From the IMG/VR virus record IMGVR_UViG_3300041809_003504, positions 1 through 39,091 of that record: a stretch of DNA of 39,091 bases; one strand, 5' to 3'. This document shows, one piece after another, positions 1-39,091 of this stretch (within the stretch, counting starts at the first letter, position 1; the number at the start of each line of letters is the position of its first letter). Source of the DNA: a virus. The notes beneath the pieces are model-generated. The model worked only from the letters and a program-made list of their open reading frames with translations, searched no databases and was not told where the DNA came from. The position numbers and the translations under genes were made by a program.

Positions 1-309
1 ATGAGAGATGACCCTCCAGACGACGATGAGTTTTTTGACGGGTTAATTGATACCGTCGAGAAGGGTGAGGCTAACCTCAAAGCCAAGATAGCGCTGAGTG
101 AAGCTTATATCGACATGCTTGCCGCCTCACAGGCTACGATCCTGTCGAGTCCCTGGAAACTCTTTGACTACATAGGCAAGAGAATCAAGCTGATGGACGC
201 GCGGCGGAAGACCAGGGATGCGCTTGAGGAATACTTGGCTTGTGACTTCCTACCTGGTGAGCAGGACGCCAAATTGACCGCTGAGGTCTCGCGCAGTCTA
301 GGACGGTAG
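1..309 (+). CDS. Hypothetical protein, acidic/charged helical, 102 aa
   Basis: I do not recognise this protein. It begins with ATG at the first base of the window, so an upstream start and any ribosome site are invisible and the gene may be longer. It has a very acidic N-terminus (DDPPDDDEFF) followed by a Lys/Arg/Glu-rich predicted helical body; no signal peptide or membrane segment is visible. It is on the + strand and converges on the leftward tail operon, ending 25 bp short of it. Base composition looks less GC-rich than the phage structural genes by eye, as in the nearby ankyrin gene, which suggests accessory cargo (inference). Confidence 0.45.
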   Translation: MRDDPPDDDEFFDGLIDTVEKGEANLKAKIALSEAYIDMLAASQATILSSPWKLFDYIGKRIKLMDARRKTRDALEEYLACDFLPGEQDAKLTAEVSRSLGR

Positions 310-334
310 CCGATTTCTTTGGTAGGTCGGTAGT

Positions 335-727
335 TCAGGCCACCTCCACCAATTCGAGGCCCTGCACGTTCGTCCGCGCGATTTCAGTGGTCTGGGACCA
401 ACTGCCGCGGAACACGACCGTGTAGCGGCCCTGTGTTGAGTTGCCGGTCGGATCGTAACTGCCCTCGGCGAGGTTGTAGACGACGAACGGCACGACGCCG
501 CCCTGCTGTGCATCCCAGAACGTCTTGAGTGCGGCCGCGCGCGCTGCCGTCAGCCGTTGGCCCAGCTTGAACGTCTTCCGCGAGGTCTGCGCCAACTGCG
601 ACCGCTCCGTAGTCCCGTCATGGTAGAGGGCCTGAATCTGCGCGTATTCGCGCGATTCCGAAAAGGCGGTGCAGAGGGTGTAGGGCATCACGCCGCTCGG
701 CGCGGCGTTCTGGATATTGCTGGGCAT
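335..727 (-). CDS. Phage tail protein (minor tail family-like)
   Basis: The 130-residue protein has the look of small siphovirus minor tail proteins. After a short N-terminus comes a mostly beta region, then at about residues 62-78 the stretch ALKTFWDAQQGGVVPF, which resembles the conserved segment of minor tail proteins where a helix with FWDA/FW.. precedes an F.V/F.F motif, and a C-terminal beta segment (YTVVFRGSW). It is the last gene of the leftward structural operon visible here. It is separated from the tape measure gene by two non-tail genes, whereas in lambda-like phages the minor tail genes normally follow the tape measure directly. The ATG at 727 has no strong Shine-Dalgarno. Assignment rests on motif resemblance and position. 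Confidence 0.65.
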   Translation of the reverse strand: MPSNIQNAAPSGVMPYTLCTAFSESREYAQIQALYHDGTTERSQLAQTSRKTFKLGQRLTAARAAALKTFWDAQQGGVVPFVVYNLAEGSYDPTGNSTQGRYTVVFRGSWSQTTEIARTNVQGLELVEVA

Positions 728-861
728 TGGTTCAGGTCAATCCACGCGTCGACGACTTTACATTCATGTGAACATGCTGCTGACGCGTAGGAATCGCATC
801 CTCAGCGGGGATTTGCTTGGCACGCCGTGACAGCAATTCCAGACGCCGGTTGCACTGGCAG

Positions 862-2268
862 CTAGTGCGTGAGATGGGATCGAATGAATTGAAGCATCAT
901 TGGGTCCTTACGTCTTTCCGCTAAAGTCAAGGCGGTCAAACCGTCCGGATTCACGGCCGTTATATCCGCGCCACTCGCTATCAGCCGTTCGACGGCCTCA
1001 ACGGAGCCGGCTGAGACTGCGGCCAAAAAAACGCTATTGCCACGATTGTCTCGATCATTGGGGTTCGCGCCGTGGCCCAGCAGGAGCTTTAGGGCGTCAC
1101 TACGCTCCGCCTTTATAACTGCGTTCCAGAGCGGGCTCTCGCCTACAGAGTTTTTGGCGTTCGGGTTGGCCCCATTGATAAGCAATTCGGACACAATAGC
1201 CAGCTGGTTTCTAAACACGGCGATATGCAAGGCGGTCCCCAGAATGCGGTGTGCTTTGCCGTTAATATCAGCCCCCGCCGTTAGCAGGCGATTAGTGAGT
1301 TCGGCGCTGGCCAACGCTGCAGCCGCCGTCAGGTCTTGATCCAAATCTAAACTGAGTCCGCCGGGTAGGAGCTTAAACTTAGTGCTGGCCAATCCCACGG
1401 AAGCCATGAGGGCCGTAAATCCTTCACTATCCTCTGCGTTTACGTCAGCGCCGGATCCCAAAAGGAGCTCGACCATAGGCAGGTCTTGGTTTTTAACCGC
1501 CGACATCAAGGCCGTCGTTCCATCGGCTAGCTTCACATTTGGGTCTGCACCCCCTTCTAAGAGACACCGGGCAATCGTTGTGTTCCCGATCGTGGCTGCT
1601 ATTCGAATTGCCGTGAAACCGTCCCCGTTTCGGAGGTTAACGTCAGCACCGTGCCGTATAAGACTGTCAACAATCTGCGACTGGCCCAAGTCCACGGCAT
1701 ACATCAGCGCAGTCGAACCGCCGACATCGCGGGCATCAATATTGATACCGCCTGCGATCAAGACTTCGACGAGATCGGCTCGGCACTCCGCGCCCGCGGT
1801 CTCTACGGTCAGCATCAGCGCATTGAACCCACGATCATTTTGAGCGTTCAAGTCTGCGCCACCGTCGATCAAAAGCTTGACGAGACCAGCTTGTTGTGGT
1901 TCAGCCGCAGTTTCCACGGCTAACATCAAAGCACTTGCGCCATTGCTGCTCTTGGCGTTGACATCGGCACCACTCGCAATGAGCAGTTCGATTACCGGGA
2001 GATGCCGGGCCTCCCCCACGGCGGATACTATAGCCAACATTAATGCCGTGCGGCCATCCTTCGTCCTTGTGTTGACCCCTGCTCTATCGATAGAAATGGC
2101 GAATTGCGCCAGGTCCCTGTCCCCACGTCGAACCGCCCAATGCAGTGGCGTGAAACCTTGATCATCGCGAGCGCTGGTGCTTGCTCCTTGGCTCAACAGG
2201 CTACGAACTGACGACGCGTCGCCCTTCTGCATCGCTTTTAATAGCTTCGAATCAATACTCCCCCACAT
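862..2268 (-). CDS. Ankyrin-repeat protein, 468 aa
   Basis: The protein is almost entirely tandem ankyrin repeats, roughly 12-13 units of about 33 residues, with recurrent hallmark segments such as GADVNAK, GFTALML, GFTPLHWAV and GANPNAKN. Each unit shows the usual helix-turn-helix (G-TALM-A) and loop (GADVN) pattern. Ankyrin arrays bind other proteins; no catalytic domain, signal peptide or membrane segment is present, so it would be a cytoplasmic binding scaffold. It lies between the tape measure gene and a tail gene on the same strand. Codon composition is visibly less GC-rich than in neighbouring structural genes. Ankyrin proteins in prophages are known host-interaction or cargo genes; here the role is unknown. 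ATG at 2268 has only a weak upstream purine run. Confidence 0.9.
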   Translation of the reverse strand: MWGSIDSKLLKAMQKGDASSVRSLLSQGASTSARDDQGFTPLHWAVRRGDRDLAQFAISIDRAGVNTRTKDGRTALMLAIVSAVGEARHLPVIELLIASGADVNAKSSNGASALMLAVETAAEPQQAGLVKLLIDGGADLNAQNDRGFNALMLTVETAGAECRADLVEVLIAGGINIDARDVGGSTALMYAVDLGQSQIVDSLIRHGADVNLRNGDGFTAIRIAATIGNTTIARCLLEGGADPNVKLADGTTALMSAVKNQDLPMVELLLGSGADVNAEDSEGFTALMASVGLASTKFKLLPGGLSLDLDQDLTAAAALASAELTNRLLTAGADINGKAHRILGTALHIAVFRNQLAIVSELLINGANPNAKNSVGESPLWNAVIKAERSDALKLLLGHGANPNDRDNRGNSVFLAAVSAGSVEAVERLIASGADITAVNPDGLTALTLAERRKDPMMLQFIRSHLTH

Positions 2269-2308
2269 CGCTTCAATTAACCTCGGAACCGCCGTCGTTG
2301 GCCAGATC

Positions 2309-2566
2309 CTAACCGGTTCTCCGCGAACGGAAAGCTCGATCTGAGAGCGCCCCCCGTAGGACGGAATCGATACTTGAGTCTTTCAGTGCAGCGAGGATGA
2401 CAATGTGCTCTGGGCGATCACGAATCGTAACCTGAATAGTATCGCCAAGCGCGGCGAGCGCAGCCGTCTCCGAGAAATTCTTTCCCATATAGGCTAGCGC
2501 CACCATCTGTGAAAAGTTGCTTTCCTGAGCGGGAGGAGATCCCGGAGTGCGTTTCGCGTTCTCCAT
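2309..2566 (-). CDS. Hypothetical protein, 85 aa
   Basis: I do not recognise this protein. I prefer the ATG at 2566 because GAGG lies five bases upstream; a GTG two codons earlier (2572) is the alternative. The sequence is soluble-looking with a central segment ETAALAALGDTIQVTIRD, then HIVILAALKDSSIDS, and a basic C-terminal tail (RAFRSRRTG). It sits 40 bp upstream of the ankyrin gene on the same strand and is probably co-transcribed with it; together they interrupt the tail gene order. The 69-bp gap on its upstream side is the only break in the operon here, so a local promoter is possible, but no convincing pair of hexamers is visible. Confidence 0.55.
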   Translation of the reverse strand: MENAKRTPGSPPAQESNFSQMVALAYMGKNFSETAALAALGDTIQVTIRDRPEHIVILAALKDSSIDSVLRGALSDRAFRSRRTG

Positions 2567-2641
2567 GCACACCTCGTTCCGTCCCTTTATACACCATTTG
2601 GCCGTGTCACGCCCGTCTCTGATCCTGACCGAGGCTCGCGG

Positions 2642-5600
2642 TTACGATACCACCAGCCCCGGTTGCTGAATGACCGCGGAATTCTGCAGCCTTCCATTAC
2701 TCCCCGCCGCCGCACTGGACCACTGCGCCTGTACGAACTCCGGCGTCACGACCTGACCGGCGACGAACTGCGCAGCCCCTTGGCCGCCGACGTTCACTTG
2801 CAGCGTCATGGGGCCGGAAGTCGGATAGGTTCCCGTCGCGTAGCCGCCAAGCACCGGCAGATTACTCTGGAACGCATAGGGTGCGCCGTTCACGTAGGTC
2901 GCCTGCTGGTACAACTTGCCTCCCATTTCCGCGAGGCTGGCCGACTGCGGCGTCGTTGCCGATAGAGGCATTTTCTGCCCCGTAGCCTCCGAATAGAGCA
3001 TCAGCATCTTCCGGACGTCGGGATCGCGCACGGCGATGCTCACGTGGCCGGCGTACTTCTGCTGCGCGATGCCCGCGATCTGCTTCGCCATCGAGTTGTC
3101 GATGCTGATGGAATAGAGCTGCTTGACGAGCCGCTTCGCCTCGTTCTCCGGGGATTCGACGCCGGCCAGTTTCTCCCCCAGGCCCGCCAGGAAGCCGGCG
3201 CCCGCACCGATCGCCGCGCCGAGCGGGCCGCCTATCTGCTCGCCGATCAGCGCGCCACCGGCGGTGCTTTCCGCGATACCTCCCCACGTGCCGCGTCGCG
3301 AGCCGAACAAGCCGTTCATCGCGAGCATCATTCCGGCGGCACCGGCGGCCGGAGACTTCGCGACACCCTGGATTCCTCCCGAAATCCCGCCGCCAGCATC
3401 GTCAAAGACCTTCTGGTTCCACACCGTGCCCTTCAGATTCTGGAGCGTCTTGGAGAAGCCCTCTTTCGTGAACAGACTGTAGATGCCCGACGTTCCACCT
3501 TTCTGATTCGCACCGAGAATCATCCCCAGCGGATTCGCGCCAGCGCCGCCCTGCGTGCCCGGCAGACCCATCGCTGCGGGAACGCCAGCAGATGCACCCG
3601 CGCCGCCGGTGAGGATCGGGATGGACATCGCGGCCCCACCAGCGCCGCCCACCTCGGCCGCGCCAGATCCAGCCGCGGCTGGCATCGTGAGCGCGGGGAC
3701 GGAGATTCCGCCGCCGAATCCACCAGGCGCAGCAATTGCCGGGGCAGCCATACCCATGGCCGCCGCGAAGACCGCCGTCAGCGAGGCAATCGCGACAGAG
3801 TTCTGCGCCGTGACTGCCGTGTTCAGATTGGTCGCGGCCTGGAGCGGATCCTGTTTGCCGCCGCCGAAGATCCCCTTGAAAACGCCCGCAATCCCGCCCT
3901 GACCGTCGGCCCCGTAGATGAGCGGATGAATCGCGCGCGCCATCATGCCGCCCAGGCCCTCGGTGATCGGCTTCAGCACTGCTTCCTTCAGCGTGCTCGC
4001 GAGCTGCTTGCCGAACTCCTGCGGCTTCGTGAAGAGCGTGTGGAACAGGCCCGCCGCCTTGTTCTGGATCTCCTCCATCTCGCGCTTCTGAAGCTCCATG
4101 AGCTTCACGACGCGGTCTTGGTGCGCGTCATCGATCTGGCGTTGCAACTCGCCCTCGGCCTTTAGTCCTTCGATCTTGAGCCGACTGAGTTCGGCATCCC
4201 GCTGGCGCCGCTCCTCGGGTGTGCCGCCGGGCAACTTCTGAGCCTCGATGGACTCCTGGCCCACGCGCGCGATGGCCTGAGAGTGCTGCATCTGCGCGGC
4301 GGCAATGCGCAACTGCTCGACCATGAGGGCCGTCGCGACCTGGCCGCCGGAGGTCTTTAGCCCGAGCGCCTCAGCCATCTTGATCTGGCGCTGTAGCGTG
4401 TCGCGCTCCCGGCGATCCTGCTCGCCCGCCACGGCGTCGCCGAGCCTGCGGGCGTTGTCGTAGTTCGCGCGGGCGGTCTTGGACTCTTCATCCCGCTGCT
4501 GCTTGGCCAGGTCGATCAACTCAACGCGCTTTTTCGTCTCCGCGTCCAGCGCAGCCAGTGCGAAGTTCTTCGTTGCCTCGATCTGGGCGCGCTGAATCTC
4601 CCCATCAGTTGCGTTCATCTCGCGCATCTCGCGGATGTGCTGGCCGGCAAGGTCGAACTGCTTCTGCGCGAGCGCCATGGCGGTGTCGTACTCGGCGTTG
4701 ACGTCTGCCTCGCCGAATGCCGCACCGGTCGCCTTCCGGTTGGCCTGGAAGATCGTGTAGTTGGATCGAATACCTGCCTCGCCCAGCGAACTGTTGGCAC
4801 CGAATACGGCTGCGGCCGTCTTCCGCTGTTCCTCCTTCCGGAAGCGATCAATCTCGGCGTCTCGGATTTGCCCGGCGAGCTTCACGTTGACGGAGTTGAG
4901 TTCACCTTCCTCCTTCAGATGCCGCAATCGTTCCTGGTAGGCAGCGTTGATGCGTGCCAAGCCGTTCAGTTCGCCTTCCTGCGCCCGGGCAACCTGCTGG
5001 CGCAGCTCCTCGGTAACACTGCTGCTCTTTGCGACCTCTTTGAGCCGGTCCTCCTGGGCGGTGAGGCCGCTGTTCTTCCTTTCGAGGCCGTAGCTCTGGC
5101 CCAGTAGGTCAATCTCGCGCTCGAGCGCGCGCAGCGTTTCCAACCTCGGACCTTGATCGGCCAGCATGTTCTCGAAGTGGAGTCCGGGCGGCAGCTTTCC
5201 CCTGCCAGTCATCGCACCGCGAATATCTTCGTAGCTGACGCCCTCAAATCCCTTGCCTTGCTGGTAAGCCTCGGCCATTTCGGACTGCCGGATCATTGTT
5301 CCCACGGCCCCACGATACTGACCGAGCACTTTAGTGGGATCGCCACCGCTGGAGGTAGCTTTGTACAGATCGCCGATGAGGCCGCCATATCCCGATTTTC
5401 CCTGGACGAGCTTCACGAGATCGTCAATGCCAGCCTGGCCCCCGATGATATTGGCGAACACTCCTGGCGCGTTCTTAATGGCCACATCCGCGAAGGAGCG
5501 GAGGGCCTTGTCCATCTTCTCCGAGAGGTGATCGGCCGCAACCGCCGCCTCGTCGATCGCGAGCTTCAGGTTGTTCTGGGGCCGGTGCTCCAGTTTTGCG

Positions 5601-6310
5601 ATGGCGTTCTCCAGCCGATCGTTCGTGACACGCATCTCGTCGTTGGCGGTCTTTGTCGCGCCAGTGAGCCGCGCGAATTCGGCCTGGATTCGTTCCGGTG
5701 CCTCGCGTAACTTCTCGAGGTTCTCGTGGAACTCCACGACTTTCTTGATCGCCTCGACGATGACTCCGATCAACGCGACAACCGCGATCCCGCTGAACGC
5801 CGCGCTCAGTGCCGTACCGACACCGGGCATCGCCGAGATGAAGCCGCGGATATGGCGCGGAATGTGAACGCCGATCTCCTCACCCATGAGGGCAAGGGAA
5901 GCCTTCGACTCGCGCGCTTCGGCTCCGAGCTGTTTGATCTCGGAGCCGCCCGACTTGCCTGCGGCCTCGATCATCTTGTTGTACGCTGCCGTGACCCGGT
6001 CGACCATCCCCTGCTCGTCGCCGAGCTTCTTGATGTACCGGTCCCGGTCGGCAATCAGGCGCTCGACTTCAGTCTTCCCGTAGGCGGCGGCTTGCTTCTC
6101 GATGGACTGGGTGAGCCGCTCCATCGAACTGCGCGAGCGGTCGTTCACCCTGAGCAGCATTTCGCCCATCCGCTCGAGCGACTTCTGCATGCGCTCGCCG
6201 GCACCAACGGTGCCCTTCTCCCATCCTTCGACGGCCTGGTTGGCCTGTTTGATGGCAGTGAGGACGCTGCGCGGATCGACCTCGAGGACGATGGATTCCT
6301 GGTCTGGCAT
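2642..6310 (-). CDS. Phage tail tape measure protein
   Basis: At 1222 residues this is by far the largest structural gene and has the tape measure layout: an N-terminal helical/coiled-coil region (about 1-155), a hydrophobic stretch at about 157-189 (FISAMPGVGTAL and onward), a long Arg/Glu/Gln-rich coiled-coil body (about 200-780), then a Gly/Ala-rich region (about 840-1080, including GGPLGAAIGAGAGFLAGLG) and a beta-rich C-terminus. Tape measure proteins set tail length and take part in DNA ejection. It follows the chaperone genes and precedes the remaining tail genes, the conserved siphovirus position. It abuts the upstream gene with no gap (ATG at 6310). Confidence 0.93.
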   Translation of the reverse strand: MPDQESIVLEVDPRSVLTAIKQANQAVEGWEKGTVGAGERMQKSLERMGEMLLRVNDRSRSSMERLTQSIEKQAAAYGKTEVERLIADRDRYIKKLGDEQGMVDRVTAAYNKMIEAAGKSGGSEIKQLGAEARESKASLALMGEEIGVHIPRHIRGFISAMPGVGTALSAAFSGIAVVALIGVIVEAIKKVVEFHENLEKLREAPERIQAEFARLTGATKTANDEMRVTNDRLENAIAKLEHRPQNNLKLAIDEAAVAADHLSEKMDKALRSFADVAIKNAPGVFANIIGGQAGIDDLVKLVQGKSGYGGLIGDLYKATSSGGDPTKVLGQYRGAVGTMIRQSEMAEAYQQGKGFEGVSYEDIRGAMTGRGKLPPGLHFENMLADQGPRLETLRALEREIDLLGQSYGLERKNSGLTAQEDRLKEVAKSSSVTEELRQQVARAQEGELNGLARINAAYQERLRHLKEEGELNSVNVKLAGQIRDAEIDRFRKEEQRKTAAAVFGANSSLGEAGIRSNYTIFQANRKATGAAFGEADVNAEYDTAMALAQKQFDLAGQHIREMREMNATDGEIQRAQIEATKNFALAALDAETKKRVELIDLAKQQRDEESKTARANYDNARRLGDAVAGEQDRRERDTLQRQIKMAEALGLKTSGGQVATALMVEQLRIAAAQMQHSQAIARVGQESIEAQKLPGGTPEERRQRDAELSRLKIEGLKAEGELQRQIDDAHQDRVVKLMELQKREMEEIQNKAAGLFHTLFTKPQEFGKQLASTLKEAVLKPITEGLGGMMARAIHPLIYGADGQGGIAGVFKGIFGGGKQDPLQAATNLNTAVTAQNSVAIASLTAVFAAAMGMAAPAIAAPGGFGGGISVPALTMPAAAGSGAAEVGGAGGAAMSIPILTGGAGASAGVPAAMGLPGTQGGAGANPLGMILGANQKGGTSGIYSLFTKEGFSKTLQNLKGTVWNQKVFDDAGGGISGGIQGVAKSPAAGAAGMMLAMNGLFGSRRGTWGGIAESTAGGALIGEQIGGPLGAAIGAGAGFLAGLGEKLAGVESPENEAKRLVKQLYSISIDNSMAKQIAGIAQQKYAGHVSIAVRDPDVRKMLMLYSEATGQKMPLSATTPQSASLAEMGGKLYQQATYVNGAPYAFQSNLPVLGGYATGTYPTSGPMTLQVNVGGQGAAQFVAGQVVTPEFVQAQWSSAAAGSNGRLQNSAVIQQPGLVVS

Positions 6311-6760
6311 CTACGCTGCTCTCTTGATGCGGATGACTCGCGCCTGCCGCAGAACGGCCCGGACAGCCGCATTGAGAGCGGTCCGGTCCTTGGGGGAGAT
6401 CCCGAACTGCCGCTCACGCAGATTGTTCACGTGCGCGATCCGATCGGCGTTCGGATCGATGAAGCCGATGGCCGCTTTGTTCTCGCTGACACTCTTGACC
6501 TTCAGCGACCGCATGGTCCGCCCAGTCCACATCCAGTCGCGCACCGGCATCAAGCCGCGGGCCGCCTTGTAGTCGGGATAGCCGCGCCGCCCGTTCCGGC
6601 CCGGCTTGAGCGCCTTGGTGGGTGTGTCGTTCACGTTGAGCGCTTTCCGGATGCGCGTCGAGATGCTCTCTAACAGAACGCCACCGATCGTTTCCATGTC
6701 CTCCGAGGTGAAGGGGCCCAGCACGAAGCGGGCGCGTGTGATCTTAGTTTGGAAAGGCAT
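6311..6760 (-). CDS. Tail-region phage protein of unknown function, basic
   Basis: This basic protein of about 149 residues lies between the tail chaperone pair and the tape measure. I chose the ATG at 6760 (MPFQTKITRARF), which overlaps the stop of the preceding ORF by 17 bp. A GTG at 6799 is preceded by an AGGAGG, but that purine run encodes Glu codons of the overlapping frame. A segment GRRGYPDYKAARGLMPVRD and a repeated basic C-terminus (VRAVLRQARVIRIKRAA) are seen. The content recalls small virion-morphogenesis proteins that help complete tails or connectors, but I cannot assign a family. Co-translation with the tape measure, which starts at the next base, is likely. Confidence 0.75.
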   Translation of the reverse strand: MPFQTKITRARFVLGPFTSEDMETIGGVLLESISTRIRKALNVNDTPTKALKPGRNGRRGYPDYKAARGLMPVRDWMWTGRTMRSLKVKSVSENKAAIGFIDPNADRIAHVNNLRERQFGISPKDRTALNAAVRAVLRQARVIRIKRAA

Positions 6761-7193
6761 GGGGTGGCTTCTGCGCCTGCTCCCGCTGATAGCGGTCACG
6801 CTCCTCCTTCAGGACTTGAAGGCCGCGGACCTCTTCGGCGGTGACGTCTGTCCAGGGAATGCTGAAGTGCGCCGCGTCGAACTCCAGTTCCAGGAGCCTC
6901 TCAAAGAGGCGGCCGGCGTGGGAATGCGTGCGGGCGTAGTCGAGATCGTCAAGCTTGCAGTGGGTGCAGCGATTGACGGTGAACTGCCAGCCACCGCACT
7001 GCGGGCAGGCGCCGGGAGCGTTGGTGTCGCCCACGGTCCGCGCCAGGCCGCACTTGCCGCAGGTGACGTCGTTGGCGTCGGGGCAGCCGCGCGGCCCGTC
7101 CGCACCGCCGTCGCACAACTCGGCCGCGCGCACCGACCGGAAGATCAGCAACCGGAGAGGGACCGGCGTGGGCCACTCGTCCGGTGCTAGGAG
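6744..7193 (-). CDS. Tail assembly chaperone, C-terminal part made by -1 frameshift (lambda T-like), zinc ribbon
   Basis: This frame is open from a TGA at 7212-7214 down to 6744 and overlaps the end of the preceding chaperone gene in the -1 frame. Its only early initiator is a TTG at 7151 without Shine-Dalgarno, so independent initiation looks poor. A canonical slippery heptamer (C CCA AAC) at 7199-7193 would feed ribosomes into this frame, adding 149 residues to the first 203 residues of the upstream protein (352 aa in total). The extension has three CxxC pairs counted from the TTG (C31/C34, C49/C52, C62/C65) plus C23, suggesting a zinc ribbon, and a charged helical C-terminus. In lambda the G-T frameshift product, with G, chaperones the tape measure protein; the gene order here is the same. 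Confidence 0.75.
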   Translation of the reverse strand, partial: LLAPDEWPTPVPLRLLIFRSVRAAELCDGGADGPRGCPDANDVTCGKCGLARTVGDTNAPGACPQCGGWQFTVNRCTHCKLDDLDYARTHSHAGRLFERLLELEFDAAHFSIPWTDVTAEEVRGLQVLKEERDRYQREQAQKPPHAFPN

Positions 7194-7199
7194 TTTGGG
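7162..7199 (-). promoter_or_regulatory. Programmed -1 ribosomal frameshift site: slippery heptamer plus downstream hairpin
   Basis: On the - strand the heptamer CCCAAAC occupies 7199-7193 in the exact X_XXY_YYZ phase of the upstream frame (GAC CCA AAC TCC TAG). Both tRNAs can re-pair after a -1 slip (CCA to CCC, AAC to AAA). The zero-frame stop follows after one more codon. Seven bases downstream ACCGG (7185-7181) can pair with CCGGT (7166-7162), giving a GC-rich hairpin at the spacing typical of stimulatory structures. All parts are seen in the sequence; frameshifting itself is inferred. Confidence 0.75.
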
Positions 7200-7801
7200 T
7201 CGAGCGCCGGGTCAAGGTCGTCGATGGCCTGGACTAGTTCCACGACGACCGCCGATTTGTGATGGGGAGGGACGTCGGCGGGCTTTAAGGATCCGGCGTA
7301 ACCTTCAACCTTGGTCGCCACCGAATCGTAGAGGCAGACGGAAGGCTCGATCCGGTACCGCAACTCCTCCTGGCCGTGCGGAAGGTCGGTCGACGACACG
7401 ACTGTCCGCCGGTACACGGTGATATCGCGTTGCGTCGGAATCTTCACCTGGTGGACGGTGTCGCCGAACGGCGTCCGCAGCGTGACGCGGTACTCGTCGC
7501 CGGCGCGCTGGCAGTCGGTGACCTCGCAAAAGGTCAGCTTCGAGATCGCGTTGCCGGCCTCGAATTCGTCAAACTCCGCTCCATCCTTGTCGAGTCGGAT
7601 CTTCGTGAAGAGATCCAGGTCGGCCTTGAGGTTCGGCACGAACTCGGTTTGCGATTTCCGGCGTCCGATGGTGCGCCGGATGGACTTTTGCTGGTCAAGC
7701 CGTTCCAGCATCTCCTGATTGGTGGGCAACCGCAGGAAGGCCGTCTTCGGCGGGTTGGGCACGCGGATGGTGATGCCCTCTTTGGGAATGTCTCCGTACA
7801 T
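7187..7801 (-). CDS. Tail assembly chaperone, N-terminal frame (lambda G-like)
   Basis: The 204-residue protein directly follows the tail tube gene and precedes the frameshift ORF and the tape measure, the slot of the siphovirus tail assembly chaperone. It is mixed alpha/beta and highly charged, starting MYGDIPKEGITIRVPNPPKT, with an Arg/Lys-rich helix at about 34-55 and a C-terminal acidic tail ending DPALDPNS. No domain is recognised by motif, so the role is assigned by position and by the slippery heptamer at its last codons. Termination at 7187 gives the short form; -1 slippage gives the long form. Both would act transiently in the cytoplasm on the tape measure protein. Confidence 0.7.
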   Translation of the reverse strand: MYGDIPKEGITIRVPNPPKTAFLRLPTNQEMLERLDQQKSIRRTIGRRKSQTEFVPNLKADLDLFTKIRLDKDGAEFDEFEAGNAISKLTFCEVTDCQRAGDEYRVTLRTPFGDTVHQVKIPTQRDITVYRRTVVSSTDLPHGQEELRYRIEPSVCLYDSVATKVEGYAGSLKPADVPPHHKSAVVVELVQAIDDLDPALDPNS

Positions 7802-7809
7802 GGGATCTC

Positions 7810-8823
7810 CTATTGCGCGATGCCCGTCACGCCGCAGAGGCAGGTCGCGGACATCACTGTGTTTTGTGAATTGCTGTACTGCGGCGCGCCGGTGACGGTC
7901 ACGGCCACGATGCCATCGGCCTCGGCATTCTCGGCCACCTGGAACGCCATCTGTGGGAAGGTGAAACTCACCGAATTGTTGGCATCGTGCTGAACGCTGA
8001 GCGTCGCCGTGCCGGTGGTCTGATTGACAAGGGTGTTGTACTCGGGCGATCCAGCGAGCAGCCGCGCCGTGAACTGAAACGAAGGCACCCGGGCGCCGAT
8101 CTCCATCCGGCCGCGCACCTGCAAACCGTTCTGCAAACCCGAACCGGGATAGAAGCCCGCGTTCAGCAACAGGTTGTTCTTCCAGCCGACCGACCCGGAC
8201 AAGATGCGCTTCGTGGCGACGTAGTCAACGCCGTTCACCGAAAGCGACATCGACGCCGCGAGCATGTTGTTCTCGGTCGCGAGCGCGGGAACCGTGATGC
8301 CGCTCGGCGTCGTTACCAGGCCGGAGCCGACCCAGTTGACCGTCATCTTCGAAGACGCGCGGCCCGGACCGTAGTTGAACTGATAGGTGAAGTCCTCGAT
8401 CGCGCAGCCGACGTAGAGATTGTCGATGGCATTGCCGCCGCCTTCGGCCACCTGCTCGACCAGCGAGAAGTACGGCAACTCGAGCGTGACGCCCGGATTG
8501 ATGGGCGTGATCGTATAGGTGTACGGAGCCACCGAGCCGGTCTGCGTGATGTTGCCGAAAGCGTACGCCACTGCCCAGGTAACGAATTCAGCGCTCGCGT
8601 ACTTGTCCAGGCGGTTTGCGATTTCATAGTGCGACGGGAAGGTCTGCGTGATGAACTCGTGGCCCTTGCCGATCTCCGCAGCGTCGTTTTCGAACACCGG
8701 CTTGGGCGTGGTCAGGCCGGTGTCGAGCTTCTTGAATCGCAGAAACGTCGACCCGGCGGTCGAGATGTTGGTCTGCTTGCCCTTGCCAAGACCCATGATT
8801 AACTGCTGAACTCTCGCGGGCAT
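7810..8823 (-). CDS. Major tail (tube) protein
   Basis: The 337-residue protein is beta-rich with few charged helices. Seen segments include KQTNISTAGSTFLRFKK near the N-terminus, a run of beta strands around PYTYTITPINPGVTLELPYFS, and a C-terminal half rich in T, V, S and N (NNSVSFTFPQMAFQV). This composition, the length and the position between the connector/terminator genes and the chaperone gene are typical of siphovirus tail tube subunits, which stack as hexamers around the tape measure. The start ATG overlaps the stop of the preceding small gene (TAATG), with GGAG upstream. I cannot exclude a related tube-like family, but a structural tail role is well supported. Confidence 0.85.
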   Translation of the reverse strand: MPARVQQLIMGLGKGKQTNISTAGSTFLRFKKLDTGLTTPKPVFENDAAEIGKGHEFITQTFPSHYEIANRLDKYASAEFVTWAVAYAFGNITQTGSVAPYTYTITPINPGVTLELPYFSLVEQVAEGGGNAIDNLYVGCAIEDFTYQFNYGPGRASSKMTVNWVGSGLVTTPSGITVPALATENNMLAASMSLSVNGVDYVATKRILSGSVGWKNNLLLNAGFYPGSGLQNGLQVRGRMEIGARVPSFQFTARLLAGSPEYNTLVNQTTGTATLSVQHDANNSVSFTFPQMAFQVAENAEADGIVAVTVTGAPQYSNSQNTVMSATCLCGVTGIAQ

Positions 8824-8972
8824 TACTCAGTGACCTCCTTGATTTGCACGTAGCCGAGTCCCATCAACGGCACGAGTTTCTCCGGCGTCGCTTCCACTTC
8901 CTGGATGTCGCCGGTGTGCGGGTGTCGCAGTCGGACGGTTTCCCGTGCTTGTGTGTTCTCTTGTTCGTCCAT
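8823..8972 (-). CDS. Small phage protein, 49 aa, between tail terminator-like and tube genes
   Basis: This gene starts at ATG 8972, overlapping by one base the TGA of the upstream gene, and its TAA overlaps the tail tube ATG by one base. GGAG stands a suitable distance upstream of the start. The product reads MDEQENTQARETVRLRHPHT at the N-terminus and continues with an amphipathic acidic/hydrophobic helix and GYVQIKEV. Many phages have a comparable short protein with an R.P.TG...V motif at this point of the operon; its function is unknown. Perfect stop-start coupling on both sides supports it as a real gene. Confidence 0.75.
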   Translation of the reverse strand: MDEQENTQARETVRLRHPHTGDIQEVEATPEKLVPLMGLGYVQIKEVTE

Positions 8973-9436
8973 CAGTTGTCTCCGATCTCGGGAACGATGA
9001 AGACCCCTTTGAAGCGATCGATCAGGTCTTCATCGAGTTCGTGATCGATGCTCGGCGTGTCCATGATGTCCAAGCCTGGGTAGATCTGCAGGTAGCGGAT
9101 GTTGGGTCCGGTGCCGCCAGGCGGGCGGTTACAGGTAATCCACCAGAGGTCCTCGTAGCCCACTGGGGCGGCCACGCCAGCCGCGTTGCCCATCCGGTAG
9201 TAAATGCCCCAGCGGTGCTTCCAAATGGTCTGGCCATCGAAATTGCCGCCCTTGGTGCCTTCCCACGCGACGAGCATCGAGGGCGCGGGCATCTTGTAGA
9301 TGGCCTCCGCGAGGCGATGCTCTTGTCCCAAGCGAAAGTGGAAAGCGCTGATCCGGCCACCCATGGCGGCGTTCAGTTCCGGAATGGAGAGGAGGACGCT
9401 CGCGATCGCGTCGGTTATCGGCGCAGGATTCAGCAT
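8972..9436 (-). CDS. Putative tail terminator / tail completion protein
   Basis: The 154-residue protein occupies the position of the tail terminator (lambda U-like) between the head-tail joining genes and the tail tube. It begins MLNPAPITDAIASVLLSIPE, a helix typical of minor tail/terminator proteins, and then has strand-rich segments (SMLVAWEGTKGG, WKHRWGIYYRMGN) and an acidic C-terminus (HELDEDLIDRFKGVF). No catalytic motif is present. The start ATG abuts the upstream gene stop at 9437, and its own stop overlaps the next start. The assignment is by position and general architecture, not by a diagnostic motif. Confidence 0.6.
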   Translation of the reverse strand: MLNPAPITDAIASVLLSIPELNAAMGGRISAFHFRLGQEHRLAEAIYKMPAPSMLVAWEGTKGGNFDGQTIWKHRWGIYYRMGNAAGVAAPVGYEDLWWITCNRPPGGTGPNIRYLQIYPGLDIMDTPSIDHELDEDLIDRFKGVFIVPEIGDN

Positions 9437-9754
9437 CTACGTCATCCTCAGTTTCAGGACCGCGCCACCCTCCGCATCCACGTCCACGTCGACCACGTCG
9501 TAAACGATCGCGCTGATCGTGATCTTGTCGCCATGCCGCGGTGCCGGTGTGATCCCGGCGAACCGCACGAAGAGGCGGACCACGGACGTGCCCTGGACAC
9601 TGCCCGGTATGTAGTCCTCGCCCATTGCCGGTCGCTGGATGATGCCGGTGAGCTGCTGCGCGCCCGAGCCATCCTGCGGCGTGAACGTGACCGCTGTTCC
9701 AAAGGTGGCGAGGCACGCGGTGTCCAGCGCGTTGACGAGATCCGACCAGGCCAT
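9437..9754 (-). CDS. Head-tail joining protein, lambda FII-like
   Basis: A 105-residue beta-rich protein starting MAWSDLVNALDTACLATFG, with TFTPQDG and a C-terminal run of strands (KITISAIVYDVVDVDVDAEG, then AVLKLRM). The N-terminal helix followed by a small barrel and the size agree with the lambda FII-type family of proteins that attach tails to filled heads. It lies between the capsid-side genes and the tail terminator-like gene, as expected. It ends exactly where the next gene begins. The similarity is judged by eye; a profile search would settle it. Confidence 0.65.
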   Translation of the reverse strand: MAWSDLVNALDTACLATFGTAVTFTPQDGSGAQQLTGIIQRPAMGEDYIPGSVQGTSVVRLFVRFAGITPAPRHGDKITISAIVYDVVDVDVDAEGGAVLKLRMT

Positions 9755-9757
9755 TGG

Positions 9758-10105
9758 CTATCCAGCGGGGTACGTGTACGAAGGCTTGTTCCAGTAGGAG
9801 ACGATCAGGCCCTCGCCAGCGATGGCCGCATCGATCCAGTAATCGGAGAGATCCAACGTGTCCGAGTCCGTGCTGGACCACACCTCATAGGAATCGTCGA
9901 CGCCGCCGGCCTGGTTCGGCCAAAGTTCTTTGATGACGCCGGCCAGCGTGCTCTTGTTGACTGTGGCAGTGCCAAAATACACCTTGCCGGTGAGCCCTGC
10001 GATCACCTGCACGCGGATGCGGCAGCAGGGCGTGCGGGTCGCGGAGAGATGAACGGGCGTTCCCGGCGTGGGCACATTCACCCGGCCTAACGAAGTCGGT
10101 GTCAT
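9758..10105 (-). CDS. Phage structural protein of unknown function, beta-rich
   Basis: I set the start at ATG 10105, which overlaps the upstream TGA by four bases (ATGA), rather than further upstream where the frame is low-complexity Arg/His. The 115-residue product begins MTPTSLGRVNVPTPGTPVHL and is rich in beta-strand residues (IRVQVIAGLTGKVYFGT), with an acidic DDSYEVWSSTDSDTLDL patch and an aromatic C-terminus (YWNKPSYTYPAG). It resembles small head or connector accessory proteins, perhaps a decoration or neck subunit. I do not recognise the family. Its neighbours are the FII-like protein and a small protein with a similar composition. Confidence 0.65.
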   Translation of the reverse strand: MTPTSLGRVNVPTPGTPVHLSATRTPCCRIRVQVIAGLTGKVYFGTATVNKSTLAGVIKELWPNQAGGVDDSYEVWSSTDSDTLDLSDYWIDAAIAGEGLIVSYWNKPSYTYPAG

Positions 10106-10389
10106 AGCCAGGCCAGCACGTCGAAGTGCTTCGCGTTGGTCACGGTCACCACCACATTCGTCGACGTGTGCGTGCCGTACGTGACGGTGCCGCCGTCGGT
10201 TGGGATGCACATCACGCCAGCCGGTGTCGCGCCAAGGCCGTGAGCGACGTTTTGGCTCGCCCCGGTACCGACCTGCTGGCTCGCGAAGAACTGCTTCTGG
10301 AGCGACGGGTAAAGCCCCTTAAACTTCGGGTGCGGCCCGTTGCTCTGGAACTCCGGCGCGTTGACGGGGACCTTTTTAACCTCGACCAT
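10102..10389 (-). CDS. Phage structural protein of unknown function, 95 aa
   Basis: The start is placed at ATG 10389 (MVEVKKVPVNAPEFQSNG), supported by GGAG eight to nine bases upstream; earlier in-frame codons are Arg/Ser-rich and overlap the preceding gene. The C-terminal half (about 35-95) is Gly/Thr/Val-rich beta (TVTYGTHTSTNVVVTVTNAK) and resembles the beta modules of fibre or decoration proteins. Function is not known. It overlaps the upstream gene by 14 bases and the next by four, so translation is probably coupled through the group. Confidence 0.65.
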   Translation of the reverse strand: MVEVKKVPVNAPEFQSNGPHPKFKGLYPSLQKQFFASQQVGTGASQNVAHGLGATPAGVMCIPTDGGTVTYGTHTSTNVVVTVTNAKHFDVLAWL

Positions 10390-10648
10390 TCTTTTTCTCC
10401 TTCCTGGTTCTGACCGGCGCGACTCCGGACTTGGCGAGCGCCACCTCGAGTTGCTGCCGCGTGCCGACACGGCGCTGCTCGTACATCTGGCGGGTGCGCG
10501 TCATCTGGAGTTTGTCGGCCGGATCCGGCGCCGGGTATTCGGCTCCGACTTCGGGCGGCGTGAAGCCGCCGGGCAAGGGGCGCAGCACGAACAGCGGTGG
10601 CACGCCGCTGCGGGTCAACTGCGCCCACGAGAGTTTGCGAAGGAACAT
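10376..10648 (-). CDS. Hypothetical phage protein, 90 aa, next to major capsid
   Basis: This gene starts at ATG 10648, two bases after the major capsid stop codon, and ends at 10376 inside the start of the next gene. The product begins MFLRKLSWAQLTRSGV and is basic and Pro/Arg-rich, with a C-terminal helix EQRRVGTRQQLEVALAKSG and a Lys/Arg tail (RTRKEKKNGRG). I do not recognise it. A short basic protein immediately downstream of the capsid gene may be a head completion or DNA-binding accessory factor (inference). A longer reading of the frame that begins inside the capsid gene is an artefact of the overlap. Confidence 0.6.
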   Translation of the reverse strand: MFLRKLSWAQLTRSGVPPLFVLRPLPGGFTPPEVGAEYPAPDPADKLQMTRTRQMYEQRRVGTRQQLEVALAKSGVAPVRTRKEKKNGRG

Positions 10649-10650
10649 GG

Positions 10651-11655
10651 TTACACCGCCGAGATGACGCCGTTGAAGTAGAAGCCGCAGTCCTTCGAGA
10701 CCACGCGCATGTCGAATGCGGCGTCGATCTCGACGCGGTCCGAGGCCAGATGCTCCATGCGGAAGCTCTTGATGCGGAGACCGGCGCCGCCGGTGGACCC
10801 GATCAGGCCCGTCCAGTTGAAGGTGTAACCGGCGCTCGGCGTCATCAGGCCGGGGTTGCGGGGCCGGTAGAAGAGAGCCGCGCTGGTCCCGCCGATAAAG
10901 GAGTTCGATTCCGTAGCGCCCTCGGCCGCCGTATTGTAGACGGCGTCCATGATGAGGACCTCTTCGAGTTCGAGGATTTCTGCCATGATGCGGCGAGTGG
11001 CCATCGCCGGATTCGGCGCGGTCTGGCCGTACTTGGTGCGGTCGATGAAGTCGGGATGATCGACGAGCTTGTCGAACACCGGGCGCGAGAACACGGCGAT
11101 GTTCGGTACAAAGCCGCCGGAGTTCAACCGCGCCTGGGTTTTGGCGTGACGGATGTCGGTGATCGGGCTGGCCGTGGCGTAGTCCCAATAGATGACGTGA
11201 GTGCTGTCGGCGGTCGCCTGGCCCGCCACTTCGCCAGTCCACACGCCGGTCTTGAAGTAGGCCCCGGCCCAGACGTTCTCGCGGCGAATGAGTGCCTTGT
11301 TAGTCAGGAAGATGGTTGCGTCGCGGTCCGGAGACAGCGGCGAATCGCTGTTGGCGCGGATCTGGTCGTCCACGTCCTTGTGGAGCGCCCAGACGTCGCA
11401 ACTGTAGGTGCCGGTCGAGTCGAGCCCATAGCCCGAGCCCGCGGACTCGGTGGCGAGGGCGCGCTTCTGCATCTCGTCGCGGTTGAAGTCGGCGCGCTTG
11501 TACGTGTAGTACAGGTCGCTCTTGCTTTCGACCGGAATGCCAGGGAAGGCGCGGTCGGCAACGAACTCCACGCCGGCCGCCTCCTGGCTGTACGCCACGG
11601 AAATGTTCGTCAGCGGGCGGTTCACATGGACATCGCCCAAAGTCGGTTGAGGCAT
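10651..11655 (-). CDS. Major capsid protein, lambda E-like family
   Basis: The 334-residue protein has the layout of the lambda-E-type HK97-fold capsid family: a short N-arm (MPQPTLGDVHVNRPLTNISV), an E-loop region with VESKSDLYYTYKRADFNRDE, a spine helix region (AILELEEVLIMDAVYN, with preceding ATRRIMA), and a C-terminal segment after GLRIKSFRMEHLASDRVEID ending FYFNGVISAV. It lies downstream of the protease and decoration genes, exactly as in lambda. An AAGGAG precedes the ATG at the right distance, consistent with high expression. It forms the icosahedral shell around the packaged genome. Confidence 0.9.
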   Translation of the reverse strand: MPQPTLGDVHVNRPLTNISVAYSQEAAGVEFVADRAFPGIPVESKSDLYYTYKRADFNRDEMQKRALATESAGSGYGLDSTGTYSCDVWALHKDVDDQIRANSDSPLSPDRDATIFLTNKALIRRENVWAGAYFKTGVWTGEVAGQATADSTHVIYWDYATASPITDIRHAKTQARLNSGGFVPNIAVFSRPVFDKLVDHPDFIDRTKYGQTAPNPAMATRRIMAEILELEEVLIMDAVYNTAAEGATESNSFIGGTSAALFYRPRNPGLMTPSAGYTFNWTGLIGSTGGAGLRIKSFRMEHLASDRVEIDAAFDMRVVSKDCGFYFNGVISAV

Positions 11656-11695
11656 TTACGTTTTCTCCTTTTCGTGTGATTGGGCCGCTGACGAT

Positions 11696-12064
11696 TTACA
11701 GCTTGCCCTTTTGCTGAATGAGCGCCGGGATGATGACTCCGGCGGCCCCGGTTGCCAGCGCGCGGCCGAGGATCTTGTTGCCGGTGGTGGCGGTGACCGC
11801 CTTGCCGTTGACGTCGGTCGCGAGCAGATCGCCTGCCGTGACACCACCCGTGCCGACGACCAACTTGCTGACGCCGAGGATGCCGACCTCGCCAGCGGCG
11901 CCTGCAGCGTTGGGCTTGTCCTGCAGGATGCCTTCAGCTTCGCCGCCAGCCGACGGCAGTGCGAGTTGTCCGCTCGAGTTCACCACGACGAAGCAGAACT
12001 GAGATGCACTCAGGTCCGCGCTCGCCAGGGCGCTGATCGTGTGAAGAGTCTGTTCGTAGGCCAT
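11696..12064 (-). CDS. Capsid decoration protein, DUF2190-like / lambda D position
   Basis: This 122-residue Gly/Ala/Val-rich protein contains GILQDKPNAAGAAGEVGILG and the closing segment GRALATGAAGVIIPALI. These match the small capsid-associated DUF2190 family, in which a beta fold with G-x-A-x-G segments decorates the shell. It sits between the protease/scaffold gene and the major capsid gene, the place of lambda gpD. A strong Shine-Dalgarno (GGAG) precedes ATG 12064. Role: stabilising the expanded capsid, by analogy. Confidence 0.8.
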   Translation of the reverse strand: MAYEQTLHTISALASADLSASQFCFVVVNSSGQLALPSAGGEAEGILQDKPNAAGAAGEVGILGVSKLVVGTGGVTAGDLLATDVNGKAVTATTGNKILGRALATGAAGVIIPALIQQKGKL

Positions 12065-12082
12065 GTTCGTTTGCTCCTTTCC

Positions 12083-12730
12083 TTACCGCGCCAGGCGGAC
12101 ACCAGCTGCTTCGAGCGTGGCGATCAGTCCTTTGGCGTTGTGCTGCGCGCGAAACGCTGCGTATGCCTCCGGGTGCTCTTCGAGCATCTGGGCGTAGGCG
12201 CGCTCCTTGGTGACCTTGGTTGCGGTTCCGGAGACGTACAGCCCCGAAGTCGCCTGGCCACGGTTCTGGCGGGCGAACGCGATCGATTGCGCCTCGAGTT
12301 CCTGGACGCCGCCCCAGCCTGCGTTCGGATTCACGTGGGAACTGATCATGTGCTTCTCGCTTTCCGCGACGCGGGAGTGGGTCAAGGCTTCGCTGACCTC
12401 CGCGACGCTCAGGTATTCGCCCCGGCTGTTCTTCTGCATGAGGAACTCGGCCGCCTTATCGGGGTAGCCGGCCACCTTGCAGAGCGCGGCGATGGCCTGG
12501 ATGTCGGATTCGGCGCGCATGCCCTTTGGCGATTCACCCCCGATCGGCACGACACTGGCCGCAGCCTTCTTGGACTTGGCCTGTTCCTCGTCGTCTTTGT
12601 CATCCTCGTCGTCATCGGCCGGAGGCTTCTTGCTTGCGCGCTCCTTGGCGTCGTCCTTCTTGGACTTCTTGTCGTCGGTCTTGTCCTCGCCTTCCTTTTT
12701 CGCGGCGAGGGCTTGCACTTCTTCGCTCAT
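12083..12730 (-). CDS. Putative scaffold protein from internal in-frame start (lambda Nu3-like)
   Basis: Inside the protease gene an ATG at 12730 (codon 310, MSEEVQALAAKKEGED) is preceded by AAGGAG with a five-base spacer, one of the best ribosome sites in the operon, although it lies within coding sequence. Initiation there gives a 215-residue protein lacking the protease domain and consisting of the charged linker and the helical C-terminus. Lambda makes its scaffold Nu3 in the same way from within gene C. The start context is seen directly; the scaffold role follows from the lambda parallel. Confidence 0.65.
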   Translation of the reverse strand: MSEEVQALAAKKEGEDKTDDKKSKKDDAKERASKKPPADDDEDDKDDEEQAKSKKAAASVVPIGGESPKGMRAESDIQAIAALCKVAGYPDKAAEFLMQKNSRGEYLSVAEVSEALTHSRVAESEKHMISSHVNPNAGWGGVQELEAQSIAFARQNRGQATSGLYVSGTATKVTKERAYAQMLEEHPEAYAAFRAQHNAKGLIATLEAAGVRLAR

Positions 12731-13657
12731 ATGCACTCCTTCGATTGGAATTGCGGCCGTCGCCGCGCTGGTTACAACTGACGCTCGCTTACGCGAGTCC
12801 AACTGACCTGTGATCGCCGCCAGGGCGTCGTCGAGCGTGCCCACTTGGTCGGCGAGCAGTGGGATGGCATTGTCGGCCCAGTACAGACCGGCCTGCGTGC
12901 CTGCGATGGCTTTGGCCGAGGCCTTGCGATTGCGCGCCACGGTCTCGACGAAGATTCCGTACTCGCGGTCCACCTCTGCCTGGATGTCGCCTTTCGCGCT
13001 TTCGGAAAGCGGCTCGTGCGGATTGCCGTCGACCTTCTTCTCGCCGGCGAAGATGAACGTGTACTTGGCACCGAGATCCTTGTCGAACGCCGATTGATCC
13101 ACGTGCAGGGCGTACACACCGATCGACCCTACGGCCCCCGTACGCGTCACGAACACGCGGCTAGCGGAACTCGCAATCGCGTAGGCCGCCGACAGCGCGA
13201 TATCGTTCGCTGCGGCGTAAACGGGCTTCACGCCGCGAATCGAGTAGATGTAGTCGGCCAATTCGAAGCATCCGCTCGTCTCGCCGCCGGGGGAATCGAC
13301 ATCGAGCAGGATCGCGCGCACGCTGGCGTCGTCGACGGCGCGCGCCACCTGACGTTGGATCTGCTCATACGAGCTGGCGCCGCTCCACGAGGATAGGAAC
13401 GACTCCTTCTTGAGCAGCGTTCCCTGAACTGGGACCACGGCGACGCCGTCCAGCACGGCATAATCGCGGTCTTCGCCCGCCTCCGCGTAACGCGCCATCA
13501 GCGTCGCTGTGTCATCCATTGGTACGCGCGTGGCCAGCACCGCATCGGGATCGATGCCCAGCCGCGGCCCCAGGGCCTTGATGATCACCTCCAGCTTTGG
13601 CGGGTGAATCATCAACGGGCAGTTTACGAACCGAGATGCCACATGAGTCAGCGTCAC
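12083..13657 (-). CDS. Head maturation protease, S49 (SppA-like) fused to scaffold region
   Basis: The 524-residue protein has an N-terminal SppA/ClpP-fold protease domain (about 65-280) and a C-terminal scaffold-like part. Seen motifs are LLDVDSPGGE (about 118-126), the catalytic-serine segment ALSAAYAIASSA (Ser about 156), TGAVGSIGVYA (173-183) and a Lys at about 207-208 in AGEKKVDGNP that would be the catalytic base of the Ser-Lys dyad. From about 310 to 370 there is a Lys/Asp/Glu repeat linker, then a helical C-terminus ending in a capsid-like tail. Lambda gpC has the same design. The start is GTG 13657 with GAGG upstream and a four-base overlap with the portal stop. An in-frame internal start makes the scaffold (separate entry). 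Confidence 0.9.
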   Translation of the reverse strand: MTLTHVASRFVNCPLMIHPPKLEVIIKALGPRLGIDPDAVLATRVPMDDTATLMARYAEAGEDRDYAVLDGVAVVPVQGTLLKKESFLSSWSGASSYEQIQRQVARAVDDASVRAILLDVDSPGGETSGCFELADYIYSIRGVKPVYAAANDIALSAAYAIASSASRVFVTRTGAVGSIGVYALHVDQSAFDKDLGAKYTFIFAGEKKVDGNPHEPLSESAKGDIQAEVDREYGIFVETVARNRKASAKAIAGTQAGLYWADNAIPLLADQVGTLDDALAAITGQLDSRKRASVVTSAATAAIPIEGVHMSEEVQALAAKKEGEDKTDDKKSKKDDAKERASKKPPADDDEDDKDDEEQAKSKKAAASVVPIGGESPKGMRAESDIQAIAALCKVAGYPDKAAEFLMQKNSRGEYLSVAEVSEALTHSRVAESEKHMISSHVNPNAGWGGVQELEAQSIAFARQNRGQATSGLYVSGTATKVTKERAYAQMLEEHPEAYAAFRAQHNAKGLIATLEAAGVRLAR

Positions 13658-15255
13658 TGGACCTCTACCTTTCCGCTTGTGGCGTCCTTCTCGACTTCTT
13701 CCTCGGTCATTCCCGCGTTCCTGCCCGTGAGAATCTTCCTGCCATCGGAGTCATAGGAAAGCCCCATCCTGTCGGCGCGGTCGTTGTCAGCCTTCTGCTC
13801 GGCGTCGATTACCGAAGCGTCATACCCTTGCGCCGCGCACTCGATCGAGCGCGTCGAGAGTCCATCGCGAATCGCACGCTCTGCTGCTTTCATGTCCTTT
13901 TCCGGATCGACCCACGGCCAGCCGGGCGTCACCCACTGCGCCTCTTCGAAGGGCCCCGGATCCTTGTCGTAGGCGTTCAGTAACTCGACGCCGAACACCA
14001 TCGCGAGCATCGCTTCGCGTAACCAGCGTCGATAGATCGGGTGGCAGACCTGGTAGATGAAGACCGAATACTGAAACTGCTCGCACTTGCGCCGGAACTC
14101 CAGCAGGCCGGCGCGGATCGACGAGTAGTTGATCCCCGAGAGATCCCCGCTGATCTGGTACTCCGCCAGACCCGCGCCACTCGCGAACGCCTGGAGGCAC
14201 GCCCGGACGAACGCCTTGTAATCGCCGCTGTCCTTGACCTCGGCGAACTGAACCTCTTCGCCGAAACCCAAAACCGGGAACGTGCCCGGCTCCAGCTTCG
14301 AGATCTGCGTGCCCGGATCGGCCTGGCTCTGCCCGTTCGAAGTCTGATCGGGCGCCATCACAGGATTGTCCGGACTCACCTGCTTGATGAAGCCGGTGAT
14401 CATGGCCGAGATCTTCTTGCGGACGATCTCGGCGTCCGTGTATTGCTCCAACTCGTAGAGCTTCGCAAGCACCGTGGTCAGCCACGGTTGGCCGCGGAAC
14501 TGGCCGGCGCGGACCGGTTTGTAGACGTGCAGCACGTCGCTCGCGGGCACCCGCTCCACCTGGAGCGCTTCGAGCGGATAGAACATCGTCTCGCCCGGAT
14601 GCGCCCGCCAGAAGTGGTATGCGGCGCGGCGGCCATCGGGCCGGAACTCCACGCCGCAGCGCACCCGATTTGCCTCGGGTACGTCCGAAGTCGGCTGGTT
14701 CCGCCACAGCGGTAACTGCTCGGCCTCGATCAACTGCAACTGGAGCGGCACGGTGAGCCCCTCCTTGGGCGAGCGCGGCCGAAAACGAACGAAGCACTCG
14801 CCGGCCTCCATCACCTCGCGGGCGATGATCATCTGCTGACCGTAGAAATCCGTTTGCCCGGAAGCAGGGTTGCGCGGGTCGTACTCGACATCCGATTCCC
14901 GAATCCAGCGCGCCCACTTCTGACGGATCAGCTCCCGGACCTGCTCGTCCGGATGCTGCGGGATCAGCCGTATGCCGCGCCCGATGGCGTTCGCCACGTA
15001 CGAATCCACCGCTCCGGCCGCCCACGCGCTGTTGCGGACCGCGTCGCGGTTTCGGGTCAGCAGCTCCAGCCCGTGCGAGAACAGGAGCGTGTTGAGGCCG
15101 AGATAACTCGGGTTCCATCCGAAGCCCCGCCGACCCTTGCCCGCCGCATCGAACGGCGTGTTCCCCATGCTTCGAGTGCCGCGCGGCACGCGCGGCACGG
15201 ATGGCGGCTCGTGGCCGGCGGCGCGGGCCAGCGACATCAAAGTCTCGATAGGCAC
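13654..15255 (-). CDS. Phage portal protein, lambda B family
   Basis: The 533-residue protein matches the lambda-type portal family: an N-terminal segment with FGWNPSYLGLN and LLTRNRDAVRNSAWAAGAVD, then NAIGRGIRLIPQH, a beta/wing region containing QLQLIEAEQLPLW, HVYKPVRAGQFRGQPWL, and the clip/crown helices with LSGINYSSIRAGLLEFRR and WVTPGWPWVDPEKDMKAAE. Portals form the dodecameric packaging vertex. It lies between the gpW-like gene and the S49 protease as in lambda. The listed start is a GTG with poor ribosome site context; an ATG at 15237 is the alternative, and both leave the recognised domain intact. Confidence 0.93.
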   Translation of the reverse strand: MPIETLMSLARAAGHEPPSVPRVPRGTRSMGNTPFDAAGKGRRGFGWNPSYLGLNTLLFSHGLELLTRNRDAVRNSAWAAGAVDSYVANAIGRGIRLIPQHPDEQVRELIRQKWARWIRESDVEYDPRNPASGQTDFYGQQMIIAREVMEAGECFVRFRPRSPKEGLTVPLQLQLIEAEQLPLWRNQPTSDVPEANRVRCGVEFRPDGRRAAYHFWRAHPGETMFYPLEALQVERVPASDVLHVYKPVRAGQFRGQPWLTTVLAKLYELEQYTDAEIVRKKISAMITGFIKQVSPDNPVMAPDQTSNGQSQADPGTQISKLEPGTFPVLGFGEEVQFAEVKDSGDYKAFVRACLQAFASGAGLAEYQISGDLSGINYSSIRAGLLEFRRKCEQFQYSVFIYQVCHPIYRRWLREAMLAMVFGVELLNAYDKDPGPFEEAQWVTPGWPWVDPEKDMKAAERAIRDGLSTRSIECAAQGYDASVIDAEQKADNDRADRMGLSYDSDGRKILTGRNAGMTEEEVEKDATSGKVEVQ

Positions 15256-15261
15256 TTTGGG

Positions 15262-15474
15262 TTAATGACCCCATCCCGAATTCGTGTAGATGCGCACCTG
15301 GCGGATCTGCTGTGGCCCGCTCTGCTGGGCGATGTCGTTGAGAATCAGGTTCCGGAGCTTGATGTAGTCGTCAATCGTGTCGAACTCAAAGTCGCGATCC
15401 TGGAACCGGATACGCTTCGCGCCCTGCTTGCGCGCGGCGTCAAGCGCGTCGAGATCGGTCTGGCTGAACGGCAT
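15262..15474 (-). CDS. Head-tail connector, gpW-like
   Basis: A 70-residue protein with the signature LDALDAARKQGAKRIRFQDR followed by an F/Y-D.I.DYI.LRNLIL helix. These are the features of the small head-tail joining proteins that sit between large terminase and portal in lambda-like phages (gpW family). It starts at ATG 15474 directly after the terminase stop, with GGTGGAG upstream. It would bind under the portal before tail attachment. Confidence 0.8.
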   Translation of the reverse strand: MPFSQTDLDALDAARKQGAKRIRFQDRDFEFDTIDDYIKLRNLILNDIAQQSGPQQIRQVRIYTNSGWGH

Positions 15475-17376
15475 TTAGATCTCCACCTTGAATCGAACCT
15501 GATTGCGGGGTTGCGGCGCGCGCGTCCGCTGCTGTTGCGGCTTCCCATCGTTCGTGGGAGGAGTTGCTGCCCGCCGCTCGAGTTCCGTCCAGTGCTTCTC
15601 CTGGAACCTGTCGATTCCAATGCGGCCAGCCGCGGCGCGCGCGTACACGCGGCAGTCCAACGCCTCATTGCGCTCGCGCATCTTCTGCCATTCGTGCCGC
15701 CGGTAGCCCTTGACCAGCTTCGTCACCAATTGCTCGGCGGTGATTTGCCTGAAGTACTCGTCGCTGTACTTCGGAAAGTGACAGAAGCCAGGTGGGAATA
15801 TATTCCCCTTTTCGATGTCCTCGTCGGTGGGCCGGTCGAGGCGCAGCCATCGGTACAGTTCCTCCTTCGCCATGCCGGAGTTGACCGGCCACACGCGAAT
15901 GCCACGCTTGATCCGGGCGCCCTGCGGACCCACATCTACCGGCGCAGCCGCGCCGAGCAGTGACGGCGCACGGGAATCACCCTTGACCACCAGCACCCGC
16001 CCACCCTGCCGCCGCGCCCACTGGTAGACCTCTGTGGTGGCGAAGCCGGAGTCGATGGCTAGCTGCAGGATGGGTAATTCCAGCCCCGATGCCGTGGTGA
16101 AGGTTTCGTCCAGCAGGCCGGTCAGCTTCTCCCACACGGCGGAGCGCGATGTGTCGCCTTCGAATACCCGGTAATCGACCGACCACGATTCCTTGCCGCG
16201 CCCCCATGCAACAATCTCGACCTCGATGCGGTCCTTCTGAACGTCCGCGCCCGCCGTGAGGAAGAGTCCGCCGCGCGGCACTACGCCGATTCGGTAATCC
16301 TCGCGCCGGTCATAAAGCTTCTGCCAGTCCGGAGCCTCGCCAAGCAGGGTCCACGTCTCGCCCAACACAGTGTTAACGAAAACCTGAAGCAGCGATGGGT
16401 TCTTTTGCGCCTGCTCGAACTGCTTGGCGGCATCGGACCAGGCGAACCAGCCGACCGGCGAGTAGAGACTCGACAGGTGAAAGCCAGCCGTCCGACCATC
16501 ACCCGACCCGGCCTTGCGCCATTCGCCGCGCGGCAGCATCCACTGCTTCTGGTGGTTTTGAATCTCCTGCCGGCAGTGCTCGCAAACGTAGACCGTCTTT
16601 TCCGGTTCGCCCTTCGGCCACTGCAACTGCGAGAACTGCAGAATCTGGAACTCCCCGCAGTGCGGACACGGAACCCAAAAACGTCGCTGGTCGCTCTCCT
16701 CGAAGGCCGCCTCTACCCTGCTCATGCCAGTGATCTTGGGCGTTGAGCAGAGAAACACCTTGCGCCGCGCGAACGTGCGCGTACGGGCCATCGCCAGATT
16801 GACCGGATCGCCTTCGCCCTCGACGTCGCCTGGGTAGGCGTCCACTTCGTCGAGAAACAGGAACCGCGCCGCCATCGAGCGCAGGCCAACCGCACTGTTT
16901 GCGCCCGTCATCACCAGCACGCCGCCCGGAAACTCTTTCGAGAGGATCGTGTTCCCGGAATCGCGAGAGCGCGGACTCTGCACGAGCTCGCGCAGCACGT
17001 CCGACTCCTCGATCAGCGGATCGACGCGCTGCTTCGAGTTGCGCTTCGCCATTTCGACGGTGGGTTGCACCGCCATCATCGGCCCCGGCGCCTGGTGAAC
17101 CACGTACCCGATCCAGTTGTTGCCGCACTCGGTCCCGCCGATCTGTGCCCCTTTCATGAACACCACGCGCTCGATGGGCGACGACGGCGAAAGGCAGTCC
17201 ATGATCTCGCGCAGGTAAGGGGTGCGATCGGTGCGCCACGGTCCCGGCTCTGCCGATGCCCGCTGCGACAACTTCCGGTATTTGTCCGCCCACTGAGAGA
17301 TGGTGAGCAGAGGATCCGGCCGGATGCCCGCCGCCGCAGACCCGAAGTAGATCTGTTCAGCGCTGACCGAGCTCAT
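15475..17376 (-). CDS. Terminase large subunit, lambda gpA-type
   Basis: The 633-residue protein (start ATG 17376, GGAGGAG upstream; a longer reading to 17424 overlaps the small subunit) carries the packaging ATPase: the Walker A-like segment KGAQIGGTE (about 75-83), Walker B FLFLDEVDA (172-180) and the STP coupling motif (211-213). A zinc-ribbon pair (CPHC at 237-240, CEHC at 265-268) follows, then the endonuclease domain with conserved acidic strands (LFLTAGADVQKDRIEVE; LQLAIDSGF). This is the GpA family of cos-cutting terminases (phage lambda), which cleave and translocate DNA into the prohead. It overlaps the small subunit gene by 20 bp. Confidence 0.95.
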   Translation of the reverse strand: MSSVSAEQIYFGSAAAGIRPDPLLTISQWADKYRKLSQRASAEPGPWRTDRTPYLREIMDCLSPSSPIERVVFMKGAQIGGTECGNNWIGYVVHQAPGPMMAVQPTVEMAKRNSKQRVDPLIEESDVLRELVQSPRSRDSGNTILSKEFPGGVLVMTGANSAVGLRSMAARFLFLDEVDAYPGDVEGEGDPVNLAMARTRTFARRKVFLCSTPKITGMSRVEAAFEESDQRRFWVPCPHCGEFQILQFSQLQWPKGEPEKTVYVCEHCRQEIQNHQKQWMLPRGEWRKAGSGDGRTAGFHLSSLYSPVGWFAWSDAAKQFEQAQKNPSLLQVFVNTVLGETWTLLGEAPDWQKLYDRREDYRIGVVPRGGLFLTAGADVQKDRIEVEIVAWGRGKESWSVDYRVFEGDTSRSAVWEKLTGLLDETFTTASGLELPILQLAIDSGFATTEVYQWARRQGGRVLVVKGDSRAPSLLGAAAPVDVGPQGARIKRGIRVWPVNSGMAKEELYRWLRLDRPTDEDIEKGNIFPPGFCHFPKYSDEYFRQITAEQLVTKLVKGYRRHEWQKMRERNEALDCRVYARAAAGRIGIDRFQEKHWTELERRAATPPTNDGKPQQQRTRAPQPRNQVRFKVEI

Positions 17377-17899
17377 CGGCGAACTCCTCCAGGATGTTTC
17401 GCATCTCGGCGAGCATGGTGCCATGCACCTTCGCCATGTTCAGGCCGTCGATCAGCGCCAGGTCTACGCCGGCGGCTGTCAGTGCGGCGCGAATCTCGGC
17501 GAGCGCCGCGCCCACGACACGATCCGGCACGTTGAGGAGCCGGTCGCGGATCATGCGCGAAAAGTTGTAGGCTGACACGCGCACTTCGTCCGCGTTGATG
17601 AGCTTCTTGGTCCGCGCTTCCCAGGTCAACTTCGCCAGGCGTGCTTCGTAGGCCTCCCGCACCGCGCGCGACTGCGCAAAGCTGGGCCCGGCGACCAGAG
17701 GCTCGGACGCGGCGGCGGCGCGCGGCGCGGCTCCCGGCTTGTTCACTGGACTGCTGTTGCGGTTCCAATCGCGATCCGCCTGTTCGACGTCGATCTTGCC
17801 ATCCACCGTCCGAATCCGGCCCTGTTTGACGGCTTTCTCTACAGCCGTGTGGCTCACGCCGCGATGCTTGGCGTAACCGCGGATGCTCACCAAAGGCAC
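17357..17899 (-). CDS. Terminase small subunit, Nu1-like
   Basis: The 180-residue protein begins (GTG 17899) with a helix-turn-helix of the Nu1/excisionase type, MPLVSIRGYAKHRGVSHTAV then AVKQGRIRTVDGKIDVEQAD, which binds the cos region. A Pro/Ala linker (about 45-65) leads to a helical C-terminal half that would contact the large subunit. It is the first gene of the leftward packaging/structural operon, and the large subunit overlaps its 3' end. The next gene on the other strand starts only 47 bp away, so a divergent control region must be squeezed between them; no clear promoter hexamers are visible there. Confidence 0.85.
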   Translation of the reverse strand: MPLVSIRGYAKHRGVSHTAVEKAVKQGRIRTVDGKIDVEQADRDWNRNSSPVNKPGAAPRAAAASEPLVAGPSFAQSRAVREAYEARLAKLTWEARTKKLINADEVRVSAYNFSRMIRDRLLNVPDRVVGAALAEIRAALTAAGVDLALIDGLNMAKVHGTMLAEMRNILEEFADELGQR

Positions 17900-17946
17900 G
17901 GTCTTTTTCTCGAACTTTCCGCTTGCTTCTTCGCAGACCCGAAGTG

Positions 17947-18192
17947 ATGAATGGGTTCGCGATGATCACCAAGGACGAACTGATCAAATGGGCCACCAGC
18001 CAGGGTTGGAAGCTTGATCGCTTCGGCCATCTGAAGAAAGAGCTTGAGAACGGCACCAACCGCCTCAAACTCAGCCGGATCGCCGCCCGCCACGAAATCC
18101 ACACGCCCTTCGGATGGGCTCGCCTCCGGAGCGGCTATTACAAGGACCTTTCAATTACCGCCGACGGGAAACTCGCCGGCATGACTCGTTAA
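17947..18192 (+). CDS. Hypothetical protein, small basic
   Basis: I do not recognise this protein of 81 residues (76 if the second ATG at 17962 is used; neither has a good ribosome site). It begins MNGFAMITKDELIKWATSQG and continues with an amphipathic basic region, LDRFGHLKKELENG, then a mixed segment HTPFGWARLRSGYYKDL. It has no membrane segment. It is the first of three short + strand genes placed between the packaging operon and the methyltransferase block, and ends 14 bp before the DUF3489 gene. Confidence 0.6.
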   Translation: MNGFAMITKDELIKWATSQGWKLDRFGHLKKELENGTNRLKLSRIAARHEIHTPFGWARLRSGYYKDLSITADGKLAGMTR

Positions 18193-18206
18193 CAAGGAGA
18201 CAAACC

Positions 18207-18782
18207 ATGACCACTTTCGTAATCGACACCGACAACAACATCACGGCGTTTGCCGCACTCGAAGACGCGCTGAACCACCGCGTCGGAAGCACTGAAGGCT
18301 CCTTCTCGAGCGAGAAGGAACTTGCCAAACTCTCGGCCGCCTGGCCGATCTCCCGCTTCGTCGACGTCTGGAACGCCTTTGCAGGCGTGGTTCCCTTCGA
18401 CGATCTGAAGCCGGTCAAGAAGTTCACGGACCGCAAGACGGCGGTCGGCCGGATCTGGAAGGCCATCCAGGCACTGACGCCCGCCCCCGCGCAACACGCC
18501 GCCCCCGCCGCGCCGAAGAAGGCCAAGGTTACCAAGCAGGCCACCGCCACGGACGGCGCGACTGGGGCCAAAGGGGCGCGAGAAGGCAGCAAGAAGGCCA
18601 AGGTTCTGGAGCTGGTCCGGCAGCCGGGCGGCGCGACTCTCAAGCAGATCATGGCCGCCACCGACTGGCAGGCCCACAGCGTCCGCGGCTTCATCTCCGG
18701 CAGCCTGACCAAGAAGATGGGCCTCAAGATCGAGAGCATCAAGCGTGAGGATGGCGAGCGCGCTTACGTGTTGGCTCAGTAG
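18207..18782 (+). CDS. DUF3489 domain protein
   Basis: A 191-residue protein with a C-terminal winged-helix-like DUF3489 domain (about 128-191): KKAKVLELVRQPGGATLKQI, then MAATDWQAHSVRGFISGSL and KKMGLKIES. DUF3489 proteins are widespread in proteobacterial and acidobacterial accessory DNA; the fold suggests DNA binding but no function is known. The N-terminal half (FAALEDALNHRVGS..., PFDDLKPVKKFTDRKTAVGR) is a separate helical region joined by an Ala/Pro/Lys linker. AAGGAG eight bases before ATG 18207 fixes the start. A Rho-independent terminator lies just downstream. Confidence 0.8.
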   Translation: MTTFVIDTDNNITAFAALEDALNHRVGSTEGSFSSEKELAKLSAAWPISRFVDVWNAFAGVVPFDDLKPVKKFTDRKTAVGRIWKAIQALTPAPAQHAAPAAPKKAKVTKQATATDGATGAKGAREGSKKAKVLELVRQPGGATLKQIMAATDWQAHSVRGFISGSLTKKMGLKIESIKREDGERAYVLAQ

Positions 18783-18809
18783 CAAGCCTGCCTCCAATCC
18801 CACCTTCCG

Positions 18810-18842
18810 CCGCCGGCCACCACGGTCGGCGGTTTCTTCGTT
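18810..18842 (+). terminator. Rho-independent terminator after DUF3489 gene
   Basis: A 9-bp stem, CCGCCGGCC (18810-18818) with GGTCGGCGG (18824-18832, one G-T pair), encloses a five-base loop and is followed by the T-rich run TTTCTTCGTT. It would end transcripts of the two preceding + strand genes and separate them from the next one. Confidence 0.75.
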
Positions 18843-18912
18843 CTTCGCGCAGATTCCGCTTGATCGTTTCTGGCTTCCGAGTGATGAATCGTCATGCAAG
18901 GAGATGAACACG

Positions 18913-19206
18913 ATGGCACGCACCAAACAGACCAGAACAAACGCAACGCCCGGATTTGCAATCGAGATCAAGGACGACACCGAACTTGGGCTCGCGATGC
19001 TGATCGCCGACCTGGGCGACGGCCACTACCAGCCGATCGGGGTGGTGGTGAGCATCAACGAGGCGCGCGAGATTGCCGCCAGCGACATGCGCGGCCGCAT
19101 GCGCGACCTGGAGGCCGGTGACACGCCCGCCTGCCCGGAAGGCTACGTGGTTTGGGCGCAGGGACTGGAAGGCACCTACCGCGAAGTGAAGCGCCTGATG
19201 CCGTAA
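18913..19206 (+). CDS. Hypothetical protein, 97 aa
   Basis: I do not recognise the family. The start at ATG 18913 (MARTKQTRTNATPGFAIEIK) has AAGG-AG nine bases upstream; an ATG at 18904 touches that purine run and is less likely. The body is compact alpha/beta: ELGLAMLIADLGDG, GVVVSINEAREIAASDMRGR, then EGYVVWAQGLEG. It is acidic overall apart from the basic N-terminus. It stands after the terminator of the DUF3489 gene, so it needs its own promoter in the 18843-18900 gap; none is convincing by eye. Confidence 0.65.
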   Translation: MARTKQTRTNATPGFAIEIKDDTELGLAMLIADLGDGHYQPIGVVVSINEAREIAASDMRGRMRDLEAGDTPACPEGYVVWAQGLEGTYREVKRLMP

Positions 19207-19242
19207 CCAACCCATCACCGACCGCTCCTCCCGCCGCCTGGC

Positions 19243-19503
19243 TCAATCGCCGGCGGCGGCTCTGTTCTGGATCTCCTGCACCAACAACTCCAACCGTGCG
19301 CGCACGTTCTCCTCGCGCAAACTGCACTCCGCCGAGCGCACGTAGGTCCCGTTGATCCGCGAGATGATCCGGTTTTCGAGCTCCGCCAGTTCCCGGCGCA
19401 CCTCCGCGAGCAACGCCCGGTTCTGGAGCCCGACAAAGGCGCCAATCAGACCGGAGACGAGGCCGGTCGCCGGAATCAGGATCCGAAGAATTTGATCTTC
19501 CAT
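19243..19503 (-). CDS. Small membrane protein with N-terminal TM helix and coiled coil
   Basis: An 86-residue protein with a hydrophobic segment at about 6-26 (ILRILIPATGLVSGLIGAFV) and a charged amphipathic coiled coil after it (LLAEVRRELAELENRIISRI, and onward). Such one-TM plus coiled-coil proteins are common near phage lysis genes, where they may be spanin- or holin-related, but no specific family signature is visible. The ATG at 19503 has no clear Shine-Dalgarno and its 5' end overlaps a possible short gene (19476-19607), so it may be translated by coupling. It converges with the + strand gene ending at 19206. Confidence 0.6.
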   Translation of the reverse strand: MEDQILRILIPATGLVSGLIGAFVGLQNRALLAEVRRELAELENRIISRINGTYVRSAECSLREENVRARLELLVQEIQNRAAAGD

Positions 19504-19607
19504 GGGAGAGCTTCAAGAATTCGTAACTCGGTCGACCAGTCCGACAGGGCCAGGCACAATCCCTGGAGATCCGGGTTTCCCGCGCGGATCTCGGCCTCTA
19601 TCGCCAC
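19476..19607 (-). CDS. Possible small protein, 43 aa
   Basis: The frame from a GTG at 19607 gives an amphipathic acidic protein beginning MAIEAEIRAGNPDLQGLCLA and ending in KIKFFGS. It fills the gap between the methyltransferase stop (19632) and the next gene, on the same strand. It overlaps the following start by 28 bp and has only a GGGAA run upstream. The regular helical pattern makes it look like coding sequence, but the evidence is thin. Confidence 0.35.
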   Translation of the reverse strand: MAIEAEIRAGNPDLQGLCLALSDWSTELRILEALPWKIKFFGS

Positions 19608-19631
19608 CAGTTCCCAGTGGCACCGTTCGAT

Positions 19632-20897
19632 TCATGCGGCCAGGTGCAGCCGCTCCACCGCCAGGTCTTTGAAGGCGCGCCCGTCGCTTTCGAGCACCGC
19701 CTGCTTGCCGCTGTACTCCTGCCAGCGGCGGATGATCACGTCGCAGTACTTCGGCTCCATCTCGATCAGCCGCGCCTGGCGTCCCGACCGCTCACAGGCG
19801 ATTAAGGTCGAACCCGATCCGCCAAACGGATCGAGCACGGTGTCCCGGCTCTTGCTTGAGTTGCGCAGCGCGCGATCCACCAGCTCGACCGGCTTCATCG
19901 TCGGATGCAGATCATTGGCCACCGGCTTCTTGATGAACCAGACGTCGCCCTGATCCCGCGCACCGCACCAGAAGTGGTCGGTGCCTTCCTTCCAGCCGTA
20001 AAGGACCGGCTCGTACTGCCGTTGATAATCCGACCGCCCCATCGTGAAAGTGTTCTTCGCCCAAATGACAAACGTAGACCAGTGGCCGCCCGCCTCTGTG
20101 AAGACACGGTGCAGCGTATGTAACTCCGAGGACGACATGCAGATGTAGATCGCGCCCTTGGTGACCGCCAGCATGTTGACGCAGGCATCGCGCAGGAACT
20201 GTTCGAAGTCCGCGCCGAGATTGTCGTTGGCGATCTTCCGCGGCTTCTTCCCCTTCTGGCCCCGCAGCTTGTCCTTCATGGTCGCGCCGTAGTTCACGTT
20301 GTACGGTGGATCGGTGAAGACCATGTCGGCGAGGCCTCCGGCCAGTACCTTTTCGACCGCTTCCATCTGTGTTGAGTCGCCGCAGAGCACCCGGTGCTCG
20401 CCCAGCACCCAGACGTCGCCGGGTACCGTGACCGCCGTCTCCGGCAACTCCGGCGCGGTGTCCTCGTCGGTGTTGCCTTCAACGACCTGCTCTGGATCGC
20501 GAAGCAGATCTTCGATCTCTTCATCGGTGAAGCCGACGATGTCCAGATCGAAGCCGTCCTCACGCAGGGACTCCAGTTCGACCTTTAGCATCTCCTCGTC
20601 CCATCCAGCATCGAGCGCCAGACGATTGTCGGCGAGCACCAGCGCGCGGCGCTGCGTTTCGGTGAGGTGCCCGAGGACGAGCACGGGCACCTCGGTCAAT
20701 CGGAGCTTCCGTGCGGCGAGCAGTCGAGCGTGGCCGGCGATGATCACGCCATCCGGTCCGACGAGGATCGGGTTGACGAACCCGAACTCGGCGATCGATG
20801 CCGCAACCTGCGCCACCTGGCTCTCAGAGTGAGTGCGCGCATTGCGGGCGTACGGGATCAACCGCTCGACCGGCCATCGCTCGACTTGAAGCTCCAT
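19632..20897 (-). CDS. ParB domain-DNA methyltransferase fusion (DPPY type)
   Basis: The 421-residue protein joins an N-terminal ParB/sulfiredoxin-like domain (about 1-140, with RLIPYARNARTHS and GHARLLAARKL) to a DNA amino-methyltransferase. The catalytic motif is DPPY (196-199, TDPPYNVNYG), and the AdoMet-binding motif DPFGGSGST lies near the C-terminus (about 356-364), the beta-class order. DPPY favours N6-adenine methylation. Such fusions are frequent in phages and probably protect phage DNA from host restriction; no partner endonuclease is present. A second fusion lies at 21803-23329. Its ATG overlaps the upstream stop by one base (TAATG). Confidence 0.9.
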   Translation of the reverse strand: MELQVERWPVERLIPYARNARTHSESQVAQVAASIAEFGFVNPILVGPDGVIIAGHARLLAARKLRLTEVPVLVLGHLTETQRRALVLADNRLALDAGWDEEMLKVELESLREDGFDLDIVGFTDEEIEDLLRDPEQVVEGNTDEDTAPELPETAVTVPGDVWVLGEHRVLCGDSTQMEAVEKVLAGGLADMVFTDPPYNVNYGATMKDKLRGQKGKKPRKIANDNLGADFEQFLRDACVNMLAVTKGAIYICMSSSELHTLHRVFTEAGGHWSTFVIWAKNTFTMGRSDYQRQYEPVLYGWKEGTDHFWCGARDQGDVWFIKKPVANDLHPTMKPVELVDRALRNSSKSRDTVLDPFGGSGSTLIACERSGRQARLIEMEPKYCDVIIRRWQEYSGKQAVLESDGRAFKDLAVERLHLAA

Positions 20898-21169
20898 TAG
20901 GCTTTGCTCGGTGCCGACTTCGTGAACAGGCCGAGTTCGTTGTGCAGTTCGACGATCTGGGCGATCATCGGCACCACGACCCCGACCAGCTTGTCCCAGG
21001 AGAACGATGTGGTCAGCTCGCTTGAAGCGTCATAGGCCTGCTTGATGACGTTCAGGATCAGGTCGAGTTTCTTCTGCCCTTGCCCGGGCAGCGGGATGGC
21101 GGCCTCAACTGCTTGAACGGCGCTGAGGATGATCGGGAACAGCTTGAGGATGATGGTGAGTTTATTCAT
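20897..21169 (-). CDS. Small hydrophobic phage protein, possibly holin-like
   Basis: A 90-residue protein starting at ATG 21169 (MNKLTIILKLFPIILSAVQA). It has an N-terminal hydrophobic helix (about 4-24), an amphipathic middle and a second hydrophobic stretch (about 61-73, LVGVVVPMIAQIV). The pattern resembles small phage proteins often annotated as putative holins, but the hydrophobic segments are moderate and no endolysin is seen nearby. GGAG lies 12 bases upstream. Its stop overlaps the methyltransferase start, so the two are probably translated together. Confidence 0.6.
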   Translation of the reverse strand: MNKLTIILKLFPIILSAVQAVEAAIPLPGQGQKKLDLILNVIKQAYDASSELTTSFSWDKLVGVVVPMIAQIVELHNELGLFTKSAPSKA

Positions 21170-21245
21170 CGGTATGGTCTCCATCGAAAAGGCCGGGGCG
21201 GTTCGTGGTGGGATTTGGTGAGCCGCCCCGGTTCGGAGGAAGGTG

Positions 21246-21815
21246 TTACGCGGTCGTTTTCGGCTGTGCCTGGTTGACGGTGTTGGCGATCGCCGTGGTC
21301 GCCGTGGTGAGGGCCTGGACGATCTGCTGCAGCGTGGCGAGGACCGGGGTGATGGTCGCGTCCACCTGCTTGGCAACGGCGGCGGCCACGGTCTGGGCAT
21401 CCACGCCCACGCCGGCGGCGCTGACGTCGGTCGCGCGATTGGCGGGAACGGCGCCCGCCGTGAGGTTGGAGCCGGAGCCGCGGGTCACCGGGTTCAATTC
21501 GTCGGTCCACAGAGCATCAGCCGCGACATCGGCGTGCCGGATGGCCTGCTTGCCGACCATGTTGGCGGTCTCGACCGCGTTCTGCAGAGCCTGCGAGGCA
21601 ATCTGGTTCAGTCGCGTGGTCTCAATCAGCGACTGTCGCGCGGCCTGGACGTCCAGATCCTGGTACACGTCGTAGGTGCGCTTGATGTTGGCGTACGTCA
21701 CCCGCTGGTTCTCGTTGTGGGTGGCGCCGCCGGTGGCGTTGGCGTTCTTGAAAGACTCGTCCGTCCCGGTTTCGAACTCGCGTTCGCCCTGGTTCGGAGT
21801 GGCTACTTCGGGCAT
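21246..21815 (-). CDS. Hypothetical Ala/Thr-rich helical protein, 189 aa
   Basis: I do not recognise this protein. The start ATG 21815 has AAGGAG at a good distance. The N-terminus is polar and Asn/Gly-rich (GTDESFKNANATGG), the middle is a long helix (DLDVQAARQSLIETTRLNQI and onward to about 95), and the C-terminal part is Ala/Thr/Val-rich helix (VAAAVAKQVDATITPVLATL). It contains no Cys. The composition is reminiscent of minor virion or injected proteins, yet its place between two methyltransferase genes gives no functional clue. Its 5' end overlaps the 3' end of the second methyltransferase by 13 bp. Confidence 0.65.
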   Translation of the reverse strand: MPEVATPNQGEREFETGTDESFKNANATGGATHNENQRVTYANIKRTYDVYQDLDVQAARQSLIETTRLNQIASQALQNAVETANMVGKQAIRHADVAADALWTDELNPVTRGSGSNLTAGAVPANRATDVSAAGVGVDAQTVAAAVAKQVDATITPVLATLQQIVQALTTATTAIANTVNQAQPKTTA

Positions 21816-23329
21816 GCTTGGTTTTCTCCTTGGTTGAATTGATCGTTCGGCTTGCGCGCTGCGGTGACCGCGCTAAAGGTCTCTCCGGTCTCCGCAAGGA
21901 CCGGCTCTGTCTGGGTCAGGTTCTCGATCCGGCGCAGGATCACGTCGCAGTATGCGGGCGAGATCTCGCAGCCGTAACCGGCTCGATCGAGTACGTGGGC
22001 GGCGGCTATCGTGGTCCCGCTCCCGAGGAACGGATCAAACACGATGTCGCCGGGATCGCTGAAGGCTTTTACGAAGAACTCGACAAGCGGTCGCGGGAAC
22101 GGAGCCGAGTGCGATCCCTGACTACTCTCGGTCTTGACCTCGATCACGTTGCTCGGGCGCGCGATCCCGCCATGCCGTCCATCGAGGTTGTTCGCATTGC
22201 GGCGAGTGGTCTGCCAGGAATCGTGGTTCTTACCCTGGTCCGCCGCCGCGCCGCGCGGCCCGGTGCCCAGGAGGCCGCTGCCGGATGTGGACGTAGGGTT
22301 GTCGGGCGAGTAGTCGAAACAGTCGTCCGACCAGTGACCTACCTCCTTCGGCCGGAACTTGATCTTCTCCTGACGGCAGAAGTGAAACACCGGCTCCCAG
22401 GCGTTCTTGAAGCGGTTACCCCAGCCACCCGGTACGCCATCGTCGGTCTTGCGCCAGCAGAGTTCGTCTACAAATCGCCAGCCCCACTGCTCGACATGGG
22501 CGATGGTTAGCTTCTTGACGTAGAGATTGCGTTGGCCGCCGTCGGCGTGCTCCTTGATGTTGAGAAAGTAAGAGCCATCGGGTACCAGAATCGCTGCGAT
22601 GTTCGCGGCCACGTCGCGGAACCAGGTCACGTACTCCCCGGGTGGGACGGGCCGGAACCCGCTCGACGGATCGTACGCGCGCTGCGAGGCATAGGGCGGC
22701 GATGTGATCGCCATGTTCGTCCGCTTCCCATCGAATAGCCGCGCCACGACCGCTGAATCGCGGCAATCGCCGCAGATCAGTCGGTGTTTTCCGATCGACC
22801 AGACGTCCCCGGACCGCGTGACCGGATCAACTGGCGCCTCGGGGATCTCTTCTTCCGCGCCAGGCGACTCGCCGGACGCCGGTTCGGCATCCGCCAGTAG
22901 CGTTCGAAGCTCGTCTTCCGTGAACCCGAGGACTTCGAGGTCGAGGTCGGCCTCCTTCAGGTCGGCCAACTCGCCCCGGAGCAAATCATCGTCCCATCCT
23001 GCCTGTTCGGCCAGCTTGTTATCGGCCAGGATGTAGGCCCGCTTCTGCGTTTCCGAGAGGTGATCGAGCACCACGACGGGCACGTGATCGAGCCTGAGTT
23101 TGCGCGCCGCGAGCAAGCGTCCGTGCCCGGCGATGATGCCGGCGTTGGTGTCCACGAGGATGGGGTTGTTGAAGCCGAACTGCGCGATGCTGGCCGCGAT
23201 CTGTGCCACCTGTGCGTCCGAGTGAGTGCGCGCGTTGCGCGCGTACGGCACCAGCTTGTCGACCGGCCAGAGCTCGATCCGCCTGGCCATTGCCTGGGAA
23301 GTCTCGGGTGGCAACTCAGTGGCAACCAT
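21803..23329 (-). CDS. ParB domain-DNA methyltransferase fusion (TSPPY type)
   Basis: A 508-residue paralogue of the neighbouring fusion. The ParB-like domain (about 20-150) is very similar (KLVPYARNARTHSDAQ, GHGRLLAARKL), but the catalytic motif is TSPPY (209-213) instead of DPPY. The AdoMet motif DPFLGSGTT lies at about 432-440. SPPY is typical of N4-cytosine methyltransferases, so the two enzymes probably modify different bases or sites (inference). The central region between the motifs is longer than in the first copy (it includes LYVKKLTIAHVEQWGWRFVD). No restriction partner is visible. Confidence 0.9.
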   Translation of the reverse strand: MVATELPPETSQAMARRIELWPVDKLVPYARNARTHSDAQVAQIAASIAQFGFNNPILVDTNAGIIAGHGRLLAARKLRLDHVPVVVLDHLSETQKRAYILADNKLAEQAGWDDDLLRGELADLKEADLDLEVLGFTEDELRTLLADAEPASGESPGAEEEIPEAPVDPVTRSGDVWSIGKHRLICGDCRDSAVVARLFDGKRTNMAITSPPYASQRAYDPSSGFRPVPPGEYVTWFRDVAANIAAILVPDGSYFLNIKEHADGGQRNLYVKKLTIAHVEQWGWRFVDELCWRKTDDGVPGGWGNRFKNAWEPVFHFCRQEKIKFRPKEVGHWSDDCFDYSPDNPTSTSGSGLLGTGPRGAAADQGKNHDSWQTTRRNANNLDGRHGGIARPSNVIEVKTESSQGSHSAPFPRPLVEFFVKAFSDPGDIVFDPFLGSGTTIAAAHVLDRAGYGCEISPAYCDVILRRIENLTQTEPVLAETGETFSAVTAARKPNDQFNQGENQACPK

Positions 23330-23450
23330 TTTTCGGACCTGTCGCTAGCGAAATCGCGCCACCTTGCCACCCGCCGCCGCCCAGGCCCAGGAAGGACCCA
23401 TCGGTCTCACGCCAGCCAGTTGCCAGCGCATCGGCGATGAAAGGTAGCAT
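23316..23450 (-). CDS. Possible small Gly/Trp-rich protein, 44 aa
   Basis: An ATG at 23450 opens a 44-codon frame reading MLPFIADALATGWRETDGSF followed by a Gly-rich stretch and ending GPKNGCH. It lies on the operon strand, starts 16 bp after the preceding small ORF and overlaps the methyltransferase start by 14 bp. It has no clear ribosome site. It is listed because it fits the compact gene packing; it may be spurious. Confidence 0.3.
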   Translation of the reverse strand: MLPFIADALATGWRETDGSFLGLGGGGWQGGAISLATGPKNGCH

Positions 23451-23466
23451 TCGAATCAGCTTTTTT

Positions 23467-23556
23467 TCAGGCGATCAGCTTCTTCCCGTTCCGAACGAAC
23501 GCGCCACGCACCCATGCCACGTACCGCCCGCCGACCTTGCGTTGTCGATGTTTCAC
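23467..23556 (-). CDS. Possible small basic protein, 29 aa
   Basis: A GTG at 23556 overlaps the upstream TGA by four bases (GTGA) and opens a 29-codon frame, MKHRQRKVGGRYVAWVRGAF and on to KKLIA. It is strongly basic with a GRYVAWV strand. The stop-start overlap is the main support; there is no separate Shine-Dalgarno, so it would depend on translational coupling. Confidence 0.35.
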   Translation of the reverse strand: MKHRQRKVGGRYVAWVRGAFVRNGKKLIA

Positions 23557-23888
23557 GCGACCAGACAATCCGCCAGCACCTGCGTGAAGATCCCACGCGT
23601 GGAGAAGACCACGCCGTCCTCGTCCTTCTGGGCCAGGCGCCGTAGCTTCCAACAGCGTCCGTGCTCGAGGTTCTCGACGAAGCTGTAGCGCGTGCCGGCC
23701 CGCGCGTGCGTTTCAACGGGGCTGCTGCCGTCCTCGCGCCGCAGCCAGATCGCCTTCAGATGGCCCTTGCGCCCGTAGGAAGGCTTCACGAACCCGCCCG
23801 CGATCAAGCGCTTTGCAGCCTCCATCGAGCGGAAGCCAAGGGACGTTCCATCTGGCGCGTAGTACGGGATTTGCTCAGCGGGCTTCAT
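23553..23888 (-). CDS. Hypothetical protein, 111 aa
   Basis: I do not recognise this protein. The ATG at 23888 (MKPAEQIPYYAPDGTSLGF) is preferred to an earlier start at 23912. The sequence shows RSMEAAKRLIAGGFVKPSYG, LKAIWLRREDG, then TRYSFVENLEHGRCWKLRR, and ends IFTQVLADCLVA; it is basic and probably alpha/beta. It is the first gene of the leftward methyltransferase block, so the region 23889-24083 upstream of it must contain the promoters for this block and for the divergent + strand gene at 24084. Confidence 0.6.
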   Translation of the reverse strand: MKPAEQIPYYAPDGTSLGFRSMEAAKRLIAGGFVKPSYGRKGHLKAIWLRREDGSSPVETHARAGTRYSFVENLEHGRCWKLRRLAQKDEDGVVFSTRGIFTQVLADCLVA

Positions 23889-24083
23889 TTGGACACACTT
23901 CGGGTACGGCACGGAAGGGAAGGAGTTTTGCGAGAGTCCCGTCTCTCGTTGCTACTGCTTGTGAGAGGAGTTCTTCGGAGGGTGCGCCTTGCGCTTGCCT
24001 GACGAACTGCGCCTTCGATGTAAATATACGCAGGCGGCAGGGAAAGTGTAAACTCCGACGGGCCAAATTGCGAAAATTGCATT

Positions 24084-25292
24084 ATGGCTCACATCGTCAA
24101 GAGGGACGATTGCATCTGGTTCAAACATCTGCCGCCAGATCTTCGAGATATCCTCTTGCGCTTCGCAGTTTCTGAACCAATCACATTGCTGTTGAATGGT
24201 CACGAAACCGTCTGGTGCCGCATGCGAAGCGGCCCATCTGGCCCAACGCCGGGGATTCGGATCATTAATGGGGCTGAGGTCTGGAGATCCCTTCCTCGCG
24301 GGGTTGAGTTCTCATTAGCCGTTGGAGTCCATCGGGACGTGCAGGTGCACACGAGCCCACCGGTGGTCGATCTGAGAAAACATGCGGCGGGGTTCCCGGA
24401 TAAGGATCTGCTCTTTGGAGAATATCTCTTCGCAGATTATTCCGGGGCTGCTGCGGAGCACTCTCAGCGAAGGGCGATAAAGGTGGCCACTGCCGCGCCG
24501 GAGCGCCCGGCGTCATTGGAACTGGGCAGTTTCACGCGAGAATCACTTGTGGATTTCATGCATCGCAAACTGCAGTCCGCATCGGAGCGTGGCGTCAGAA
24601 TGTGTCTGGGCCAGGATCATTCCTACGGCTTTCCCTTGGGTCTGGCGCAGGAACTTGGGAACGATGCCCTGCCATGGCGATCTGCCATCGCAAGCTTGCT
24701 CGATGGAAGCTATGGAGACGACGCGTCTCGTTTCACCGGTGTCGCGGAATTCGCGGCGGGAATCAACGCGTGGCTTCGCGCGCACGGGAAGAAAGACTAT
24801 TTCTGGTCCGCCACCCAGAAGGGCTATGGGCTGCCAACGAGCAACCCGAGAAGCCGGGCGGATAGCGGTTTCTCGCGCATTACTGATACCAGGCCGAGTT
24901 CTTTCGGACGCGGTTCGCCGATGCCGTTCAGCAGGGTCGGGGATAACGGGTCCGTTGGCGGGCAATCTCTCTGGGGGATTTCGATGCTGCGTCAGCTGAT
25001 GGCACGGTGCGACCGGGATGGAATTCGCCTTCGGTGTTGGCCGTTCGACGGGTTGTCGCTCACATTGCCGGAATACGAGAACGCGCATGTGCTGGTCGAG
25101 GCTTATCCGTCAGCACTTCGGGGCGTTGAAGTTCCACAGTCCGATGAAGCTGATGCTCTTTGCACCGCTGAAGCGCTTCGAGTGGCGGATATGGAAGGGC
25201 AACTCGGTACATTGCTCGATCTCTCCGGCATAGCCGATGAGTTCAAGCCAGCGATTAGGTTTGAGGGTTGGATTGTTGGACAGCGGATATGA
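24084..25292 (+). CDS. Putative RNase H-fold nuclease, DUF429-like, with N-terminal extension
   Basis: A 402-residue protein and the only + strand gene between 19.2 and 37.8 kb. Residues 112-400 have the outline of DUF429 predicted RNase H-like nucleases: first strand with an acidic residue (YLFADYSGAAAE, Asp 118), second acidic strand (VRMCLGQDHSYGFP, Asp 178), then VLVEAYPSA (Glu 339), SDEADALCTAEA (Asp 354/357) and the closing FEGWIVG. These acids could form a metal-binding site. Residues 1-110 are an extra beta-rich domain I do not recognise. It is flanked by phage operons on the other strand and its 3' end overlaps the converging gene by 38 bp, as expected for an inserted cargo gene. Family assignment is by eye. 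Confidence 0.55.
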   Translation: MAHIVKRDDCIWFKHLPPDLRDILLRFAVSEPITLLLNGHETVWCRMRSGPSGPTPGIRIINGAEVWRSLPRGVEFSLAVGVHRDVQVHTSPPVVDLRKHAAGFPDKDLLFGEYLFADYSGAAAEHSQRRAIKVATAAPERPASLELGSFTRESLVDFMHRKLQSASERGVRMCLGQDHSYGFPLGLAQELGNDALPWRSAIASLLDGSYGDDASRFTGVAEFAAGINAWLRAHGKKDYFWSATQKGYGLPTSNPRSRADSGFSRITDTRPSSFGRGSPMPFSRVGDNGSVGGQSLWGISMLRQLMARCDRDGIRLRCWPFDGLSLTLPEYENAHVLVEAYPSALRGVEVPQSDEADALCTAEALRVADMEGQLGTLLDLSGIADEFKPAIRFEGWIVGQRI

Positions 25293-26022
25293 CGGACCGT
25301 CTGATCCAAGGCTGCTCAACATCGGGATTATAGAACCGCATTCGCGTCTCCCTGGGCGACGGTCCAATTAGCTCGATCGACTGGCGGGTGACCTCGCCGA
25401 TCCGTTGTTCAGCGCCGACATAGCAGACCAACCCGTACGGGGGCCCGATGGGGTGGCGCTCGTATCCGTCGCAGAAGTACAAGTTCTCCATGGACCATCC
25501 GAGTGCCAGTGCCTGATCGCGGATTTGATCGACGAAGCCGCGCGCCCGGGCGAGCCTCTCAGACTCCGGGCTTATTCTTGCCGGGGCTGGCTCAACCGGC
25601 TTCGGCTTCTCGAACTCGTCGGGCAGCGGCGGCCGATATTTCTCCAGATCGAGATTCCGCAAGCCGTCCAGCAATGTCTGCTCGCCGAATGCCTTGATCG
25701 CGCGTGCCTGAACATCGTTGAAGCGCTGCCGCAACTCGTCGAACGCTTCCGCCGGCACGCGCCCGGCGTCTGCGGCGGACTTGACTCCATGCATCCTGAG
25801 CTTGAGCCATGCGAAGTACTCCGGATCGAGGCGCCGGTAGCAACGGTCGTTGATCTGGCAGTCGCGCGCAATGAAGCCCGGATCACGCGGGCACCAGACT
25901 CTCAGGTCGGTCGAGACCCAGAGTATTTCAGAATCGTTACAATCTGCGGGGACTCGCGGGGACTCTGCGGGGACTGAAATCGACGAGTCCCCGCACCTTA
26001 ACTCATTCTGGTTCAGTGGCAT
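25255..26022 (-). CDS. Hypothetical protein downstream of iteron array
   Basis: The frame is open from 26103, but its first part simply translates the iteron DNA (repeated SPR/VPA residues). The only ATG before the conserved-looking region is at 26022 (MPLNQNELRCGDSS), inside the array, with no Shine-Dalgarno. The body has a Cys-containing start (RVWCPRDPGFIARDCQINDR), a charged helical part (EAFDELRQRFNDVQARAIKA), a Pro/Lys-rich linker and a C-terminus with LYFCDGYERHPIGPPYG. Function is unknown. As the last gene of the replication operon, touching the array, it could be an array-binding or replication accessory protein (inference). Confidence 0.6.
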   Translation of the reverse strand: MPLNQNELRCGDSSISVPAESPRVPADCNDSEILWVSTDLRVWCPRDPGFIARDCQINDRCYRRLDPEYFAWLKLRMHGVKSAADAGRVPAEAFDELRQRFNDVQARAIKAFGEQTLLDGLRNLDLEKYRPPLPDEFEKPKPVEPAPARISPESERLARARGFVDQIRDQALALGWSMENLYFCDGYERHPIGPPYGLVCYVGAEQRIGEVTRQSIELIGPSPRETRMRFYNPDVEQPWIRRSVISAVQQSNPQT

Positions 26023-26260
26023 AGCTGGATTTGCGGGGACTTGCGGGGACTTTCGAGGGGTCGGAGCCCATACGCGTATGCGCGGGTCACGTGATGTGCA
26101 CAATGCGTTGTGTGCATATTCTCGTATGCGTGAAAGGGGGAAAGAGTCCCCGCAAGTCCCCGCAAATCGTTGTAAGTATATGGAGAACAGTCACTTAACC
26201 TGCGGGGACTCTCCAAAATGAGTCCCCGCAGAGTCCCCGCGAGTCCCCGCAATTTGTAAC
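25936..26260. repeat. Dyad-symmetric iteron array: 12 copies of GCGGGGACT, candidate origin
   Basis: The 9-mer GCGGGGACT occurs exactly on the + strand at 25946, 25956, 25967, 26033, 26043 and 26202, and as AGTCCCCGC at 25986, 26145, 26155, 26221, 26232 and 26242. Every copy has a mirror partner: start plus partner end always equals 52196, so the array is symmetric about 26098. GTTACAA (25936) and TTGTAAC (ends 26260) are mirror partners too. Adjacent copies are spaced by 10-11 bp. The sequence between the repeats has diverged between arms. The centre holds short palindromes (CATACGCGTATG at 26069-26080; CACAATGCGTTGTG around 26099-26112). It lies next to the primase-helicase stop (26278). 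Confidence 0.9.
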
Positions 26261-26277
26261 AAACAAAAACGGCTGGT

Positions 26278-28725
26278 TTAGGCATCAGCCACCACCTTCC
26301 ATCGCGCGACTTTGCCGTGCGCGTCTCCGCTGGCGCGCTCGACGCGCATCTGGCGTTTGCCAAACCGCCGACCCCGGCGCGAATTGAATGCGACGCCCAG
26401 CCGCTGCTTGAACTGCCCTTCGCGGTCCATCCAGCGGGTCAGGTCGATCGGGAGCGCATTCCGCAATTCCTCCGCGCGATCGGTGAGGACGGACTGGCGC
26501 ACCAGTTCCTCGTAGGATTTCTCGTTGAGCCTCTCCCACAGTTCGGCAATGGTGAACGCCGCACCCTGGAATGCATCCTCGATCGCCTCCAGAAAGGTCT
26601 CCCAGTCGGTCCGTTCAATGTCGGATTGCTCGAACAGCTTTTCGCTGTTGGCCAGGAAGCCTTCGACGCGGGCGTATTCGAGAATCCCGGCAACAACCTC
26701 GGTCCAGCGTTCAAAGCTGCCCACCGGCGGAACGGATGACTTCGGTTGGCCCGCCGCAAACCAAGCGCGCGCCAGCGTCAGCATGGCGATGAGCAGATCC
26801 CGGCGGTGTTCGACGAGATACTCCTTCAGCCGTTCATGTTTGAAACCAGTGCGCCGGAAGGGATCGGAGCAGCCGGCGTCCATGCGAATCCAGTAGCATC
26901 GCCGCGCCATGTCGCCGCCGAGCTGTAGGTTATTGCCGGTGGCGATCCAGGAACAACGAACCGGCACCGACACAGTCTGGGATTTGCCGAGCAGCCGGTC
27001 CCGGTGCATTTCGCCGGTGATGACCTTGGCCAGGTCGCCCCAGTCCACCGTCGTCGTGACGTTGTCGATGATCACCAGCGGCGGGGCCTCGATCAGGATG
27101 CTCGTCAACTGCTTGCGCCACTCTTCTGGTTCCGTTGGCGCGGACATCAACTCCGCGGCGCGCCCGGTGAGAATGATGGCGATCACTTCGGCGAGCAGCG
27201 TCTTGCCCGTCCCCTGGGTGGTCGCGTCAAAGAGCGCGAGCGGCACGGGCCCGCTGATAATATGGCGGCAGACCGACGTCAGCATCGCGCCGACGGCATT
27301 GGCATAGCTCGACTGATCGACGAAGGGGAAGTCGCCGATAGCGTCGCGAATCACCTCGAGGGCAACCTCGATGTGGTCGCTGCATGGCTGCTCAGGAATC
27401 TCGATGTCCTCCAAACCCGGGGAGGGGACGAGGTACAAGCGGCTGGCGGCGTCATACCCAGGCTGCGCGAGAACCGTGCCGTCCGGCCGCAGGGTGGGTG
27501 CTTCGACAACCGCCTCGAGTACAGGAAACCCCCAACTGGCTGGGTTCCGCGCCTGGATGTTCTTGGCGACGTCCAATGGAGGCGGCACCTCCTTCCGCAC
27601 GCCGCGCGCGGAGAGCTCGTAGAAATCGGCGGCCTGTGCCAGGTAGTGGCGCAGCTTCGTCTCGTCAAAGTCGGCGATGAACGGACGGCCCAGTTCTGTG
27701 GCTTCAATGCACGCGATGCGACAGGCGCGGACGAAGAGCTGGGGCGGCGTGTTCGATGATCTCAGCGCGTCGAAGCCGTCTTGGCAAATTGTTCGAAACG
27801 GGCGATCGTTGACCTGGATCTGGGGAATGCTCGGCGTCGCTGCTGCCTGACCGGATCCCGGCTGCGGATCTGGAGTGCTGCCATCGTTGCAACCGTCCTG
27901 GCCGGCGACAACCGATGCCTGGGAGATGGCTTCATCGATGGCGGCGCGCGTGCCGCCGCCCGCAATCCAATCCGATGCATCCTTGCCGACAGGGATTTGA
28001 ACGATCCGCAGTTCCTTGACACGATGCCGAATGGCCTGGAACACGATCTCGGCGTGCTTTTGCCCGGGCGTGTCATTGTCGGGGAGAATGACCACCCGCT
28101 TTCCCTCAAGGCTCTCGGTGTAGTTCTTCAGCCACTTGCCCGCGTGGTTGCACGCCCCGCCCGGATTGCATGTCGCTACGAACCCGAGCTGCTCCAGGCT
28201 CTCGACGTCCTTCTCACCCTCGACGACTAGCACCTGCTCGGCGGCCGCCACCTTGGGCAGGCGATACAACACCCGGCTGATGCCTTTGATGTTGTACTCC
28301 CATGAGATCCCGGCGCTGGTTCCATCCATCTTGACGACGCGCCGCCGCTGTCGAAACGTCTTCGGCTCGTACCGCACCACCTGAAACAGGAACTCCCCAT
28401 TCGCATCGGTGTAGTCATAGGTGGCGACTTCCCTCAATTTCGCCGGCCCCCGGATCGGCCGTCCCACGATGGAGTTCACTTCCTGGCGGCATTCTTTCCA
28501 TGGGCGCCCGGATAGTTCCTGTTCCAGTTGCAGGATGTTCCAGCCGCGGCCGCACTGCGAATGACAGTACGCAAGTCCGTTCTTCGGGTTCACCGCAAAG
28601 TTGGCGTCGTCGCCTTGATGGACGGGGCAGGAACCGCGCCACTCCGGGCCCGCCTGCTTCAGGCCCGGAAACCGCGTTCGGTAGTAGCTCGCGACCTCGG
28701 ATGAATTGAAATCCGCGGCCTTCAT
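26278..28725 (-). CDS. Phage primase-helicase (CHC2 zinc, TOPRIM, P-loop ATPase)
   Basis: The 815-residue protein has three parts. An N-terminal CHC2 zinc-binding domain shows C33, H36, C54 and C58 (CPVHQGDD and YCHSQCGRG). A TOPRIM domain follows, with VLVVEGEKD (165-173) and DND at 216-218. The C-terminal ATPase has Walker A TTQGTGKT (502-509), Walker B PPLVIIDN (548-555), a sensor-like ATGNN (595-599) and an Arg-finger-like RRCYWIR (608-614). It should prime and unwind at the phage fork. It overlaps the helicase gene upstream by four bases, and the iteron array follows its stop after 17 bp. Confidence 0.92.
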   Translation of the reverse strand: MKAADFNSSEVASYYRTRFPGLKQAGPEWRGSCPVHQGDDANFAVNPKNGLAYCHSQCGRGWNILQLEQELSGRPWKECRQEVNSIVGRPIRGPAKLREVATYDYTDANGEFLFQVVRYEPKTFRQRRRVVKMDGTSAGISWEYNIKGISRVLYRLPKVAAAEQVLVVEGEKDVESLEQLGFVATCNPGGACNHAGKWLKNYTESLEGKRVVILPDNDTPGQKHAEIVFQAIRHRVKELRIVQIPVGKDASDWIAGGGTRAAIDEAISQASVVAGQDGCNDGSTPDPQPGSGQAAATPSIPQIQVNDRPFRTICQDGFDALRSSNTPPQLFVRACRIACIEATELGRPFIADFDETKLRHYLAQAADFYELSARGVRKEVPPPLDVAKNIQARNPASWGFPVLEAVVEAPTLRPDGTVLAQPGYDAASRLYLVPSPGLEDIEIPEQPCSDHIEVALEVIRDAIGDFPFVDQSSYANAVGAMLTSVCRHIISGPVPLALFDATTQGTGKTLLAEVIAIILTGRAAELMSAPTEPEEWRKQLTSILIEAPPLVIIDNVTTTVDWGDLAKVITGEMHRDRLLGKSQTVSVPVRCSWIATGNNLQLGGDMARRCYWIRMDAGCSDPFRRTGFKHERLKEYLVEHRRDLLIAMLTLARAWFAAGQPKSSVPPVGSFERWTEVVAGILEYARVEGFLANSEKLFEQSDIERTDWETFLEAIEDAFQGAAFTIAELWERLNEKSYEELVRQSVLTDRAEELRNALPIDLTRWMDREGQFKQRLGVAFNSRRGRRFGKRQMRVERASGDAHGKVARWKVVADA

Positions 28726-30911
28726 TCCGGCCTCCGCGCCTCATGCAGCAGGAAGGACAGAAACGTGTTCCGCCTGTCCACCTGCTGCTTGAGCGCGCAG
28801 TTCTCGATTCCCCAGTGATCACCGAGGAGGATGACGGCCTTTTGTGCGCGCGTCACCGCCGTGTAGAGCAGATTTCGGTGGTGCATGAAGGAGTGTGACT
28901 TGTGGGTGATCACGATGGCGCACGGAAACTCGGAGCCCTGCATCTTGTGGATCGAAGTCGCGTAGGCGAGCTGGAGGTTGTATTCCTTGGCGCTCTCCTT
29001 CGAAATCTCGACGACACGCCCTTCGAAATCGACGGCAAGCCCATCCTTCGGGTCGTTGTCGACGATGAAGCCCACCGCGCCGTTCATGACGCCGAGGTCG
29101 TAATCGTTCTTGGTCTGAATGACTTTATCGCGCGGCAGGAACTCAGGCCGGTGGCCGAGTTCAACCGGCGGCACCTGGACGCCGAACAGTTTCCTCTGGA
29201 TGAGACGCTGCAGGACCGTGTTCAACTCGATGGTGCCGAGCGGCCCTTTGTGTGTCGGCGTCAACACCTGCACGTCCTGAAGTAGATCGAAGCCGAGGCG
29301 TTCGGCCAGCACCTCTTCGAACAGCTTCTCCAGGAAGAACCGGACATGCTCGCGATCGGTGAAGTTGTTGACGACATACCAGGGCCGGTAGCCGTCAACC
29401 TTCTCGTCGCACGTGGGGCGCACCACGCCGTCCAGGATTGCGGTCGAGTTTTCCTTAAGCACACCGGCCTGGCGGATGATCTTGGTCAGGACGGTCGTCG
29501 GGATAGCTCGGGATTGGACCAGATCCCGCAGGACGTTTCCGGGGCCTACCGGCGGCAACTGATTGTGGTCGCCGACCAGCAAGACAGCAGTGCGGTCAAG
29601 GTCGATCGCCTGAAACAGTTGGTACATCAGGGGAACATCGACCATCGAGACCTCATCGACGACGAGGAAATCAGTTTCGATCTTCTGCTCGGGGCCCATC
29701 GAGAAGGTCTTCCCGTTGAAGCCGAGCAGTCGATGGAGAGTGCGCGCGGGACGCTTTACCGACTGTTCCAGCCTCTTCGCGGCCTTGCCCGTTGGCGCAG
29801 CCAGTTCGTAACTGAGACCCAGGTCCTCGCAGGCGCCGATCAGGGACTTCAGTGTGAACGTCTTGCCGCTGCCCGCGCCGCCGGTCATCAGGGAGATGGA
29901 GAACTCGAACGCATTGTCGATGGCCGCGCGTTGCTCTGGGTTCAGCAGTTCGAAGAAGACGCCCGATGGGATGTTGTCCTCCCAGTGCGGGTTCCGCGCC
30001 GACGCATGGCGGAAAACGCCGGCGAGGTACTCCTCCATTTCGTGAATCTCGGGGTCTGCCACAACCAGCCGCTCATAGGGGCAACAGACCAGGCGCTTCT
30101 CGCCAAGGAGACCTTCGAGTTGCCCTTCGATCAGTTCACGGCTGTCCAGGTTGTCGAGCACCAGAAGAGTGTTGGCCCGGTCGAGCAGATCTTCGTATTC
30201 GACCCAGCAGTCCCCGTCGTCGAGCGCGGACTGGATCGTGTAGAGAATCCCGGCATGCAATCTCGCCGGCAGTTCCTTGGGCGTTCCGAGACGCCTGGCG
30301 ATCTTGTCCACCCGCTTAAAACCGAAGCCCGGCACTTCGCTGATGAGAATGTACGGGTTCTCCCGGAGCATCGGCACAACATGGTTCCCGAAGTTCCCCA
30401 CCAGCTTGGTCACCTGAAAATGAGTAAGGCCGAAGGCAGCCAGGTAGGTCATGGCCGCGTTGAGTTTGCTGCTCTCCACCCAGATCCGCTGGAGCTCGTC
30501 AATCCGCTCCAGGGAGACCTTGGCTACCGCCGCGACGGTGGCGGGTGTCTCGCGGATCACCCGGTCGAAATCCGCGCCGAAGGTATCCGCGATCAGTTTC
30601 GCTTTCGCCGGGCCGATGCCGCGGATGTCTGGGTGGTTCGCGAGGTAGTTGGCAAGGCCCACAGGATCGAGATCGACCTGCGCGTCCAACCATTCAACAG
30701 CGAACTGCCGACCGTACTTCGGATGGTCCTCCCATCGGCCGCGGAGAGACACGGGATCGTTTTCCCGGATGAACACCTTGCCGGCAAAGCGGACGAACTT
30801 TCCATCCTCTGTCCGGAGCCGCCCCGCTGAGAAGTTGGCGCCGGCGTGGTACACCGCCTGCACCACGCCGCAAATGCTCGCCCCCGCCGAAGCTACGTTT
30901 GTTCGAACCAT
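28722..30911 (-). CDS. RecD2-like SF1B DNA helicase
   Basis: The 729-residue protein has the RecD2 layout: an N-terminal OB-like region (residues 1-75), a helix-hairpin-helix stretch (HPDIRGIGPAKAKLIAD, then PYILISEVPGFGFKRVDKIA), and the SF1 motor with Walker A GGAGSGKT (344-351), DEVSM (419-423), GDHNQLPPVG (447-456) and the C-terminal AYATSIHKMQGSEFP and NLLYTAVTRAQ motifs. RecD2 enzymes unwind DNA 5' to 3' without RecB/C. In this operon it probably serves replication or recombination. ATG 30911 has a perfect AGGAGG upstream. Confidence 0.92.
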   Translation of the reverse strand: MVRTNVASAGASICGVVQAVYHAGANFSAGRLRTEDGKFVRFAGKVFIRENDPVSLRGRWEDHPKYGRQFAVEWLDAQVDLDPVGLANYLANHPDIRGIGPAKAKLIADTFGADFDRVIRETPATVAAVAKVSLERIDELQRIWVESSKLNAAMTYLAAFGLTHFQVTKLVGNFGNHVVPMLRENPYILISEVPGFGFKRVDKIARRLGTPKELPARLHAGILYTIQSALDDGDCWVEYEDLLDRANTLLVLDNLDSRELIEGQLEGLLGEKRLVCCPYERLVVADPEIHEMEEYLAGVFRHASARNPHWEDNIPSGVFFELLNPEQRAAIDNAFEFSISLMTGGAGSGKTFTLKSLIGACEDLGLSYELAAPTGKAAKRLEQSVKRPARTLHRLLGFNGKTFSMGPEQKIETDFLVVDEVSMVDVPLMYQLFQAIDLDRTAVLLVGDHNQLPPVGPGNVLRDLVQSRAIPTTVLTKIIRQAGVLKENSTAILDGVVRPTCDEKVDGYRPWYVVNNFTDREHVRFFLEKLFEEVLAERLGFDLLQDVQVLTPTHKGPLGTIELNTVLQRLIQRKLFGVQVPPVELGHRPEFLPRDKVIQTKNDYDLGVMNGAVGFIVDNDPKDGLAVDFEGRVVEISKESAKEYNLQLAYATSIHKMQGSEFPCAIVITHKSHSFMHHRNLLYTAVTRAQKAVILLGDHWGIENCALKQQVDRRNTFLSFLLHEARRPE

Positions 30912-31363
30912 TGAGTCCTCCTATCCGCCGCGCGCAGCAGGTAGCCTTCGACGAACCGGCAGGCGATCTGCCTGTTGGAGCAGAAGAACACCGGGACGCC
31001 AAAATCCACGGCGACGGCAAGGGCGCTTCCCAGAACCGAGTGGGGATGAGCATCGCCCCGATAGCGACCCGCCAGGACGTCGCCCAAATCGGCTTCGACA
31101 ACGACGCATGCCCGGGCGTAGCGCTCCAGACGCCGGAGTTCGCGGTAAAAGCGGCCGCGCGCCCGAATGACGGTGCCAACGAAGTCGTCGAGAGTCTTAC
31201 GCTCCACCGCAACCATCTGCTCCAGGCCGGCCACCGAGTAATCCCCGGCCGGTAGTGCCCGCCGAACCGCAATCACCAGCCGGGAATCAAATCCGTATGG
31301 CTCCTGCTCGCGCGTGTCGATGACAAACGTGACCGGCGACCCATCAGAACGGGACAAGGGCAT
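30893..31363 (-). CDS. ERCC4-domain nuclease
   Basis: The 156-residue protein is essentially an isolated XPF/MUS81-type nuclease domain: VIDTREQ (14-20), GDYSV (40-44) and the signature VERKTLDD (53-60) carry the metal-binding residues Asp, Glu, Arg and Lys of the ERKX3D motif. It lacks the HhH2 tail of cellular XPF. Single-domain ERCC4 nucleases are known in phages and may cut branched DNA. It overlaps the RecD2 gene by 19 bp and the DUF669 gene by 20 bp, so the set is translated as one unit. Confidence 0.85.
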   Translation of the reverse strand: MPLSRSDGSPVTFVIDTREQEPYGFDSRLVIAVRRALPAGDYSVAGLEQMVAVERKTLDDFVGTVIRARGRFYRELRRLERYARACVVVEADLGDVLAGRYRGDAHPHSVLGSALAVAVDFGVPVFFCSNRQIACRFVEGYLLRAADRRTQWFEQT

Positions 31364-31799
31364 CTCCGGCCTCGCGCTGATAGCGGTTGGTGCTGGCGGC
31401 GGTTTCGATGCGGCGATTGAAGTAGATGTTTTCGTTCTCGCCCTTGGTCTTCTTGGTGACCTCCAGCTTCACGTCAAGCAGTTTGTCCAGGTGCTTCGGA
31501 AGCTCCGACAGCTTGTCGAGGTCGAGCCCGCAGAGATGCAGGTCCGTCTTCACGTACTTGAGCGTGTTGTGCGTGAAGACGCTGTTGCGCCACAGAAACC
31601 GGTTCGCGAAACGGGGCGCCAGGATGCGTAGCGTCCACTTCAACATCGGGTTACCAGTCGAGGACTGGGTCAACTCCACCTTCTCGACCGCCACCTGATA
31701 CTTGCCATCAGGGACGCTCTCGAAGTCGCCCCGCTCCGCGGTTGCTTCAGTCTGGAAATCGTCGTCGAACTGTGCCAAATCGATTGATTGCTTACCCAT
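31344..31799 (-). CDS. DUF669 family protein, probable ssDNA-binding role
   Basis: A 151-residue protein with the DUF669 layout: an N-terminal acidic stretch (FDDDFQTEAT), the conserved VPDGKYQVAVEKVELTQS strand pair, LKWTLRILAPRFANRFLWR, then a Lys-rich strand (VTKKTKGENENIYFN) and a polar C-terminus. DUF669 genes accompany Sak4-type recombinase and Cas4-like nuclease genes in many siphophages and are thought to act as single-strand DNA-binding proteins; this is family knowledge, not proven here. GGAG is well placed before ATG 31799. Confidence 0.82.
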   Translation of the reverse strand: MGKQSIDLAQFDDDFQTEATAERGDFESVPDGKYQVAVEKVELTQSSTGNPMLKWTLRILAPRFANRFLWRNSVFTHNTLKYVKTDLHLCGLDLDKLSELPKHLDKLLDVKLEVTKKTKGENENIYFNRRIETAASTNRYQREAGDALVPF

Positions 31800-31823
31800 T
31801 GGGTTTCTCCTTTTTCGGAATGA

Positions 31824-32591
31824 CTACTTGCTGGCCGCCGCCGGAGCGGGCTTACCCGCAGAGGCCGGCTTAGCGGCGGACTTCGCGGCGGTTGCCGCGT
31901 TGAATGCTTCGAGGAAACTGGAAAAATCGAGGTCGAGAGTCTCGGGGAGCCGCCCTGTGCGGTCGCCGGCCTCGTAGTAGAGACTCGGCTTCGTGCGTAT
32001 CACCCGGCGGACCGTTGGCTCGCCGTCGCCGCCAGTCTGGACCTCCAGGTCGCAGAACAGCACCATGTCGGCCATGCCCAACACGATCTTGCGGGCCTTG
32101 TCTGGCAGCGTCGGGACCACGCGAGTGTATTTGCCGGTGCGCGAATCCATCTCCATCTCCTTCGCGTGGGAGATCAGGAACAGGCCGCAGGGCAGGAAGG
32201 CGAGCTTCGTCAGCACCCGCTGGAATTCGTTGTTGATCAGCGCGTAGCCCTTGCCGTAGCCCAGATCGGATTCGTGCTCGATCTTGAATTTCTTCAGCAC
32301 GTAGTCCGTGCAGAACTTGTAGGCGTTGTCGATCGTGTCGATGATCACCGTCTTGAAGGGGTGGTTCCCTTCGCTGATCTCGGCGCAGACGTTGAGCAGG
32401 TCATCCCAGGTGAGAATCGGGACCTGGAAAACATCGAGGGCGTTCAGTCCCGGCTCGGTGGCCAGGAACAGCGCGCCCTCGGCCTGAGAGCAGAGCGTCG
32501 TCTTGCCGATCTTGGTCTGGCCGTAAACCATGACGGTCAAATCGGCCAGGCTGTTTTTGGACGCGGTCTTCGTTGTTGGTAATAGAGGCAT
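31824..32591 (-). CDS. Sak4-like RecA-fold ATPase (phage recombinase)
   Basis: A 255-residue ATP-binding protein of the phage AAA_24/Sak4 group: Walker A YGQTKIGKTTL (23-33), FLATEPGLNALDVF, Walker B VIIDTID (82-88) and a later sensor region (GLFLISHAKEMEM). The C-terminus is an Ala/Lys/Pro-rich tail (about 230-255), which may bind a partner such as the DUF669 protein. Sak4 proteins anneal single strands and support phage recombination. It lies between the DUF669 and Cas4-like genes, the usual trio. AAAGGA precedes the ATG. Confidence 0.85.
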   Translation of the reverse strand: MPLLPTTKTASKNSLADLTVMVYGQTKIGKTTLCSQAEGALFLATEPGLNALDVFQVPILTWDDLLNVCAEISEGNHPFKTVIIDTIDNAYKFCTDYVLKKFKIEHESDLGYGKGYALINNEFQRVLTKLAFLPCGLFLISHAKEMEMDSRTGKYTRVVPTLPDKARKIVLGMADMVLFCDLEVQTGGDGEPTVRRVIRTKPSLYYEAGDRTGRLPETLDLDFSSFLEAFNAATAAKSAAKPASAGKPAPAAASK

Positions 32592-32602
32592 CGTGTGTCC
32601 TT

Positions 32603-33598
32603 TCAGAAAGCGGGTTCGTTGGCCGGCGCGCGTAGCTCTTCGTGCGGCGCCTCGATGGTGTAGAAGTTCTCGATCACGTTCGAATTGCCGTTGGAGCGGC
32701 AGATTGGGAAGTAGGCGCAGGGCCGGTTGTAGTTGAAGCAGAAGGCTGTGTTCTGGTAAAAGACCTTCCGCCTGCGAGCGTCGAGGAGCGCCTGCGTGAG
32801 TTCCCAGAGTTCAGCCCGCAAGATGTCGAAGCGGTCCCGCGACAGGTAGAGCATTTCGCGGTGGAACATCTCCGGCTCGAGGTACTTCACCGCCATCCGC
32901 GCCTGGAACTCCTCGTCTGATTCCGGCAGCTTGCGCTTGGCCGTGGTCTTGCCGGTCTTCGACTTTTCCAGCAGTTCGGCGCGCCGGGCCTGGTACTCCT
33001 CCTCCGTTTCGCCTTTGCTCTGCTGAAGCCGCGCCTTGCCGAGGACGTTGTAGATGATGCCGGTGATCGGGATGCCGAGCGCCTGCTCGACGTAGTAGGA
33101 GTAGATGGCGATCTGGAAGTCGGTCCAAAGCCGCTCCAGGTAGTCAGCGTCGATTGTGGCGGCGGTCTTGTGTTCGAGGATGTAGTGGTCGCCACCGATG
33201 CGTACGATGCCGTCGACCTTGCCTGCCAGCACAAAGCTGCGGGAAGAGGCGCCCGTGGCGGGATTGATAATCGCGCCTTCGAACGTCTTTTCCAGGGCGA
33301 CGATATCGAACTCTTCTTGCGGATAGCGCGCGGCGTAGCCGGTCATGATGGCGCGCGCCAGATGCCAATCACGGCGGACATCGTCATCGTCGCGGCGAGA
33401 GGCGCATGCCCGGTCGATGAAGTCGAGAACGGCGGGGAGGTCGCGGGTCCCGTGCCAGGTTTGCAGGCACTCGTGGATCAGCGATCCGAAGCTGAGGTTG
33501 GGGTCTTTCTCCCGGGGAGTGAGACCAATCTCGTATCGGTACTCGCAGGCCTTCCGGCAGTTCCGGAAGAGCGACCACATGCTGTAAGTGGAGGTCAT
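32603..33598 (-). CDS. PD-(D/E)XK nuclease, Cas4/RecB-like with Fe-S cysteines
   Basis: I set the start at ATG 33598 (MTSTYSMWSLFRNCRKACEY), just after the upstream stop, giving 331 residues. The nuclease core shows GKVDGIV (Asp 129) and YILEHKT (Glu 142, Lys 144), then a QIAIYSYYVEQ helix as in the RecB/Cas4 family. One N-terminal cysteine (14 or 18) plus three C-terminal ones (287, 294 and 300) form the Cas4/AddB-type pattern that holds a 4Fe-4S cluster. It would process DNA ends in recombination with the Sak4-like protein. It is not associated with a CRISPR array here. Confidence 0.85.
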   Translation of the reverse strand: MTSTYSMWSLFRNCRKACEYRYEIGLTPREKDPNLSFGSLIHECLQTWHGTRDLPAVLDFIDRACASRRDDDDVRRDWHLARAIMTGYAARYPQEEFDIVALEKTFEGAIINPATGASSRSFVLAGKVDGIVRIGGDHYILEHKTAATIDADYLERLWTDFQIAIYSYYVEQALGIPITGIIYNVLGKARLQQSKGETEEEYQARRAELLEKSKTGKTTAKRKLPESDEEFQARMAVKYLEPEMFHREMLYLSRDRFDILRAELWELTQALLDARRRKVFYQNTAFCFNYNRPCAYFPICRSNGNSNVIENFYTIEAPHEELRAPANEPAF

Positions 33599-33609
33599 CG
33601 GCGCGGAGC

Positions 33610-34128
33610 TCACCGGGAGCCTCCAGCGACGAAGTAGTTCGGCCCGATGCCAACGGAAAGAAACGCCTCGCGGATCTGCTGCTTCCGCCTGCTGATCATC
33701 TGGCGGGAACATCCCAGCGCCTCGGCGGTTTCGACCGTGGAGTACCAGAACAGCGCGAGCGCGGTCTCTTGCACGGTGCTGGGCAGCGGAGCCACTGCCC
33801 GTTCCAGATCGATCCGGAATTGCCGGAGTGACGCTGGACTTGGAACTGAGCCCCTCGACGGGAGGTCTTGCGGCTGGCGGCCCTCGGCCAGGCGGTACCG
33901 CAGGATGGAGGTCAGTTCCTTATCCATCACCCGCGACGCGAACGTCCGGACGGATGCCTTCTCGCTGTCGAACTTCGGCCAGCGTGTGAGAAAGGTCAGG
34001 ACGAGCTGGCTCTCGACGTCCTCGCGCTCGTCGACGCCCAGCCCGCAGCGGCGAACGAAAGCGTTCGCCTTCCGCCCGGCGAGATCCTGGACTACGGGGA
34101 GAGCCTGGTCAAGTGTGAGATCAACCAC
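33610..34128 (-). CDS. Sigma-70/ECF-like factor
   Basis: The start is GTG 34128 (MVDLTLDQALPVVQDLAGRK), with GGAGG five bases upstream; a longer frame to 34404 is the antisense shadow of the neighbour. The 172-residue protein has a region-2-like part (AFVRRCGLGVDEREDVESQL, FLTRWPKFDSEKASVRTFAS, RVMDKELTSILRYRL) and a region-4-like helix-turn-helix at the C-terminus (YSTVETAEALGCSRQMISRR). It could redirect RNA polymerase to later phage promoters. Region 2 is diverged, so a sigma-like regulator that does not bind core polymerase is possible. It lies early in the leftward operon and overlaps the upstream gene by eight bases. Confidence 0.75.
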   Translation of the reverse strand: MVDLTLDQALPVVQDLAGRKANAFVRRCGLGVDEREDVESQLVLTFLTRWPKFDSEKASVRTFASRVMDKELTSILRYRLAEGRQPQDLPSRGSVPSPASLRQFRIDLERAVAPLPSTVQETALALFWYSTVETAEALGCSRQMISRRKQQIREAFLSVGIGPNYFVAGGSR

Positions 34129-34456
34129 GGCGACCTCCCTGGAGTTCGATCTCCATGGAGAAGGGCAACCCGTGCCGCACCTCGAGCTCGCGAATTTCGC
34201 CGGAATCGACTTCGCGCACGTAAGCGAAGAATTCAGCGACCTGCGGCCGAAGCTCGGAATTGGGTTCGGCGGGCTTGCCCGCGTTGGGCGGCGTCGCGAA
34301 CTTGACGTCGCGCACGGTGGCGGGCCAGGGATCGAGCACCAGTTCGCCGCCGCGGATCTGCAGGTATTCGAATCTGCCGAAGCCGAGCCGCTGCATCGCT
34401 GCAAGGAAGGTCGCCTCGGACGGCAGCATGTCCTGGGTCGTGATCGGCGGCGTCAT
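34121..34456 (-). CDS. Hypothetical phage protein, 111 aa
   Basis: I do not recognise this protein. It starts MTPPITTQDMLPSEATFLAA, has MQRLGFGRFEYLQIRGGELV and DPWPATVRDVKFATP in the middle, and ends in an acidic helix (PQVAEFFAYVREVDSG) and a basic Gly/Arg tail. It is coupled by a four-base overlap to the AlpA-like gene upstream and by eight bases to the sigma-like gene downstream. Position suggests an early regulatory or accessory role. Confidence 0.65.
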   Translation of the reverse strand: MTPPITTQDMLPSEATFLAAMQRLGFGRFEYLQIRGGELVLDPWPATVRDVKFATPPNAGKPAEPNSELRPQVAEFFAYVREVDSGEIRELEVRHGLPFSMEIELQGGRRG

Positions 34457-34668
34457 CGCGCCACCTCCTGGGGGAGGTCGCCCGAGGACTTCTGCGCAAC
34501 GATCCAGGCATCCACGTCATCCGGACGATACCGGACCAGCGCGCCGATCTTCACGTACTGCGGGCCGCGTTTTTGGCTGCGCCACTTCCGCAGCGTCAGA
34601 ACACTGATCGAGCAGGATTCCGCTACCTCGTGTTCGTTAAGGAGTCGCTGTTGTGTGTTGAGCTTCAT
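34453..34668 (-). CDS. AlpA/excisionase-type helix-turn-helix protein
   Basis: A 71-residue MerR-like DNA-binding protein: LLNEHEVAESCSISVLTLRK, WRSQKRGPQYVKIG and VRYRPDDVDAWI are the standard parts of the AlpA/HTH_17 family (recognition helix, then wing with RY...D). Members act as excisionases or transcription regulators of mobile elements. It is the first gene of the early operon, and its ATG touches one arm of an inverted repeat (34669-34712), so it may bind there and regulate itself (inference). No integrase is visible in the window. Confidence 0.85.
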   Translation of the reverse strand: MKLNTQQRLLNEHEVAESCSISVLTLRKWRSQKRGPQYVKIGALVRYRPDDVDAWIVAQKSSGDLPQEVAR

Positions 34669-34712
34669 CTCGATGCTTGCTGCGGCATGTTTCCCGCAAC
34701 CTCTGCATCGAG
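34669..34712 (-). promoter_or_regulatory. Inverted repeat touching the AlpA-like start codon
   Basis: CTCGATGC (34669-34676 on the + strand) immediately precedes the start codon on the - strand, and its partner GCATCGAG lies at 34705-34712: perfect 8-bp arms. Between them TGCGG and CCGCA can form a nested 5-bp stem. It could be an operator or an mRNA hairpin that hides the weak ribosome site. A TTGACA hexamer stands on the - strand at 34735-34730, but no good -10 partner is visible. Confidence 0.55.
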
Positions 34713-34745
34713 AATGCCCGAGATGGCTTTGTCAAACGATAGGAG

Positions 34746-34775
34746 ATACCGAACACTTTCCGAAGAGTTTCCGAA
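34746..34775 (-). promoter_or_regulatory. Three direct repeats with 11-bp period, candidate operator of early operon
   Basis: On the + strand ATACCGAA (34746), TTTCCGAA (34757) and TTTCCGAA (34768) follow each other with an exact 11-bp step; on the - strand they read TTCGGAAA, TTCGGAAA and TTCGGTAT. They lie directly upstream (relative to leftward transcription) of the TTGACA at 34730-34735, the position of an activator site, and just after the stop of the HTH protein gene (34780). Confidence 0.55.
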
Positions 34776-34779
34776 AAGT

Positions 34780-35694
34780 TCAGCGCCTGCGCGGAGTCTT
34801 GATCCCGGCTGGCAATTCGCCCCTCAGCAACGCCTCGGGCGTCAGGCCCATCCGCTCGGCCATGGTCTTGAAGTTACTCCGCTGCATCTCGCCGGTATCG
34901 AAAAAATTGCGCAGAGTCTGTTCCGTGATCCCCGCCTGGATACTGAACTCGGCTTGATTTAGAACCCGTGCGGCCATGTAGCTGTTGATTGCGGCGACCG
35001 CTTCCTGGGTTCCGACGGTGCGCTTACGGCGCGTTTCGGGTTGCGACAGCACCGCACGCTGACCTCCGTGCCTGAGCCAATCAAGCGTCAGTTTGCCGTC
35101 GGCGGCGAACGGATAAAGCGGCAGGATCTGCACCGCGCCGTCCCGGAACAGCCGCTCGTGTTCTGTTCGTTGTGGAAGCGCCAATGGTGTGAGCAGTACC
35201 GGGGCGCCGCTAGAGCTTTCAAGTCGTGTCATCCGACCGAGGATAGCGTCCATTTCGGGCTGGCCAAGCAGCAGATGTACTTGCAGACTGATCCCTGCCA
35301 CTACTTTCACGCCCACGAAAGCGAGGCCGCTGTCCAGAGACTGCCTAGAGTCTGTTATCTCGTTATCCGCGCGAAGTTTGTTGATCAGAGCACCGACCGA
35401 AACGGCATACTGGCGGACGTCGTCGTCGGTGAGGCGAACGGGCTTGCAGTAGTTATCAGAGGCGGCAACACCGTAGATGGCTCCACCCGCGCGCCGTACC
35501 AGCAGCGGTCCGCCGGCACCGAGCCGCGCCGGTCGCCCAATCTCATCCGCCGCGGCGGTCTCCTTCAGCACCCCTTCTTCGAGCAGCCGCGCAACATCAG
35601 CGACGGGGAATCGGGCTAGTTCGGCGGCGAGCACCACCGGTGCCTCGTCCCCAGCCAGCAGGCGTAATACGTACTGGAGTGGGCTTTCAGACAC
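34780..35694 (-). CDS. Unknown protein with C-terminal helix-turn-helix, 304 aa
   Basis: The protein starts at a GTG overlapping the stop of the upstream gene by eight bases, without its own ribosome site, so it is probably translated by coupling. It begins MSESPLQYVLRLLAGDEAPV. An N-terminal helical region with AELARFPVADVARLLEEGV could be a small winged helix. The centre (about 70-210) is alpha/beta of unknown type. The C-terminus (about 232-300) looks like an XRE-type helix-turn-helix: QAEFSIQAGITEQTLRNFFD, then NFKTMAERMGLTPEALLRGE. It may be a regulator; the adjacent repeats at 34746-34775 are candidate binding sites (inference). Confidence 0.65.
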   Translation of the reverse strand: MSESPLQYVLRLLAGDEAPVVLAAELARFPVADVARLLEEGVLKETAAADEIGRPARLGAGGPLLVRRAGGAIYGVAASDNYCKPVRLTDDDVRQYAVSVGALINKLRADNEITDSRQSLDSGLAFVGVKVVAGISLQVHLLLGQPEMDAILGRMTRLESSSGAPVLLTPLALPQRTEHERLFRDGAVQILPLYPFAADGKLTLDWLRHGGQRAVLSQPETRRKRTVGTQEAVAAINSYMAARVLNQAEFSIQAGITEQTLRNFFDTGEMQRSNFKTMAERMGLTPEALLRGELPAGIKTPRRR

Positions 35695-36808
35695 TGAGGA
35701 TCTTCCACCGCCGCAGGTAGCGGAAGATGTCCTCGGCGTGGGTGGCGCGTTTGAACGAGATTTTGTTGGTCCCGCTGATCTCGACGCGCTTTCCCCGACC
35801 GTCGTCAGGGAACCCGATCTTCAAAACGGCCTTCTGAATCGTCGCGCCCGAAAGGCGCTTCCGAAGGTAGTTCAGCTGCAACGTGTCCAGAACATCCTTG
35901 GAACGGACAACGAAGCCGGGCGTGTGCTTCTGCTTCAGCTTGAAGTGGAGCTCAACCAGGGAAGCCGAATCCCCGTCGTCTACATCCAGCGTAAAATCCT
36001 CACAGGCGATGACGCCGAGCGTGAATTTCTGGGCCGACTCCGGCTTCTCGAATAGCTCGGAATCGCCGAAGCAGCATTCGGCAAATGCCGTGCGGAGGGT
36101 GCGCTCCTCGTTCTCGAAACGCGCTTCGATCTCCACCTGACCGGTCTCGCTGTTGTAGCTGATGAAGTCCTGCTGGGCCGGGCGCAATACGGTGGGGGAC
36201 ACCTTGGGCTTGATGCGTGACCCTTGGAAGACCAGCATCGCCTGTATGCGCTTCTCGTGATAGACGATGATGTTCGTGTACGCGCCTTCCTGATACTGGC
36301 GCACCAGCACGCGGTCGCTGTTCTTGTCGTCCTTGAAGAGCGCCGATAGCTTTTGCTGTAGCCGGTCGGTGGCGGCGGGAACGTCGGCGATGGCCAGGCC
36401 GGCCTCGCCCTGGAAAACTGAAAACCTCTCCGCTTGGTGGAGCGCGCAACGGTCGTACGCCAGGTTGAAGGCATCCTCGTTCTCGGCGCGGACCTTCAGG
36501 CTCAGGCACTCGACGGGCAGGTTTCCCTCGGGATCGGGTTCGTAGTTGTGGTCCCGGCAGGCGGCAATCAGGTCCTCGTGGCCGCGTTCATTGGAGAGGT
36601 CGTAGGCCCGATAGAGTCCCTCCATGAACTGGTCCTTGTGCTCGCCGTCGCCATTGAGGATGAAGTCTTTGAATGCTGGCACGTCCAACGACGTGGCGTC
36701 GGCCTGGAGACCATCGCCCCAGATGCCCGTGTACGAATGCAGCACGCCCTCACGGCCCTGGAATTTGTCCAGGAAACGATCTGCGTTGAACGCCCGATGC
36801 TTCACCAT
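35687..36808 (-). CDS. Unknown protein, 373 aa, partner of downstream HTH gene
   Basis: I do not recognise this protein. It starts MVKHRAFNADRFLDKFQGRE, has no signal peptide or membrane helix, and is acidic with an alternating alpha/beta pattern. Notable segments are LSLKVRAENEDAFNLAYDRC (about 103-122), RVLVRQYQEGAYTNIIVYHE (about 166-185), VEIEARFENEERTLRTAFAE (about 225-244) and a basic C-terminal part (NKISFKRATHAEDIFRYLRR). No nucleotide-binding loop or nuclease motif is evident. It is the first gene of a coupled pair with the 304-residue HTH protein and lies next to a DinD-like gene, a context that suits a regulatory or defence-type two-gene module. Confidence 0.65.
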   Translation of the reverse strand: MVKHRAFNADRFLDKFQGREGVLHSYTGIWGDGLQADATSLDVPAFKDFILNGDGEHKDQFMEGLYRAYDLSNERGHEDLIAACRDHNYEPDPEGNLPVECLSLKVRAENEDAFNLAYDRCALHQAERFSVFQGEAGLAIADVPAATDRLQQKLSALFKDDKNSDRVLVRQYQEGAYTNIIVYHEKRIQAMLVFQGSRIKPKVSPTVLRPAQQDFISYNSETGQVEIEARFENEERTLRTAFAECCFGDSELFEKPESAQKFTLGVIACEDFTLDVDDGDSASLVELHFKLKQKHTPGFVVRSKDVLDTLQLNYLRKRLSGATIQKAVLKIGFPDDGRGKRVEISGTNKISFKRATHAEDIFRYLRRWKILSV

Positions 36809-36826
36809 ATTCGTGCCCGTGCCTCT

Positions 36827-37771
36827 TTACTCTGTTGGCCGCCCTTCAGCGCTCGCCACACCGGGTTGAGCCAGGCTTCCCGGCGAAGGCAGTGCCTTCG
36901 CGGGACCGGCCAGACGCTTGGGTGTCTTCGCCGATGCCAGTTTTTTGATGGATGGTTCTGCCGGCAAGTTTTCGGGCACAACTCCGCCCAGTTGCTGGAT
37001 GGTCGCTCTTACCGCCTCCCCGACCTGACGGTGTGTGTGAACAGCGAGTTTTTCACCCTTCACCTTCTCCCTGCGCAACTTGTCTTCCGCCTGCGTGATC
37101 CGGAACTCGTTAGCCGCCAACTCGGTACGCCCGGCTCGGTCCAGCAGATCGTCCTTCGGCGAAATGCCTTTGCGCGCCTTGATGTCCTGAAGGCCGAATC
37201 CGTACAAACCCCGGTATCCGGCGTCGTGAAACAGACCGTAGTTCTGGACGCCCGCATCCTTCGCCGCCGAATTCAGGCTGCGGTTGGCCTCTTTCACCCG
37301 CTGCCGCATCTCTGCCCTCCGCAACTCGGGGCTCTGATCCCGGATCTCCTGACGGCGGGTCTGCACTGCGAAGTAGGTCTGGGCGAGGCCCACTGCCGCT
37401 TTCCGGGGATCACCGTTCATCGCGATCAGGTAGCAGGCATACCGGGAAAGAAACATGTCGGTCCTCTGGACTTCCGCTCCCTTTCCAGCCTGTATCCCCT
37501 TCGTGACCTCATGGAACTGATCACCTGCGTCCACTCCGGCACTCTCGCATGCCATCTTTGCCTTCTCTATCACATTCGCGAAGTTCTCCCAGCTGGTATA
37601 CCCTAGCAGCGGTTGAAGGTCACGTGCCATCCAATACGCCACCCCGTTGGGAGAAACCCGTTTGCATGCCTCCAATTGATTGACTAGAAGCGGTCTGGCT
37701 TGATCCAAGAGGACCTCCTTCCCCCAAAGGTTAACAGACGAGCGGGGGTTCGCACAATAGCCGTTTTCCAT
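36827..37771 (-). CDS. dinD: DinD-like DNA damage-inducible protein
   Basis: The 314-residue protein has the DinD layout: an N-terminal BRO-N-like domain (YWMARDLQPLLGYTSWENFA, VIEKAKMACESAGVDAGDQF), RTDMFLSRYACYLIAMNGDP, GLAQTYFAVQTRRQE, and the C-terminal part with NYGLFHDAGYRGLYGFG and ELAANEFRITQAEDKLRRE. In E. coli DinD is SOS-induced and inhibits RecA filament activity. The start at ATG 37771 is chosen because the longer frame (TTG 37846) runs through the divergent promoter of the next gene. The C-terminal 50 residues are Pro/Ala-rich and probably disordered. No perfect LexA box was noted upstream. Confidence 0.82.
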   Translation of the reverse strand: MENGYCANPRSSVNLWGKEVLLDQARPLLVNQLEACKRVSPNGVAYWMARDLQPLLGYTSWENFANVIEKAKMACESAGVDAGDQFHEVTKGIQAGKGAEVQRTDMFLSRYACYLIAMNGDPRKAAVGLAQTYFAVQTRRQEIRDQSPELRRAEMRQRVKEANRSLNSAAKDAGVQNYGLFHDAGYRGLYGFGLQDIKARKGISPKDDLLDRAGRTELAANEFRITQAEDKLRREKVKGEKLAVHTHRQVGEAVRATIQQLGGVVPENLPAEPSIKKLASAKTPKRLAGPAKALPSPGSLAQPGVASAEGRPTE

Positions 37772-37793
37772 CTTGCGCAGTCTTTTCCATTTA

Positions 37794-37823
37794 TTGACTT
37801 CCCGCCCTTGCTGGTCATATACT
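37794..37823 (+). promoter_or_regulatory. Sigma-70-type promoter for the winged-helix gene
   Basis: TTGACT (37794-37799) and TATACT (37818-37823) each match the consensus in five of six bases and are 18 bp apart. The predicted start of transcription is near 37830, leaving a short leader with GAGGG before the ATG at 37846. It is the best promoter seen in the window. Confidence 0.7.
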
Positions 37824-37845
37824 GGATCTTCCTGAGGGCCAACCA

Positions 37846-38340
37846 ATGAAATTCCGCGACGACCTACTCAAGCGTATAGAAAAGAAGGAACTGGAGATCC
37901 GGGATCTGGAGAAGCAGCTCGCGGCAGCCAATGCCTACCTCCAGGCGCTTCAGGAAACCATTCGGATTCTCCCGAAAGAACCATTCGGAAGTTCTGCTTC
38001 CCCCGCCCAAGTTCTGCGGCCGGGAAGCGCGGTGGCGAAGGCGCGCGAGGCGATCCTGAAGGCCGGCAAGCCCTTGCATATCACGGAGCTCTTGAAATCG
38101 CTCGGCCGCCCGGTGGACAAGAATAGCCGGGTCTCGCTGAGCGGCTCGCTCAGCGGCTACGTGAAGCGGAATGAGATTTTCACGCGCCCCGCTCCGAACA
38201 CTTTCGGTTTGATCGAACTCAACCACAGCGAGATGCCGGAGGATGAACCGCCCGAAGATTTCGGATCGCTCCCCGAGGACGAACAGGAGACGCCGGAAGC
38301 GCCAACTACTGGCATAACGGACGACGATGTGCCCTTCTGA
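37846..38340 (+). CDS. Coiled-coil plus winged-helix protein
   Basis: A 164-residue protein with an N-terminal coiled coil (about 5-42: DLLKRIEKKELEIRDLEKQL and onward), a winged-helix domain at about 63-125 (KAREAILKAGKPLHITELLK, SLGRPVDKNSRVSLSGSLSG, then FGLIEL) resembling HARE-HTH-type domains, and an acidic Pro/Glu/Asp-rich tail. It probably binds DNA. A strong promoter and GAGGG ribosome site precede it. It is followed on the same strand by the SNF2 helicase after 205 bp and lies back to back with the DinD-like gene. Its role with the helicase is unknown. Confidence 0.7.
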   Translation: MKFRDDLLKRIEKKELEIRDLEKQLAAANAYLQALQETIRILPKEPFGSSASPAQVLRPGSAVAKAREAILKAGKPLHITELLKSLGRPVDKNSRVSLSGSLSGYVKRNEIFTRPAPNTFGLIELNHSEMPEDEPPEDFGSLPEDEQETPEAPTTGITDDDVPF

Positions 38341-38545
38341 CCTTCCGTTGCGGAATCGTACCGGCACCTTGTCATCGGCTGCCGAACTTGAATCCCCATT
38401 CGATTGCCCGTCCGAAGTTCCAACGGCACCGATCTTCTCATTCCGGAAAGCTGGGCACACGTCGGTGTCTTCAATGATCGACAATGGTCCTTACGGGAAA
38501 GGACATGGGACGGTCGCGATGGCCGCTCCGGCCTGAAGAGGATAC
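38341..38545. other. Intergenic stretch without supported gene
   Basis: Between the winged-helix gene and the helicase lie 205 bp. A 69-codon + strand frame (38327-38536) overlaps the upstream stop but has no ribosome site and unconvincing composition. I see no terminator or strong promoter here, so the helicase may be expressed from the upstream promoter. Confidence 0.4.
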
Positions 38546-39091
38546 GTGTCGACGAGCTACCACGCCAAGTACTTCGGCCACGAGTTGACCCGCCGGTCCG
38601 GAACGGACGGCGTTGAGAAGCTGTCGGTTTCCCTGTTCGATGCCGCCGTCGATCTGAACCCGTACCAAATTGAAGCGGCGCTGTTCGCGTTCCGGTCGCC
38701 TCTATCGAAAGGCGTGCTGCTGGCCGATGAAGTTGGCCTTGGCAAGACCATCGAGGCGGGACTGGTGCTGTGCCAATGTTGGGCTGAGCGTCGCCGGAAG
38801 TTGCTCGTCATTTGCCCCGCATCGCTCCGCAAGCAGTGGAGCATGGAACTCTCGGAGAAGTTCCATCTGCCCAGCGTCATCCTAGATTCGGCATCATACC
38901 GGGACGCAATCCGCGAAGGGAGCGCTTCGCCCTTTGCCGCGCATGGGGTCGTTATCGTCTCTATGAACTTCGCCAGCCGCACGGCGGGCGAGGTGCAACT
39001 CGTACCGTGGGACCTCGTCGTAATCGATGAGGCCCATAAGCTCCGGGGCGCATACCGCACGAGCAACAAGATGGGCCAATCCATCCGCACG
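38546..39091 (+). CDS. SNF2-family DEAD/DEAH helicase, N-terminal part (cut by window end)
   Basis: The frame opens at GTG 38546 (GAAGAGG upstream) and has no stop before the window end, giving 182 residues of a larger protein. It begins MSTSYHAKYFGHELTRRSGT and shows the Q-like segment DLNPYQIEAALFAF, Walker A DEVGLGKTIEAGL (motif I of the SNF2/RapA group), motif Ia LLVICPASLRKQW and the Walker B box VVIDEAHKLRG. Helicases with this N-terminus occur in bacterial defence islands, often with a methyltransferase or nuclease; the partner genes would lie beyond the window. The 205-bp gap before it holds no gene I can support. Confidence 0.88.
   Translation, partial: MSTSYHAKYFGHELTRRSGTDGVEKLSVSLFDAAVDLNPYQIEAALFAFRSPLSKGVLLADEVGLGKTIEAGLVLCQCWAERRRKLLVICPASLRKQWSMELSEKFHLPSVILDSASYRDAIREGSASPFAAHGVVIVSMNFASRTAGEVQLVPWDLVVIDEAHKLRGAYRTSNKMGQSIRT

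What the first reader, a model, noticed from the sequence alone, without database searches (positions are those of the whole stretch)
25936..26260. 325-bp perfectly mirrored iteron array next to the phage primase gene
Twelve exact copies of GCGGGGACT are arranged six per strand, and each copy has a partner at exactly mirrored coordinates (coordinate sums all 52196). Outer GTTACAA/TTGTAAC marks are mirrored too. The sequence between the repeats has diverged while spacing is preserved to the base, which suggests selection for geometry, i.e. for bound protein. Pairs are spaced by 10-11 bp, about one helical turn. Location after the primase-helicase gene suggests a replication origin; a partition site, a control region for the last operon gene or a palindromic mobile repeat are alternatives. 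I know of no described element with this layout, but have not searched.
Basis: partly seen in the sequence, partly recalled or inferred. Interest (0 to 1): 0.85.

Follow-up and report, generated by a model that had tools for sequence, protein, structure and literature searches.

The report
Mirror-symmetric phage replication origin
A soil-bacterium phage carries, just after its primase-helicase gene, twelve copies of a 9-letter DNA word arranged as six plus six mirror images around a 93-base centre; comparison with a laboratory-tested plasmid shows it is very probably the start site of DNA replication, and the same layout recurs in many phages and plasmids with different words.

Summary
In detail: twelve exact GCGGGGACT, six per strand, all mirrored about 26098, none elsewhere in the 39,091-bp virus record. 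It is very probably the phage's replication origin: a mirror-symmetric iteron origin 3' of a self-loading D5/SF3-type helicase. The helicase half is 31% identical over 532 residues to RepA of Streptomyces plasmid pWTY27; that RepA is published to bind the iteron region 3' of its gene (PMC3583192), and the same mirrored layout is there with another word. Of 97 non-redundant relatives, 83 have at least six copies of one 7-mer in the 420 bp after the stop, against 1 of 194 control stretches. Inner spacers diverge independently but keep equal length, without base-pair covariation: geometry, not a hairpin, is kept. The 93-bp centre is inverted between close relatives. The outer left triplet's perfect mirroring looks like a recent inverted copy. 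Closest described kind: SaPI/PICI origins (two iteron sets around a melting region, 3' of rep); this is a variant with a non-AT-rich, invertible centre and a six-plus-six grammar.

The parts
25936..26260 (.). whole origin array: twelve 9-mers in two mirrored arms around a 93-bp centre; centre of symmetry 26098
25946..25954 (+). iteron GCGGGGACT (outer left)
25956..25964 (+). iteron GCGGGGACT
25967..25975 (+). iteron GCGGGGACT
25986..25994 (-). iteron, reversed member of the left arm
25995..26032 (.). left inner spacer, 38 bp; begins ACCTTAAC (conserved TTAA mark); holds the start codon of the next ORF
26033..26041 (+). iteron, inner left pair
26043..26051 (+). iteron, inner left pair
26052..26144 (.). 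centre, 93 bp, 56% GC, alternating purine-pyrimidine run of 16; inverted between related phages; probable melting/priming region (inferred)
26145..26153 (-). iteron, inner right pair
26155..26163 (-). iteron, inner right pair
26164..26201 (.). right inner spacer, 38 bp; ends CTTAACCT (26194-26201)
26202..26210 (+). iteron, reversed member of the right arm
26221..26229 (-). iteron
26232..26240 (-). iteron
26242..26250 (-). iteron (outer right)
25936..25942 (+). GTTACAA mark, part of the near-identical outer arms; its mirror TTGTAAC is at 26254-26260
26278..28725 (-). primase-helicase, 815 aa: CHC2 zinc finger + Toprim primase, D5/SF3-type helicase, C-terminal domain proposed to bind the iterons
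25255..26022 (-). ORF of unknown function downstream of the origin; its first codons contain four iterons, frame open in relatives

Best explanation
The array is the phage's replication origin. The 815-aa primase-helicase encoded just upstream of it (in the direction of transcription) binds the twelve 9-mers through the C-terminal part of its helicase half. Two sets of subunits assemble, one on each six-site arm and facing each other, probably as two hexamers. They melt the 93-bp centre, load onto the two strands, and the Toprim primase on the same polypeptide primes bidirectional synthesis. Shown here: the array, its place, its conservation with homologous helicases, the same layout in pWTY27, equal arm lengths without base pairing, and inversion of the centre in relatives. 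Inferred: binding of this protein to this array, double-hexamer loading, melting of the centre, and origin activity.
For: Helicase half 31% identical over 532 aa, E=2e-63, to pWTY27 RepA, through to the C-terminus. That RepA binds its iteron by EMSA and footprint, and repAB plus the 300-bp iteron is the minimal replicon, replicating bidirectionally (PMC3583192). The pWTY27 iteron lies directly 3' of repA with orientation string >><>><<><< and concentric inverted repeats. At least 6 copies of one 7-mer 3' of the helicase: 83 of 97 loci vs 1 of 194 elsewhere and 0 of 97 gene ends. The window's exact orientation string recurs in actinobacterial loci with a different word; palindromic strings 14 of 71 vs 1.8 expected (maximum 7 in 2000 shuffles); 12 sites is the commonest number. 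In the phage family the word changes in concert (GCGGGGACC, GCGGGGATA) while the layout stays. Inner spacers have equal length in both arms though they do not evolve in concert. The helicase half folds like D5/SF3 helicases, SaPI5 Rep and PriRep1 among the matches. SaPI/PICI Reps recognise iterons 3' of their gene.
Against: No binding or replication data exist for this phage. The isolated C-terminal model (pLDDT 88) has no PDB match with E below 0.1, so a winged-helix iteron-binding domain is not confirmed. GC skew shows no sharp turn at 26.1 kb. The centre is not AT-rich (56% vs about 62% GC). Some relatives lack a clear array directly 3' of the helicase: L041, L042, L081, L082; L040 has a partial one displaced about 2.3 kb. 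L020 and L021 have degraded ones.
Confidence: 0.88

Rival explanations
1. A stem-loop (cruciform or RNA hairpin) is the selected feature: the arms pair and the helicase or a transcript-level process recognises the structure, as proposed for pRN1 and by the pWTY27 authors.
For: Arms 78% complementary; pRN1's 100-bp stem-loop 3' of its replicase gene is essential (PMC4234260); pWTY27 authors drew a folded model.
Against: In six relatives the mirrored inner spacers pair in 57.0% of cells against 58.4% (sd 1.5) in shuffles, with no excess of compensatory changes; left-right identity within a phage (0.52) equals that between phages (0.53). No Rfam match.
Confidence: 0.06
2. An operator: the array controls transcription of the downstream ORF 25255-26022 or of the replication operon, with the helicase or another regulator as ligand.
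For: It lies in the gap before that ORF and overlaps its start.
Against: The downstream gene differs between replicons (unknown ORF, DEAD helicase, ParA, helix-turn-helix protein, others) while the upstream helicase is the constant partner; no sigma-70-like promoter. Autoregulation in addition to origin function is not excluded.
Confidence: 0.05
3. A partition (parS-like) site for the ParB-N methyltransferases or another centromere binder.
For: Two genes with ParB-like N domains fused to methyltransferases.
Against: Those genes are several kb away and no ParA was identified among the window proteins scanned; the array tracks the helicase in replicons with quite different gene content.
Confidence: 0.02
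4. A mobile palindromic repeat that inserted next to the primase gene.
For: Inverted arrangement with terminal marks.
Against: Single place in the phage and in three Acidobacteriota genomes; found 3' of homologous helicases across phyla with different words.
Confidence: 0.01
5. An invertible regulatory switch: the centre flips between inverted iteron pairs to turn a promoter.
For: Centre is inverted between relatives, at least two and by parsimony about four changes on the helicase tree.
Against: No sigma-70-like promoter found; no recombinase found among the window proteins scanned; flips seen only between species, not within one sample; a symmetric origin tolerates flips passively.
Confidence: 0.02

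Closest known systems
SaPI / PICI replication origins (rep-ori; PMC6092414, and PMC7581432 citing Ubeda et al. 2007)
   Same: Directly 3' of the initiator helicase gene; two sets of short iterons flanking a central region; SaPI5 Rep, a D5/Primase_Cterm-class initiator, is among the Foldseek matches of the window helicase half.
   Different: Centre not AT-rich; six-plus-six mirrored orientation grammar; centre inverted between relatives; carried by phages, plasmids and bacterial-genome loci rather than phage satellites. [quoted passage not shown]
pWTY27 RepA/iteron origin of Streptomyces (PMC3583192)
   Same: Homologous helicase (31% over 532 aa); iteron array 3' of repA; same mirrored layout and equal inner spacers in the two arms.
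   Different: Word GTGGGAAC, ten exact sites, shorter centre; RepA is separate from its primase-polymerase RepB, and the primase is prim-pol, not Toprim. The authors explained binding by a hairpin.
Satellite phage P4 alpha protein with its origin
   Same: One polypeptide with Toprim primase, helicase and a C-terminal origin-binding domain that binds repeats (as summarised in PMC4234260, citing Ziegelin and Lanka 1995 and Yeo et al. 2002).
   Different: P4 iterons and layout differ (from memory, not tested); the C-terminal model here matched no PDB entry.
pRN1 / Bordetella phage BIP-1 stem-loop 3' of a primase-helicase gene (PMC4234260)
   Same: Origin (pRN1) or proposed origin (BIP-1) directly 3' of the replicase gene; symmetric DNA.
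   Different: pRN1 has no iterons and needs an intact stem-loop; here no pairing is maintained in the inner spacers.

Membership tests
SaPI/PICI-type origin | origin immediately 3' of the initiator helicase gene | tested here: met
   array ends 17 bp from the helicase stop codon
SaPI/PICI-type origin | two sets of iterons flanking a central region | tested here: met
SaPI/PICI-type origin | central region AT-rich | tested here: not met
   centre 56% GC against about 62% nearby; a distant relative, L157, does have an AT-rich centre
SaPI/PICI-type origin | initiator C-terminal domain binds the iterons | not testable with these tools
   needs a binding assay; the C-terminal fold was not matched to a known domain
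SaPI/PICI-type origin | carried by a phage-inducible island | tested here: not met
   window encodes its own terminase, portal, protease and major head protein
pWTY27-type RepA/iteron origin | homologous RepA-type helicase | tested here: met
pWTY27-type RepA/iteron origin | iteron array 3' of repA with direct and inverted copies | tested here: met
pWTY27-type RepA/iteron origin | RepA footprint on the array, autonomous bidirectional replication | not testable with these tools
   known only for pWTY27
P4 alpha-type initiator | Toprim primase + helicase + origin-binding domain in one chain | tested here: inconclusive
   primase domains met, helicase fold met, C-terminal origin-binding domain not confirmed
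stem-loop origin (pRN1 type) | conserved base pairing of the arms | tested here: not met

The most novel reading that the evidence does not exclude
A cross-phylum class of double-hexamer loading origins: a mirror grammar (>>><>><<><<<, six plus six sites) is kept while the recognition word, spacer sequence and host change, and the unpaired centre can be turned round by recombination between the arms. Geometry would then define the origin, and the grammar could be used to find origins in unannotated phages, plasmids and integrative elements.
Probability: 0.5. Interest if true: 0.75.

Novelty: new variant of a known kind. Interest (0 to 1): 0.62.

Why it matters
It assigns a replication origin to phages of Acidobacteriota, where little is known of phage replication. 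It joins phage, plasmid and bacterial-genome origins under one layout that had been described as unique to phage-inducible islands, and gives a sequence-only way to find such origins. Twelve sites in two mirrored sixes suggest a directly testable stoichiometry (one hexamer per arm) for self-loading D5-type helicases.

Tried and rejected
Hairpin or RNA reading: no covariation in the inner spacers, no Rfam family. Mobile repeat: one place per genome. Concerted evolution as the sole cause of symmetry: rejected for the inner arms, accepted for the outer triplet of the window lineage. Confirmation of a winged helix at the C-terminus by fold search failed; a profile search of PDB sequences gave only repeat artefacts. 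Helical phasing as a rule: not supported (8-20 bp in relatives). GC skew: uninformative. Phages RpAliso and phiAsp2, with related helicases, show no array 3' of the gene. The permutation test on spacer equality is inflated because the 7-mer chosen differs between loci; only within-locus equality is used. AICE RepAM (DUF3631) was considered and set aside as a different initiator family by annotation. Searches failed on input errors.

Full report
What is there. The window is an entire IMG/VR virus record of 39,091 bp (possibly a fragment) with terminase, portal, protease, major head protein and other head genes. The array at 25936-26260 is as described: six GCGGGGACT on each strand, all mirrored about 26098, none elsewhere. 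Gap permutation never gave six mirrored pairs in 1,000 trials. Read in the direction of transcription, the order is primase-helicase gene (26278-28725, minus), array, then an ORF of unknown function (25255-26022, minus) whose first codons contain four of the words.

Relatives of the phage. Nine viral loci encode close relatives of the primase-helicase, and Bryobacteraceae and other Acidobacteriia MAGs carry further ones, mostly at 74-90% identity in the helicase half, so the host is very probably an acidobacterium. Nearly all have an array directly 3' of the gene. The word changes in concert: GCGGGGACC in ten of twelve sites of L018, GCGGGGATA in most sites of L023, L024 and L080. In L017-L020, L023 and L024 the outermost left pair points the other way, so the perfect outer mirror, including GTTACAA/TTGTAAC, belongs to the lineage of the window, L016 and L022 (and probably L009, cut by its contig end); in the window it is nearly identical between arms (38 of 40). 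It looks like a recent inverted copy.

Geometry versus base pairing. The two inner spacers are 38 bp in the window group and 28 bp in the sister group, the same in both arms of every relative measured except L077, which differs by 1 bp. Their sequences are more alike between phages on the same side (0.61, 0.62) than between sides, and left-right identity within a phage (0.52) is no higher than between phages (0.53). Mirrored positions show no covariation (57.0% paired vs 58.4 +- 1.5 in shuffles). So equal length is kept without concerted evolution and without pairing: a protein-binding layout, not a stem.

The centre flips. The 93-bp centre of the window aligns with that of L018 only as reverse complement (score 87 vs 29; null maximum 38.5), likewise L020, L077 and, more weakly, L021 and L079, whereas L016, L017, L019, L022 and L076 align directly. 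On the helicase tree this needs about four changes, at least two on well-supported branches, though the tree is poorly resolved and exchange of origins between phages could mimic flips. Recombination between the inverted inner pairs would do this. The origin therefore appears to work in either orientation of its centre. The centre is only slightly poorer in GC than its surroundings but rich in alternating purine-pyrimidine runs (16 in the window, up to 26 in L021).

Beyond the phage family. A DNA pattern scan found the same word in other phages whose isolate relatives lie in Streptomyces genomes, again 3' of a homologous helicase, there fused to a prim-pol. Plasmid searches led to pWTY27. Its RepA is 31% identical to the window helicase half over 532 aa. 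Published work shows a minimal replicon of repAB plus the 300-bp iteron, specific RepA binding by EMSA, DNase footprints within 405-509, and bidirectional replication (PMC3583192). The iteron there reads >><>><<><< with concentric inverted repeats around one centre. An alignment-based search gave 46 viral and 80 genomic loci. Of 97 loci non-redundant in their 3' sequence, 83 have at least six copies of one 7-mer within 420 bp after the stop, against 1 of 194 other stretches and 0 of 97 gene ends; symmetry scores of 25 or more occur in 56 against 2 and 0. Twelve sites is the commonest number, 14 of 71 orientation strings are exactly palindromic (1.8 expected), and the window's string occurs in eight loci, the window included, with different words (which strand of a word counts as forward is arbitrary). 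A virus assigned to Methanosarcinales (L157) has nine GCGGGTA around an AT-rich centre in the same place. Non-redundant here means by sequence, not independent by descent.

How it probably works. The helicase half folds like D5/SF3 helicases, with SaPI5 Rep and PriRep1 among the matches (model). SaPI Reps recognise iterons directly downstream of their gene through their C-terminal domain and appear to bind as two hexamers (PMC7581432). By analogy each six-site arm seats one hexamer; the two face each other, melt the centre and leave in opposite directions, and the fused Toprim primase starts synthesis. The C-terminal domain here has helices and a terminal strand pair compatible with a winged helix, but no PDB match, so that step is inference.

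Comparison with the known. [quoted passage not shown] The present element shares place and plan but not the AT-rich centre and not the satellite life style. pRN1 has a stem-loop origin 3' of its replicase and a similar stem-loop was noted in a Bordetella phage (PMC4234260); the absence of maintained pairing separates the present case. I rate it a new variant of a known kind.

Limits. Everything about the phage itself is sequence inference. Unit finding used exact 7-mers, which undercounts degenerate arrays (L020, L021) and varies in register between loci. Literature access was limited to open papers.

Noticed in passing
window 19632-20897 and 21803-23329 (-): Two separate genes joining a ParB-like N domain to a DNA methyltransferase in one phage.
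   Followed up: partly
window 862-2268 (-): 468-aa ORF made almost wholly of ankyrin repeats next to the structural genes of a phage.
   Followed up: no
window 25946-25994 within ORF 25255-26022 (-): Four iterons lie in the first codons of the next ORF and the frame stays open in relatives (L016-L019, L021, L077): DNA that is both coding and origin.
   Followed up: partly
L157 3970-4390: Virus assigned to Methanosarcinales has nine GCGGGTA words 3' of its helicase around an AT-rich centre: the plan may reach archaeal viruses.
   Followed up: partly
L040 6397-6461 and L160: Origin-like words displaced about 2.3 kb 3' of the helicase gene, with a degraded second half.
   Followed up: partly
L018, L020, L077, L021, L079: Centre of the origin inverted relative to the window.
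   Followed up: yes
window 36827-37846 (-): Bro-N domain gene.
   Followed up: no
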